From Dioscorea cayenensis subsp. rotundata (taxonomy: Eukaryota > Streptophyta > Magnoliopsida > Dioscoreales > Dioscoreaceae), in NCBI RefSeq assembly GCF_009730915.1, contig NC_052488.1, positions 21,570,305 through 21,634,304 on the forward strand: a DNA stretch of 64,000 nucleotides, given 5' to 3'. Position numbers and translations under genes: made by a program. How positions within the stretch are numbered: position 1 is the stretch's first letter; each line of letters opens with the position of its first letter. Under the pieces are notes generated by a model. That model saw only the letters and a program-made list of their open reading frames with translations, was not told the origin of the DNA and ran no database searches. Shown piece by piece: positions 1-64,000 of this stretch.

Positions 1-309
1 ACTTTTAAATCAAAAACAAAACACTCGCTCACACGCTCTCTCCCCCACTCTAACCATCTTGAGAGCTGGAGGCCCACCAACGAGCTTTGATTTGAACCGT
101 CGGAAGTTCCACCGACGAGCTTCAGCTTCAGCTCTGCGGATGCGTCTCCTTTGGTTGTCTCTCCTTCACTTTGGCGCTCTCGGTAATCCGCAATTTTCTG
201 GTAATTTTTGGCGCAAATTTGCCTCGTTAGATCCCTGTTTCTCGTAGTTGTTTCCGGATGTTGAATCGAGTTCCTTTTTTTCCTCTAGAGATGTTAGAGC
301 TGAGTAGCA

Positions 310-825
310 ATGGTTGAAAGCTTGGGGAATGGTTCTTTGGTGGATCTGGGCGAGGAGGTGGAGCCGTTGCCGCGGGAGTTCGATCCGGTGGAGATCTCGT
401 GCGGGATAAAGTCGGAGGCGAATGGGGCCATAGGAGAGAGAGATCGTTCTTTGGAGGAATGTACATACGATGTGTCTCACGATTGATAATGGGAAGGACG
501 AGGTTACTGGCGAGAAGGTCGCTTATATGGCCGGTGTTCTAGTGAGGTATCGGAAGTTTCTTATTGAGAGAACCAAACACCATCTTGATATGTGAAATCT
601 TTTTGTTTAGAAGCTATAAGAATCAGCTTTACATTGATGATTTGTGTGCTTGTGTATCTAGAGAGAATTTTTATTCCATTAATTGAATGGGAAATCCTTT
701 TTGTGATTATACTTTTTTGGTAACAGGTTATCCCTATAATTTGGACTTTGATTATGGTGTTCTGGGTCAGCTGCAATATTTCTTGATTAACAACCTGGGT
801 GATCCCTTCATTGATAGCAATTGAT
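310..825 (+). pseudogene. SDC: Serine decarboxylase (SDC, group II PLP decarboxylase) 5' fragment
   Basis: The first ATG at 310 opens a frame like the N-terminus of plant serine decarboxylase, the pyridoxal-phosphate enzyme that makes ethanolamine from serine. Exon 1 runs to about 585 and contains [20 protein letters not shown] and ERTKHHL. Exon 2 starts at 727 with [19 protein letters not shown] and [11 protein letters not shown], then a stop at 823-825. Breaks: a frameshift near 430-440 separates the ATG frame from the homologous frame, which has its stop at 484-486. The exon 1 donor reads CTTG-ATATGT where GTATGT is expected. Everything after the first ~130 residues is missing, including the PLP-lysine region. 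Bases 1-309 look like the parent gene's leader. This is a dead captured fragment. Confidence 0.8.
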
Positions 826-1904
826 TCATTCTTTCATTCAATTTCTTCGTCATTCTTTTGTGCAAGATCTGACTAATTTTTCTGGTTTTCTGTTGTGATT
901 AATCTTTTCATGAATTTGTTTTCCTTCTCTTTTGACATTGCTTTGAGTTTTTTTTTTGACTAATTTCTTGTTAAGTTTCAATTTATATCCCAATTCTACT
1001 GAAATTTTTTTCATGAATTGGTTTCCTTCTCATAAGATTTCTTTGTATGTAAATGTGATATCTTTTAGGATATTTAACTGGAATTTTTGTGGCTATTGGT
1101 TGTAACAACATCACAGTTCTTATTTTTCTCTGTTGTGATTGTTTAGATTGAATGTTTCATAGCATAACCCAATGCTATTTGGATTACTTGGTGTTGATGC
1201 AGTGAATCTATTTTTTATTTATTTTATCTTTCTTCTCACAAAGAAAGAAAATGATTGGTTTTCCTTGCATGTTGTATTACTGCAAAAATTTGGATGTCCG
1301 AGGTAGTGTCATATCAATACCAATGCCTAGTTTTAATAGTAATAGTAGTAGTAAGTAGTAAACTAGTTTGCCGTTGTTTGCTGTCTGTTGTGTTTAATGA
1401 TGTTTGGTAGGAATGATGAAGAGTTAACTTCATTTATTTAGAAGGATGATCCTACTTGCATTCAATTAATAGCATTTTGAATTCTTAACTATTCAGAAAC
1501 TTCATGATTCCTCTACCCTATTTGCATTCAATTATAAGACCCCACGAAACCAAATATTAACTAACTAGTGTCCAATGATCAAAATCCAAAAGAGGAGAGA
1601 GGAAACTCCTTAATTAACACTTTGAATTTTATTAAATTGATCATCTAAGTTGGTGGACAGAATTGCTCTTAACCAATCAATTATGGAACCCACAATCAAT
1701 TCAGATCTGGGTACATTTTCTGCTATTAATTCAAACCTTGTTTTCATGGTTCTCTTTCCTCTTCAGAAATCAATCAACAATTTTTTCCTGTAATTTCTTA
1801 ATTATATTTTCATGTAATTACTGACCTTATTATGCTTGTTAATTGATTGATTATGGTTAAAACACCCAATTAAACTTGTCCACTCTTTTAATGATCTTCT
1901 CTTT
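826..1904. other. No gene seen; T-rich intron-like spacer
   Basis: This stretch between the serine decarboxylase and SPL fragments is T-rich and looks like intron or intergenic DNA carried with the captured fragments. I see no coding similarity and no clear repeat. Confidence 0.5.
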
Positions 1905-2120
1905 TCTTGCTGTCCCGAGTGCCACCACCTCCTCTTCTAAGCGTTCTCAAACGCCTAATAATGCCGGCCATATTGCTTGTTGCTTGGTTGATGGTTGTAA
2001 GTCTGATCTTAGCTAGTGTAGAGATTATCACAGAAGGCATAAGGTTTGTGAAGTTCATTCTAAAACTCAGATTGTTATGGTTGGTAGCCAAGAACAGAGA
2101 TTTTGCCAGCAATGCAGCAG
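1905..2120 (+). pseudogene. SPL: SPL transcription factor (SBP box) exon 1 fragment with in-frame stop
   Basis: The frame at about 1907-2120 reads SKRSQTPNNAGHIACCLVDG, then CKSDLS, a TAG stop, [18 protein letters not shown] and [10 protein letters not shown]. This is the first zinc-binding half of the SBP domain of SQUAMOSA-promoter-binding-like factors, closest by eye to the SPL13/SPL16/SPL18 type. The TAG at 2005-2007 replaces a residue that is usually Lys or Asn. The fragment stops at CQQCSR followed by GTATCA, the conserved intron position inside SBP boxes, and the second half of the domain is absent. There is no start codon and no downstream exon, so it is non-functional. Confidence 0.85.
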
Positions 2121-2465
2121 GTATCATGTTTCTATGCTTTTGGATATTCATTCATATGATGGTTTTGATTATAGAGTTTTATATGAATTGCAACTTGGAA
2201 GCAGTGTTTCTGATCAAAATGTTTTTGATCTTCATCTGCTCTCTCTGAGAATCTTATTGCTCTTTAGCAATTATATATTCATGATTGGTAACTTGTCGTG
2301 CTTTAATTCAATTGCAAAAAAATGTTCATGTTTAGGAGTAAATCATCAAGGAACAGATAGGAAATGAATTGGATGTTGGAAACAGTGTTTCTGCTACTCT
2401 CATCAAAAGTGTTTTTTTCTTGCAAATTACCAAGACTGAGGACAAAAACATTGTAATTTAACTGA

Positions 2466-2623
2466 GATATCATCAACTGAGATATCAAGGTTCTTCACAT
2501 ACACTGTAATGACACTGTTCTAATAGTGTACCTGACAGAATCTTGATATCATCTACTGAGATATCAAGGTTCTTCACAAAAACATTGTAATAACACTGTT
2601 CTAATAGTGTATCTAACAGAACA
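2466..2623 (+). repeat. Two 79-bp tandem repeat units
   Basis: Units at 2466-2544 and 2545-2623 are near-identical (both start GATATCATC and continue ACTGAGATATCAAGGTTCTT). Part of the second unit plus the following intron, about 110 bp (2570-2681), occurs again at 3766-3876 after the last poly(A)-binding-protein exon. Confidence 0.85.
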
Positions 2624-2686
2624 CTCTGATTGTTCTCTTGGTTTAATTCTTATCTAGCATTGCTATTTTCTTTTGTGCTTCGACAG

Positions 2687-3759
2687 TAGTTTCATGCAAG
2701 GTTTCTGTGGATGAGAAGGGGATAAGCAAAGGGTTCAGATTCGTTCAGATGGAGTCTGAGGAAGCTGCTTTGTTAGCGATCAGAGGTTTGAACGGAAAGG
2801 ACCTCAAGGATGAGATCAAGAAACTGTGAGTTTTTCCTTAACTTCTTCCAATCTTTATCTTTTTGGTTCTTTAGATCTTTGTTTGAGTTATGATTGAACC
2901 AAATCTCCTTAGAAACCACTATTCTTCTCTGAATTTCATTTTAGATGATCATAGGTCATGTTATGCATAATTTCTTTCTTGCTTTGTTGGTTAGTGTTTA
3001 TTGTGTATTAAGGTTTTTTGGTATGCATGTTGTCTTTGTGTTTTTGATAGAAATATCTAGTGTATGTTTACTGATCTATATTGGGTTATAGTGTTTTCTT
3101 TTTACCATGCAGTTGCAAGTTCTCTGAATTTGGCAAGGTCAACAGTGCTATTGTCATGAAAGACAGTACTGGAAAGTCTAAAGGGTTTGGGTTTGTTAGC
3201 TTTGAGTTGCCAGAACATGCGAAGATTGCAATGGAAGCAATGAACGGCTCAAAACTTGGTATGTTTCATTATCTTTTTGTTGGTGTCTGGCTTATGATTG
3301 TTTAAATTAATCTTGTGCTTTTTTCTCCCTGTTTGTTCAGGTTCAGGGTCAAAGATTTTATATGTCAGACCAGCTCAGAATAAAGCAGAACGTGAGAAGA
3401 TATTGAAGTTACAGTTTGGAAAGAAGCTAGATCAACCACTGAAGAAGAACCAGGCAAGTATACTACTGTTTACTATGGTTCGAATTATTCTCTACCCAAG
3501 GAACTAGGCAAGTGTACTGCTGTTTATTATGTTTTGAATTATTCTCTACCAAAGGACCAGTTAAGTACTGCTGTTCACTATCTTGAATTATACTGTTTCC
3601 AAAGAACCAGTTAAATTATGCTGTTAATTAGTATATTCCAGTTAAGTACACTGCTGCTTAGTAATAACACAATGTATTCTTGTGCAGGGTGAGACGGTGT
3701 ATGTGAAGAACCTTGACATCTCAGTTGATGATATCAATGTTCTTTACTATAATAACAAG
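2687..3759 (+). pseudogene. PABP: Poly(A)-binding protein fragment, four exons (RRM2 part to RRM4 start)
   Basis: Four exon-like blocks match plant cytoplasmic poly(A)-binding protein, which binds mRNA tails through four RRMs. Exon 2687-2827 reads CKVSVDEKGISKGFRFVQME (end of RRM2). Exon 3113-3258 reads [20 protein letters not shown] then [11 protein letters not shown] (RRM3 with an intact RNP1). Exon 3341-3453 reads GSKILYVRPAQNKAERE. Exon 3688-3759 reads GETVYVKNLDISVDD (start of RRM4). Introns keep GT/AG ends except one GC donor at 3454. RRM1, the RRM2-RRM3 linker, most of RRM4 and the C-terminal MLLE domain are missing. The blocks themselves have no stops, but no start or end exists, so this is a truncated fragment and not a working gene. 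Confidence 0.8.
3454..3660 (+). repeat. Degenerate ~55-bp tandem repeats in a PABP-fragment intron
   Basis: Three to four diverged copies of a unit containing GAATTATTCTCTACC and ACTGCTGTTTA-like words follow one another inside the intron between the third and fourth poly(A)-binding-protein exons. Confidence 0.6.
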
Positions 3760-3876
3760 GTTGAGTTCTTCACAAAAACATTGTAATAACACTGTTTTAA
3801 TAGTGTACCTGACAGAACATTCTGATTGTTAACTTGGTTTGATTCTTATCTAGCATTGCTATTTTCTTTTGCGCTT

Positions 3877-5560
3877 GTTCCTTTGATTATCCTGATTCAA
3901 CGCATCATCTCACTGGATTGTCAGACTTTTGGTTCATTTGCATTGGTTGCAGTAGATGCTGTGTTGATAATTTTTTTGTTTTTTTTTTTACTTGAAATTT
4001 TAACTGGTTTGATGAAACTAATAATCTCACCAAAATGTTGGAAGTATGAAATTAATAGTTCATTATTTGGCTTTACTTACAATTTTAGTTCTTTTTTATT
4101 TTGTTTATTTACTTAGGAGAACTCATGGCTCAAGGATTAAAAGGTTTAAAGGTTAGGGAGTTGGAAGATAGTGCTATATATATATATATATATATATTTT
4201 GGTGTACTTAAATATTATACATACAAATAATTGTAACAGAGGTAGATAAAGATGGTACTAAGTTATACTTAGGATGGTGGTAAGTTTTTGAGTAAAATAT
4301 AGTCTTTGAAATGATCAATGAAAATATTTGTTTATTGAAAACCTTCCGTAGTTAAGTTTAATCCAACGGTTGTTATAAACCGGCTCTAGAGCCGGTTTTA
4401 TATGTGGTGGTTTTAAAACATATGAAAAAACTTCATTTAATCCTATAGAGACAGGTATAACTGTTTTTATAGGTTTTGAAAATCGCTTCAAAAACTCTTT
4501 TTTTTTATGTAGTGGATGATATATTTTAATAGATTTTGACTTGTGTTTACCGGACGTGGAATGTTTGACTTCTTCCCAATGTATATATGGTTGAGGTATA
4601 ATAAAGCTTTTATGTGGTTATTTATACACATGATAAAAAATATATTAATAAAATAAAATATGTTTTCCTTGATAATATCATTAATTTATTTTATGAGTTT
4701 TTTAAAAAAATAAATTTCTCCCAATAGGATTTTTTTTTTATATACACAGAATCAAATTTCAAACCACTTATTTAAATAATTCAAATTTCTATAATTTAAA
4801 TATACTATTTTTTGTATTAGGCATGTATATGACAATGATCGACTTAGGGGCCAACTTATAAATTATGCATATATATATATATATAATCATATGTGATTAT
4901 CTCTAAAGAAACGGGAAAAAAATGATACTTGGTATCCTTTTTACTATTGATATAATAATACATTTTTTTTGAAAATGCAAAGACTTTTACGTGGTGAAAT
5001 TTTTTTCAGGACTTAGCTAGTACTAGTAGTCCTGATAAAGTTACAATTATAACATGCGGTTACCTTGTATGTAAATATTAATAATATTTATATAGGTAGT
5101 AATTTATAATGCATGCGCAAAGCGCAAATTGTAAAAACAATTGTTTTATTAGCACCAACAATGTAAAGGAATTGAATGATACCAAGTAATATTGTCTGAA
5201 TTAATAAATGTGAATTATTTACTTTGTAAAAAGAAAATTGCCTGTATTAAACGTGGGATTCAAGTTTTATCCTCTCCAAGATTAACCAACAATATGTAAG
5301 TTATATTTCATAGGTATATATCTATATTTAGAAACTTAATTAGAAATTATTCGATATTCATTATTTAATTTTGTATAACATTTAATAAACATTCATGAGA
5401 ACTTGTGTATATATGTGCACTCCTATAAGAAGAATTATATATATATATGCGTGTGTATACTTATAGATTTATACCTTAATTACTGTGATTACGCAATAAC
5501 AAAGTTGTTTATTCTAAGCCACAATTTAGGAAGATGATGAAAATGCTCATCTATTATTTT

Positions 5561-5611
<51 letters not shown>

Positions 5612-5690
5612 ATATAAGGTTTGTGGGATAACGGTATGATATCCATATAATTTTTAATTATTTTCGGTTTGTCTGCGTGTGTGTATAGAC

Positions 5691-5735
<45 letters not shown>

Positions 5736-5996
5736 CCCCACATGGCCTTATGCACCTTGAAGGCTTGAACTCATCAGAATCATCAATAAAGCTATATTTG
5801 GTTTCACAATGAGGAAATTATAGTCCACATATGTTTCATTTATTTTGATATATATTATTAGTGCCACGTAAATACCAAGCATGCATACATGCTTTCATTG
5901 CGTGCGGTAATGCACCATTATTATATTATATTATATTATATTATATTATATATATATATATATATAAAGAAACCCTAGGCCCGCAATCTAGCGAGC
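3877..5996. other. AT-rich stretch with microsatellites; no gene
   Basis: No coding similarity was seen. It contains (TA)n at about 4176-4197 and 5561-5606, (GA)n at 5692-5733, and an ATTAT-type repeat passing into (TA)n at about 5920-5966. The CACTA-like end at 4514 lies inside it. The remainder is the downstream flank of the first germin-like gene. Confidence 0.6.
4377..4398. repeat. Perfect 22-bp palindrome near the CACTA-like end
   Basis: The sequence AAACCGGCTCTAGAGCCGGT plus TT is its own reverse complement. It sits about 115 bp inside the putative terminus at 4514, where CACTA elements carry transposase-binding subterminal motifs. Confidence 0.9.
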
Positions 5997-6683
5997 TTAG
6001 TTTGTTCCTCCAAACCTGGCCTTGAGCTTCTTCACAACATTATTATCTAAAAAGGTTACGTTGCCCACAACGTCTGAAGGCAAGTCATTCCCAAATAGTG
6101 AAAACGCTAGTGTTTGGATACCTGGACTTGAGCCACCAAAGAAGGCCAGGACCTTTGCTTGTCCTTTCCCAACGTTCAACTGGAAGTGCAACAAACCTTG
6201 AGGGAAGATAAAGACATCACCTGCCTGTATAGTTTTAGTATAAGCTTTGTTGTCAGTTGAGATGAAGCCAACGTAAACGGTCCCTTCAATGCAAACAATA
6301 ACCTCATTGGCCCTAGGGTGAGTGTGCGCTGGGACAATACCACCAGGTCCCATCTGAATGGACAACAGCGAGATACCCAGGCCATTAAGGCCAGGGAACT
6401 GTTGGCTGAATAAATATGTCAGAGATAGGTTGATAGGAGGGAAATTTTGATTGGACTTGAAGATATCCTTGTAAAAGAAGTCATTGGAAGTGACAACGGA
6501 TGCTTTCTTGCATGAGTATCCGGCAGGACCCTCCGGCGCCGTGAGGTCTCCGACGCAAAAGTCTTGGACGGCTGCGTTGGAGGAAGAGGAGGAGTTCAGC
6601 AAGAAGATGATGAAAAAGAAAAGGATGATCATGTTGGGTTTGATCAGTGACATGTTATTGTTATCTTTGTATATATATCTCAT
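5997..6683 (-). CDS. GLP: Germin-like protein 1 (ABP19-type cupin), secreted
   Basis: A 228-residue single-exon germin-like protein: a one-cupin apoplastic glycoprotein of the family that forms Mn-binding oligomers. It opens with a hydrophobic signal peptide (about 18-37, cleavage near SNA-AVQDFC). Cys43 and Cys58 fit the germin disulfide. Cupin motif 1, PAHTHPRANE, gives His120, His122 and Glu127. Motif 2, [16 protein letters not shown], gives His166, so all four metal ligands are present. N-glycosylation sites are NLS (85) and NVT (208). It ends FGGTN as its neighbours do. The TATA box at 6729-6736 lies 46 bp from this ATG, the same spacing as in GLP2. An internal Met at 6653 is an alternative start. 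Substrate and enzyme activity (oxalate oxidase, SOD or none) cannot be told. Confidence 0.93.
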   Translation of the reverse strand: MRYIYKDNNNMSLIKPNMIILFFFIIFLLNSSSSSNAAVQDFCVGDLTAPEGPAGYSCKKASVVTSNDFFYKDIFKSNQNFPPINLSLTYLFSQQFPGLNGLGISLLSIQMGPGGIVPAHTHPRANEVIVCIEGTVYVGFISTDNKAYTKTIQAGDVFIFPQGLLHFQLNVGKGQAKVLAFFGGSSPGIQTLAFSLFGNDLPSDVVGNVTFLDNNVVKKLKARFGGTN

Positions 6684-6728
6684 GCAGTACTGTTGTGAGA
6701 TGGTGATTAGAGGATTCAGTTGTTGTGG

Positions 6729-6736
6729 TTTATATA
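6729..6736 (-). promoter_or_regulatory. TATA box of GLP1
   Basis: Reads TATATAAA on the minus strand, within the context GGTTTATATAG (plus strand) shared with GLP2 and close to GLP3 and GLP4. Confidence 0.75.
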
Positions 6737-6794
6737 GGCACAGGCGTTTGTTTCAGGAGGCTCAAAGTCAACCATTACTGGTTTAATTTATAAT

Positions 6795-6922
6795 TAGTTT
6801 GTATGATCTATATAAAGAGGGAAAGTTGGGGCAGGTACGTACTCACGATCTCGTATATACATGTAGTTTGTATGATGAATATAAGAGGGAAAGTGGGGCA
6901 CGTACAATCTTGTATATATATA
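6795..6922. repeat. Two-copy tandem repeat in the GLP1 upstream region
   Basis: Units 6795-6863 and 6864-6922 both start TAGTTTGTATGAT and continue through AGAGGGAAAG, GGGGCA and CGTATATA-like words. They lie 110-240 bp upstream of the GLP1 start. Confidence 0.8.
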
Positions 6923-8242
6923 TGTCTCGCCATGCACGTTATAATAATTAACAAATCTATATATAGTTGTACGTACTTTTAAGTACATTTTACATATTTT
7001 TATTTGTGTAAAATGAGTAAATTCATAAAGATGAGACATTTATCAGACTGGAGATAAAATGATCTCAAAATAATTACATCAGCATCTGCATGGGTTTGCA
7101 TGATTAGTGAATTAAGCATTGATTACTGTAGCTGTCGAGAATAATATATTCCGTAGTTTTTTTTATTTATTTGATAATTGTTTATGTTTTTTTAATATCC
7201 TCAGATTTCATTCTGGCACATGAAGGTCGAATTTCAAATGAATGTACGTGATAAATTTTGGAAACTTTGGGCAGTTTTTATTATAGATTAAGAACCAAAA
7301 TATGAAAGAGCATTAGTCAACTGATTAAAATGATACTTGATATTTTTAGTCTCGTTGGAATGGAACAAAGTCAAATTTAAAAAGATATAATTCAAGTAAA
7401 TTTTGAAATATTTAAACATTAAATTAATTCACATCAGAAAAATAAAATGTATATGGTTGGTCAATTTTAATTAGTGTACGTACACATACAAATATATGAC
7501 AAAGTCAAATTGAAAACTTATAATTCAACTAAATTTTGAAATATTTAACCATCAAATTAATTTACATGAAGAAAAATGAGATCCGGGTGGTTGGTCATTT
7601 CTAACAAATTTAGTACACAAATGAGGTTTTCTCAGCTTCAGCTGTTTTTATAAGAAATTCAAGAAAGCTATACTTAATTTTTCATTTGAACAAATTAGTG
7701 AAATTACATTAAGTCCACTTTCAACTATATATTTTAATTCAAAGTGCAAAAGTCACAATGAGTTCTCTAACTTGCCCATTGCATTAAAAAAGTTAGGAGA
7801 GATGCTAGATCTCACTTTTTCTTATACGGCACTAGCAAAACATGAGGAGGCGAAGAGTGTGAGGCTGTTGAAGAAGACGTACGTGGGTAGGGTTTCTAAT
7901 AAAAGGTAACTGAAAAGTTATAATAAAAGAAAAAAAATCTAAGTTTAAATCTAGAGGTTAGGATCTAATCAAGGAGTGGGGTCCACAATAAGTTCTAAAA
8001 TTATTAAGAAAATTTGAGCGAAACAACAAATCATGCATCACAAATTCTCAATTAAACTCTCATCAAGGAGGATTTAATTTGGACATACATCTATGCATCT
8101 ATACCGAATTTACCTAGTTCTGAAACCAAACAAATTCCCGGTTATGGCACTGTTCACATAACTATATATATACATTTCATAAGGTTTAGGGTTTAGGGTA
8201 AGGTTCAAGATTTAAGGTATAGAGTGTATATTTGTATATGTG
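6923..8242. other. Intergenic DNA upstream of GLP1, with a ~135-bp tandem duplication
   Basis: No gene seen. Units beginning AAAGTCAAATT at about 7368 and 7501 repeat ATAATTCAA, TAAATTTTGAAATATTTAA and ATTAAATTAATT words. A related, shorter copy lies upstream of GLP2 near 9974. Two TTTAGGG units occur at about 8183-8199. Confidence 0.6.
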
Positions 8243-8297
8243 TAGAGGCGAAGTTAGGGAGGGCGAAGGGGGCCATGGCCCCCATGTTTTTTTTTTA

Positions 8298-8373
<76 letters not shown>

Positions 8374-8777
8374 AAATAATGCATATAATATAAAAACTAA
8401 TATTTTTAGAAAAACCTTTATGAAATTTTTATTGTTTGATCTTTTAATATTTTTACAAATTGATTTATATATATATATATATATATTTTTGTAAAAGTCA
8501 ATTGTTTGATGAGTTGGGTTTTTTTTAACAAATTAGTATATATAGTCTAAAAATATTATAGTTTTAGACAAACATATTTATAAAATTTTATTATTTAGCC
8601 TCTTAACATTTAATAAATTGGTTATATAGTAACAATTTATTTTTGTAAAATTTATTATTAGACAACTTGATTTTCTAAAAATATAGTTTTAAAATAATAT
8701 TTATAAAAATTCTAATATTTGTTTCATTCATTAAAAAGATTTTTAGCACTTTTTAAAAAATTTCTGCCTCCGCCGAG
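8243..8777. mobile_element. Putative non-autonomous hAT-like MITE
   Basis: The left end TAGAGGCGAAGTTAGG and the reverse complement of the right end, CTCGGCGGAGGCAGAAA, resemble the CAGTGGCGGAGCCAGG-type termini common in plant hAT MITEs. Near the left end there is a GGGGGCCATGGCCCCC palindrome. Flanking 8-mers TATATGTG and TATATATA match at six of eight positions. The inside is AT-rich, with a (TA)n run at 8301-8371. The termini are degenerate, so the call is tentative. Confidence 0.4.
8301..8371. repeat. (TA)n microsatellite, about 70 bp
   Basis: Uninterrupted alternating TA. Confidence 0.95.
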
Positions 8778-8816
8778 TATATATATATATATATATATGT
8801 AATTGTAAGTAAATAT

Positions 8817-8967
8817 ACGTAGCATATCATACCAATGTCCATGCAACACATGAAGATAGGGAAAGGGAATTCCATACAGATGAGTTTTATTAATATTTAG
8901 CAGGCATAACATCGATCGAGTACAATGTACGTTGCATATCATACCAATGTCCATGCAACACATGAAG
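8817..8967 (+). repeat. 39-bp direct repeat pair
   Basis: Copies at 8817-8855 and 8929-8967 differ at one base (ACGTAGC versus ACGTTGC) and share ATATCATACCAATGTCCATG. They flank about 70 bp downstream of GLP2. Confidence 0.9.
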
Positions 8968-9096
8968 CACATGCATGCATGTACACGCATGCATGCATGG
9001 ACGAGCAGAAGACAGGTTATTATTTAACACATAATCACATAATTAACCCTTAATTATTAGATGATATGCCTGTCTAGAGCTCCACGAGCTTCATAA

Positions 9097-9768
9097 TTAA
9101 TTGGTACCACCAAACATGGCCTTGAATTTCTTCACCATATCTTTGTCAAAGATTAAGCTCACCTTCTCGACAACATCAGAAGGCAGGTCATTACCAGTCA
9201 AAGACATTATGGTTCCCTGGATGCCAGGGCTTGAGCCTTCGAAGGCAGCGAGGATCTTCGCCGTAATATTCCCAACATTCACTTCAAAGTGCAACAGACC
9301 TTGAGGGAAGATAAAGACGTCGCCTTTCTGTAAAGTTTTATAGTAAGCTTTGTTATTTGATGAGATGAAACCAGCTATGATGGACCCTTCAATCATGACA
9401 ATGACCTCATTGGCTCTGGGGTGAGTGTGACTGGGAACAAATGAACCAACCTCTATAGCAAAGTACACCAACGAGAGGCCTAGACCATTGACACCAGGGA
9501 AGTAGGGAGTGAACCCAAGAGTTGCTGAAGCATTAAACTTGGGAAGATAAGTTATGTGGGGTGTAAGGAAATCAGGGAAATAAAAGTCATTTGCAGTGAC
9601 TTTGGAGATGTTCTTGCAGGGATAGCCAGCAGGGTTCTCAGGTCCTGTAAGGTCTCCGACGCAAAAGTCTTGGACTGCTGCGTTGGAGGAGGAGGAGGAG
9701 GAGTTAAGCAAGAAGATGATGAAGAAGGTGAGGATATTGGATAAAATTGACATGTTATCAGCTTTCAT
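9097..9768 (-). CDS. GLP: Germin-like protein 2 (ABP19-type cupin), secreted
   Basis: A 223-residue single-exon germin-like protein, the closest relative of GLP1: both have HTHPRANE in motif 1, where GLP3-5 have GGTE. The signal peptide covers about residues 1-30 ([15 protein letters not shown]). Cys36 and Cys51 fit the family disulfide. Metal ligands are His114, His116 and Glu121 in PSHTHPRANE and His160 in [15 protein letters not shown] tripeptide (148-150) opens motif 2. N-glycosylation sites are NIS, NAS and NIT. The start is 45 bp from a TATA box. GLP1 and GLP2 are probably a recent tandem pair, since their upstream regions also share sequence. The biochemical activity is unknown. Confidence 0.93.
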   Translation of the reverse strand: MKADNMSILSNILTFFIIFLLNSSSSSSNAAVQDFCVGDLTGPENPAGYPCKNISKVTANDFYFPDFLTPHITYLPKFNASATLGFTPYFPGVNGLGLSLVYFAIEVGSFVPSHTHPRANEVIVMIEGSIIAGFISSNNKAYYKTLQKGDVFIFPQGLLHFEVNVGNITAKILAAFEGSSPGIQGTIMSLTGNDLPSDVVEKVSLIFDKDMVKKFKAMFGGTN

Positions 9769-9812
9769 CGATCTGTGGTTTTTTTTTATTGTTTTTGATG
9801 ATAAAGTTGCGG

Positions 9813-9820
9813 TTTATATA
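9813..9820 (-). promoter_or_regulatory. TATA box of GLP2
   Basis: TATATAAA on the minus strand, in the same GGTTTATATAG context as the GLP1 box and 45 bp from the start codon. Confidence 0.75.
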
Positions 9821-10177
9821 GACATTGAGGTATAATTAAGCAATATATTTTTATATATATATATATACACATATATATAAGTCAACTAATCAAAAACTGT
9901 ATTTTTTTGGCAAAAAAAAATACAATATGTATTTTAATTAAGGGGAAACTTTAGTTTTTCTTGTAAGGTGGGCAAAGTCGTATATAATTCAACTAATTTT
10001 TGAAATATCAACCATTTTTTTAGTTTTAAAAAAACCAATATTTAAATGTTTAGAAATTTATGACGTTTGGATATTACAAGTTTCAAATAATAAACATAAC
10101 TTTTTCTTCTTTGTTTTTGGTTCTGTGAATTATGTTGGAAAGTATGTATCTAATTAACGGTAGACATATTATATTTA

Positions 10178-10890
10178 GGGGGTGTTTGGCCCACAGTAAT
10201 GCGAAAACATTATTGAGAATCAGACAGTAATGTGAAAATATTATCGTGTTTGGTATCATAGCAATGTTAAAGGCAATGTAAAATTATCAACTGAAATATT
10301 ACCAAACAAGTTGGTAACGACATTACCACCAAAATTAAAGTTCATCCATATTACCAGGAAAGTGGTAATCCCACATGTTTTTTTCCCAAAATTTGCCCTA
10401 ACCTTTTAAATCTAATTTGTTTCTTACTCTTTATTTAAAGTTTTAAAAAATACAAGAGTATTTTGAAAATATCTTAAAAAATAATATTTTGTATTATAAT
10501 TAATTATTTTTTATGTGAAAATTTTATTTTATTTTAACTTTAAATTTGCTTTAAATTTTAGGTACAAAAGTATTTTGGAAAAATGTAAAAAAAAAATCTA
10601 ACTTTTGATATTATAACTTAATTATTTTTATCTAAAACTTTATTTTACTTATATTTAAATTTACATCAAAATTTTAACTATATGGATATTTTAGAAAATT
10701 TAGATATTACCAAGGTAATTACTATATATATAGCCAACCAAACATGGTGACAAAAATACTATTATTACGAGTTCCTAACCAAACATGATTATCATAAATT
10801 ATCATAATATTCTTGTGCAAATAATATTCTCAATCACGTTACTACGATAATTTTATTACTGTAAATAATATATCTGTGAACCAAATAGCT
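10178..10890. mobile_element. Putative MITE with GTTTGG...CACAG termini
   Basis: The left end GGGGGTGTTTGGCCCACAG and the reverse complement of the right end (AGCTATTTGGTTCACAG) form an imperfect terminal inverted repeat. The roughly 700-bp AT-rich interior has no coding capacity and repeats ATTACC/GGTAAT words on both halves. I could not fix a target-site duplication. Confidence 0.4.
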
Positions 10891-10940
10891 TATTTTTTTT
10901 TCACTACAAACATCTCTAAAAGTTTGACCCACACTAGAAT

Positions 10941-12517
10941 TGAAGGATTATTCGGTGTTCAAAACACGCAGCGGAAGGCGAAATAATCCAATGGCAGATC
11001 TATTTGTATTTAAAATTCATTTAACTAGTAATAGATCGAATCTAAAACATACCTTTTGAAGCAGATTCCCTTTTTCTTTTCGCTCAAAACCTCTTCGATA
11101 ATGCGAAGACTCTATGCGTATCCACACCGAGACCAACCTTTGCTATCAACCCTTTGACAAAATGGAATCAACGAACAACTTGAATAATAGGTTTTGACTC
11201 TCAAAACTCACTTGATGGAATGTAGCTTTTTTACTCTCAATTAAATAGAAATCTCTTCCTAACTTTTCATCTCTATTTTTTTAAGCCAATGTATGAGGCC
11301 TTGTGTATATTCTCCAAACCTTTGGTTTTTTTCATTTTTATTATTTTTTAACCATCTTTTGGTTTTCCTCAAACCATAACCATGACATGCAATCATCATT
11401 CGATTTGTCCTTTAATATTAATTATATTCTCTATGCTGGTAAAGAAAATAATAATATTCCATTTGGACTAATTAATTAATTTATTTGATTAATCAAATAA
11501 TCTTATTTAATTATCAAATAATAAAATAATTAATACTTTAGCAAAGGTTAGAACACTCGTTAGTGTGTGACCCCATAGGTTCAATGCTAAGCCGGTAGCA
11601 AATTAGTCATACTAATTTACTAATCAAGGTTGGTGTCTAGCAACACTCCTTAACGGCTGGATCGCATGAAATATATAAATATTCTCAAGAACCCGTTGAA
11701 GAATAATGTAATATTTTCCTTCTGTCTATAAAGCCCCGGGTCAACCCTAGGATATGGTTGGACTGTCAAATCCCAATAGGTTACCAACTATGTTTCATGT
11801 CAATTATAACCGACCAACGAATGACTTAAGAAACTCTTTTCTTCTTCATTCAATTGCCTTGGCCAAGGACTTAATATAGTCATTATAAATAATGACAACA
11901 TAGAGCTCAAACCCATTACCAAGAGTTAACAGATTCCATCTTGATCAATCATTAATACTACAAGTATTTAATCATACCCAATATATTTTCAACTATTGCC
12001 CTAAGACAATAGATGTCCAAAATCAAAGTATGATAAATAACTTGTTAATTACTATGATGATCTCAGGTCAAAAGAACTATTATATCTCATTCTTCAAAAG
12101 AATATCCTATTGACAGTTTATGGTAAAATTAACCATTAGGAATCCTCAATTGAGTCAGTTCAATGATCATATCTTCATATGCATCATCTGTATTTGTGAT
12201 TTAGTTAATGAGATCAACTAATCTTTATCTTATAGAGACTATCACACATATATTGATCAAAACGGATCACTAATGTCCTATTCTTAATGATCCCGTGACC
12301 AAGAACCTTGTTTAGATTAAATAGTTTAAGACTTAACTCTCATTATTATGATCTCCATTATAAAGAAAAGTCTCTAAATTTAATCAAGGACATTATCATA
12401 TTAAACACTTAACATGATAAAATAAAGCCATATATTAAACAAACTACATTGTTCGAAATGTATTCAAATTATTACATAAGAGATTAGGTCTAGGGTATAT
12501 CAACTATATCCCTAACA
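10941..12517 (-). repeat. Copia 3' LTR, full length (1577 bp)
   Basis: In element orientation it starts TGTTAGGGATATAG and ends GAATAATCCTTCA. Its first ~50 and last ~73 bases match the short LTR at the other end. The middle has no counterpart there. Confidence 0.92.
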
Positions 12518-12530
12518 ATCTCCCACTTGC
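12518..12530 (-). other. Copia polypurine tract
   Basis: The minus strand reads GCAAGTGGGAGAT directly before the 3' LTR: the plus-strand priming site of reverse transcription. Confidence 0.8.
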
Positions 12531-12645
12531 ACTAGAGCCAATCGGTCATGTACTTCATTCCCAATTTCCACTTGTGCTTGTCAAACTCCTTTGCACCAAG
12601 AGCCTTGGTAAATGGATCTGCTGCATTTTCCTTTCCATCAATCTT

Positions 12646-14456
12646 TTAAATTTTGACGTCTCCACGCTCAATGATTTCTTTGATCAAGTGATACCTTCGC
12701 AGAATTTGCTTGGATTTTTTATGTGATCTCGGCTCTTTTGCTTGAGCGATGGCTCCAGTATTGTCACACAATAGTGGAACGGCACCTTCTATTGAAGGAA
12801 CAACACCAAGTTCAGTTAAGAACTTCTTTATCCAAACAGCTTCCTTAGAAGCTTCACTAGCTGCTATATATTCTGCTTCGGTTACTGAATCAGCTACCGT
12901 AGCTTGCTTGGAACTCTTCCAACTCACTGCACCACCATTTAAGGTGAAAACATAACCATAAATAGATTTGCTATCATCTTTATCTGAAGCGAAACTTGCA
13001 TCAATGTAACCTTCTAGTTTCAACTCAGATTCTCCATAGATGAGGAATTAGTCTTTAGTTCTTCTTAAATACTTAAGAATGGTCTTAACCACTTTCCAAT
13101 GTTCCTCACCAGGATTCTCCTGATATCGACTAACTACTCCAAGTGCATAAGCTACATCAGGACGTGTACATGTCATAGTATACACGATAGCTCCCACTGG
13201 GCTAGCATATGGGATTCTACTCATGCGTTCTCTCTCATTAGAAGTTTGAGGACAATCCTCCCTACAGAGAGTAATTCCAGTGCCAATCAGTAGATAGCCC
13301 CTTTTGGAATTTTCCATGTTATACCTTTTTAAGATGGTATCAATGTACATAGACTGAGAAAGCCCAAGCAACTTCTTAGACCTATCTCTATAGATCTTTA
13401 TTCCTAATATATAAGTTGCTTCTCCCAAGTCTTTCATGGAGAACTGTTCAGATAGCCAAATCTTTGTATTTTGCAATGATGGTATGTCATTCCCAATGAG
13501 CAATATATCATCAACATATAACACTAAGAAAATAAATGTGCTCCCACTAATCCTTTTGTACACACAAGGTTCTTCCTCGCATCTAAAAAAATTGAACTTT
13601 TCAATTGTCTTGTTGAAGCGAATGTTCCAACTCCGAGAGGCTTGCTTTAGTCCATAAATTGACCTTTGAAGCTTGCAAACTTTATTATGATCAGACGGAG
13701 ATATGAAACCTTCTGGTTGCATCATGTACACATCCTCTTCCAGCTCACCATTAAAGAAAGCCGTTTTCACATCCAGTTGCCATATTTCATAATCATAGTA
13801 TGCTGCTATAGCAAGCAGAATCCTAATCAATTTGAGCATTGCTACAGGAGAAAAAGTTTCATTATAGTCTATTCTTTCTTTTTGACAGTATCCCTTAGCA
13901 ACAAGACGGGCTTTATAGGTCTCTACCTTTCCGTCTGCTCCAATCTTTTTCTTGAAAACCCATTTACAACCAATAGATTTTATATCATGTGAAGCCTCAA
14001 CCAAAGTCCACACTTTGTTGACCTTCATGGATTCGATTTCGGATTCCATGGCCATTTGCCATTTCTCATAGTCTAAACTTTGTAAAGCCTCTTCGTAGGT
14101 CCTTGGGTCATCATCAAAATGATCAACCACATTATCTTGCACCATAAGATTCAATCTTTTTGGTACACGATGTTGACGAGTAGACCTTCTTAGAGGTTCA
14201 TGTAGAACTTGATCACCTTGTACTAGATTTGGTTGTTGTTCAACTTGTTCTTGAACCGATTCATGAACCTGTTCATGAGCTACGACTGTTTCTTGAACTT
14301 CAACCACTGGAGATGGCAACACCTTTGACATCTTCAAAACATCTAATAAAGGTTGCTTAACTTTCAACTCATGATCCTGAGTTGATTCATTGGTTTCTTG
14401 AACTTCATCAAATTCTATTTCTTCACCATGATTCCCTTCTAAAAGGAATTCCCTTT
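12646..14456 (-). pseudogene. Copia reverse transcriptase and RNase H, broken
   Basis: The open stretch 13048-14367 holds the reverse transcriptase: CKWVFKKKIGADGKVETYKA, QLDVKTAFFNGELEEDVYM, YGLKQASRSWN and the catalytic YVDDILLIGND. After a TAA at about 13045-13047 the same reading continues as the RNase H part (12646-13023) with GYIDASFASDKDDSKS, SVTEAEYIAASEA and LCDNTGAI. The join to integrase near 14457-14465 is also shifted by one base. The catalytic residues are intact and only the frame is broken, so decay is moderate. Confidence 0.93.
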
Positions 14457-15660
14457 CTAAAAAGTTGCACCTCTAGCCACAAACACTTTATGGTCAGAAG
14501 GATGATATAAATAATATCCCATTGTTTCTTTCGGATATCCAATGAATCTACACTTATCAGATCTTGAGCCGAGTTTGTCTGAATATAATCTCTTAACATA
14601 AGCTGGACAACCCCAAACTTTAACATGCTTAAGGCTCATTTTGCGTCCTTTCCATATCTCATATGGTGTTGTAGAGACTGACTTAGTGGGTACTTTGTTT
14701 AGTAAGTATGCTGCAGTTTCCAAAGCATATCCCCACAAGTTTATTGGAAGATCAGTGAACCCCATCATGGATCTCACCATATCTAATAAGGTTCGATTCC
14801 TTCTTTCAGACACACCATTGTGTTGTGGTGTTCCTAAAGGTGTCCATTGTGAGAGAATCTCATTCTCTATGAGATAACTAGTAAAGTCATCACTCAGATA
14901 TTCTCCTCCTCTATCAGACCTTAGTACTTTAATACCTCTACCAGTCTGTTTCTCAACTTCACTACGAAATCTTTTGAACATTTCAAAAGACTCTGATTTG
15001 TGTTTCATAAGATACACAAACCCATATCTAGACATATCATCAGTGAAGGTGATAAAATAAGAATATCCTCCTCTGGCCTGAATTTTCATGGGCCCACAAA
15101 CATCTGTATGAATTAGTCCCAATAATTCGGAGTCTCTTTCTCCACTTATAGTAAATGGAGATTTGGTCATCTTTCCTTTGAGACAAGATTCACAAGTTGA
15201 ATATGATTCATATAATCATACTTATCAAGCTAACCTTCCTTGTGCAACTTGTAAATTCTTTTCTCTCCAATATGACCAAGCCTACAATGCCAAAGATATG
15301 TTTGATTTACTTGATCATCTCTTTTCCTCTTAAGACTAGAAACATGCATAATTGAATTACCATTCATATTAGGTAGGACATAAATACCATGTTGGAGATA
15401 AACATGCACATATAAATCATCACCATGATAAAAAGTGCAAATTTTATCATTAAAAACAATTCAAAAACCATACTTGTTCAACATAGAAATTGAAATTATG
15501 TTTGAAACAAATTTAGGTACATAATAACAATCATCCAACATGAGTATTTTTCCCGTAGGCAACATAAGTGAAATTGAACCCATAGCTAGGGCTGCAACTT
15601 TTGCACCATTCCCAACTTGAAGATTCACTTCTCCTTTTTATAACTTCCTACTTATCTGTA
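14457..15660 (-). pseudogene. Copia integrase, broken
   Basis: The open stretch 14457-15170 has the integrase core: Asp in GLIHTDVCGPM, Asp in KVLRSDRGGEYLS, and Glu in GTPQHNGVSERRNRT (the DDE triad). Upstream, at about 15181-15300, the zinc-binding leader survives only in pieces (LHKEG, then a frame change before CESCLKGKMTKSP). A further frame change lies between this region and the protease. Confidence 0.9.
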
Positions 15661-15664
15661 GTCC

Positions 15665-16593
15665 CTACAACATGTTGCAAATGTTAAAACTACTGCCAGT
15701 ATCTAATACCCATAGTGAAGAATCAGTAGTAGTTAAAGAAATCATGAAAACATTTTTCATCAATGTCTCACCTTGTTTCTTGTCCTTTAGTGATGCAAGA
15801 TACTCCTTGCAATTCCTCTTCCAATGTCCTTTCTTCTTACAAAAGGAACATTCAGCATCAGATTGGTCAGCTTTGCCCTCTTTGCCTTTGGGTTTAGTCA
15901 CACCACCCTTAGGCGCATTGGGCTTCCTTTTAGGTTTTCCCTTGCCCTTATTTTTCTTATTAGAAGAGTTGCTGACCAACATGACAGTTCCTTTCTTCTT
16001 CTCAGATGCTATTTGATTCTCATAATCAATCAACATATTGAGCATCTCATGAAGATCACAATCCAATTTATTCATATTGAAATTAATAATGAATTGTAAA
16101 AAGGACTCATGTAGTGACTGCAAGATCAAATCTTGAGAAAGCTCTTTTCCAAGTGTGCAACCTAACTTCTCAAGTTCTTCAATGAGATCAATCATTTTGA
16201 GTACATGAGGCCCAACTAGAGAGTTTACAGTCAACTTGGATCCAAATAAAGCCTTAGATAGTTGGTATCTAGCTGTTCTGCTTTGGCACCAAACATCTTC
16301 TTAAGATGTTCGATTATAGCAGATGGTTCCATACCCTGATGTTTCCTCTGGAGTTCAAAACTCATAGAAGCAAGAATGATGCATTCAACAGTAAGACGAT
16401 TCTCAAAGAATTTCTGATAATCCTTAGTAACTTCAGCATCATCCTTGGACGGGATTTCTTTGGCAGGCTTATCAATCACATCAATAAGTTTTTCATGCAT
16501 GAGAACAATTCTCAAATTTTGGTACCAATTATCAAAATTAGGTCCAACCAACTTGTTGGCATCAAGTATGCCGAGCAGTGATAAAGTAGACAT
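15665..16593 (-). pseudogene. Copia gag and start of protease, frameshifted
   Basis: Gag starts at 16593 (MSTLSLLGILDANKLVG, then FDNWYQNLRIVL) and runs to a frameshift near 16265. It resumes as LVGPHVLKMIDLIEELEKLG. The zinc knuckle CSFCKKKGHWKRNC is intact, and the protease active-site motif VLDTGSS follows just before the frame closes at 15665. The homologous frames on both sides of the shift show a single small indel. Confidence 0.92.
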
Positions 16594-16679
16594 ATTGATA
16601 AATCTAAAATTAAGAAAGAAAATACAACAATATAAGAACACATTTATAGATATCATAAAGACATGGACTTTTATCTAAA

Positions 16680-17420
16680 TGATGTTCCCACTAATAAACT
16701 ATGCACCCTCATAATAGTTTTAGAAATCTCTAATTCATTTTATGAATAAGCCCCTTGGTTGTCAAGTCGTTTCTCATACATATTTTCAAGGTAGGTATAC
16801 ATACCAATTGTATCTCTATACAACTTCCTTAAATAACTCCATGCCCAATAGTCCCCTGGTTGTCAGGTCGATCCTATTGGCATAGTTGAGTTCAACCATC
16901 ATAATGACAAAGAACTTATTAAGTTTCACACTCCCTCGGGTAGTCCAGGCATATAGTATAAAAGTAAATAATTCTTTCCATTACATACATCTTATGCAAT
17001 AAATAATTTTATTTTTATTTTTTGAACTATAAGTCTCTTGGTTGTCAGGCCGCTCCTTATAAACAAGAAATAAAATAAAAAATATTTATTTGATGGAAAG
17101 CTATATAATAGAATATCTTATATCTTATTATTTAAGAACTCAATTTTAGTGGAAGGGAATACGTTATTAAAACAACCTTTTAATAACTTGGTGATCTTAT
17201 TACCCATGCAATACTTGTTCTAAATCAATTTACATATATATGTAACATATAATTCAAAAATTATATAAAGAACAAGCATGTAGTAAATAAACAAAGTTTC
17301 ACATGCTTAAAACAATCTTTTAACAACATGTATCAAATAACTTGAAGCAAGAATAAATTATTATATCATATATAAAATAGCTTCTTGCAAAAATTAAAGA
17401 AATTTTAAACACAAAGACAC
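16680..17420 (-). other. Copia leader with three copies of a CTTGGTTGTCA-type motif
   Basis: This is the untranslated stretch between the primer-binding site and gag. On the plus strand a block like CCCCTTGGTTGTCAAGTCG occurs near 16751, 16851 and 17033, each followed by a CTCAT/TCCT-rich word. No coding capacity was seen. Confidence 0.7.
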
Positions 17421-17434
17421 TGGCTCTGATACCA
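17421..17434 (-). other. Copia primer-binding site (initiator tRNA-Met)
   Basis: The minus strand reads TGGTATCAGAGCCA one base after the 5' LTR, complementary to the 3' end of plant initiator methionine tRNA, the usual Copia primer. Confidence 0.93.
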
Positions 17435-17435
17435 C

Positions 17436-17558
17436 TGAAGGATTATTCGGTGTTCAAAACACGCAGCAGAAGGCGAAATAATCCAACGGCGGATCTATTT
17501 GTATTTAAATTATTACATAAGAGATTGGGTCTAGGGCATATCAACTATATTCCTAACA
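17436..17558 (-). repeat. Copia 5' LTR, internally deleted to 123 bp
   Basis: Both LTR ends are kept, but about 1.45 kb of the middle is missing. The break joins at a short AAATT microhomology. Compared with the full LTR, the shared ~123 bases differ at six sites by eye, all of them transitions. Confidence 0.9.
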
Positions 17559-17563
17559 AGAAT

Positions 17564-18150
17564 AACTGAATAGCTACACATTGTAAATGTGAGAGTATAC
17601 AAACGGACACTATAATAATCTCCCTAAACTAGCATCTAGTGCATGTTCAAGGAACCAGTTTACTATCTTTGACAACAATTGGTTATTCCAGTGATAGATG
17701 ACCAAGTGCTTGCTGTAGTGGTGTTATTTATACATTATTTATGAGCTGCAGTATGTACTGTTTACAGTATGTTTTAAATGACTTTAGAGGATACTTCACC
17801 ATTTTTGCAAAAAAAAAAAACCATTTTACTACTATTTCTATCAAAGTAATATATTTTTGAAATAACTAAGGTGAGTCATATTTATGAGACATTGATTTAT
17901 GATCTTAGGTAACCTAAGTCTTATATTTTCTTGAATCACTCTTCGTGCATTTGTTTAATTTGATTATGTAAATTAAACTTCATATATATATATATATATA
18001 TGCATAACTCCTTGTTGATATATCTTTCTTGATATTCATTTCCAAGCCAAATGCGAGCATTGGGCCAGACCAAGACCCAGCACTAAGAGCTAGCACACCC
18101 AAAGAAACCAGCTAGCTCAGCTTTGTTTGTGAAAGAATAACCCCAGGGCT
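17564..18150. other. Short intergenic spacer, no gene seen
   Basis: AT-rich DNA between the Copia target duplication and the CACTA element; (TA)n near 17981-18002. Confidence 0.5.
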
Positions 18151-18162
18151 CACTACAAGAAA

Positions 18163-18720
18163 AACAGAAATTTGGCACGGCAATTTTGGCACGGAAATAA
18201 GCCAAAAAACCGTGACAAACTGATTTTGGCACGGATTTTGGCACGGAATAGTAACCGTGCCTATAACATGCGTGACAAATATAATTTGTCACGAAATAGT
18301 AAAACCGTGACAATTTTGTCACGGTTTTAGGTACAGTTTTTGTCACGGTTTTATTTGTCACGATTTTTGGCACAGACTAATGTTGTCACGGTTTTAGGCA
18401 CGACTTTTTGGTACGGTTTTTGGGACAGTTATTTTGTCACGATTTTTGGCACGGTTAGTTGGCACTATTTTTGGCATGGATGATTTTGTCACGGTTTTTG
18501 GCACAGTTGATTTTGTTACGGTTTTTGACACGGTTACTGTTAGCACTGTTTTTGGCACGATTGATTTTGTCACGATTTTTGGCACAATTATTTTGTCACA
18601 AAGATAATTTTTGTCACAATTTTTGTCACGGTTTCAAATTTAACATAATTATTAACACATTTTTTGTCACATTTTTTGGAACGGTTTTAAATTTAGTATT
18701 GATATTGATATGATTTTTTG
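18163..18720 (+). repeat. CACTA left subterminal repeat array
   Basis: A short motif alternating TTGGCACGG and TTGTCACGG, usually followed by TTTTTGG, recurs every 15-30 bp more than twenty times. Such arrays bind the element's transposase subunit in known CACTA systems. Confidence 0.9.
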
Positions 18721-19949
18721 TTACGGAATTTGACACAATTCTATTTTAAAAAATAAAATAAATTACAAATAAATTTATTTAATATTAAACCTGCATTTAA
18801 TTTCATCAAAATATAAATTACAATATTGGTAAAATATGCAAAATGTTATTACAATCATAACATTATTATAATAATAAGGTCCAATCTAACATAACCCCTA
18901 TACATCATCCCTATGATGGAGAAATACGAACCTCTTGGCATTGAGAGTGCTTATCGGCATGTATTTGTGACTCGCTCGGTGTTCAAGGGCATGTGGCATG
19001 CGAGTAACATTAGACATGCTAGAAAGGTTGATCAATACCTTGCCCTCGAAAGGAGGAAAAAACTTTATCACATTAAGTGGCTAAGCAATATAACATATAC
19101 AAGCATAATTAAGTAGAGCCCACTAAATTCTTACGCTTTTCACATTCATTCTTATACTTCATATTTGTGAGTGAAGCTCAAACCTTTGTTCCACCATAAT
19201 GAGGCGTTATATCCCAAAAACTCATCACGCATTATCATGAGTTTTGTTCGGTTTGTTGATTTGGTATAGTGCCCCTACAAACATTAAAAACTAATGTTAC
19301 ACCTAAGAATCCAAAAAGAGTGCAAGATACAATCGATTTGGTTTACAATATACTCTAACCGCATAACATCAACTAGACCATTAATAGCAGAGAAAAAGAA
19401 GGAATGTAAAAGTCAAGTCTCCACTACTAAGAACTAATTCTTTGGAACCAAGAACAAAAAAAGCAAATCCAAAGAGTTTCAAATAAACAAATGATTATAA
19501 AGTTGTAGCTTCATACTTCCTTGTGATAAATAGCTTTCTATCCCAAGGTTAGGTACCATCTATCAAAATCAAGAAAAAGAAACATTGGGATTCTTTGGTG
19601 CAAATCACCTTTTTCATTAGCCTACAAGTTAATCCTGCTATTTCCTTGGAAGCGATATGTTCAACTTACAAATATATGAATGTACTCACAATGATCACTT
19701 GCCATGGATAATACTCTCAAATGGAAAGTACTAAACACATCACGTAAATAACAACATACTCATAAAAGCTTTTAAAAATTAAGCTTTTACCAAATCATGC
19801 ACTATTATTCATCTTATTATTGTAATTGGCTTCCTTCATCTTGGAATATTCATGCACTATTATTCATTCTATTAATTCTATCATATGAAACTTACTTCTA
19901 AACAACAAATGATGAAAAATACAAAGAAAGAAATCAAAAAGACATGAAA

Positions 19950-20014
<65 letters not shown>

Positions 20015-20974
20015 AAATATCTAATTGCAAGGGAGAGACGAGCAGAAATTTCTATTATTGTTTCTACATCGATTAATTTTAAAGTCAAATAAAATGTAAA
20101 GCTACAATTCTATATACAAAAACACCGCCGAAATCAAGTAGTACACTAATAATTGAGTTAATTTAAACCCAAATGTTTTTGTCTTTATTTGGTCATAATT
20201 AGAATAATATATGTAAAGCATAATAAAAATTATGCAACATGAAACTCGAAAGATGCGAAAAGCATCACCGATAAACTTATGATCCCGCAATTGCTTTCGC
20301 TAGGGTCGGGTTTGCAACAATGCGATAGAATCGTTAGCACTCTTTGTGAGCCAACCGATCCCGACCTTCACCCCGTGTTCATCGACCGGCAACCTCCACA
20401 AGTATGCTAACTTTCTCACTGAAAATACGAGATGCATGTACATCATCATTAGTCATAGAGAAGAAAAATGCATTCCGATATACGAATCGTGCATGTTAAC
20501 TACCGGCATGACCAATAGGTCCATCCAAGGTCAGCCTTCAATGAAACTAGGCGTTATTGTCGCACTCATCTGGCCCCGAGAGTCATCATCTCGCCAAGGT
20601 TTTGAAACCTCGAATAATTCAGCGTAATGACTAAAGTTCTTTCTCTGTATTTGACTCAAAAATCATCAAATAGAATGAACATTTTGTGAGTGACAAGTCT
20701 TTCTATCCATAGAATGTCCAAATCATAAAATTTCTATCCACAAAAGGCCATAAATTTAATAAATTGGTCCTGTATATGTATATTGATCGAGTATATAGCA
20801 TGTAAAGTCCAAGCCAAAGGAATATCGAGAAAATGAATTCAAACCCCGAACGCGAGAAGAGGCTCGGTCATTGATGGCGATCTCAAAGGTTCCAACTGAA
20901 GAAAAATCACTTGTCGAAAAGCAACCTGAAGATGATTACAGAAACCGTTAAGTTTAATAAAATAAATACAAGTT
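18721..20974. other. CACTA interior, no recognised gene
   Basis: AT-rich. A 67-codon frame at 18913-19116 (MMEKYEPLGIESAYRHVFVT at its start) and a more GC-balanced patch at 20280-20640 look coding-like but match no family I recognise. A ~60-bp (TA)n run lies at about 19951-20010. Confidence 0.5.
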
Positions 20975-21570
20975 GAGTAGACAGAGCGCGGGGCGCACAT
21001 AAGGGTGGAGAGGATGGCATCAGTGGCAAAGACGGTGGCTTTATCTTCATTAGCGAGGTGGCGGATGACTGGGGTCGACTGTGGTGGGCGACCTTTGAAG
21101 AAATTCCGGGTCTTGAAACCTCCGTGCAGCTGCTCGCTCTTAGGGTTGACGCGATCGTAGGAGCGGTCATAAAGCTCGAGGGCACCACAAATCAAAAGGT
21201 CTTCTGGGGGGGTCGGGGACGGAGAAGGAGAGTTTGGTGAAGGTAGAGAAGGGGATCTGATCGAGCATTATCCATTCAGGCTGGATATCGACTGTAAGAT
21301 TTGAGAGAAGAGGCCCTCGCAACACCGGGGACCTTGGTGAGCATTAGATGGAGGGCCGTAAGAGTGCGGTTATGGTGGTAAATCCGATCTCGGCGCACGC
21401 CCTTCTTAGCCTCACGCCGGCGGGCTTCGACCTCCTCATCGCGCCGGAGAGTTGAGGACGCCGCCGAAACCGCCACTGGGGCAAAAACTTGGGACGCGCG
21501 AGGGCTTCCCATCGACCAATCGAAACCCATTAATGGTGATCTAGAGCTTCGGATACCACGAGAGGAGATC
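20975..21570 (-). pseudogene. EIF3D: Translation initiation factor eIF3 subunit d fragment captured in CACTA
   Basis: The minus-strand reading gives RRDEEVEARRREAKK and RRDRIYHHNR, then VDIQPEWIMLDQIPF, STFTKLSFSVPD, ICGALELYDRSYDRVNPK, RNFFKG and TPVIRHLANEDKATVFATDA, and ends at ILSTLMCAPRSVYS. These are consecutive blocks of plant eIF3d, the eIF3 subunit linked to cap recognition. The reading is broken by a frameshift between YHHNR and VDIQPEW and by another in a run of seven C near 21207-21213. It stops where the next exon should start (VYS-W). The true N-terminal region and the C-terminal half are missing. Leader-like sequence with CTAGGGTTTC motifs lies upstream, to about 21600. Confidence 0.9.
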
Positions 21571-21599
21571 AAGGTTCTAGGGTTTCACCTCTAGGGTTT

Positions 21600-23070
21600 C
21601 TGGAGGCGAAAGATCGATTGGAAGAGAAGAAAAGCTAGGAATCGCGGTGTATATATCCCGCTTTTTCGTCAATCTGCTGAGATTGGTGGAGTGGATGGAA
21701 GCAACGGCCGATAGCCTTCCAAGTTTATCCACAAAGTTGGGCTACCAAACCCGCTTAAAAAGCCCATTTGATTAAGACCCTTGTTTCTATGTTAATTACA
21801 AATTTCCATATTTTATTTATTTATTTATTTATTTTCTTAGTGGAAAATTAGTATCATATTGGTTTTTAAATAATGGATTTTTTCTGAAAGAAAATTTAAA
21901 AAGGACACAAATACTTAGGGAAGGATTATTTTACTCAACTTTTAACACTAATAAAAAATAAATAAATTTATCTCGTGTTCAAATTAATTATTGATATTTG
22001 TTAGTGTTGATGATATTAATAATTATGAATAAAAATACTTATTTGATTAATTATATTAAAAAAATTCGGCTGTTTCAAGATTGTTGATTTGGGGTTAAAG
22101 GGCTAAAAGATGTTCAAAAATATTGTTTAGAAGGTACCTTTCTATGTAGATGTCGTGCAGCTCTGATGCATTGATCATGTTAAAGTCTCTGGTGTTCATG
22201 CTCACCACCAAATGAGTCTACGACAGTAAGACATGTGTTCGAGCTTTTTCCCCGTCCGACACGCTCTGCACTAGGTTGATCCATCGACTGAGGGGCTTGA
22301 GGTTCCTTTGTGATATTTCCCGAGCTAAACTTTGCTCATCAAGAGTAATGACTGCAAGCAACAAATGCCGTGATAGCTCGAGCTTCTTCCTACCTCCTCT
22401 ACTCCTCCAATAGGTACCTCTCCCTAACATGTAAATCAAAGCACCGGGCCCCTATCCTAATTAGAAGGCCTCAAAAACAACACGGAGGGACGATGATGAA
22501 GAAGCAAGGCGGTGTTTTGGGAGAATGGTTTAGGGATTTTTGTCACGATTTTTGGTATGATCTTAGGCACACCGTGGTCAAATAGCATGCCAAATATTGT
22601 ACCAAATAAAGACATTCCTAGTTTTATTTTAAAATTTTTAAAAATAATCAATTTTTAATTATATTAGTCAATTTATACTTATCAAAATTTAAATTATAAT
22701 ATAAAAAAATTTATTATAAATAGAATATAATTATTGTAAATATTGAATATCGTATGCGTAATTAAATTATGCAATAAAATTCTTATATATTTCTGTGAAG
22801 TATAGAGAGTTTATAAGAAAATATTATGCAAGAAAAAATTAAGTTTTTTTTTATTGTGGGTATGTAATTATTATAAAAAGAGTATAATTATTATGTAAGT
22901 ATTATAAATATAGAAATATCATGTGTATCGTATTTATATTATCCAAGAAAAATTTATACTTATCTAATTTTAAATTATAATATATATAAGTATTGTGGGT
23001 GAGTAATTATTATAAATGAGTATAATTATTATGTAATTATTATTATAAATATAGAGTAAAATTAAGTTTT
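21600..23070. other. CACTA interior, AT-rich, no gene recognised
   Basis: A patch with a GTCACGATTTTTGG subterminal-type motif at about 22540 lies between AT-rich stretches. A 73-codon minus frame at 22218-22439 has no family resemblance I can name. Confidence 0.45.
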
Positions 23071-24290
23071 TGATATAGTTTTTGGGTTGTTCGTGCCAAA
23101 AACCGTCATTAAAAAGGGGATTTGCTGACGGTTTTTGGCACCACCAAGTTAAAACCGCGCCAAAAACCGCGTCAAATCCACGCATTTCATCAGCCAGATT
23201 TGCGCACGGTTGCTGACTGACGCCAAAAACCGCGACAAATAAAAGCGATGAGAGTCTTGTCACGTTTCGCGGCATCGCTCTGCTTCGCCGCGCCAAAAAT
23301 CGCGCTAAATACCACGTATTTATCAGCCACTTTGCTAAGACGTTTTGATCGTCGCGCCAAAAACCGCGACAAATAAAAGGATGAGGTGTTTGTCACTGCT
23401 TTTCGCACGACAATCCTGTAGCGCCAAAAACCGCGCAAATGCCACGCTTCCTATCACTGTCATTGTGCGACAGTTTGGCGCTTTCGTCGGCCAAAAATCA
23501 CGACAACAGCGGATGACGTTGTTGTCACCAGCTGCACGAGCAAGCCTAGAACGTGCCAAAACCGCGTCAAATGCCATGTCTCCATCATACGCCATGGACG
23601 GGCTTTGCTCGCGACGTACAAATATCGCGACAAATAAAGGACGAGTATAGTTACAGCCATAGACGAAATCTCTAGATCACGCACAAAAACCGCGCTAAAT
23701 GACGATGTGCTCCATCCACGGTTTCTGGGCACCCGCTGCCTCGCATCGCGCCAAACATCGTGACACAAATAAAGCGGATGATGGGCTTAGCTGACGCTGC
23801 AGACGGAAACTTGATCACGCCAAAACCGCGCTAAAACGACATGCTTTCTCCATTGCATCACGGCTTTTTAAGACGTCTGCCATGACGCACAAATCATCGC
23901 GGACAAATAAAGAGATGAGATATAGAAAGTCACGGTTTGGGTGACCCGGCCTATGCAGATCGCCAAAAACCGCAGCCAAATACTATACGCCTATCATACC
24001 TATTTTTCACACTGTTGGCCTTTCTGACCGTCCCCAAAAACCGCGACAAATAAAAGAATGATTGCTTTGTCACTTGCTTTTCAAGACTGCCGACACCCAT
24101 TTTTACTTTTAAATTTTTAGTATCTAAAATATAAAGCAAGGCTAAATACCGCTGGATAAAATCGTCACTTGCCGGAATCGCGCCATACATCACACTGGTT
24201 ACCTGTCTCTGCTGTCGCGCTTACTCGCGCATAAATTGATCGGTAATCAAAACCGCGCCAAATAAATCGCGCCTAAATTATCATGCTTTT
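23071..24290 (-). repeat. CACTA right subterminal repeat array, GC-rich
   Basis: CGCCAAAAACCGCG(A/T)CAAAT-type units recur about every 50 bp through 1.2 kb, in inverse orientation to the left array. It is far richer in CG dinucleotides than the left array, where the same core reads CACGG instead of CGCGG. Confidence 0.9.
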
Positions 24291-24321
24291 TCTGTAGCTA
24301 TTTTTAATAAAGTAGTCCTAT

Positions 24322-25321
24322 NNNNNNNNNNNNNNNNNNNNNNNNNNNNNNNNNNNNNNNNNNNNNNNNNNNNNNNNNNNNNNNNNNNNNNNNNNNNNNN
24401 NNNNNNNNNNNNNNNNNNNNNNNNNNNNNNNNNNNNNNNNNNNNNNNNNNNNNNNNNNNNNNNNNNNNNNNNNNNNNNNNNNNNNNNNNNNNNNNNNNNN
24501 NNNNNNNNNNNNNNNNNNNNNNNNNNNNNNNNNNNNNNNNNNNNNNNNNNNNNNNNNNNNNNNNNNNNNNNNNNNNNNNNNNNNNNNNNNNNNNNNNNNN
24601 NNNNNNNNNNNNNNNNNNNNNNNNNNNNNNNNNNNNNNNNNNNNNNNNNNNNNNNNNNNNNNNNNNNNNNNNNNNNNNNNNNNNNNNNNNNNNNNNNNNN
24701 NNNNNNNNNNNNNNNNNNNNNNNNNNNNNNNNNNNNNNNNNNNNNNNNNNNNNNNNNNNNNNNNNNNNNNNNNNNNNNNNNNNNNNNNNNNNNNNNNNNN
24801 NNNNNNNNNNNNNNNNNNNNNNNNNNNNNNNNNNNNNNNNNNNNNNNNNNNNNNNNNNNNNNNNNNNNNNNNNNNNNNNNNNNNNNNNNNNNNNNNNNNN
24901 NNNNNNNNNNNNNNNNNNNNNNNNNNNNNNNNNNNNNNNNNNNNNNNNNNNNNNNNNNNNNNNNNNNNNNNNNNNNNNNNNNNNNNNNNNNNNNNNNNNN
25001 NNNNNNNNNNNNNNNNNNNNNNNNNNNNNNNNNNNNNNNNNNNNNNNNNNNNNNNNNNNNNNNNNNNNNNNNNNNNNNNNNNNNNNNNNNNNNNNNNNNN
25101 NNNNNNNNNNNNNNNNNNNNNNNNNNNNNNNNNNNNNNNNNNNNNNNNNNNNNNNNNNNNNNNNNNNNNNNNNNNNNNNNNNNNNNNNNNNNNNNNNNNN
25201 NNNNNNNNNNNNNNNNNNNNNNNNNNNNNNNNNNNNNNNNNNNNNNNNNNNNNNNNNNNNNNNNNNNNNNNNNNNNNNNNNNNNNNNNNNNNNNNNNNNN
25301 NNNNNNNNNNNNNNNNNNNNN
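24322..25321. other. Assembly gap of 1000 N
   Basis: A run of exactly 1000 unknown bases, a placeholder-sized scaffold gap directly beside the CACTA right end. True length is unknown. Confidence 0.99.
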
Positions 25322-26678
25322 TTTTTATTATTTAACCAAATGGCCTCCATCCTCTTCGTACCCCACCGTTTGCGTTGCCCAATGGGACAGGTCGTGCAGA
25401 TTAACCAAACACACATGCATGCGCATTTCATTGCGATGAAGCCAACGGTTGCTCAAATTGTGGTCCCCTTTCTCCACCCAAGGTTTCTTTTAATTTATTT
25501 ATTTTTCCATTACTATTATTTGATCATTCACTAGTTAATTTCTCTAACTGTTGGATCATACTCTAACGTATAATTTTCTTTCCATTATATTTACATTCAT
25601 ATATATATATATATATAATAAAACCATATAGCAACTCTGTAAACCCTATAGCAGCCATTCAAAATACTTAAAACCACGCAACGACTCTTGTTCATATATC
25701 TCCTTCCTATATATTGTTCGTTTTCTCGTTCTTTTTTTTATATCGTGTAGAGGTTTGCATATTTGCATACACTCTATGATTTCAAAAAGAATTTCTTTTT
25801 ATCAACTGTTAGAGCTTTATTTATAGGCATTTGTGGATTGCTTAAAAATCGTTTTTTTCTTTCCATAAACACTTTTTCAGTATTTTGATTTGGATTATTT
25901 TTTTGTAAAAAACTGTAAAAATAAAGCTTTAAAAAACAGTTTTTTCGAGTTAACTTATAAAAAGGTTTTTTTAGCTTCGAAAAACTGAAAAAAACATTTT
26001 TAGAATTAAGACTTTCACGGGTTTCGAGAGAGTATGAGACTCGAAAATAACAATACTGAAATAATTTTTTTGAACCCAGAAGTGCTTAATTTACAAAAAA
26101 GTACTTTTGAGTTTTCCAAAAACTAATCCAAAGAAGCCCATACTCTCTCTTGAAGAAATCAAATCAATGAAGAAATTATTATGGAGAAAAAAATAGAATA
26201 TGTTTTTACATACCTCTTGAAAAAAACAATATGAGATATTTAACATACAAGTGGAGACTAATTACCCTAAAAAAAGTAGGAACTGATTGCTAACAAAAAG
26301 ATCCTAAAAAAAGAAAAGAGTACAAATATTACAACATGTGAAGATATGTATCTTTGATTGGAGTAATTTTCTCTTCACTCCCTACTTTTATTTTTAATTA
26401 ATAATCAATATTTAAGAGAAGAAAAAACATTTCATATATGGCCATCACATCAATCCTCATTACAATATTATTAGAAGCAAATGAACTCTAATTGAGAACA
26501 AAGGACCGCAACAAGCTTGAGTAATATAATTAACTTAGAACAAGCTGACCAACACCAAGGAAAGACATAGAGGATTAACAAACAGATGAGAGAAACAAGA
26601 AACAAGAAACAAGAAACAAAGAAAAAACGTACACAGTGAACTTGAAACAATTATAAAGCTCTTAGATGAGTTAAATAA
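25322..26678. other. Intergenic, no gene seen
   Basis: AT-rich downstream flank of GLP3. Contains (TA)n at about 25600-25618 and a GAAACAA-type heptamer repeat near 26592-26620. Confidence 0.5.
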
Positions 26679-27317
26679 TTAGCCAGTGCCTCCAAGAACA
26701 CCCTTGAGCTTCTTCACCTGAGCATCATCTAAGAAGGTGACCTTCTCAATTATAGATGAAGGGAAGTTCTTACTACCAAACAATGCAATGGAAGTTATCT
26801 GGAGACCAGGGCTTGGACTATTGAAGCTCACAATGGCCACTGCATTGCCATCCCCTACATTGATCTGAAAGTGAAGCAACCCTTGAGGGAACACCATGAC
26901 ATCACCTTCTGCAAGTATCTCATAGTACACTGTGTTTGCTGATGATATGAAGCCAGCCTGAATACACCCTTCAGTGACCACAAGGAGTTCAGTGCCACCA
27001 GGGTGAGTGTGGAGAGGGACAACACCACCTGGTGCTAGGTCTAACCGGGCGGTGGAGATGCCGAGCCCGTTTACACCAGGGAATTGTGCGGCGAAGGCTG
27101 GGGTCACGGCAGCCTTGATGATGTTGCTTGTGTTACCGGCTTTCTCAAAACCACTGAAGGTGAAGTCGTTGACAGTGACGGAAGCTGGCTTCTTGCAGGA
27201 GTAGCCAGCTGGACCCTCCGGGAGTGTAGGGTCTGCTACACAGAAGTCTTGGACGGCAGCATTGGCAGAGAATGGGGTGGAGGAGAAGAGGAGGAAGAGG
27301 AAGAGGATAGTAAGCAT
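26679..27317 (-). CDS. GLP: Germin-like protein 3 (ABP19-type cupin), secreted
   Basis: A 212-residue single-exon germin-like protein, the most canonical of the cluster and the closest by eye to the ABP19/ABP20 auxin-binding-protein-like group ([31 protein letters not shown]). The signal peptide is residues 1-20, before AVQDFC. Cys26 and Cys41 form the expected pair. Metal ligands are His103, His105 and Glu110 in [10 protein letters not shown] and His149 in [16 protein letters not shown]. It ends KGVLGGTG, unlike the FGGTN of the others. Whether it binds auxin or has SOD activity cannot be read from the sequence. Confidence 0.95.
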
Positions 27318-27367
27318 GGTGTTAATTAATTTTTTGGTGTTTTGATGGTTTTGTTATTTGCATGGTG

Positions 27368-27375
27368 TTTATATA
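27368..27375 (-). promoter_or_regulatory. TATA box of GLP3
   Basis: TATATAAA on the minus strand, 51 bp upstream of the start codon, flanked by GTTTATATAGGG as in the other cluster genes. Confidence 0.75.
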
Positions 27376-27605
27376 GGGAATGGGGAAGGTTTTGGAAGCC
27401 ATGCATGTTAGGGTTTCACGTGAACCTTTGTGAGGTTAAGTAGTTGAATGGAGACAAAATTGTGAGCTGTAATGTGAGCCCAAGTTTTTGAGAGGAAGAG
27501 AGGGCTAGAGAACTTTTCAAAATAATCTTTGTACGTCTTGTGATGAGTGGAATGATCATTGCCATTCGAAAGAAAAATATCTTTGTCATGAGATGACAAA
27601 AGATC

Positions 27606-27636
<31 letters not shown>

Positions 27637-27921
27637 CTAGTGATAGAGTTTAATTTTTCGTTTAATTTTTTTTAAAAAAATTGTTACAAGGATGGTGTAG
27701 TTTTTTTTTTCTTAGTGAATATGAGTTGTTTATTAAAATAAACTGTATGTTAGAAATTAAGGTGGTAGGACCTCTTCTAATAAATTTAATATACTTTTGA
27801 ACCATTGCCTCTTAATGAGCGGTTGATAAAACCTGGTCATTATAATTCACCATGAATCAAGAACCCAAAAGTACTTTTTTATGTTTCCTTGAATCAACCA
27901 ACAAAGCCAGAATCAAGGGTC

Positions 27922-27966
27922 CATGAGTCCACAAAGTTATTTTAACTGTTTCTTTGTGGACTCATG
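27922..27966. repeat. Hairpin, 15-bp stem and 15-base loop
   Basis: CATGAGTCCACAAAG at 27922-27936 is exactly complementary to CTTTGTGGACTCATG at 27952-27966. It abuts the left end of the foldback element. Confidence 0.9.
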
Positions 27967-29064
27967 TTATTTTTTTAAATAATTCTTAAAATACGTATTT
28001 CCGTAATTATTTACGGAAATGCGCATTTAATATTTTTTTAATATTTTTTTAAATTAGCCGGTCCCACTATAGTTTTAAAATATTTAAATTTAATTTTTAA
28101 AAAAAATAGAGGGGCCCGTTATTTTTTTTAATATTAAGTTTTTATTTTTTTAAAAACTACGGTCCCGGTAGTTTTTAAATTAAAAACATTTTACATCCAA
28201 ACCCTTATAATTTTCATTAATTTTTTTATAATTTTTTTTTTACTCTACTATGTTATTTTTACTTTCATTAATTGTAACCGGTTGTTAATAATTTAAATAA
28301 ATAATTTTAATATTTTTTTCATCATAAGTTATAAGACCCTTGGTCGGTGTTGCTTCGTCAAGAGTTCCTACGGCCCTTGGTCAGTGTTCCTCTCGACTAA
28401 GGTTGTCTCTTTCATTCAGTATAACAAAAATATAAATTTTGCTAGATTTAATGTAAAAAAAATAATTTTGCAAGAAAATAAAAAAACTACAATTACAAAA
28501 ATTTTAAAGAAGAGCTTCTCTCTATATTGATAATTTTTTTTTATAGAAATACTTGTGTGTTTTAAAAAAAGAACTTGGAGGGTTTATATAGGCCTCCACT
28601 CAACAAATAGATGGCTAACATCAATTTCATCCAATGGCTCTCATAAATGGGGTAGGTGCCACATGCCACCAATAATTCATCCCAACAACCCCCTTATTAT
28701 GAAAAAAATATTAAAATTATTTATTTAAATTATTAACATTCGGTTACAATTAGTGAAAGTAAAAATAACATAGTAGAAGTGAAAAAAATAAGTTATAAAA
28801 AAATTAATAAAAATTATAAGGATTTGGATGTAAAATGCTTTTAATTTAAAAACTACCGGACCCACAGTTTTTTAAAAAAATAAAAACTTAATATTAAAAA
28901 AATAACGGGCCCCTCTGTTTTTTTAAAAAAAAATTAAATTTAAATATATAAAAACTATAGTGGGACCGGTTAGTTTTAAAAAATAATAAAAAAATATAAA
29001 ATACACATTTCCATAAATAATTACGAAAATGCGTATTTAAGGAATTAATTAAAAATATAACATT
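27964..29064. mobile_element. Foldback element with ~370-bp terminal inverted repeats
   Basis: The left arm (about 27964-28340) and the right arm (about 28690-29064) are reverse complements over some 370 bp with moderate divergence. Both share landmarks such as TAGTTTTTAAATTAAAA, GGTCCCACTATAG, GGGGCCCGTTATTTTT and the terminal ACGGAAATGCGCATTTAA region. The ~350-bp centre has two CCCTTGGTC-type words, a TATA-like GGTTTATATAGG and no coding frame. It is non-autonomous. Long inverted arms fit a MULE- or foldback-type element. No target duplication was fixed with confidence. Confidence 0.75.
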
Positions 29065-31309
29065 ATTTTAATAAAATAGCCACTAAATGGAGGCAGAGCT
29101 ATCACGCACATGAAAGAAGCATTAGAAGACATACCTAGACAGCTAAAAGAAAAATGTCCTACACCCACCGCCTCTCTGTACGTAGATCTCTCTCATGGAT
29201 AAGGTGTCATTAAGATGAGTGGACGATAAGGGGTGCCCTTAGGCAAGGGTAAGATAGGGGGAACAAATATCTGACCAAATTTGCCTGCCTCGCATGCAAT
29301 CACAAGTGTAGGCAGGCACGTAAAATGGTAAGTGAAGGCAATCAAGTAGCATGCAACCAAAAGTTCAAAATAAGGAAAGACTCAAGAATCTTGTTTTGCC
29401 CACTCATTGATTGTGTGGCCTTATCACAATATATTTCTACAATGGACCATACATTTCTGTCGACCTTACCAAACTGTTGGCTCTCTTTGCTTCTTCCTCT
29501 CTAAATATCTTCTCAAAGAAAGCATACTCCTAAATCTCAGAATGAAAATGCATGCAATGATTAATTAAGACTTTCATTATTAACTAATCGAAGGTCTGAG
29601 GTCACCAATGTGTCTAATTAAATTATGTGTTGGACAAATCGATCAACACACCCACATTTGAGAGGAAGGCATGGTGAGAGCGAGAAAACTTGTTCGATTT
29701 ACTTCTTTTAAATACAAAAATAATATATGTTTAGAAAAAACTTATATATATATATATTGGAAAAATTATATTTAATGTTTTTTAAATATATTATTGTAGG
29801 AATAATGTGGCACTCTATCATGTCATTAATTTTCTAGATTTTTTTTTTAACAAAGACAACAAACATGGCCCTACGAAGGATATCAGCTGGGGACATACAA
29901 GTACTGTATCAGTTACAGTAGTTTAACAAACCCTAGAAATTTATTAACTCGGTCAAATGTCACATTGGACGATTAAAGTCCTACCATGTGCATGTCTAGA
30001 AAATATTTCAGGAACTAAACCGAGCTAATAAATCCCCTCTACGATGTAACCTTGGAGGAGGATGACATCCTCCCACAGAGAGGTCAGTGAATAGTAAATA
30101 AATAGTGACACTACAATATATATATATATATACAGTACTCTACTACATAACCTTGAAATTTACACAGTATTTTTTATAGTATTTACTATTCTCATAATAT
30201 TTCGTTACACCAAGTAATAATGGTTGTTTCTAGATATTTTTTTACATAACCTTAAAATTTTTTGAATGATATGCCAGATATATGTGGTTATGCTATATTG
30301 GATTAATTTTTAAAAAAATATTCATTTTCTTAAAAAGGTTAGCATGGGATGCTATTGCAATGGCAGGCATTTGACTCGTATGTACGTAAAAGGTTGAGGT
30401 AGGATTTGACACCCTCCAAATATTCATTTTTAAATTTTTGCAATGAAATTTAGGCAAAAATATTTTTAAATATATTGTGTCATGTTATGCTTATTACTTA
30501 CCATAATTCTTAAAAATCAATATTTACTAAGCTGTTTTTGAAAATTATGTTTCCTTGACATATCATTTTTTTAAATTAAATGTTTCTCAAAAAAAAAAAA
30601 TAAAAATAAAAAATGGGTGAAGGCGGATCTCTTTTACATCTAATCATCATGTATTTTTAAATTATTTTAAATTATTTTATTTTATTTTTTAAACATGTCA
30701 CATCTTTGAACCATTAAATTTTAATTAAAAAAAAAAAATAAAATACCAACTCTTTTTTTATCGTTTTATATATTTATAATTTATAAAAAATATAATTGGT
30801 TCACATCTCCTAGCTATTATTAAAAAAATTAAGCACAACCAAATTTATTTTTAATGTTGTTTTGAAAATATAATATTTCTCAACAATTAAAAAATAAAAA
30901 TAAAAGCACAATTAATGGAGCCGCATAATCTCTACCATGTCATTTTAAATCAATTACAGATTCTAAAATTTTATATTTGTTGGGGGCCAAAATAATAAAT
31001 CACAATGCACTTTTTAGAGTAATTCTACTTTCGTTAAATATTTTTCTCTCAAATTAAACAAGAAAAAGGCTTTGTAACCCAATGGATTTTTTCCCAAAGA
31101 AACCAATGGATTGTTTCTTAGAATATAATCAAACTATATATATGCACAGCATATATATATGTTGTCCTTACTCTCTCATTCATTTTGAATAAAAAAGGGT
31201 TTGATATTATATTGAAGGTCCACCTTGCCAACAATGTAAAGCTGATTATTACCCACACTGTAACTAAAGTCACATACACATGCAGTAAACACCAAACTCA
31301 AGTAATTTG
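29065..31309. other. Intergenic, no gene seen
   Basis: AT-rich DNA between the foldback element and GLP4, with poly-A/T runs and short (TA)n tracts near 29742-29757 and 30117-30131. Confidence 0.5.
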
Positions 31310-31957
31310 TTAGTTTGTTCCTCCAAACATGGCCTTGAGCTTCTTCACTTCAACAACATCAATAGAGCTCACCTTCTCCAATATCTCAGATGGCAAGTCA
31401 TTCCCAAACAACGACATTGAGGTTGTTTGCACTCCAGGGTTAGAGCTACTGAAGCTAACTACATACTTTGCCTTAACACTCCCGGTGTTCACCTGAAAGT
31501 GCAGCAAACCTTGAGGAAAGATCATGGCTTCAAAGGTATCCACTTTTTTGGTGTAAGCTTTGTTTGATGATGAGATGAAGCCAGCTATGACTGTCCCTTC
31601 AATTACCACGATGAGCTCGGTGCCGCCGGGGTGGGAGTGGATCGGGACTTGGCCACCGGGTGCAAGCTCAGCGTACACTGCTGCGATACCAAGGCCGTTC
31701 AGCGCTGGCCACTGAGCAACGAAGGCTGGTGTCAATGAGGCCATGTTTGTATTTGAATTGTTTCTGGGGTTGCGGAAGCCGGTGAAGACAAAGTCATCGA
31801 CAGTCACTTGGGAGACGTTCTTGCAAGAATATCCGGCCGGGCTTTGGGGTAGAGTGAGGTCTGCAACACAGAAGTCTTGGAGGGGATCAGCTTTGGAGAA
31901 TGAGATGAAGAGAATGAAGAAGAAGAAGAAGAAGAAGAGAATGAATAATTGTGGCAT
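31310..31957 (-). CDS. GLP: Germin-like protein 4 (ABP19-type cupin) with altered cupin motif 2
   Basis: A 215-residue single-exon germin-like protein. I chose the Met at 31957: the upstream in-frame ATG at 31987 is only 25 bp from the TATA box and would be at the transcription start. The signal peptide is unusually rich in Phe (seven in a row), with cleavage before DPLQDFC. Ligands His107, His109 and Glu114 (PIHSHPGGTE) and His153 (FPQGLLHF) are kept. Motif 2 normally opens GDV; here it reads FEAMIFPQG, so the conserved Gly is Phe142. The fold and metal site may survive, but this loop is unlike its neighbours. The protein ends FGGTN. Confidence 0.92.
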   Translation of the reverse strand: MPQLFILFFFFFFFILFISFSKADPLQDFCVADLTLPQSPAGYSCKNVSQVTVDDFVFTGFRNPRNNSNTNMASLTPAFVAQWPALNGLGIAAVYAELAPGGQVPIHSHPGGTELIVVIEGTVIAGFISSSNKAYTKKVDTFEAMIFPQGLLHFQVNTGSVKAKYVVSFSSSNPGVQTTSMSLFGNDLPSEILEKVSSIDVVEVKKLKAMFGGTN

Positions 31958-32011
31958 GTTTGTGATGTATCTCTTTCTCATACACAAGATAAGTAATTGT
32001 TTGTAATGTTG

Positions 32012-32019
32012 TTTATATA
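32012..32019 (-). promoter_or_regulatory. TATA box of GLP4
   Basis: TATATAAA on the minus strand, 55 bp from the chosen start at 31957 and 25 bp from the upstream ATG. Confidence 0.75.
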
Positions 32020-32029
32020 ATAAGTGAGT

Positions 32030-33373
32030 TAGTGGTGAAGGTTACAAGTCTAAATCTGGATGTAGAGATCATACATAGTTAAAGATAATTACTTGTAATC
32101 TAAGGAGAAAATTTCACGTATAATATTCTTGAACAATTAATTTTTAATAAGTTTTCTGGGCAAGAGTTTCTGTTTCTTTAACAGAATCCTTATTGAAAGC
32201 TCTTCCAAAATATATCTGGTTGATGAATGAGAAGGACATTTAATCTAATTTAATTGTTGCCTTTTCAAGTTTATTAGTTTTTCCTACCTAACTATATTAA
32301 TCGGGTTATTTGGACCTGCCAACTATTTTAACATGACATAAAGTGCCTGGTAGATGTTGCTATAAATAAAGACAAAGAACTCGAGAGATGGAGTTACTGC
32401 CATCAATCCATTTCTAGCAACAAGACTATAACCTTCCTTTTTCTTGGGTTAGATAGGATGATACTAAACTTTAGTATTCCTGATGAAGATCAGAGTATAT
32501 AAAATCAAGGAACAGACTTGCATAATCCCAAACACAATATTTGGGTTTAGCGTTCAATTAAGAAAATAATTGTTGGAAAGCTGCTCTTTCCTCGCTGAGA
32601 CATCTATATATATATATACTATATGTTTGGAGAGCTAAGGTGTAACTCTTTGTCAAAAACGGCCAAGTCAATACACTTTGTTGGCGGAGCTCTTGACTCT
32701 GAAGAGCTGTTCTTTTGTTCTGCATTCACTCCAAATAAATATTATGTCTGATTTATTCATACTTATTTGAAGTATTTCCCTAATCAATACATCTGAAAAG
32801 AACGTTGGCTTCTTCTCAATATGGTGCTTTTGTAGACCCTGTTTTACAGTAAAAACAACTGTGGCAATAAAAAGGAATTAAATGTTAAAAATGCTTGAGA
32901 ATTAAATGCAATATATTGATCATAGGGATAGAATGCTACATATATAACAACTGGACCATTAAACTAGAAGAAAGGAATTTAGGAGAATAACATGATTAAT
33001 TAAGCAATGGTAGAAGTGCATAACTGACCAAACAGAGAAAAATAGGAAACATGAACACCACATTGTTGACTGAGTCAACATATAAAACACAGCACTAGAT
33101 ACAACCATGCATTGCATGGATCCCACTTCAATCAACAAGCAGTCCTTATTCAAATCAGAAAAGTAAAGTTCATGCACACATGCATGCATGAATGTACGTA
33201 CTCATAAACTCTAAAAACAAACAAATCTAGCTCTTGAAATTAATTCTTGTTTACACCAAACAGTGCACCAAATGAATAGATATATGTCATATAGTAATAA
33301 TACATATGACAATATGAAATGATTTAGTGCAACACGCTGTTGTATACGTTTACAAGAATGCTTCCAAATCTGC
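32030..33373. other. Intergenic, no gene seen
   Basis: Flank between GLP4 and GLP5. Short frames here lack family resemblance. Confidence 0.5.
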
Positions 33374-34025
33374 TTAGTTTGTTCCCCCAAGGAGAGCCTT
33401 GAGACGCTCCACCACAGCCACTTCAAGAAAGCTCACCTTAGCCACAATCTCAGCCAACAAATCATTACTAAACAAAGCCCTTGGAACCAACTGAGCCCTA
33501 GGGTTTTCACTGTTGAAGGTGGCAATCACTTTTGCTCTGGTTCTCCCCGCATTCAAGTGAAACTGCAAGAGCCCTTGAGGGAAAACCATTAGGTCTCCAG
33601 CCCTCAAAGTCTTATAGTAAACTCTATTCTCCGAGGAGATAATGCCACCGAGAACCGTCCCTTCAAGTACAAAGATTAAACTCAGTGCCTCCAGGGTGAG
33701 TGTGAAGAGGGATGCCACCTCCGGGGAGCAACTCTGAGTACACTGCCGAGACACCGAGGCCGTTGAGGCCGGGGAACTGGCCGACAAATGCGTCGGTCGC
33801 TGAAACATTAATTGTGCTTGAAAACTTACGGGTTCTGAAGAATTCTGTGAAGATAAAGTCATTAACAGTGACTGTGGATTGATTCTTGCATGGATATCCG
33901 GAGGGGCTCACCGGCGCTGAGAGATCTGCAATGCAAAAGTCTTGGACACCGGCATTTGAGGAGGAGATGAGAATGGATGCATATGTGAAGAAGAGGATGA
34001 GAGCTAACATGTTGATGTTTTTCAT
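33374..34025 (-). pseudogene. GLP: Germin-like protein 5, frameshifted and with a metal ligand lost
   Basis: The N-terminal frame from 34025 gives a signal peptide (ISSSNA), GVQDFCIADLSAPVSPSGYP and [10 protein letters not shown], then runs into a premature stop. The homologous continuation (LIFVLEGTVLGGIIS and onwards) is in another frame, and one extra base in the AAA run at about 33678-33680 (plus strand) explains the shift. In the second frame motif 2 reads [16 protein letters not shown]: Gln (codon 33563-33565) stands where every neighbour has the metal-ligand His. The sequence ends LLGGTN. A TATA-like box lies at 34086-34091. The frameshift could be a sequencing error, but the His loss is independent of it. 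Confidence 0.9.
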
Positions 34026-34085
34026 GTGTTTAATTCTATGTGGTGATTCCTTTTTGAGGAGTGATTAGTTGTTATGGATGCTGAA

Positions 34086-34091
34086 TTTATA
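34086..34091 (-). promoter_or_regulatory. TATA-like box of GLP5
   Basis: TATAAA on the minus strand, 61 bp upstream of the start codon. Confidence 0.55.
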
Positions 34092-34099
34092 AAAAGAAT

Positions 34100-37000
34100 G
34101 TAGAAGTATTAATTGTTGGAAGTCATTAGGACTTTGAGTTTTTTGTTAATTTCAAAGTGCATGGACAAATTAGGTGAATGACGTTGATTAATGAAGAGTT
34201 AATATTTTAACGCAATATTATGCCTTCATGCTATATAAGCTGAGGCTCAAACTCTCTAGTAAGGACATGCACGAACATTCTACTGCTCGGTGTTAATAAA
34301 TAAAAAAAATGTTGGCCCTTGATTTTTTTTTTTTTATTATTAAATCGGATACCTAATTGTCTTTATTAGATGGTTTTACCAAATTCATGTGAGTATAAGT
34401 CAACTTTATGTTAAAGGACATAAAAGATTGAGTTGGTTGATGTATGTTCATGCAGGCAATCAAATTGGATGGTTTGATTCAGCTAATTTGAAAGTATTGA
34501 ATCTACATAACTACTTGCAAATATATATATGTGTATGTACATTGACTTTTTTTTTTTATAATAACGACTTATTTTTTGAAAAATATAAGGACTTATTTTT
34601 TACAGGGTGAATGATTTTGGCTGTCCAACATAATAACTAAATTATCTAATTAATTATATCAATTACAAATAATTTTTAATTAACCTCCAATTTAAACTAA
34701 TGTTAAACAAGTAAAATTAGCAAGAGAAAGTTTATTTTATTCTAGTTATATGTATAGATATATGTATATATATATTTTTTATTTTGAAATAAGCAAATGA
34801 ACCACATTTCATAAAGAATTGATATATATTATGAATATATATTGTAAACTGTTGAATAAATGAGTAAAAGTTTTTTTTTTTTTTTTCAAAATGATTAAAC
34901 AATGTGGTTGCAAAAAGTGTTGTGTATCAAGACCAAGGCACCAAATTGATAAATACATTGTACCTGAAGAAAGGAAAAAAATTGATGAACCTGTTTGTTA
35001 ATTTGGGAAAACTAATTCGTATATGGTACAATTTGACACCCTTGTTTTAATTTTTCATTTGATGTTTTATATTGCTTTTTCCATTTGAAGATGTGTGAAT
35101 AGAACAATAATAAGTCATCTTCAATGCTTTTCATTCAAATTTCTTGACAATAGTGCAAATAGATCAACAATAAAATGGTACGTGTAAAAAGGATTACAAA
35201 TAGCATGCAACCAGAAATTCAAAATAGGGAAAATGGCTCAAGATCTTGTTTGGCCCATTCATTGGTTGGTTGTCTTTTCTGTTGGTAATGGGCTGGCCCG
35301 TAGCGTCCTGGGCTGAACCTTTTTCATTTATTGTGAAAATTTAAATTAGGAAATAAATAAATGTACACTGTTTCTCATTTAGACATAAATCATACTTTAT
35401 GTAATTCAATCTTCCTGGACTCTAAGTTTAGTGAACTAGAGCTAATCTCCATATCTCTAATTTGCTTCTTGTTTCTTCAAATTTTATAACAAGCTTTGAA
35501 GCAAACAGAGCTAACAGTTGATTTTTATTTTTTATTTTTTAAATATCTTAAATAGTGTGTCTAAGTTATCCATCTTATTCTTTCGAGCCTCTATTCTAAT
35601 TTAAGTAAATTGGGTCCTTCTAGTATTTGAAATGGTTAAAACTAGCCCATAAACTGGTGCTAGTTTTTGTAATGGCTGGCAAGTTGAAGGCGCCAATGAT
35701 TTCAAAGCAAAGGCACGTGAGGAGGAGCACAGAGAGAAAAGCATCAATGAGCAAAGATGCTGCTGACTGGGTTGGTGAGGTGGCGGAATCTTCATCAGCT
35801 GGACCTATGGGCAAACGAGAAAGGAAGGGTAACGTTTGGTGGAGGGATTATGTTTGCAGCTGACAACGTCGCAGAAGGAAGGGGAGCGATTGGAGGAGGA
35901 TGAGAGTAGAGATACTCTGGTATAAAAAGGAAAGGGAAAGGGAGAATAGGGCATGGAAGAAGAAAGAAGAAGGTTCTTGGGCTCGTGAGGGTTTCCGGCG
36001 TCATCTCCGGCAATCCGACGGGAGGGAAGTGATTCCCATTATTAGTACTATTTTCTATTAGTATTCCGTAGATCCACAGCCTTATGAGCTTGGATTGTTA
36101 ATCTTTTTCCTGTTTGGAATTACTTGCTCTTGTTAAAGATTTGAGACTTATTCTGAACATTTGTGAGTTGTTGAATGTGGATTCCTTGTAAGAAGTTGTT
36201 GATTGAAAAGCTATCATCTGAAATTAATGGAAGAGGATCACTCTAGAAGGAGTATTTCCTATTCTGTTTGATCTTTGGATAGACATTCTATTTGTGATTG
36301 TGAATCCATTACAGTTTTCCTCTCTGATGCAACTGATGTATTTTTTTCCCCATTAAAATATTATTTAAAAAAATTAAAAGATAAAAAAAAATTATTAAAC
36401 TCAGATATACTAAAAATATCAAAACCCCCTCCCCCTAGCCACTTGGCTCCTCCCAGCATTGCTTCATCAGGTGATGAGTTGCAAGCATCACAGATCATTG
36501 GTTTTAGTGATGGTGCCTCTCCATGGTGGCATTTTGGGGAGGATCTAATGCTTCTTTCCTTTATTGATCTTGTTAAGGTAGTCCTTGGATTAGGACCAGA
36601 AGGAGATGAGGAGAGATTGAAGAAAATCAAGATTGAGTCAGCGAGTGATAGAGTGGGAGGATGGAGCAAGTGATAGAAATTAGAAAATGAAGATTGAGCT
36701 CAATTACTCTATGGATTAATTTTACCAATTTAAAATAATAAGAGGAACTCAATTTGTTCAAATTCGGGTAGAGGGATCATTTGGAATATTACACTATGTT
36801 TTTTTACATGATATATGGCTGAACTACATCAATTGCGCACATTAAATAAATTTGTATAAATTTTTCTCTGTCTTTCCCCTAGGCAAACCAATATTTAATG
36901 TTACAATATATATATATATATATATATATGAATAAGTCAAGAATTCAAACAATCTAATTTTGATTTGGAAAAAAACTAAAATACCAACTGGATAAGTTGT

Positions 37001-40000
37001 TTATGATGCAATATTCACTTAAAATTAAAATTAAGAAGATTACGAATATTTGTTTTTAATTTTTCGGACTATTATGCACCTCAATTGTCAAAGGAACATA
37101 AACCTTAAATATTATAAAATACCTTGAAAGGTGGGCCAAAATCTAAGAAGCTCAAGGAGGAAAACATTGGGGTATGTTTATATTATTGTTATTATTAAAT
37201 ATTAAATATAAAATATTTATGTAGTTAGAAATCTCTCATTTGAATAAGCCTAGAAAGGTGTTTATCACAAAAATGAATTAACATTAATATCATCAACGTG
37301 CAAATTATGTGTTTGCATCATCATGCGATGCAATTACTCTCAATATAAAAATCCATCAAATAAATTGAGATTACCAAACTATATATATAATAGCAAATAT
37401 CTCTAGAACAAGAAGTATCAACTACCCAAACTATTGAAGTATGCAAAGTTTGAGGTTTTTGAAAAGTGGCCGAAACTCCACAAAAGATAACCACCAGTGG
37501 TAATAAGAGAAGAAAATAACAAACCAAAAAACACAGGATAAGAAAAAACCCTAAAAGAAAGATCCTTTAGGGAGGTACAACAAAATAAGAACTAGATCTC
37601 ACCCGAAGAAGACGGGGCGACCTGCTCTAACTCTCTTGTGCTCAGGAAATCCCGACTCTTTTGAGGCATTCCTTACCACTCCCTTTTGTACTTAAACATT
37701 AATTCACATATAAATGTTTATAAAAAAAACCAATAAAATTAACTATTTTTCAACTAACCAATATCAATATCATATTGTCCACATCCACCAACTAATCTTC
37801 TTATCTTCTTAACGTGCTCATACACAACTAAATATATCCAAAACGCATGGCGTGCCGAGGTAGGCCATGTCACTACCTCTCTTTTCAAGCTTTGACAAGA
37901 GCTTGTGTTCTTGTCCACTGGTTGGGAAGCGTCACATGTGAACCCTGCATAAACTCAACCACAAATCACAAAGTTCTGAGTTTGTTATTATTAATCAAAT
38001 TTATTACTAGTTAAACCAGAGCTTGAGTCATTTTTTATTTTTATTTTTTATTTTTAAGTTTTAGCAAGCGTTTGGTTTGTAATTTGATAGCATGTTAGAG
38101 TTTATTACTCAGATTTTGTTTTATCAGATCTGTAGTTATGTACTTTTTTAAATTGTAAGTTTTTTAAAAATTTTTTATAGCATTTGAGGGATCAGATTAA
38201 TGACACTATATATCGTTCAAACTATACTTAAAAAGCAGCGTAACTAGATTAAGGTTAAATTGAATCCAGATTTACTTGATTTATAATCCAATTAGAGCTT
38301 ATTAAAGTATATTTTATAATTTTATTAAAGCGAAATAATTTTGTCAAACTATGCGGCTACCATTATACTTAATATTTAGCCTACAACGAAATCATAGGCT
38401 TCTTTAAATCTGTTAAATTTGAGTTTTCCGTATAAATCTAGTACTTTTGTTTTATTTTATTTCATAACTATGTAATAAAGAAAAAAAAAAGATTCTCCTT
38501 ATAAACAAATATTCAATTAATCCACAAGAACTTGGCCTTTGGCCTGGCCAACTAGCTAGAATAAAATTCCCTTTTAAATGATTGAATAATTATTACACTG
38601 ATTTATACATAAAACCTTCCAAACAAAGTTAATTTAATTATTTAAACTGATAAATTTTGATAATTTTAATAATAATAATAATAAAAATAAAAAAGAAACA
38701 ATCCAAAATTCTTTTGTTCTCTGGTCTCATCAGTGATCAGACCTTGTTTGTTCATTTGGGTTCTATCTATATACATGATTTAGTATACATTGTACTGTTA
38801 ATTGGTGTTCTGACACACTAGTGTCCATAATGGTCAGTGCTGGCCGCCGCCCTGTCAGACTCGTTCTCGTTGGACCCCACCTTTTTCAATCATGCTGTCC
38901 ATTGGGTGGGACCCACCTTTTTTTTTTTCTAATAATTTAAAACTTTTCTTTTACAATATTATTATTTTGTAAATTTCTTTGGCTCTGTGCTAACCATGCA
39001 AATGTTCGTTGTTATTATTATTTTATTTGGAAATTAATATTTTACAATGAGGAAAAAAAAAAGGTTGAAATTCATGAGGAAAAAGATGTTTGCCTTGTTG
39101 TGGAGTGGTTTTTAATTTGTTTATTAAAATCATATTCGATATTGATATTATCATCATATTAGATGATGGTAAAACTCGTTCACAGTAAAATATTATTCAT
39201 AATTTTTTAAAAAAACTATTTAAATGGATTTTGATGAGTCATTCGGAAAAAAAAGTAGTATCTCTCCCTCTAATATTGTATGACAGGGGATTTATTAGTC
39301 AATATGATACTTATAAATTTTTTGGTACACATAATAGATTTTGATTGCATAATATGGTATCTAGTCTAATTTATAATAAAATTTTTAGGGATCAATAAAT
39401 TATTATAACTAATACATATTTGTATTTATGTCTTTTAATAAATCCTATAAGTGATGAACACTAATAAAATAAGTGATGAACACTTGTGATCACTTGTTAT
39501 TAAAAAAAAAAAATTCAATGAGATAGTTGGGAAGGTCAATGAAAATTATTTATTCTTCAACGATGGGTTAAGATAAATGTGAGAGGTTGTAGAATAAGCA
39601 CAAAATGTCAAACCTGTGATCGTTCAAATATAAATTCAAGAGAGACAATTTTATTTTTAAGATATGTTTAGTAATTTAATAAGCGTATTAACTAGAAAAA
39701 ATTACTTAAAAAAAATTTGAACCATGTACTTATTCATATAATGTGCCACTACCTAAAATTTAATTTAATTTTCTCACAACTTTTATTGCATAATAATTAT
39801 AGCATAGAAATCATAAACACTTATTCAATGTCAAGCAACTAGAACAAAGTACTTGACATTTAACGTTATTTGATGCACTATATATTGTCTAATAACTACT
39901 TTTTTAATTTATATTTTAATAATTTATTATTCTTTTTACAAGGGGACAAGTGTTTTTGAACATAATTCCAATTATGGATTTTCTAGGTTCTCTAAGTACT

Positions 40001-40600
40001 ATTATACCTAAAATAACCAAACGTGTGGTAATTTATATTAATAACGATCAAAATATTAATTCTATCACTATCATATTTTTATAATATTTACACAGTATTA
40101 TAAACAGTACTATCGACTCTGAATCAACATATTCACTATCCAACTGGAATGTCACTCCACGGAGCATTAGTTGTTAATATCCTTATTTTGATTAAATAGA
40201 AATTTATTGTTAATAATTTAATAAACTTAGAATCTAATAATTAGTTACATAAAAAAAAAAAAAATCATTTCGGATCCAAAAGCGATCATTCCAAACCCGA
40301 AATATGGTAACCCCTGTGCTTCAAACGGTAACCTCACCAGGTGCATCCAAGATCCGTGTATTTAAAAAATATCTTTTTTAATTTTTAATTTTTAATTTTT
40401 ATACAGCCAAATGCGCGTGCGGAAATCATCATAATACCCAGAGGTTCAATTCGTGTATTGGTCCTTCCCTTAAGTGGGACCCAGCTATGCTTTTCGTACG
40501 TGGCATGATAAGAGACAGAGTGTATATCGTGTCATACAATCCTCTGTACATCCAAATCCGTTACAATAATAAAAGCCCTCATAATTGTTTAATTGAAATA
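34100..40600. other. AT-rich intergenic stretch, no convincing gene
   Basis: No recognised coding region. A more GC-balanced patch at 35620-36050 and a frame at 36275-36673 could be remnants of unidentified genes. (TA)n lies at about 36905-36929. The end of this stretch is the promoter side of the DENN gene, with a TATA-like ATATATAA at about 40598-40605. Confidence 0.5.
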
Positions 40601-40629
40601 TATAACTGTTCCTCCTTTTTCCGGCCGCT

Positions 40630-40716
40630 CGCTTGCGCGGCGATCGAGAGAACGAAGAACAGCTCCGGAGAGGACTCTTCTCGGCGGCCATCCCTCTCTT
40701 GTTCCTTTGATTCATC
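40630..40716 (+). other. Probable 5' non-coding exon of the DENN gene
   Basis: A GC-rich block ends TTCATC-GTGAGT, a strong donor at 40717. The next acceptor, TTTTCTGCAG at 41631, opens the exon with the start codon at 41661. The transcription start is placed only roughly, about 30 bp after an ATATATAA at about 40598-40605. Confidence 0.55.
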
Positions 40717-41660
40717 GTGAGTATGCTTTGTTTTGATTCTTTGGGGACGATTAATCCTTTGCTTTTTCGCCTTTGACCGAGAGTTTTCTTGTTTTTTTTT
40801 TTTATTCTTGTTTGTTGAATTCGGGAGTTGAGAGAGACTGATTTTGTGAAGATCCGGGGCCTTTGTTTACTTTGATTGATTTGATTTTTCTGTTTCCTTG
40901 AATTAGAAATGAGTTTTTTTTTTTGTGTGTGTGTGTAAATTTTTGATCTTTTCTGATGATTGTGTTGTTTTGAGGTTGTGGATTGATTGTGAAATCTTGA
41001 ACGAAGGGAGAACTGTGTGGTTCTTCATGTGTGAAAAAAGTTTTTGTTTTTGGAGGTTTAGTTTTAATTCTTGAACTCTTCGATTGGCATAGATTGAGGA
41101 GAAATTAATGTGAAAGTGGGTAGTTTGATGCATAGAATGGAATTTGGGGGTTTAACTACTCTGGGGATTAGGCCCTTTATTTGATCAGGGACTGCGGGTT
41201 TTTAGCTGGTTTTTATTGCTGGCGCTTTTTATGTGGGAAAAGAAAAGGTTAGGAGAGATTGAGACTATTATTTTATCAATTCAAGAAAGTGAAAGAATAT
41301 TACTATTTTCTGCTGAAGGGTTTATAATTAAATTAGTTGGTAATATGGAGGCCACCATTTTTATATGCTACATCCAACTGAGACCATTAGCCGCTGTTTC
41401 TTCCCTCAAGTAGAGCAGCATCCCAATGAATTTTTATATTCTTGATATTCACTTTACTTCCCGGAAAAATATTGGCAGATTGTAAAGCTGAGCTTCCAGG
41501 CAATAAATTCCTAGTATGAAATTTTTTTTTTCCCATTTTTCTTTAGCTTATCTGTTTGGAAATCTTTCTGTGAATGTGCAAATAATTCCGCATGCTTTTA
41601 TTTAGCAGAATTATATTAATGTTTTCTGCAGGATTTGGAAGATAAACATTGTAACATAGC

Positions 41661-44600
41661 ATGGATAAGAATGAAGAGTCTGGGATTTCTTCATTATTTA
41701 TACAAACAACTGAAGATGTTGCAAATGCTGTTGCCACCGCTGCTTCTGCAACAACTGTTCGCTCGCCACGTCCATCTGTAGTGTTCTCATCAAGAGACGA
41801 CAGTGGCAATAACCAGCTTCAGAAACTGCAACGTCGGGTTATAAGCGTTTTAAAGGGATTTTCGCCTCCACCAGAAGTCAAAAAGGCAACTTATAATCCA
41901 GAAATACTCACCAGCCAAAAAAGGCAGTGGGCAAATTTTCAGTTGCAAGCCTTGGTATGCTCATCCCTTTTATGTTTCAGTGGCTTTGGTTGCCCTTTTA
42001 CTCTTCTAGTTTATGCAGGTTTGGGTATGTGCTTTGCCAACTCTTTTTTTCCTTCAATTTTCATGGTTTTTTGTTATGTACTTGTGAACTCTGTCACCTG
42101 CAAGAAAATTAACAGGTTTGTACATGTCATGTTTCATTAATCATTGGACAAGCAATGGTCAAGAATCAAGATCATTTGATAGGTTGATGTTGTTAATCAG
42201 CCATGTGTAACTGCTTCAACTCTCTGTGGCTGTTTTCCTTCTGTATATTAGATTATATACCTCTTTGTTTCCTGCATCTGAAAGATCATTTTTCCTTTTG
42301 TATTTATCATACATAGATTATTTTGAGCAGGATCAAAGGTCGGTCAAAGAACCATCAAAGCTTATTGAGAGCATAGTAGTTGTTGGACTTCATCCAAGAA
42401 CTGATGTTCGGGCTCTTGAAAAGCATGTATTGGAGAGAAGTAATGAAGATCAAAAGAAATCTAGAAGCATGCTTAATTTTCATCAACAAGTTCATGCTGA
42501 ACCAAATTTTGAACCCCAGGTACTTTTTTTCATATTCAAATTATTGATATGAGATTCATTCATATATGGTTTACTTTCTCATTTAGCCAATATATTGCTT
42601 TCTTTGTGATGTGTCTTTTCTCGGATTATTAACAATGACTGATCTCTATTCATTGTGAGAATGTCTCTTCAGATTTTGCATTAATACTTCCAATTTCATG
42701 TGGTATACTTATAATGCATATATTGTTGTTGCCTTCCATTTACCAAATAGACTTGTAGGACAAAATCTTGACTAATTGATTTTTTCTTTTATCCTTTCCA
42801 GATTTTATTTGTGTATCCTCCAAAAAAGAAGCTACCTCTCAAGTACAAGGATCTCCTCTCCTTTTGCTTTCCCGGAGGCCTGGAGGTTTGGTACTTTATT
42901 TTGTGATGCTAATTTTGGTCACACTTTATAATGGCCATCCCTTTCTGCATTCTAACTTGGAAATTTCTTTATGAAGCCAACTTTTTGGTTCACATTTATC
43001 TTGTTTTGACAAACTAAATGATTTCATTAAAAAGAAAATCACATATTAAGCTCTCCTCTGTATAAAAGGGCACACCCTATCTGATGGGATTCCCTGGATT
43101 TGATTTAATAAACGGAACATAGCTTTACTCTTTTAATATGGGCAGTCTGGGATCATCTAACAGCTTGTAGCATAAAAGTGTTTACAATATGCATTTTCTG
43201 TCGGTGCATATCTGTTCATGAGATATTTGTGTATGAGTGTGTTATACATCTGCTTATTTGGAGTTTTCTACCATTCAATTTTTTGCAGTCTATAGGAAAA
43301 TCTCCAACTATGTTTCAGTCATCTTGTTTTTACTATATTTGATTCTTATTTATCAGTGGTCCTCTCCTCTTTTGTGATCATCTCTTCTGCTCACTAAATT
43401 TATCTATATGTCAAGGCATTGTTGTGGTTATTTTATTGAAAATGTTGAAAATGGCTGCTCTTATCTCTAGGTTCATGCAGTAGAAAGAACCCCTTCACTG
43501 AGTGAGTTGAATGAAATTCTTCTTGGCCAGGTAAATAAGCTTTGAATAATTTTATTTTTTTATGCCCAATTGCATAGTAAAACTAGGAAAAGTGCTTCTA
43601 TATTTTACTTAATCTGTATCCTTGGTCTCATAAGCAATGACCTTTCTGCAGGAGCAAGTCAAGCAGAGTGATTTGTCTTTTGTGTTCCGCCTACAGGTGA
43701 TTTAGTATATCTCTTGATACTATTTGTTGCACCATTTTGTTCTTTATTGCCAAGTATTACGATTGTTATGTCTCTATTTTACTGTTTGCTATTTGTTTTT
43801 GTCATTTGATCTCATGAAGGGTGTGGGTCTTCTCAAGTTACCACTATTGGAATATATTAAGGTTTTTGATGGCATGGAATTTTTTGTTAATGATCTGGAT
43901 GTGTTGATGTGCTCTTGAACTAGGTTTTACATCTAAAGTTATGTGATATTATCCTGAACTGATGCAGTACTTCATTTGACTATTATAGATGTTGACATGT
44001 TGTTCTTTCATGTCATAAATCATAAGGTTTGGCATTATACTAGTCCCCTTCCCATTAAGTTCAAACTATTTGATTTCATCTTGATTTAAAAAATAGGTAC
44101 CAGAATGGATTGGGAAGGTTTGACACTATACTAGCTCCCTTCCTATTAACTTCAACTATCTCATTTTCATCTTGATTGAAATTGGTACCTGTATGAACTG
44201 GTTCATACACCTCCCCTCCATTGGAACATGCAAGCCCTCATAACGCCCCTATCATGTATGGTAGTTATCTTGAGCTGTCAATGCTTATCCTAGTAGAATG
44301 GGGCAGTTATGCAAAAGTCCATTACTTTGGAATGCTGACCAGATTGAACTTTTAGTAGGACTTCAACTCCATCTTTACTTCTGCTAAGGTTTCATATTGT
44401 GAGATACAATAACGTGAATTGATGATGATTTATTTCTCTTGTTGTTTTCTGATGTGAAAAGTATGATTTGGCTTCAGTTCAGTCTTTTTTCTGGATGTGC
44501 AACCTTAACATCCCTTACAGTCCATAGATTCTTATCAGACATTATTATTCCTCAGGTGGCTGATGATTCATCTTTATATGGATGTTGTGTTTATATTGAA

Positions 44601-47600
44601 GAAATAGTACAGAAACCTTCAGGATTAATTTCAATGCTTTCAGAAGAGCAAGGAACCTGTTTTCCTTTGAGCCGATACATAATAACCACACCCCGGTGCT
44701 ACTGCATTCTATCAAGGCTTCCATTCTTTGACTTGCATTTTGGTATATTGCGAAGGTGACATTGCATTTTCTTGGATCAGTTTGCTTTCCTTTTTTTTTC
44801 TTCTTTTTCCTTTCCTTTTGTTTTCAACATTACATTTGAATGGTTAGCTGACATTATTTCCAGGGATTTTTCTTGTTGATGCATATTTTCTTTAGTTTGA
44901 AGTAAACCACGAGGCGATTTGATATACTAATTACTGTGATTTTTCTTCTGCCCTCAACTCATTGTAGTTAAAATGTTAATATTTATCATTTTCTTTCTTG
45001 TTATCACTATTAAGAAGGCTAGATCCTGAGCTATTGTTGGAAGTTGAATTTAAGCGGCAATCAGGGTACTATGTCCATCTATTAATTGTTCTGGTAATTT
45101 CTGAAGCAAGTGTATTGCTAATTTTGCATCCGTGCCCTTCATAATAAAATTTATGAGGTTCAATGTAAATAGGTTCTAAAATAATGAATTTAAGTTCAGA
45201 AAACACAATTGTAACCATAAGAGGCATACTGATAACATCAACATGGCTTGCTTTAGGACTTAGGAGGTGAGAAGGGAGATGTGCCAGGACAAGGAATACA
45301 AAATTATCTGATTGAGCTCTGGAGGCTCTTTAACTTCAAATATGCTCTACCTTGATGCAACTTGCTGATTTCCTTGGGAGTTCTTCAGTTATCTGCTTGC
45401 AAGGGAATCTAAGTCTGGAGTTTTATGTTATATTACTTATTTTTCATTGGTTTGCTTTGAACATTTGCACAGGAATCCCCAAAGTGAAGTAGTAGATTGT
45501 CATTAATTTAAGCAACTATGCTCCTTTCACAAATTAAAATTTTCTCTCTTCTTGGTGTTGTTTGCATCACACAATGATAATATAAAATTGTTGAATAGTT
45601 TTTATTGTTTTTCTTGCATGTCACTGTTTTGGAGCCTTCAGTGTGAAGGTTTTTTGCTTGTTTAATATCAGCTTGAATTTGGCTTATTGTAATTCCTAAT
45701 TTCAGGAGATTGTGATACTCTCTTATTGGATAAGCATCTTGACATGCTTCTCTTGTTCCTGCAGCATTTTCAGTGAAGAAAGGTATGAACGGTTGACAAG
45801 AGGCATTGAGATGCTGAACTTGTTATCATTGGAGGAAAATTATGGGCAAGACAGAACTGATGATGAACCCAAAAGCACTGAACAGGATCAATCTTCTGCT
45901 GATGACAGAGGTCAGGTGGAGTTCTCCAATATTGATATAGAAGCTCCTCGTGAAAAAATCTCTGGAAATGGGAATCCACCTGTTTCCTGTGAGCCTGAAG
46001 AAGAATTGGATTCACAGGAAACTCTAAAGAGCAGCACAGCTCTTGATGTTGGTAAAGAAGCAGGTGATGTGACTGATGGTGATACCGAAATTAGTCTTCA
46101 AAATGGTCACAAGGAGCCTAGTAGTGAAACTACAAAGAGAAAACACTTTGAAAAGCAATTTCCAGTGGCTCTTTTACCACTTCTGCAATATCACCAATAT
46201 GAAAGCCCTGAATCTCATACGAGGTAAGACCATTGTGTTTTATCGTGAATTTCTTTCCTTCGACAGGTCTTCCTTTGCAGTAGACTCAATTTGAAACTTT
46301 TATGTTATTTCAAAAGGCGCCCTAATGTACAACTGTTTACTCTTAGATTAAGCTAAGTGTAGATTCTCCCTATGATTGTATCTTGTTCTGGTCAATATGG
46401 TAGATTAGATGATTAGGATATCTGTTTGGCTTGAGCCATCATACACACTGGATATATAGCTTACATTTTTTCCCAAATTGATCAAACTATTCTATCTGTT
46501 TTTTAGTTTATTGAAAATTAAGTAAATAGAAAATGGGCTTTGCTTAATAAACTCCAAGTGTTAAACTGATCAATTTCTTTTTATGCGTAAAACTAGCCTT
46601 CAGTGTATATATGATACTTGATCCAGCGGTAAGGGGGAGCAGAAAATGAAAAGTCATGTCTTTGTGTCTAATGCAAGAACCCAATTTTTCTTATTGAGTT
46701 GAAGACACCTATTTGTATTGCCAGTGATGGTGAAACTTTACACATATTCAGATTCTAGGTTGTAACCTTAAATATGGTTGAGATCCTTGTGTTGTGTAAG
46801 CTCCAAGGTGAAAAATTGTTTCAAGAAGAGACCCGACTTCCTGTATAATTGGATTTTCTTGTGTCATTATGTGCCACCTTTATTAACTCCTGGTACTCTA
46901 AAGTTGTATTTAGAAAGTATTTAAAAATGATGTTGAGATTTCCCATTTAACCTGCAGTAGAGTAATTTTGAAATTACCTTCTTGTGTGGCTTTAAAAGTT
47001 ATACATGTTCTTTTCAGCATTAGATGAGCTTAGGGGGTTGAAAATGAATCTCTTGATCTTTTATCTGTGGATGCTGATGGTATTTATGTAAAACTTTGCT
47101 AGTTTGCTTTTCATAGCTGCCTAAGAATCAAAACTTTTTGTTTGTTTCTCTAGATGCGGTTTCTATGGTTCTTCTGAAGACAAAAACTTCAGGTGTGAGA
47201 TGGATGACTTGGAGCCGGAGGAACCTTCTTCATCTGGCCAGGAAGATTGCACCAAGCATGACAGCATTCTTGAATGGGCCAAGGTTCAATGTCAATCTAT
47301 TTAGATGGAATTATCCAACTTCTCTCCTTCTGTCCTTGACTTTCTTTCTATAGAATGTGATACTCCTAACCTTTCTGATGAGGATTTAGGCTGATAATGT
47401 TTAATGCTCTCCGCAATTAAGTCAGTAGGAGCGTTGAGCAATTAGCTGCCTTCACTTGATTTGTTCTTTTAATCACATGGCATGGATATTCCTTTTTCAG
47501 GTGAACAACCATGGATCCTTGCAGATAATCTGTGAATATTATAAGTTACAATGTCCCACTAGAGGTTCGATGATTACTTTCCAACCTCTTGAACACCTGC

Positions 47601-50600
47601 ATCCCTTGGAATTTCAGAGACCTGCTGAAACAGTTCTGCACATTGCTGGTTCCACTGTTGATCTTAGATCCCAGAATGCAAGTTTAAAATTGGCTGAGGT
47701 ACATGCTTTGTACCAGTGCTTAAGTGAGATTTGTTTTCTACATATACAACTCTGGCACATATATGTATTTACATCTTTGTTAAAAGGATAATTGACACTC
47801 TGACTTCTGGACTTTAAGGCTCAGAGCGCACTCTTGGCAGAGGAGGAGGCGACTGCTCTCTCTGTATGGACAGTCGCATGCATTTGTGGAAGTTTGCGAC
47901 TTGAAAATGTAAGCGTATATGATATGTGTAGAAATTTATCTGAAATTGTGATAACACTGACATTTATTAGCTTTAGTCTACAAAAAGAGTATTGTAGTGT
48001 TGTGGTTCATTATTACATAAAATGATAAACTTGGTCATGTTAAATGTATCCTTCATTGTTGTAAGTGCACAGGTTCAGAATGTTAGCACAGAATGTTTTT
48101 GTAATGATCTATGGTTGAAGCAGATAAAGTTGGATGAGATTTGATGGAGAAAAGTGGTTTCGTTTGCATTGTCTGGATTGATGCTATCATCTCATGAAAT
48201 CTCTATCCTTACATCCTCGCCATCCTAGTTAACTAATCAGAATTCTGCCTGGAACACATTTTTGCAGCTGCTGTCATCTTCTAGAACACATTGCTAGACT
48301 GTGCTGATGTTTGTTGATATGAAGTCAAAATGATCATTTGTTCACATTGATATGTACAATTGTGAAATTTTCTTTTAACATGTTCATCATTACTAATATA
48401 TTCGTTTGTGCTTCTATCAGGTATTGGCGTTGTTTTCTGGTGCACTTTTGGAGAAGCAAATTGTTGTTGTTTGCTCCAATTTGGTATGAAAGTACCCATA
48501 GTTTTACCCCGTACCTTTAATTGAGGATTTTATTACATTAATTTCTCAAATTTGATATCTCAAACTTTTGATAGTTGTATACATTCAATATCTACTTCTG
48601 TGACCGAGTAATTGGACCATATTTACTACTCAGCTGATTCAGCTGCCATTGCTCTCTTACATGTGCTGATTTCTCATTATATTCACTGAGTTGTTTTATA
48701 TATATATATATATTTTTACTTATGTTTATATCTAGGTATCTCTAGTTTGTTATCGAGTTAGTGAATATATAATCTTTTTCTCTTGGCAAATATGTGCTTA
48801 GCCTAAATTTGTGAAATTCTGGTTATGTGCTTGATTGCCTTTTCTATTTATAAAATTCAGTCTAGAATTACCTTGGATACTCAACACCCCTATCTGTGTG
48901 TCCTGCTAACACTGTTTTAATTTTGTCTATGTTTGTGATCGTTTTGCTCATTTAAAAAATTCAGTCTAGACTTGGATATTTTTGAGTTTTGTGCTTGCAA
49001 TTGAGCTAAATTTTCCAACCAAAAAAAAAAAAAAGGCAAAACGAAAAGTTATCTTTGGTTTATTTGAATGAGCTTTTCACATCTATTGAACATATTTTGA
49101 TTATCAATGAACCAGAAGATTATTAGCGTTGTCCTATGTGCAGGGAATCTTGTCTGCTTCAGTATTATCTATAGTCCCGCTTATCCGTCCATATCAGTGG
49201 CAGAGCCTTCTAATGCCGGTATGCTATCTGGCGTATTTGTAAAGCAAAATTGGTGTAATCTCCTGTATAAAATATTTCTTTGTTTGTGTCAGTTTGATTT
49301 CCTTTGGTTTCTGGTTCACTGTATCTTAAGCTCAGCCACCTCTAAATATGAAATCTTGACTTCTGATAACTATCCAGGTTTTGCCAATCTATATGATGGA
49401 CTTTTTGGATGCACCTGTCCCGTATATAGTGAGTCATCATTCATTGGGTTCCTTCATATTACTTTCCATAAATTGTTGCCATTAATTCTCGTTATCATGT
49501 ATTACTTACTATGTTGTATAAACAACAATTTATTTTCCCTTAATGTTCTTGTATTATTTTTTTTTCTTGGTTTTATTTCTTCTACATCTGGTGATACCAT
49601 TAAGTGACATTTTTCTGTGCATATAGGTCGGGATAAAAAACAAGACATCAGAATTGCAATCTAAGCTGTCCAACGTGATTCTTGTTGATGTTAACAAGAA
49701 CCAGGTATGCAATTGTACTTGCATCATGCTATGCCTCCTGTTCAACCAAGGACAAGTAATGGACTTCAAATAGCACCTAAATCCACCTGGTCTCCTAGAC
49801 TTTCTAGCCCTTTTCTGTTATTAAATTGCCCTTATATGTTGTAAATTGTTTAAGAATGATGCTTGCATCCTGTACTCATGAGGCTACAACTTTTTGACCT
49901 TATTACTGTTAGACGCAAACCAAACAAATATTTTTCGGATTCAATTCAACCCAAGTGCTTAAGCTAAGATAAGAACCAAATATGGAATTGCACTTGCATC
50001 ATGTCATGCCTCTCCTGTTCTACAAAGGACAAGTAATGGGCTACAAGTAGCACCTAAATCCACCGGCCCCTTAGACTATCTAGCTTTTTTCTATTATTAA
50101 ATTGTCCTTATAATCAATCGATTAAGCTAGCACCATCACTTTTGATGCTTACACCTTGTACTCATGAGGTTACAACGTTTGACTTATTACTGTTAGATGC
50201 AAACTCAACTCATATCATTCTGATTCAATTCAGGTGTAGAATATTCTCACTTTAAAAGGCTAGTCTAAGGGTGTATGCGTTTATACAACTATATCGCAAG
50301 TTCGCAACAAATAGTTAAAAATACAACTATATACTCTTCTCTCTCTCCCTCTCTCTCTTTCTCGTGAAATCCAGCTTCATATTTTTCAATGATATTTATA
50401 TTGTTATTATGCTTTAAGAATCCATAGATGTTATTGAGATTCTCTTTTTGAAGCTTGGTTTCATGATTTTATCTTGTAAAATTAAGGTGATGAAATCACA
50501 TTAAGTGCATCACTAGGCAGAGTCACAGGTTTCAGACTATTCTCTTATCATTTTCTCCAAATAATTGTTCCCCTTTAAATTTAAATTATATAATCAGTTA

Positions 50601-53233
50601 CTATTTAATGGACCGTGTAGGTGAAGTCAACTTCAATGCCACAACTGCCCCAGCATAAAGAATTGTTCTCAGCTTTAAGCCCTTATCATGCAAGGCTTGT
50701 GGGCGAAAGTTACCTGGCCAGGAAAAGACCAGTATATGATTGCACAGATGTCCAGGTTTGCTTTTGCTCTAGAAATAAGTGACATTATTGAATGTTCTAG
50801 TGATTTCTCATTAACTTTAGACTATATTGTTTTCAAATGAGAACTCAGTGAGCTGTGGAGTCTTTATTTTTTTAATGAGTGAACTTTGATGTTTGAAATT
50901 GAACATTTTTGCATTTGTTAATGGGATCTTTTCCATGCAATGAGATTTGGGGATTATGGACAATGGAGTTTCAAATGATTTGTTATCTGTAAAGTGGTTT
51001 TCAAAGCACATATTGGCTAGAGAACATCAGCAAAAATTATACAAAGAATGTACATCATGAAGGCCTACCATCGAAGAGCATTCAGAGGACTAGGCCCAAA
51101 CATCTGAAACCGTAAACACGTATTTCATGTGTAAATGACCCAACTGGTATATTTAGGTCTGGTTCTCATCAGTAGGTTTACTGCAGGAATTCTATTGCCA
51201 TTACCTTGTTTTCTGAAGTGCTTTTACTAGTGTTGTCTATTAGGAAGGACAGACTCTGTTACTAGCCCAGAGATAACAGTAGAATAGAGGTAAGTTGCTG
51301 AGGGCGTTTCATAATCTGCTTCGTTGGCAATGATAAGCAAGTATAAATGACCAGCATATCCACTTTTGCTAAGCCTATTATGAAGGAAGCTAGTCCTTGA
51401 TTCAGATCCAACTAGATATGTTAAAATGTTCTATATCTTCTAATGAGTATGTTTATGGGGTTCTACCTTACCATTACTGTATTTTTGCACCACCTGTTAT
51501 GATATAAGGCCAGTGTTAGTACTTTTCTCATGATAGTTTAAGCATAATATGTAATGCCCATATTTTAGCCTCAAAAGATTCTATGGCACCCACAGGTACT
51601 GGATACTGCATGGTGCAGGTTGTGCTACTGTTAAGAATGGTGTGCAACTAATGTGTATGGTCCATTTTAGGCTTTGATTAATTTAGTTGAGTCATGATTG
51701 TCCACTTGTTTGGTGTCTTTCTGCCCTCACTTAAACATTTCGCTGTTACTTCTTTTAAAGATGCTCTAATGGTTTTTCATGCACATGGGCTTCTGTAATA
51801 GTTTGACTGTAATCCCCTTCATATTCTGTTTCTTTCTTTTCTTTCCCCTTTGCTTTGTTGATTCTTTTGTTTCTTTAATTAATCCTGTGCATTGTCACAC
51901 TGTACAGCCTATTGTGTGTTTTGCCATACTGTTTGAAGTTTGTTCACTTGCTTTTTATCTGTTATGATTTCTCACCTGATTTATTATTTTCCTTGCGCTG
52001 CTAATTCAAGAGCATTAAAACAATCCTTCTTCTGGCTATCTTTATAATGATGAATAAAATATTCTGAATAGAAGTAATCTAATTTCTTTTTCATGATGTC
52101 ATGATACATGCTAGAAAGTTAAAGAATATTTTAATCTTAAATCGTTAAAAGGATATATTTTTTTCATCTTACATAATAAGTTCATGGTAGAAACCTTGAA
52201 TCATAGAGCTCACAATCTTGCATTCTCATAGGGTCAGTTGTATTGCAAGGGTACTAGCTTTTCTTGATGAATTACTATTTCTAGTTCTACTTTCTCCTGA
52301 TGTTCATTTTCTTTTGAAGCATTGGCATTTTGTTTTGGCTGTTTCATGAGGTCTCTATATTATAGGTTGAAGCTGCCAAAGGTTTCTTAGCAGTTTTGAG
52401 ATCATACCTTGATTCTCTTTGCTCTAATCTGAGATCACACACCATCACTAATGTTCAATCCAACGATGACAAGGTTTGTTTTCCACCTTGATATCATATT
52501 TTTTGAGAGACTTTAGTCTCTTGTTGGGTATTTTCCGGCCATCAATTTTGTTGTTTTTATGCTTGATCTTCAGGTCTCTTTGCTTTTGAAGGAGAGTTTT
52601 ATTGACTCTTTTCCAAGCCGAGACAGGCCCTTTATGAAGGTCAGTTCACTGCATTGGGCAACTTTTTTTCTTTTCTAACACAATACTTTTTTTTCCCTTC
52701 ACAAACTTAGTCACTCACTGGCTGTCCGAGTCATATTGCTTGTCACCAGTTGCCTTTTGGTCGTGTCACTGACTTTATTTGTTTTGTTAGCATAAATCTT
52801 GAAAAAAAATAATAAACTAGGAAGCTCATAGCTATTGTGATTTGATTGTGAATTTATGTAGCCTAGCATGCTTTTGGTGGGCTTGACATTGAAATCTTGA
52901 TTTGGTTATAGAATATATGCTTACTTGTTTAGGTTATGCTTGTAAGTATTGTTAGCACTTGACTGCTTGTTGATTGGTGAAATGATGAGCCGATCAATTA
53001 ATTAAGACATGAATTGCCCTCTCTATTGCTGTTAATTATTTGATTGTCCATTTTACATCGTTTTCACTTTTCTTCTTAGTGCTATTTCTTCTATTTTTAG
53101 TTGTGAAACAATTTTTGATGGAATACTTTTTCTTTTGTAATCCTTTTTGTTTCATGTGGAGCAGCTTTTTGTGGACACCCAGCTCTTCTCTGTACATACA
53201 GACCTTGTCCTTTCATTTTATCAGAAGGATTAG
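41661..53233 (+). CDS. DENN-domain protein, predicted Rab guanine-nucleotide exchange factor (18 coding exons)
   Basis: Coding exons: 41661-41954, 42331-42519, 42802-42885, 43471-43530, 43652-43696, 44556-44755, 45765-46223, 47154-47283, 47501-47698, 47819-47908, 48421-48483, 49144-49218, 49378-49428, 49627-49704, 50621-50755, 52366-52473, 52574-52639 and 53165-53233. All use GT/AG and join in frame to 797 residues. The N-terminal tail has SPRPSVVFSS and LQKLQRRVISVLKGFSPPPE. uDENN: LIESIVVVGLHP and ILFVYPPKKKLPLKYKD then FCFPGGLE. cDENN: LYGCCVYIEEIV, CYCILSRLPFFDLHF; an acidic linker (about residues 300-480) interrupts it, and it resumes with LPLLRPYQWQ-type sequence (SIVPLIRPYQWQSLLMP) and MDFLDAPVPYIVGIK. 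dDENN: FLAVLRSYLDSLCSNLR, ESFIDSFPSRDRPFMK and LFVDTQLFSVHTD. DENN proteins activate Rab GTPases in membrane traffic; the specific Rab is unknown. Confidence 0.93.
44024..44200 (+). repeat. 91-bp tandem duplication in a DENN-gene intron
   Basis: Units at 44024-44114 and 44115-44200 both start AAGGTTTG and share CTATACTAG-, CTTCCTATTAA- and CATCTTGATT-type words with moderate divergence. Confidence 0.8.
49696..50235 (+). repeat. ~275-bp tandem duplication spanning an exon end and its donor
   Basis: Copy 1 starts at 49696 with the last three codons of a coding exon (AAGAACCAG) and the donor GTATGC, then runs into the intron. Copy 2 starts at 49971 with AAGAACCAAATATGG, so the duplicated donor is dead. 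Both copies share CTTGCATCATG, GGACAAGTAATGG and TAGCACCTAAATCCACC further in. Confidence 0.88.
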
Positions 53234-55900
53234 TTTTAGCATGAGAGACCCTGCTAATCAAGGTACTAAAAAAGTAGGACCTTGATAATCGGTCATTATA
53301 ATTTTGATTTGTACTTTTTTTATAATTCATTCCCAGCTCACTCAATGTCACCTTATTTCTCTTGTTGTAAAGTAAGTGAACTATCAATATATATCATTGA
53401 TATCAAACATAAAAAGTATAACTTATTTACTGCAAGTTTGTATTTTAGACATTTAAATGAAAAAAAAAGAGAAACATTTGGTCCACATACTCCTCGGTGG
53501 TGATCGTACATTACAGTTGTCTGGTTTTGTTGTCATGAATGGGTATAAGCTTATTCAGTTAGAAGCTTGAAAGGGTACCCGATGTCTGGGGATGTGGTTG
53601 CAGTTTGACTAGAAGTAACAGGGCCTTTGTGTTATCTCATTGAAGAGGGAATTCTTGTATGCTAATTTATTTCTCTTATAAACAAACCTCTGCTTCTGTG
53701 AGCTGTACATGTTGCAGGAAGACCTTCAGTTTCATTGTCTTGAGTCTTTAACCTTCATAATCTGCTTTGAATGGCTATGATCTAATGCTGGATGGTTGAC
53801 TATGAAGAAAATTATCTGCTGCAAGTAATAATTGTCCTGATATTTTATACCTTTTTGTTGGTTTGAGAATTTTTATGCAGGAACACAGCTTCTTGTTTTA
53901 GAAGGTGGTTTAGGTAATCTCCAAAGCATGCAAAGCAATCCCAGATCATGGAACATCGCCGGTTGTCCAAACATGTATATACTGTCCAATTTCAATTCTA
54001 AGATTGTGATTGACAATACACTCAATAGAGTAGTATATTGCTGATGCATACTGTGTCATATTTGTATTACATGTAAAGAATTACTGCCTCCCATTCTTGA
54101 TAATCAGTTCTTGCATCATTGACAATCAGACCACCAATTGTTCAGAACTTGGAAAACTTTCTTGATATTTTCATAGTTGTACTTTTCTCTAACTTCTTGT
54201 TTTTTTCACTGAGGAAGCATGGTGGAGTTCATCTTCTAGTGCTCCACTTAAACCATTTTTATGAACCAGTAGGTATTAGTGAGCTGCCTTTTTACCAGTA
54301 GCCATAGTAGTATACTATTTTCTGTGAGTAGGCTTCTGAAATTTGAAATAGGAAGCTACCAGGTTTCCAGTTTGCTGTCTGGTGGAGTCATACAACTTGT
54401 TTTGGTGATTCAAACTGACACAAGTACAATAAGCAGGCATTTGGGAGCTGCTGCCATGTGCTCCCATTCCAAAGGTTTGCAACTTGTTGTAGAAAATCTG
54501 AACTATTCCTCAGTCTTGTTGGCTTTTTCATTTATATTTGTTCTGACCTTTTTATGGCTGAACTTATGTTTTATTAAGACTTCAGTGTTTCATGGTTTCA
54601 CCAGCAGTGTTTTATGGTTTCATTTGTAGTGGGCTGGTAATCAATTAGATAAATCATGAAAATTTGTCGTGTTAATTGAGCCTTAAAAGATTTGTTTTTC
54701 CATGATTCCAGAGATTTTTTTCCAGGTTTTTGTATGTCCATTCCCTTATTTACCTGCAATGAAATATAAAGACTATGAACTTGTGCAGGGTGAACCTTAA
54801 AAGATTTGTTTGTTTCTTTTTTTACCCCTTTCAAACAAAACATGGGTAAGTCTTTGAAAAAAAAAAAAATAGAAGATGACAGACCCCATTTGACATCTTG
54901 TTAGATTCATTGACAGTCCCATATTATGACACACAGAGTGCATGTGTGTGTTAGCAGTGATGGCAGTGTTACAGTATGCGCATATATGATGGTGGTGGTG
55001 GTGGTGGTGGTGGTGTGTGTTCAGAATTACAAAACAACAAAACAAACAAAATAAAAAAGAGGATGTCTTAAGCCACCACACAGAGACTGAACACCATCAT
55101 ATTACCAACCATCCAAACACAAGCAACATCAGCAGACAAGTCACTCTGCAAAATGGATTTCCTGTCCATAGTTTTTTAACAAACCAAAATGGGTAATGGA
55201 GCTGCTGCTTATCCAGTTTCTCATTGTTTTCTTCATCACTAAAAAAGGGTACAAACTACAAACTTGATGTGCAAATGGCTCCTCTTCTCTCTCTCCCTCC
55301 ATGAATTGCTGGTCAGTAAACAGTGTTAGTACACAGACGTTGTCAGAGATATGGGTCAGTATCATCTTCTGGCAATTTCAAGACCAGACCAGACCAGAAG
55401 AGGCCAAAAAGATATTATTATATTTCTTCTTGGGAACTTATACACCGTTCATCTTCTTGGTTCTTGGTTCTTGGTTCTTGGTTTGCAAGACACCAGATGA
55501 GGCCAACCATGTTTATCTCATCTCTTCATGGTGTACAACATCACCACTTAAATTTAGGGGGTACCAACTCTGAAAATTACACAGCTTTTCTATTCATAAG
55601 CATCTGATCAATGTCTCCATCTCTCTCTCTCAGAAACCAATGACACAGTACATACAAGCCCCACAACTCCCTACTGAAAACTGGAGAAAGGAATGTGCTA
55701 GCATGCCAACGTGAATGTCATTTTATCTCTTTAGTTTTTACTATTTTACTGTTTTTTACTTTTCAGTGTTGAATCTTGATTGATTGATCACTTGATCACT
55801 GTTCCCAGATACCTTCACCCCTGCAGTAACTCCTTTTAAAATATTCTAAACATTAATATTAAAAAAAAAAAACAATTACCAAATGGGCTCTTTCCTACTC
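53234..55900. other. 3' flank of the DENN gene, no further gene seen
   Basis: T-rich sequence with no recognised coding region. A (GGT)n run lies at about 54990-55014. The polyadenylation site cannot be fixed. Confidence 0.5.
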
Positions 55901-56110
55901 TCTCTCTCTCTCTCTCCTCCCAGCCACTATTAGCACCATCGCCTTCCACAAGTCATATTCCTCTCCTTGCTTTAACCCTTTACTTTTTGTTTTTCTAAAC
56001 AACTCCTAGCCCTTCCTTTTGTTTATGAGTTTCAGTAAAGCTGGCAGAAGACAACAGCAACAAAAGGCAGCAAAGGCACAGCAGCCTGCTTCACAGAGAG
56101 ATAGAGTGAA

Positions 56111-56152
<42 letters not shown>

Positions 56153-56727
56153 CTATGTCTTGTGGCAGGTCTGGCAACAATGCTGCTGCTGCTACTACTG
56201 CACTGAGTCATAATAATAAGATCAGAGTCTCCACTGTCCCCAGGTGGCAGCAGCATCAGATGCAGCTTCTGACAACCATTACCATTAAAACAACCAGCTT
56301 TATACCAATGGTTTTGAGCAACAAATACATTACTATAATACACACACACAGACATTATATATATATATATAACTCATTTACACAGACTTAAGATATCACA
56401 CAACCACCACCACCCTCACCTCCTCCTTCCTCCTTTTTGTTTTCTTTTTAAACAACTCAAAACAAGTTTCTTTTGATTTGGTCATGCACCAACAACACAC
56501 AGGAGATTCTGCAGCCCCTTCTCTGTCTCTGTCTCTCTCTCTCTCTCTTCACTGAATGACCTTTCCTATGCACTTGAAAAACCATTTCTTTAGTCTTACA
56601 TTCAATGCTTTTCTTTCCACTTGAACACCAGCACAACCTTTGCTAGTTCACTGTCACTACTTCCTTCTCTTCTCCTCTTTCCTTTGAGAGTGAGTGAGTG
56701 AGTGAGTGAGTGAGTTGATACACAGAG
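55901..56727 (+). promoter_or_regulatory. GRF promoter/leader region rich in CT and GA repeats, with upstream ORFs
   Basis: (CT)n occurs at about 55898-55917 and 56522-56548, (TA)n then (GA)n at 56111-56151, and GAGT repeats at 56690-56714. Upstream ATGs open short frames at 56024 and 56155 (63 and 78 codons). Long CT-rich leaders are usual for plant GRF genes. I cannot place the transcription start. Confidence 0.55.
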
Positions 56728-57917
56728 ATGATGATGATGATGAATGGGAGGGAAGCAGCAGCAGTAGTTGTAGCAATAGATATCCCTTCACTGCAACTCA
56801 ATGGCAAGAGTTAGAGCACCAAGCTCTCATCTTCAAGTACATGGCTTCAGGCATTCCTATTCCCTCTGATCTAATCCTCCCCATAAGAAGAAGCTTCATG
56901 TTAGATCCTTCTCCTTGTACCACCCCTACTCTTGCTTTTCCTCACCAACTCCCAAGTAAGTTTAACTCTTATTAACTTCCTTATCTTCTTCCATTGTTAT
57001 TGTTTTTCAAGTCTTGATGTGATTTATATTTTTGACAGTGGGGTGGGGGAGTTACCAGTTGGGGTATGGGAGGAAGGCAGAGGACCCAGAACCAGGGAGG
57101 TGCAGGAGAACAGATGGAAAGAAGTGGAGATGCTCTAAGGAAGCTTACCCTGACTCTAAGTACTGTGAGAGGCACATGCATAGAGGCAAGAACCGTTCAA
57201 GAAAGCCTGTGGAAATGTCACTAGCCTCCATCCCCACCACTCACCACTCTCGCTACCCCACACCACCACCACCTTCTCTTTCTATTTCCACTCCTGATTC
57301 TTCCCATAACCTTTTTTACCCTTACTCTTCTTCATCATCATCTTCTTCTTCCAAAACTTCTACTGCTTCCACTGCTTCTACTACTACTACTACTACTCGT
57401 TTGCATCTTGACACTGGAAGTTACTACTCAACAGAAAACAAAGATTACAGGTGTGTGTGTGTGTGTGTGTGTGTGAAGAGCAGAGAGTTTTCCATTTGTT
57501 TTGATCTCCATGTGTTGTTTTTAACATGGTGTAGAAATACAATACAGGTATGGTCATGGAATGAAGGATGTAGATGAGTACAGTTTCTTTTCAGAGAGTT
57601 CAGGTGCTTCCAGAGATGATTCATGGCCAAAACTCAGCTCAAACTACTCAAACTGCACTGCTGACTTCTTGTCTAAGGAGGAAGGAGAGAAGCAGCAACA
57701 ACAGCATTGTTTTGTTCTGGGAGCTGATTTCAAGCTAGAGAAACCTGTGAAGGTTGACAGAGAGGAGGTGCCTCTTCGCCATTTCTTTGATGAGTGGCCT
57801 CAGAAGAGCAAGGACTCATCCTCTTGGATGAGTCTTGATGATCATTCAAGCTCTAGAACTCAGCTCTCCATCTCCATTCCCACAATGGCCTCAATATACC
57901 AGTACCACAATGGTTAG
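56728..57917 (+). CDS. GRF: Growth-regulating factor (GRF) transcription factor, start frame problem
   Basis: Three exons: to 56955, 57039-57450 and 57548-57917. Exon 1 encodes the QLQ domain ([20 protein letters not shown], then [17 protein letters not shown]), which binds the co-activator GIF. Exon 2 encodes the DNA-binding WRC domain ([20 protein letters not shown], then [20 protein letters not shown]) with its basic nuclear signal, followed by Ser/Thr/Pro-rich sequence. Exon 3 has an FFD-like motif (RHFFDEWP) and a TQL motif (RTQLSISIP). GRFs promote leaf and organ cell proliferation. Oddity: the ATG run at 56728 is one base out of frame with QLQ, and the QLQ frame has no ATG between the TGA at 56703 and the QLQ domain itself. 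Total exon length is one base short of a multiple of three. Confidence 0.92.
57193..57214 (+). promoter_or_regulatory. miR396 target site in the GRF WRC exon
   Basis: CCGTTCAAGAAAGCCTGTGG followed by AA is the conserved site that miR396 pairs with in most plant GRF mRNAs, coding for the RSRKPVE end of the WRC domain. It implies post-transcriptional repression of this gene. Confidence 0.92.
57451..57547 (+). other. 97-bp GRF intron whose donor lies in a (GT)n microsatellite
   Basis: The exon ends ATTACAG and the intron opens directly with about a dozen GT units. The acceptor is ATACAATACAG before GTATGG. The frame is correct with this donor. Confidence 0.75.
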
Positions 57918-60900
57918 TTCTTCAAATTACTTGGCATGCATATAATATATATATATATATATATATGCACACACACAGGCATTGTGTTCTCATGTTGTTG
58001 TTGTTGTTGTTGTTGTTGTTGGGTGTGTTCCTGTTTTGCAGAAGGTTGAACTGTGCTGGTGTTCATTTGTTTGTTCTTTCTCTTTCTGTTCCTTTGGTTC
58101 TATGTGTCTCAGTGGCTGATAAGCCTCTTGATTGAATGAATGAAAGAATCAATGTATGAGACTTTGTTGTATGTTTATCTACTTGAATACCATTTCATGA
58201 AAGCTTACTGTGCCATGTTAAATAATAACTAGATTCCAAGATTAATGAACTCTATAAACCATGAATATATTCAAGCATTTTTCTGCAAACTTTTAATGCT
58301 TCTGCTGATTGATATGTTGACACTGCATTCAATCTCTGTATAACATGCAGTGAATTCTGAATTCATTGAATCAAATGTGTGACTTAATGGAACTGAAATC
58401 AAGTTAAATCTGGAAAACAAACATATTCAGCAAAGAAGTTCACATTAAGCAGGAGTAGTAGCCTGCCTTATTTTATTGGTTGGTTCTTTAAATAAGAGAA
58501 AGAAGTTGAATGAGAGGATTCTGAAAGGTTTGGTCTTTGTTGTTGAGTTGAGACCACCCATAACTTAATGACTGGAACTGATCAGACAAAAGACAGTCAT
58601 GGCAGACAAACTTTAAGATGAATGCAAAGAGTTGATGCTCTTACATGTCAGATCCAGAGGATTAATTAATTATATATCTATATATCTATATATATAAACT
58701 ATGAGTAGTTGCTATAGATGATATTATTATTATCCACATGGAAGCTTGGTCAACACTGTATCATGCAGGGCATTGCTCTTCTCCTGGATCACTTGTTATA
58801 ATAAAATATTATTATTATTTAAAATAATTATAATTTTCTTCTTTAAACATATATATATTATCTTATTCAACAAAATATCACATATGCTTTGATTTCTAAA
58901 TTTTTTAATTTAATAAGATCCAAAAATAATTTGATTAATAAAATTAAAATTTAAGATTAGTGGGTGGTAAGCCACATAGTTTAAAATGTAATTTTCTCAA
59001 ATTATTTAACATTTTTGGTGTGTATTAAAAATATGTATTTATGTGTGTCTGTGTGTATATAAAAGAAGAGAAATTGCTGAATTTTTGTTTGTACGTCAAT
59101 GAATACACAAAAAAATACATCTGGATTTAGAGGGAAGGTAGTGAAGGGTACGATGTACCCCCAGGCAAAATAGTACCAGCAGGTCTGGGCCTGGGATTTG
59201 TCAGAGGTGAACAAGGGAGTAGTGCGTGGGGTCTGATCCTACGGCCAGAAACGTATGCAACCTGCACTCTAAAACGGACCCGCTGCACCTGCGAGTGCAG
59301 CACAACTGAACCCTCTTCCCACTTTAACCCTCATAAACTAACCTTATTTAACAAGCATGCCATAATTTTTTTATATAACCTGTACTTACATAGAGTAGGG
59401 TGGTCTTTAGTCTACATAAATAAAATAGGGGAAAATAAAACTAAAACAAAGGTAAAGATACAAATTACCTATTCCTTTCTCAAACATGAGTTAAAAAAAT
59501 GTATATTTTATTATGTTTTTCTAGTTTGCATTCTCAAAATATATATAAATATGATAAGTTTATGTCAGGAACATGCAAAGATGTGGAGTAAGCTTAACAA
59601 ACATTTGTTTTTTTTATATAATTTTTTAAAGTAATCAATCGAATAAAAAAATAATTAAAAAGTAATTATACATTTATAATAAAAAAATAGAGAAAATTAT
59701 AAACAACCTTTTAAAGATTACAGCAATATTGAATGGAGAATATAGAAGCAAATTATTTGGACTTTTAGGATGTAAACAAAAAACAAAAAAAATTTAGTGT
59801 TAATTATTTAATTTGAACATGGCTCCCATGTGTTCCCATGTAACTCAAAAGGTGAACAGGTTACTCTGGGTAAAGCATGGGCTGGGCTGTTATCATGATG
59901 GCCCACTTGACCAGAGATCCACTTACATAAAGGAACTCACTAGCTGCACTTTTTCACAGTTCCTTGCATCCATCTTTTTATTTATTTATTTATTTTTTTT
60001 TATTTTTGGGAAAAAAATAATGGAAAAGAAAAAGTCAGGGTGCTCCCTCAAAGTCAGATGCTCTTTCAATCCAAGTTCCAGTTAAATGAAATCTTTCTCT
60101 TTTGGGGGGCCCCCACCTTCTTCAATCCATGTTTCAATCTAAATGCATAAATAAATTTCACACTGTTCATCAACTTCTTCTAGAAATGCACAGTCTTAGT
60201 CCCCCACCAAAAGAATTTCCTGTTCAGCAAATATTAAAAAGTTTCTCTCATATCTAAATTTGCAGGAAAATTCTCAGTAAAGAATAAACTGCCATGATTT
60301 CCATCCACATTAATTGAAATACAAGAATGTATGCAAAGTTTCAAATACCAAATAAAGCTCCTGTTCAAAAATAATATATACATACATATTCAAGCTTCAA
60401 AGAAAAAAGAAGAAGAAATGAACAGAAAAATTGTGCAGAGATTTGCAGAAATCAATAACTAAAGCACTTTCAGAAATCCTTACTGAAAGTTTCCAAATCA
60501 AAATTAATACCTGACGACAAAAATGTACAATTTTTTTTTTTCTGTTAGCCCATCAACATATTAAATGAAAAAACAAGTGAATGCTCCCATGCAAAGTATG
60601 GTCCTGGCAGTTGTATCTTATGGTCTGGTTTCACAGCTCTGGTAAAGTACTGAAACAATAAAGCCTTCCCATATCCTATTAATAGTCCTTAATGACAGTA
60701 GTGGTTGTATGTTCTGGTTCAACGTGAAATCAATTCAATTTCAAATTGCTCAGTAGCTCTCAGTCTCACTCTGGACACCCACCCCACTAGTTGCTCCCCA
60801 CCACACCTACATAAGAAGCAATAGCTGTTTCACAGTATCTTTGAGCAAATATCACCCATCATTTCAAACATGTGCTCATAAAACCAGATGGAAAAAACTC

Positions 60901-63190
60901 CAGCCAGGAAAGAAGATCATAAACATACAAGAACTGATATGAGAAAAGAATTGACTTCTTGTTTTGCAGATACTGGACATATAGACAGCATCCAAGGACC
61001 TAATTCAATCACTACAAAGTACAACAATACTTGAGGTTGTGCTTGAAGGAAGATGGAGAAGGGTAAAACATAAAAATAAAGTATGGGAAAGAATGCCATA
61101 TTTGCACATTTGTTTGTTTGTAAATCTTATTTTCTTCATCCAGCCAAACAATAATATTAAAAAAAAAAGTGTTCCCTCTACTCTAATTCTCTTCTTTCAG
61201 TCAATATAAAGCTGCAAGAGTTGAAATGACACTAAGAAAAATGAATCAAGTGGCATGCAATCCTCCACCGCTTTCAAGGTTAAGGTCAACCTGCATTGTT
61301 AAAGTGATGCAGATTTTAATGTACATTACCATCATAAAATGCTTCCTTCACCCAATTCTAAAAATCAATACCTCAAGTACCAGTGCAAATTGTTTAAGAA
61401 TTGTGGGTTAAGCAATGTTCAGTTTAAAGAAAAAAAATGTTATTAAAAAGCACATATAATAACACCAGGGAGTTCATGTTAGAACTAGAACTGCTGGCAA
61501 GTAGTACAATGTCATCCACTGATGGCAAGTAAATTGTGATCGTTTTTCAGAACAGTAAGAAAGCTGATGGCAAGTTCACTGCAAAATGAAGTCGGATTAT
61601 TTTATCTACAAAATCAACTATAAACATCAAAGCATGATTTTCAAACATAGAAGACAACACATTATAAAATTGTTCCTGTTCTTCTTAAATCAGTAATATG
61701 ACAATCAGATTAACGAACCTGAAAAGGCTAATACAACGATCAAGTTTTTCCTCCATAGTACCTGTGCAAGCAACCTTACCAATGCAAAAAGACCCACCAA
61801 CATTCACAATCCAGAGAAGCTTGAAACATAGAAGAGGATTTTAATCATTACATAGAATTGGTTTCTATTCATATGAGTAAATTATCATTTGCGTCCACAA
61901 TCTATCAAGCTTTAATCCTCAAATTCCCCTAATTTTGAGATTCCAAAATCAAAAACCAAACAAACTGTGGAAGAATGCATGCCACAAAACAGTTGCCAAA
62001 TATCTAAACTTTGGACTTTTAGTAAAACATATACAGCCTGGTTTACTAAAATAGGTGATGGTGAACATATGTCTAGCAATCTCCATCTTTTGAGGACATC
62101 TTTCTCCCTAATTAGTTGCTAAAAACAATTTTAAATAAAATCAATCCAAATCCCATGGTTGCCCATGGCAAGAATCTAGTAATAACAAACAACATTTTAA
62201 GCACCCCTTCAAAGTTGTTAACATGATTGACTTTAAAGATGATCAAAACAATGAGCAAGATCTACATATTAAGCAATTTATGTAGAAAAGTTACTCACAA
62301 ACCAAGCTTGGGCATGGGTAAATAAGCATATAGAGTCTTGAAAGGAAGAACATCCTTTGACTAGCCACCTTGTAGTTACATAAAAGATGAGTCAAAGCAG
62401 TTCAAAAAGACTAAACCAACCAGGCGATGACCCATCCTTCAATATGCTGTTGATAAATGAACCATATATGTACAATTCCGATGATTAATTATATTATTCC
62501 AGAGATGAATATGAAGGACCAATATCTTGAGCCTTAACCATACATGTTCAATTATCATCGACAATCATATTCAACAAATAACTAACCGTAGCAATAGCAG
62601 ATGAAAACTTGAATAGCAATAATTGAAAGGCAAAAATACGAAAGGCTAAGAAATGAAAACATGGAATAATCAGAAATTCAGAATCCATGGGCAAGAAAAA
62701 CTTCATAAAAATTTCAAAATCCCCTCTGAACACGACAAATGTGTCATTACACACCATAAAAATTCCATTCATATTTACAAATTGATACAGTGTATTGTAT
62801 CATAAGCAATAGGAAGGTTTCTTCTATGCGGCCAAAATGATAATGCAGGTACAAAATCATAAAGAAGAGATAACCACAAAGAATCAAACTTAGATATACA
62901 TCCAAAAGAGGAAAATTACGTTGAATAGCTTCAATAAACGTAGGAATATGAACAACTTTGTATATATGGAATAAAGAAAAAGAGATACAACAATAGAGAA
63001 ATACCATTTTTTACACTGGGCGCCTAATTGGAACGCGAAGTAAAAAAGAACCACTCACATTGCACCAGCCGCCACAAAAGAATCATCTTTTCCACTCCCA
63101 ACAAAGAAATTCACACACCCTTCACCAATCTTCAGTTTTCACGAAAAAAAGAATAATTTTTTCTCAAACCCCACGTCTCAAATCCAAGAA
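57918..63190. other. Intergenic, no gene recognised
   Basis: GRF 3' flank (with (TA)n at about 57945-57966 and (GTT)n at 57994-58020), then AT-rich sequence. Short frames in both strands lack family resemblance. A locally GC-richer patch at 59130-59290 is unexplained. Confidence 0.5.
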
Positions 63191-63859
63191 CTAAGAAGAG
63201 GAAGCCGAGGATGGAATCCTGAGGCGTCGCCGGCCACTCCGCGTCACCTGCGGCCCATCCTCCAACATCTTCAATTGCCATCGTTTGAAAGCCAAGAAGC
63301 CACCCAATCCGATCTGCAAAAGGACACCGATGCCAGCGAACAAAAGCCCGAGCTTTTTCCCGAAATTGAGACGCCCCTTGCGGAGAGGTGGTGGTGGTGG
63401 CCCTGGTGGGGCGTTGCGGAGGGGGAAGCGGGTCTCATTGCGGCAAATCTGGCCGGGAGTGCTGCAGGGAGGATGCTGCTGGTTGGAAGGATGGGCAACG
63501 TGGATGGCATTGGGATTGGCATTTAAGGTGGCTGGAGACTTGGTGAGGTGAAGGGGCTGGGGAGGATGAGGCTGATGAGGGGGAGACGGATGGGATTTTA
63601 GAGGCGGAGTGGGCTTGGGATGGAGAGGTGGAGAGGGATGCGAATTGTGAGAAGGAGGGGGATGCTTTTGGGGAGGAGAAGGGCGGCGGGCTGGAGACGG
63701 CGATGGATGTGGCAATGGATGCGGCAATGGAGTGGCGGACAGGAAAGGGGAGAGGGCAAGGATTAGGATTAGGGTTAGGGTTAGAGATCGGGGAGAGAGG
63801 ATCGCCATGGACGTGGGATTAGGGTTAGGGTTAGGGTTAGGGTTAGGGCCACCAGTCAT
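63191..63859 (-). CDS. Proline-rich single-pass membrane protein, function unknown
   Basis: An intronless 222-codon frame. The first 17 residues are NP repeats (MTGGPNPNPN). The second Met (codon at 63808) starts a typical signal peptide, MAILSPRSLTLTLILILALS. Residues about 43-160 are rich in Pro, His and Ser, with SPSPARRPSPPQ, HPSPP and PPPPPL runs as in extensin-like wall proteins. A short conserved-looking stretch, CSTPGQICRNETRF, holds two Cys. One membrane helix follows (GLLFAGIGVLLQIGLGGFLA, about 169-191) and a basic cytosolic tail. The start at 63808 is more likely functional as a secreted entry point. I do not recognise the family. High GC compared with the flank supports real coding. 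Confidence 0.65.
   Translation of the reverse strand: MTGGPNPNPNPNPNPTSMAILSPRSLTLTLILILALSPFLSATPLPHPLPHPSPSPARRPSPPQKHPPPSHNSHPSPPLHPKPTPPLKSHPSPPHQPHPPQPLHLTKSPATLNANPNAIHVAHPSNQQHPPCSTPGQICRNETRFPLRNAPPGPPPPPLRKGRLNFGKKLGLLFAGIGVLLQIGLGGFLAFKRWQLKMLEDGPQVTRSGRRRLRIPSSASSS
63761..63848. repeat. TTAGGG hexamer repeats at the 5' end of the proline-rich gene
   Basis: Two short arrays, about 63761-63784 and 63816-63848, of GGATTA/GGGTTA units, the second with at least four perfect TTAGGG copies. In the minus frame they encode (Pro-Asn)n and part of the signal peptide. Confidence 0.9.
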
Positions 63860-64000
63860 CGTCCGGCGAGGGAGGAGAGGTAGGGGAAAAGGGAAGCCAT
63901 GAAATGCCCATTTTCCTGCTTTTTTTGGGAATTTTTTTGGACAATTTTCCAGATGGGCATTGCTTTGAGATCTGAAATTTTGGGAAGATGCACGGCTGTG

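Follow-up and report, generated by a model that had tools for sequence, protein, structure and literature searches.

In the present study, a stretch of 64,000 nt from Dioscorea cayenensis subsp. rotundata (assembly GCF_009730915.1, contig NC_052488.1, positions 21,570,305-21,634,304) was analysed, the whole of which is called the window here. At its left edge, broken pieces of three host genes, namely serine decarboxylase (SDC), SPL and PABP, follow one another on the plus strand up to a CACTA terminus at 4514. The first-pass annotation had described both, and they were borne out, the pieces by domain and structure matches and by genomic counterparts, and the terminus by the homology of the 3' end to related elements (siblings) elsewhere in the genome. 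The features are listed below; C18 denotes the element under study and C20 one of its siblings.

1..84, plus strand: 5' subterminal region of the CACTA element, from the alignment with five complete siblings
85..822, plus strand: SDC piece with 5' UTR, exon 1 (310-587), intron 1 and the start of exon 2 (727-822)
823..1907, plus strand: AT-rich stretch, of which 823-1323 is common to the C20 sibling, with an identical SDC breakpoint
1908..2454, plus strand: SPL piece with a partial SBP-domain exon (to 2120) and an intron (2121-2454)
2455..2683, plus strand: junction patchwork between the SPL and PABP pieces
2684..3733, plus strand: PABP piece with four partial or whole exons (to 2825; to 3258; 3341-3453; 3688-3733) and introns
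3765..3876, plus strand: second copy (93%) of a repeat of family D13, the first copy lying left of the PABP piece
4332..4514, plus strand: 3' subterminal region and terminus ...TTTTTTTTATGTAGTG, about 70-72% against the siblings

The element spans window -119 to 4514 (G000:C18:21570185-21574818) and is 4634 bp long. Hence, the earlier placement at 1..4514 stands at its 3' limit but not at its start, which lies outside the window; the upstream CACTA terminus on which the first-pass annotation had staked its reading was found there as CACTAC at -119 (G000:C18:21570185). Both ends, CACTAC at -119 and GTAGTG at 4514, are kept in C167, which was considered as an independently transposed copy and recognised as the second haplotype, its two flanks being collinear with those of C18. 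In the multiple alignment with five complete siblings, homology covers about 130 bp after -119 and the final 200 bp at the 3' end. The 5' end reached its top local alignment score of 49 with the sibling C8. In a background set of 3000 random stretches, those scoring 49 overlap the -119 site, and none of the 2979 others reached this value (maximum 34). The pairwise scores against C10, C17, C1 and C15 were 24-32, inside this background range, and the 5' assignment therefore leans on C8 and on the CACTAC itself. Among the 15 CACTA[CT] sites in 31 kb, -119 scored highest, tied solely by -211, whose test stretch includes the same bases; the CACTACA at -211 was rejected as the terminus because sibling homology begins at -119 and C167 does not keep this motif. 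The 5' terminus is not intact, since 22 bp (from 12 bp in) present in all five compared siblings are missing. Close to the 3' end, the siblings have many short direct and inverted self-matches, and the 138-bp 3' query from the window opens with a 22-bp palindrome.

A target duplication of GAT at 4515-4517 had been expected and did not hold up, as TGT stands at the 5' flank against GAT at the 3' flank in both haplotypes. Three-bp target duplications erode by mutation in old copies, so that old age together with the damaged 5' end can explain the missing duplication, without proving this cause. The placement in the CACTA superfamily is made because the ends are homologous to siblings with duplications, and the missing duplication lowers the confidence in it. 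As to other types of element, the ends and target duplications of Helitrons and Pack-MULEs are unlike those of CACTA elements: Helitrons have 5' TC and 3' CTRR with a hairpin and insert between A and T, and Mutator-like elements make a target duplication of 9-11 bp. At this locus, the element is bounded by CACTA and TAGTG, and these ends are homologous to those of a CACTA family; 3-bp duplications flank six siblings, and a 9-bp Mutator-type duplication is absent because the nine outer bases differ (CTCTAATGT before -119 against GATGATATA after 4514). Capture of the genes by a Helitron or by a Mutator-like element (Pack-MULE), with an incidental CACTA-like end, is thereby refuted at the level of the ends and has almost no probability left, although both types are known to carry host gene pieces (PMC1947982). 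Pfam gave no transposase domain at E 0.01, either in the six-frame translation of window 1-4514 or in those parts of C8, C10, C1, C15, C1b and C20 that were scanned; these elements are therefore taken as non-autonomous.

Regarding the cargo, window 434-592 matches serine decarboxylase structures (PDB 8jg7, E 1.9e-8), and the SDC piece is damaged, with AT in place of the donor GT of intron 1 (588-589) and a broken frame. The SBP domain of the SPL piece was recognised by Pfam with stops read as X (E 1.7e-16); the piece also matches SPL proteins in the PDB and has an in-frame TAG at 2014. In the PABP piece, RRM_1 was found twice, the best structure match was 6r5k polyadenylate-binding protein (E 9.6e-30), and the exons show decay (pN 0.042, pS 0.038). 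The AT-rich stretch 823-1907 could not be assigned to SDC, SPL or PABP genes as far as these were compared. A chance match is excluded because of the E-values and the siblings with the same ends.

The parent loci were sought as had been proposed, which gave a PABP donor on C4, an SPL donor on C5 and SDC genes on C9 and C5. The SPL piece differs from its donor (C5:26905293-26905854) at 39 of 540 sites. The PABP donor (C4:5367242-5368530) is matched in the order 5368530-5367242; the PABP piece of the window has lost 165 bp at 3115 that are kept in C167 and present in the donor, and the C167 copy differs from the donor at 79 of 1192 sites. The SDC genes match window 300-610 at 83% and are intact, with open frames over the DNA fetched. 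These two loci were at first suspected to be further elements and are read as genes, because their frames continue across subsequent exons up to the limit of the DNA obtained. The C9 gene differs from the SDC exon 1 region at 34 of 291 sites; it is uncertain as the true SDC donor.

The first-pass annotation had seen introns in the SDC and PABP pieces. These were confirmed, and the SPL piece also retains intron sequence, at 2121-2454. Its argument from kept introns against retroposition holds for all three pieces, and retroposition is ruled out on this ground. It is exceedingly improbable that the pieces arose as pseudogenes from a local gene cluster, by retroposition or tandem duplication: nothing was found in favour of this, none of the intron-bearing pieces qualifies as a processed retrocopy, and their genomic counterparts are on other chromosomes (C4, C5 and C9).

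The genome search with the subterminal sequence, which had also been advised, matched the 3' end at 11 places with the C18 locus counted. These are this locus twice (C18 and C167), five complete siblings and the four incomplete or doubtful places named below. Six complete siblings (C17, C10, C8, C1, C15 and C1b) have CACTAC/GTAGTG ends and identical 3-bp flanks (ACT, TAT, GAG, AGA, TGA and TGG). C1b and C20, the latter with a decayed 3' terminus, are not among the 11 places and were met by other routes. Five complete siblings are 4675-5975 bp long and the sixth (C1b) 2442 bp. Apart from C10 and C17, which are near-copies and alike over their whole length, the five siblings compared have only their ends in common, over about 200-300 bp on the 5' side and 300-600 bp on the 3' side. 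The cargo of the siblings comes from other host genes, including clathrin and ankyrin, TBP and PAM2, fumarase, DSS1 and OVATE; C1b and C20 likewise carry other host genes. C17:12866954-12870510 (3557 bp, TGT flanks) was tried as a complete sibling and rejected, as its other end is unlike the family 5' end and the pairing is likely due to chance. For C5:4058147, the 5' end was not found in the 14.8 kb fetched beyond its 3' end. C1:28669173-28678371 has eroded family ends with a copia retrotransposon inside, and C3:10339932 has the 3' end alone within the DNA fetched.

In C20, the SDC piece breaks off at the same point as in C18 and lies between a 5' end and a decayed 3' end of the family, which argues that SDC travelled with the CACTA ends; C20, however, runs on into a kinase piece. 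Identity in the common module is uneven (611/702 in the SDC part and 456/492 downstream), contrary to what one shared origin would predict. The mismatch of TGT and GAT and the damaged 5' end would also be expected from two unrelated CACTA insertions, the stretch between them being a local pseudogene composite that was never one mobile unit. We consider this unlikely, since C20 encloses the same SDC piece and breakpoint between family ends, and the C18 element, at 4634 bp, is similar in length to five of the six complete siblings. The enclosed SDC piece of C20, with the same junction as in C18, indicates that the fragments are not independent insertions, and the earlier view of three pieces in one Pack-CACTA was upheld. 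Overall, window 1-4514 very probably represents the 3' portion (97%) of a non-autonomous Pack-CACTA element of 4634 bp that carries captured gene pieces; this judgement applies to the explanation as a whole. Like other Pack-CACTA/Pack-TYPE elements, it is non-autonomous and holds host coding DNA (the SDC, SPL and PABP pieces) between conserved ends.

The C18 element is well supported as a further case of this known type, like Tgm-Express1, a 5.7-kb CACTA element of the soybean wp allele. According to PMC1947982, Tgm-Express1 carries exon and intron sequence from five unrelated host genes, and splicing joins the captured exons into chimeric transcripts. Both are CACTA elements with exon and intron parts of unrelated host genes; however, Tgm-Express1 lies in an intron of an expressed gene and its chimeric RNAs were cloned, whereas the C18 element carries broken cargo. 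PMC8903248 describes Pack-TYPE elements as non-autonomous, with coding DNA often from several loci between transposon ends and an interior less repeated than the ends, as in the present family, and states that Pack-CACTAs in maize carry the most distinct loci. Uptake is proposed there to proceed by re-mobilisation of two neighbouring insertions. In contrast, the C18 junction between SPL and PABP has interleaved inverted scraps: two inverted PABP-exon scraps (2468-2507 and 2547-2578), a 13-nt SPL-intron scrap (2576-2588) and the first repeat copy (2569-2680). Judged by this arrangement, the junction looks more like template switching in repair than like re-mobilised neighbours.

In our proposal, the element would have moved by cut-and-paste with the transposase of another CACTA element. 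The cargo was probably captured at the DNA level in at least two steps, SDC first and SPL and PABP later, the last two being joined through template-switching repair. C20, with the same SDC breakpoint followed by a kinase piece, suggests such stepwise loading. The order is further drawn from the differences to the genomic counterparts given above (34 of 291 sites for SDC, against 39 of 540 for SPL and 79 of 1192 for PABP), and it is tentative because the SDC piece may derive from a gene other than that on C9. At present, the locus would be an old, decaying insertion without protein function; an effect on the donor genes via chimeric RNA or small RNA is possible.

Furthermore, 10 of 10 Pfam-recognised host pieces, in 7 elements and with C1:28669173-28678371 left out of the count, lie in sense to the element, and this one-sided orientation is suggestive of a bias. 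A limited search with few terms found no statement of such a bias in the literature, and the passage on the same orientation in PMC8903248 concerns neighbouring elements, not cargo. A fixed sense polarity of gene loading in this CACTA lineage, with pieces added stepwise behind an older 5' piece, is rather doubtful as yet. If true, gene uptake would be linked to the transcription of either donor or element, or else selection would act against antisense captures, for example because of silencing triggered by them.

Such loci may be mistaken in annotation for genes or pseudogenes of SDC, SPL and PABP. With the same ends, different cargo and identifiable donors in one genome, the order and mechanism of CACTA capture become readable from sequence, and the common SDC breakpoint, the patchwork junction and the one-sided cargo orientation can be tested on the full family.

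The first-pass annotation had proposed that broken pieces of serine decarboxylase (SDC), SPL and PABP genes, with introns, lie head to tail ahead of a CACTA-like end at 4514 in a Pack-CACTA element, and these pieces were confirmed by domain or structure matches and by matching genes elsewhere in the genome. The window covers C18:21570305-21634304 of a genome that its genes show to be a plant's. Window 434-592 hits serine decarboxylase structures, and window 300-610 has matches at 83% to SDC genes on contigs C9 and C5; in the part of each gene retrieved, the frame is open through the later exons. SDC exon 1 occupies 310-587; at its splice donor the window reads AT in place of the GT that is retained in C167, an unplaced contig bearing a second copy of the element. 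The two SDC genes themselves (stretches L041 on C9 and L042 on C5) show 99.3% identity across 2.87 kb on different chromosomes, reflecting either recent duplication or an assembly effect. The SPL piece contains an SBP domain (Pfam, E 1.7e-16), and its donor at C5:26905293 matches window 1908-2454, intron sequence included. In the PABP piece RRM_1 was found twice; the donor at C4:5367242-5368530 has exons and introns in the same order, both capture edges fall within exons, and 165 bp present in C167 and the donor are absent from the window. Between C167 and the donor, the PABP exons carry 13 nonsynonymous and 3 synonymous changes (pN 0.042, pS 0.038) and thus, on these few changes, no sign of coding constraint.

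The last 138 bp of the element recur at family ends elsewhere in the genome (11 matches, including the window itself and C167), which bears out the CACTA-like end. The 5' end was located as CACTAC at -119 (negative coordinates lie left of the window, and 0 is the base preceding window base 1). By multiple alignment, about 130 bp from -119 aligned onto the 5' ends of five siblings, that is, elements with the same family ends; relative to these, 22 bp are absent from the window element from 12 bp inside the terminus, and an apparent 22-bp tandem duplication is seen in the window (C18) copy and not in C167. Among 15 CACTA[CT] sites in 31 kb, -119 was the top scorer, and the test stretch of its sole tie, -211, includes the same bases. 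The best local score was 49, with the C8 sibling, and 0/2979 random stretches free of overlap with this site scored at least 49 (maximum 34), whereas the other four siblings gave 24-32, inside the random background. The 5' assignment therefore rests on C8, the CACTAC motif and the multiple alignment. With this terminus, the gene pieces inside and siblings bearing other cargo, the Pack-CACTA proposal is upheld, and we consider it very probable that the window element is one such element. That the two CACTA ends stem from two separate insertions gained slightly, and the single element lost slightly, because only C8 gives a strong 5' match; two insertions are still judged improbable. The GAT target duplication predicted earlier did not appear, the flanks being TGT (5') and GAT (3').

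Complete siblings are listed below; the first five came from the matches to the 138-bp 3' end. For C17, C10 and C8, agreement of the 3-bp flanks was part of the selection and mutual end homology was not; for C1 and C15, ends were listed regardless of flank agreement.

Complete elements of the family, with flanks and cargo
C17:21039975-21045489, flanks ACT/ACT
C10:2089872-2095148, flanks TAT/TAT, PAM2 and TBP
C8:6851592-6856266, flanks GAG/GAG, ankyrin and clathrin heavy chain
C1:12086533-12092046, flanks AGA/AGA, DSS1/SEM1
C15:17559524-17565498, flanks TGA/TGA, fumarase
C1:12094781-12097222 (C1b), flanks TGG/TGG, OVATE, met beside another sibling

The clathrin piece is under Pfam's own cut-off, yet clathrin structures match it at 6.2e-7. 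The five complete siblings compared have their ends in common, roughly 200-300 bp on the 5' side and 300-600 bp on the 3' side; C10 and C17 are an exception, being 90-94% alike along their whole length. A CT-rich tract follows the common 5' end in C10, C17, C8, C1 and C15, about 150-220 bp from the terminus, and a less regular one stands at window 22-60, immediately ahead of the first gene piece; such a tract could be a promoter-like or uptake-prone site. Another member of the family (L038, C1:28669173-28678371) has eroded ends and a copia-type retrotransposon inserted within it.

The junction of the SPL and PABP pieces contains parts of the last PABP exon as two inverted scraps (2468-2507 and 2547-2578). 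It also holds a 13-nt SPL-intron scrap at 2576-2588, which occurs again at 3772-3784, and one copy of a 112-bp repeat (at 2569; the other copy, 93% alike, is at 3765). This patchwork junction fits repair synthesis that would have jumped between templates.

The SDC search also reached an eighth family element on C20, with its 5' end CACTACACC at C20:10476166; its 3' end has decayed to GTAGAT, so that the target duplication is unreadable there. Its cargo is an SDC piece and a protein kinase piece. The window element and C20 have window 85-1323 in common, and in both SDC exon 2 breaks off at the same point near 822 and unrelated DNA starts; the C9 gene runs on there. Substitutions were 34/291 for SDC against the C9 gene, 39/540 for SPL against its donor (counted from the alignment) and 79/1192 for PABP in C167 against its donor. 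Provided that the C9 gene is near the true donor, these counts fit a stepwise loading in which SDC would have been captured before SPL and PABP. Counting against a simple single origin of the common module, its SDC part is less alike (611/702 identical) than the part behind SDC (456/492).

C167 matches both flanks of the window element in the same order and reads as a second haplotype. Substitutions between the two copies amount to 34/976 (3.5%) left of the element, 26/681 (3.8%) from -119 to 599, 19/3483 (0.55%) at 600-4099, 22/412 (5.3%) at 4100-4514 and 57/3183 (1.8%) right of the element. For the low divergence of the middle, haplotype recombination and an assembly effect are both possible. 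Further along the window, 6166-6594 and 9269-9700, 3.1 kb apart and 74-77% alike, resemble two related genes in tandem.

Six-frame Pfam scans, with stops as X, covered window 1-4514 and five of the six complete siblings (C8 and C1b, and C10, C1 and C15 with their ends trimmed) on both strands, and part of C20, on the antisense strand for its L044 stretch only. Ten host families were recognised in 7 elements (SBP, RRM, Ank, Clathrin, PAM2, TBP, DSS1, Lyase_1, Ovate and Pkinase), and all of these pieces (10/10) were on the element sense strand, with 0 on the opposite one. The two-sided sign test gave 0.002 on pieces, which may be non-independent within one element, and 0.016 per element (7/7), with C18 and C20 seemingly of common origin. 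Pfam scans found no host piece at the C5 locus of the family, at C17:12866954 (sole find a hAT domain past the putative end) or in the scanned half of C1:28669173 (sole find a copia retrotransposon). A limited literature search found no published statement on cargo orientation bias; the sense bias of captured pieces is offered as a lead.

In soybean, the 5.7-kb CACTA element Tgm-Express1 contains exons and introns from five genes, and these are spliced into chimeric RNAs (PMC1947982). Pack-TYPE elements whose coding DNA stems from several loci have been described; in maize, Pack-CACTAs carry the most loci among them, and an Arabidopsis Pack-CACTA is named as a further case (PMC8903248). Like Tgm-Express1, the window element is a CACTA element with exonic and intronic pieces of several host genes. 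Given these precedents, this kind of element is already known, and the window element is a further member.
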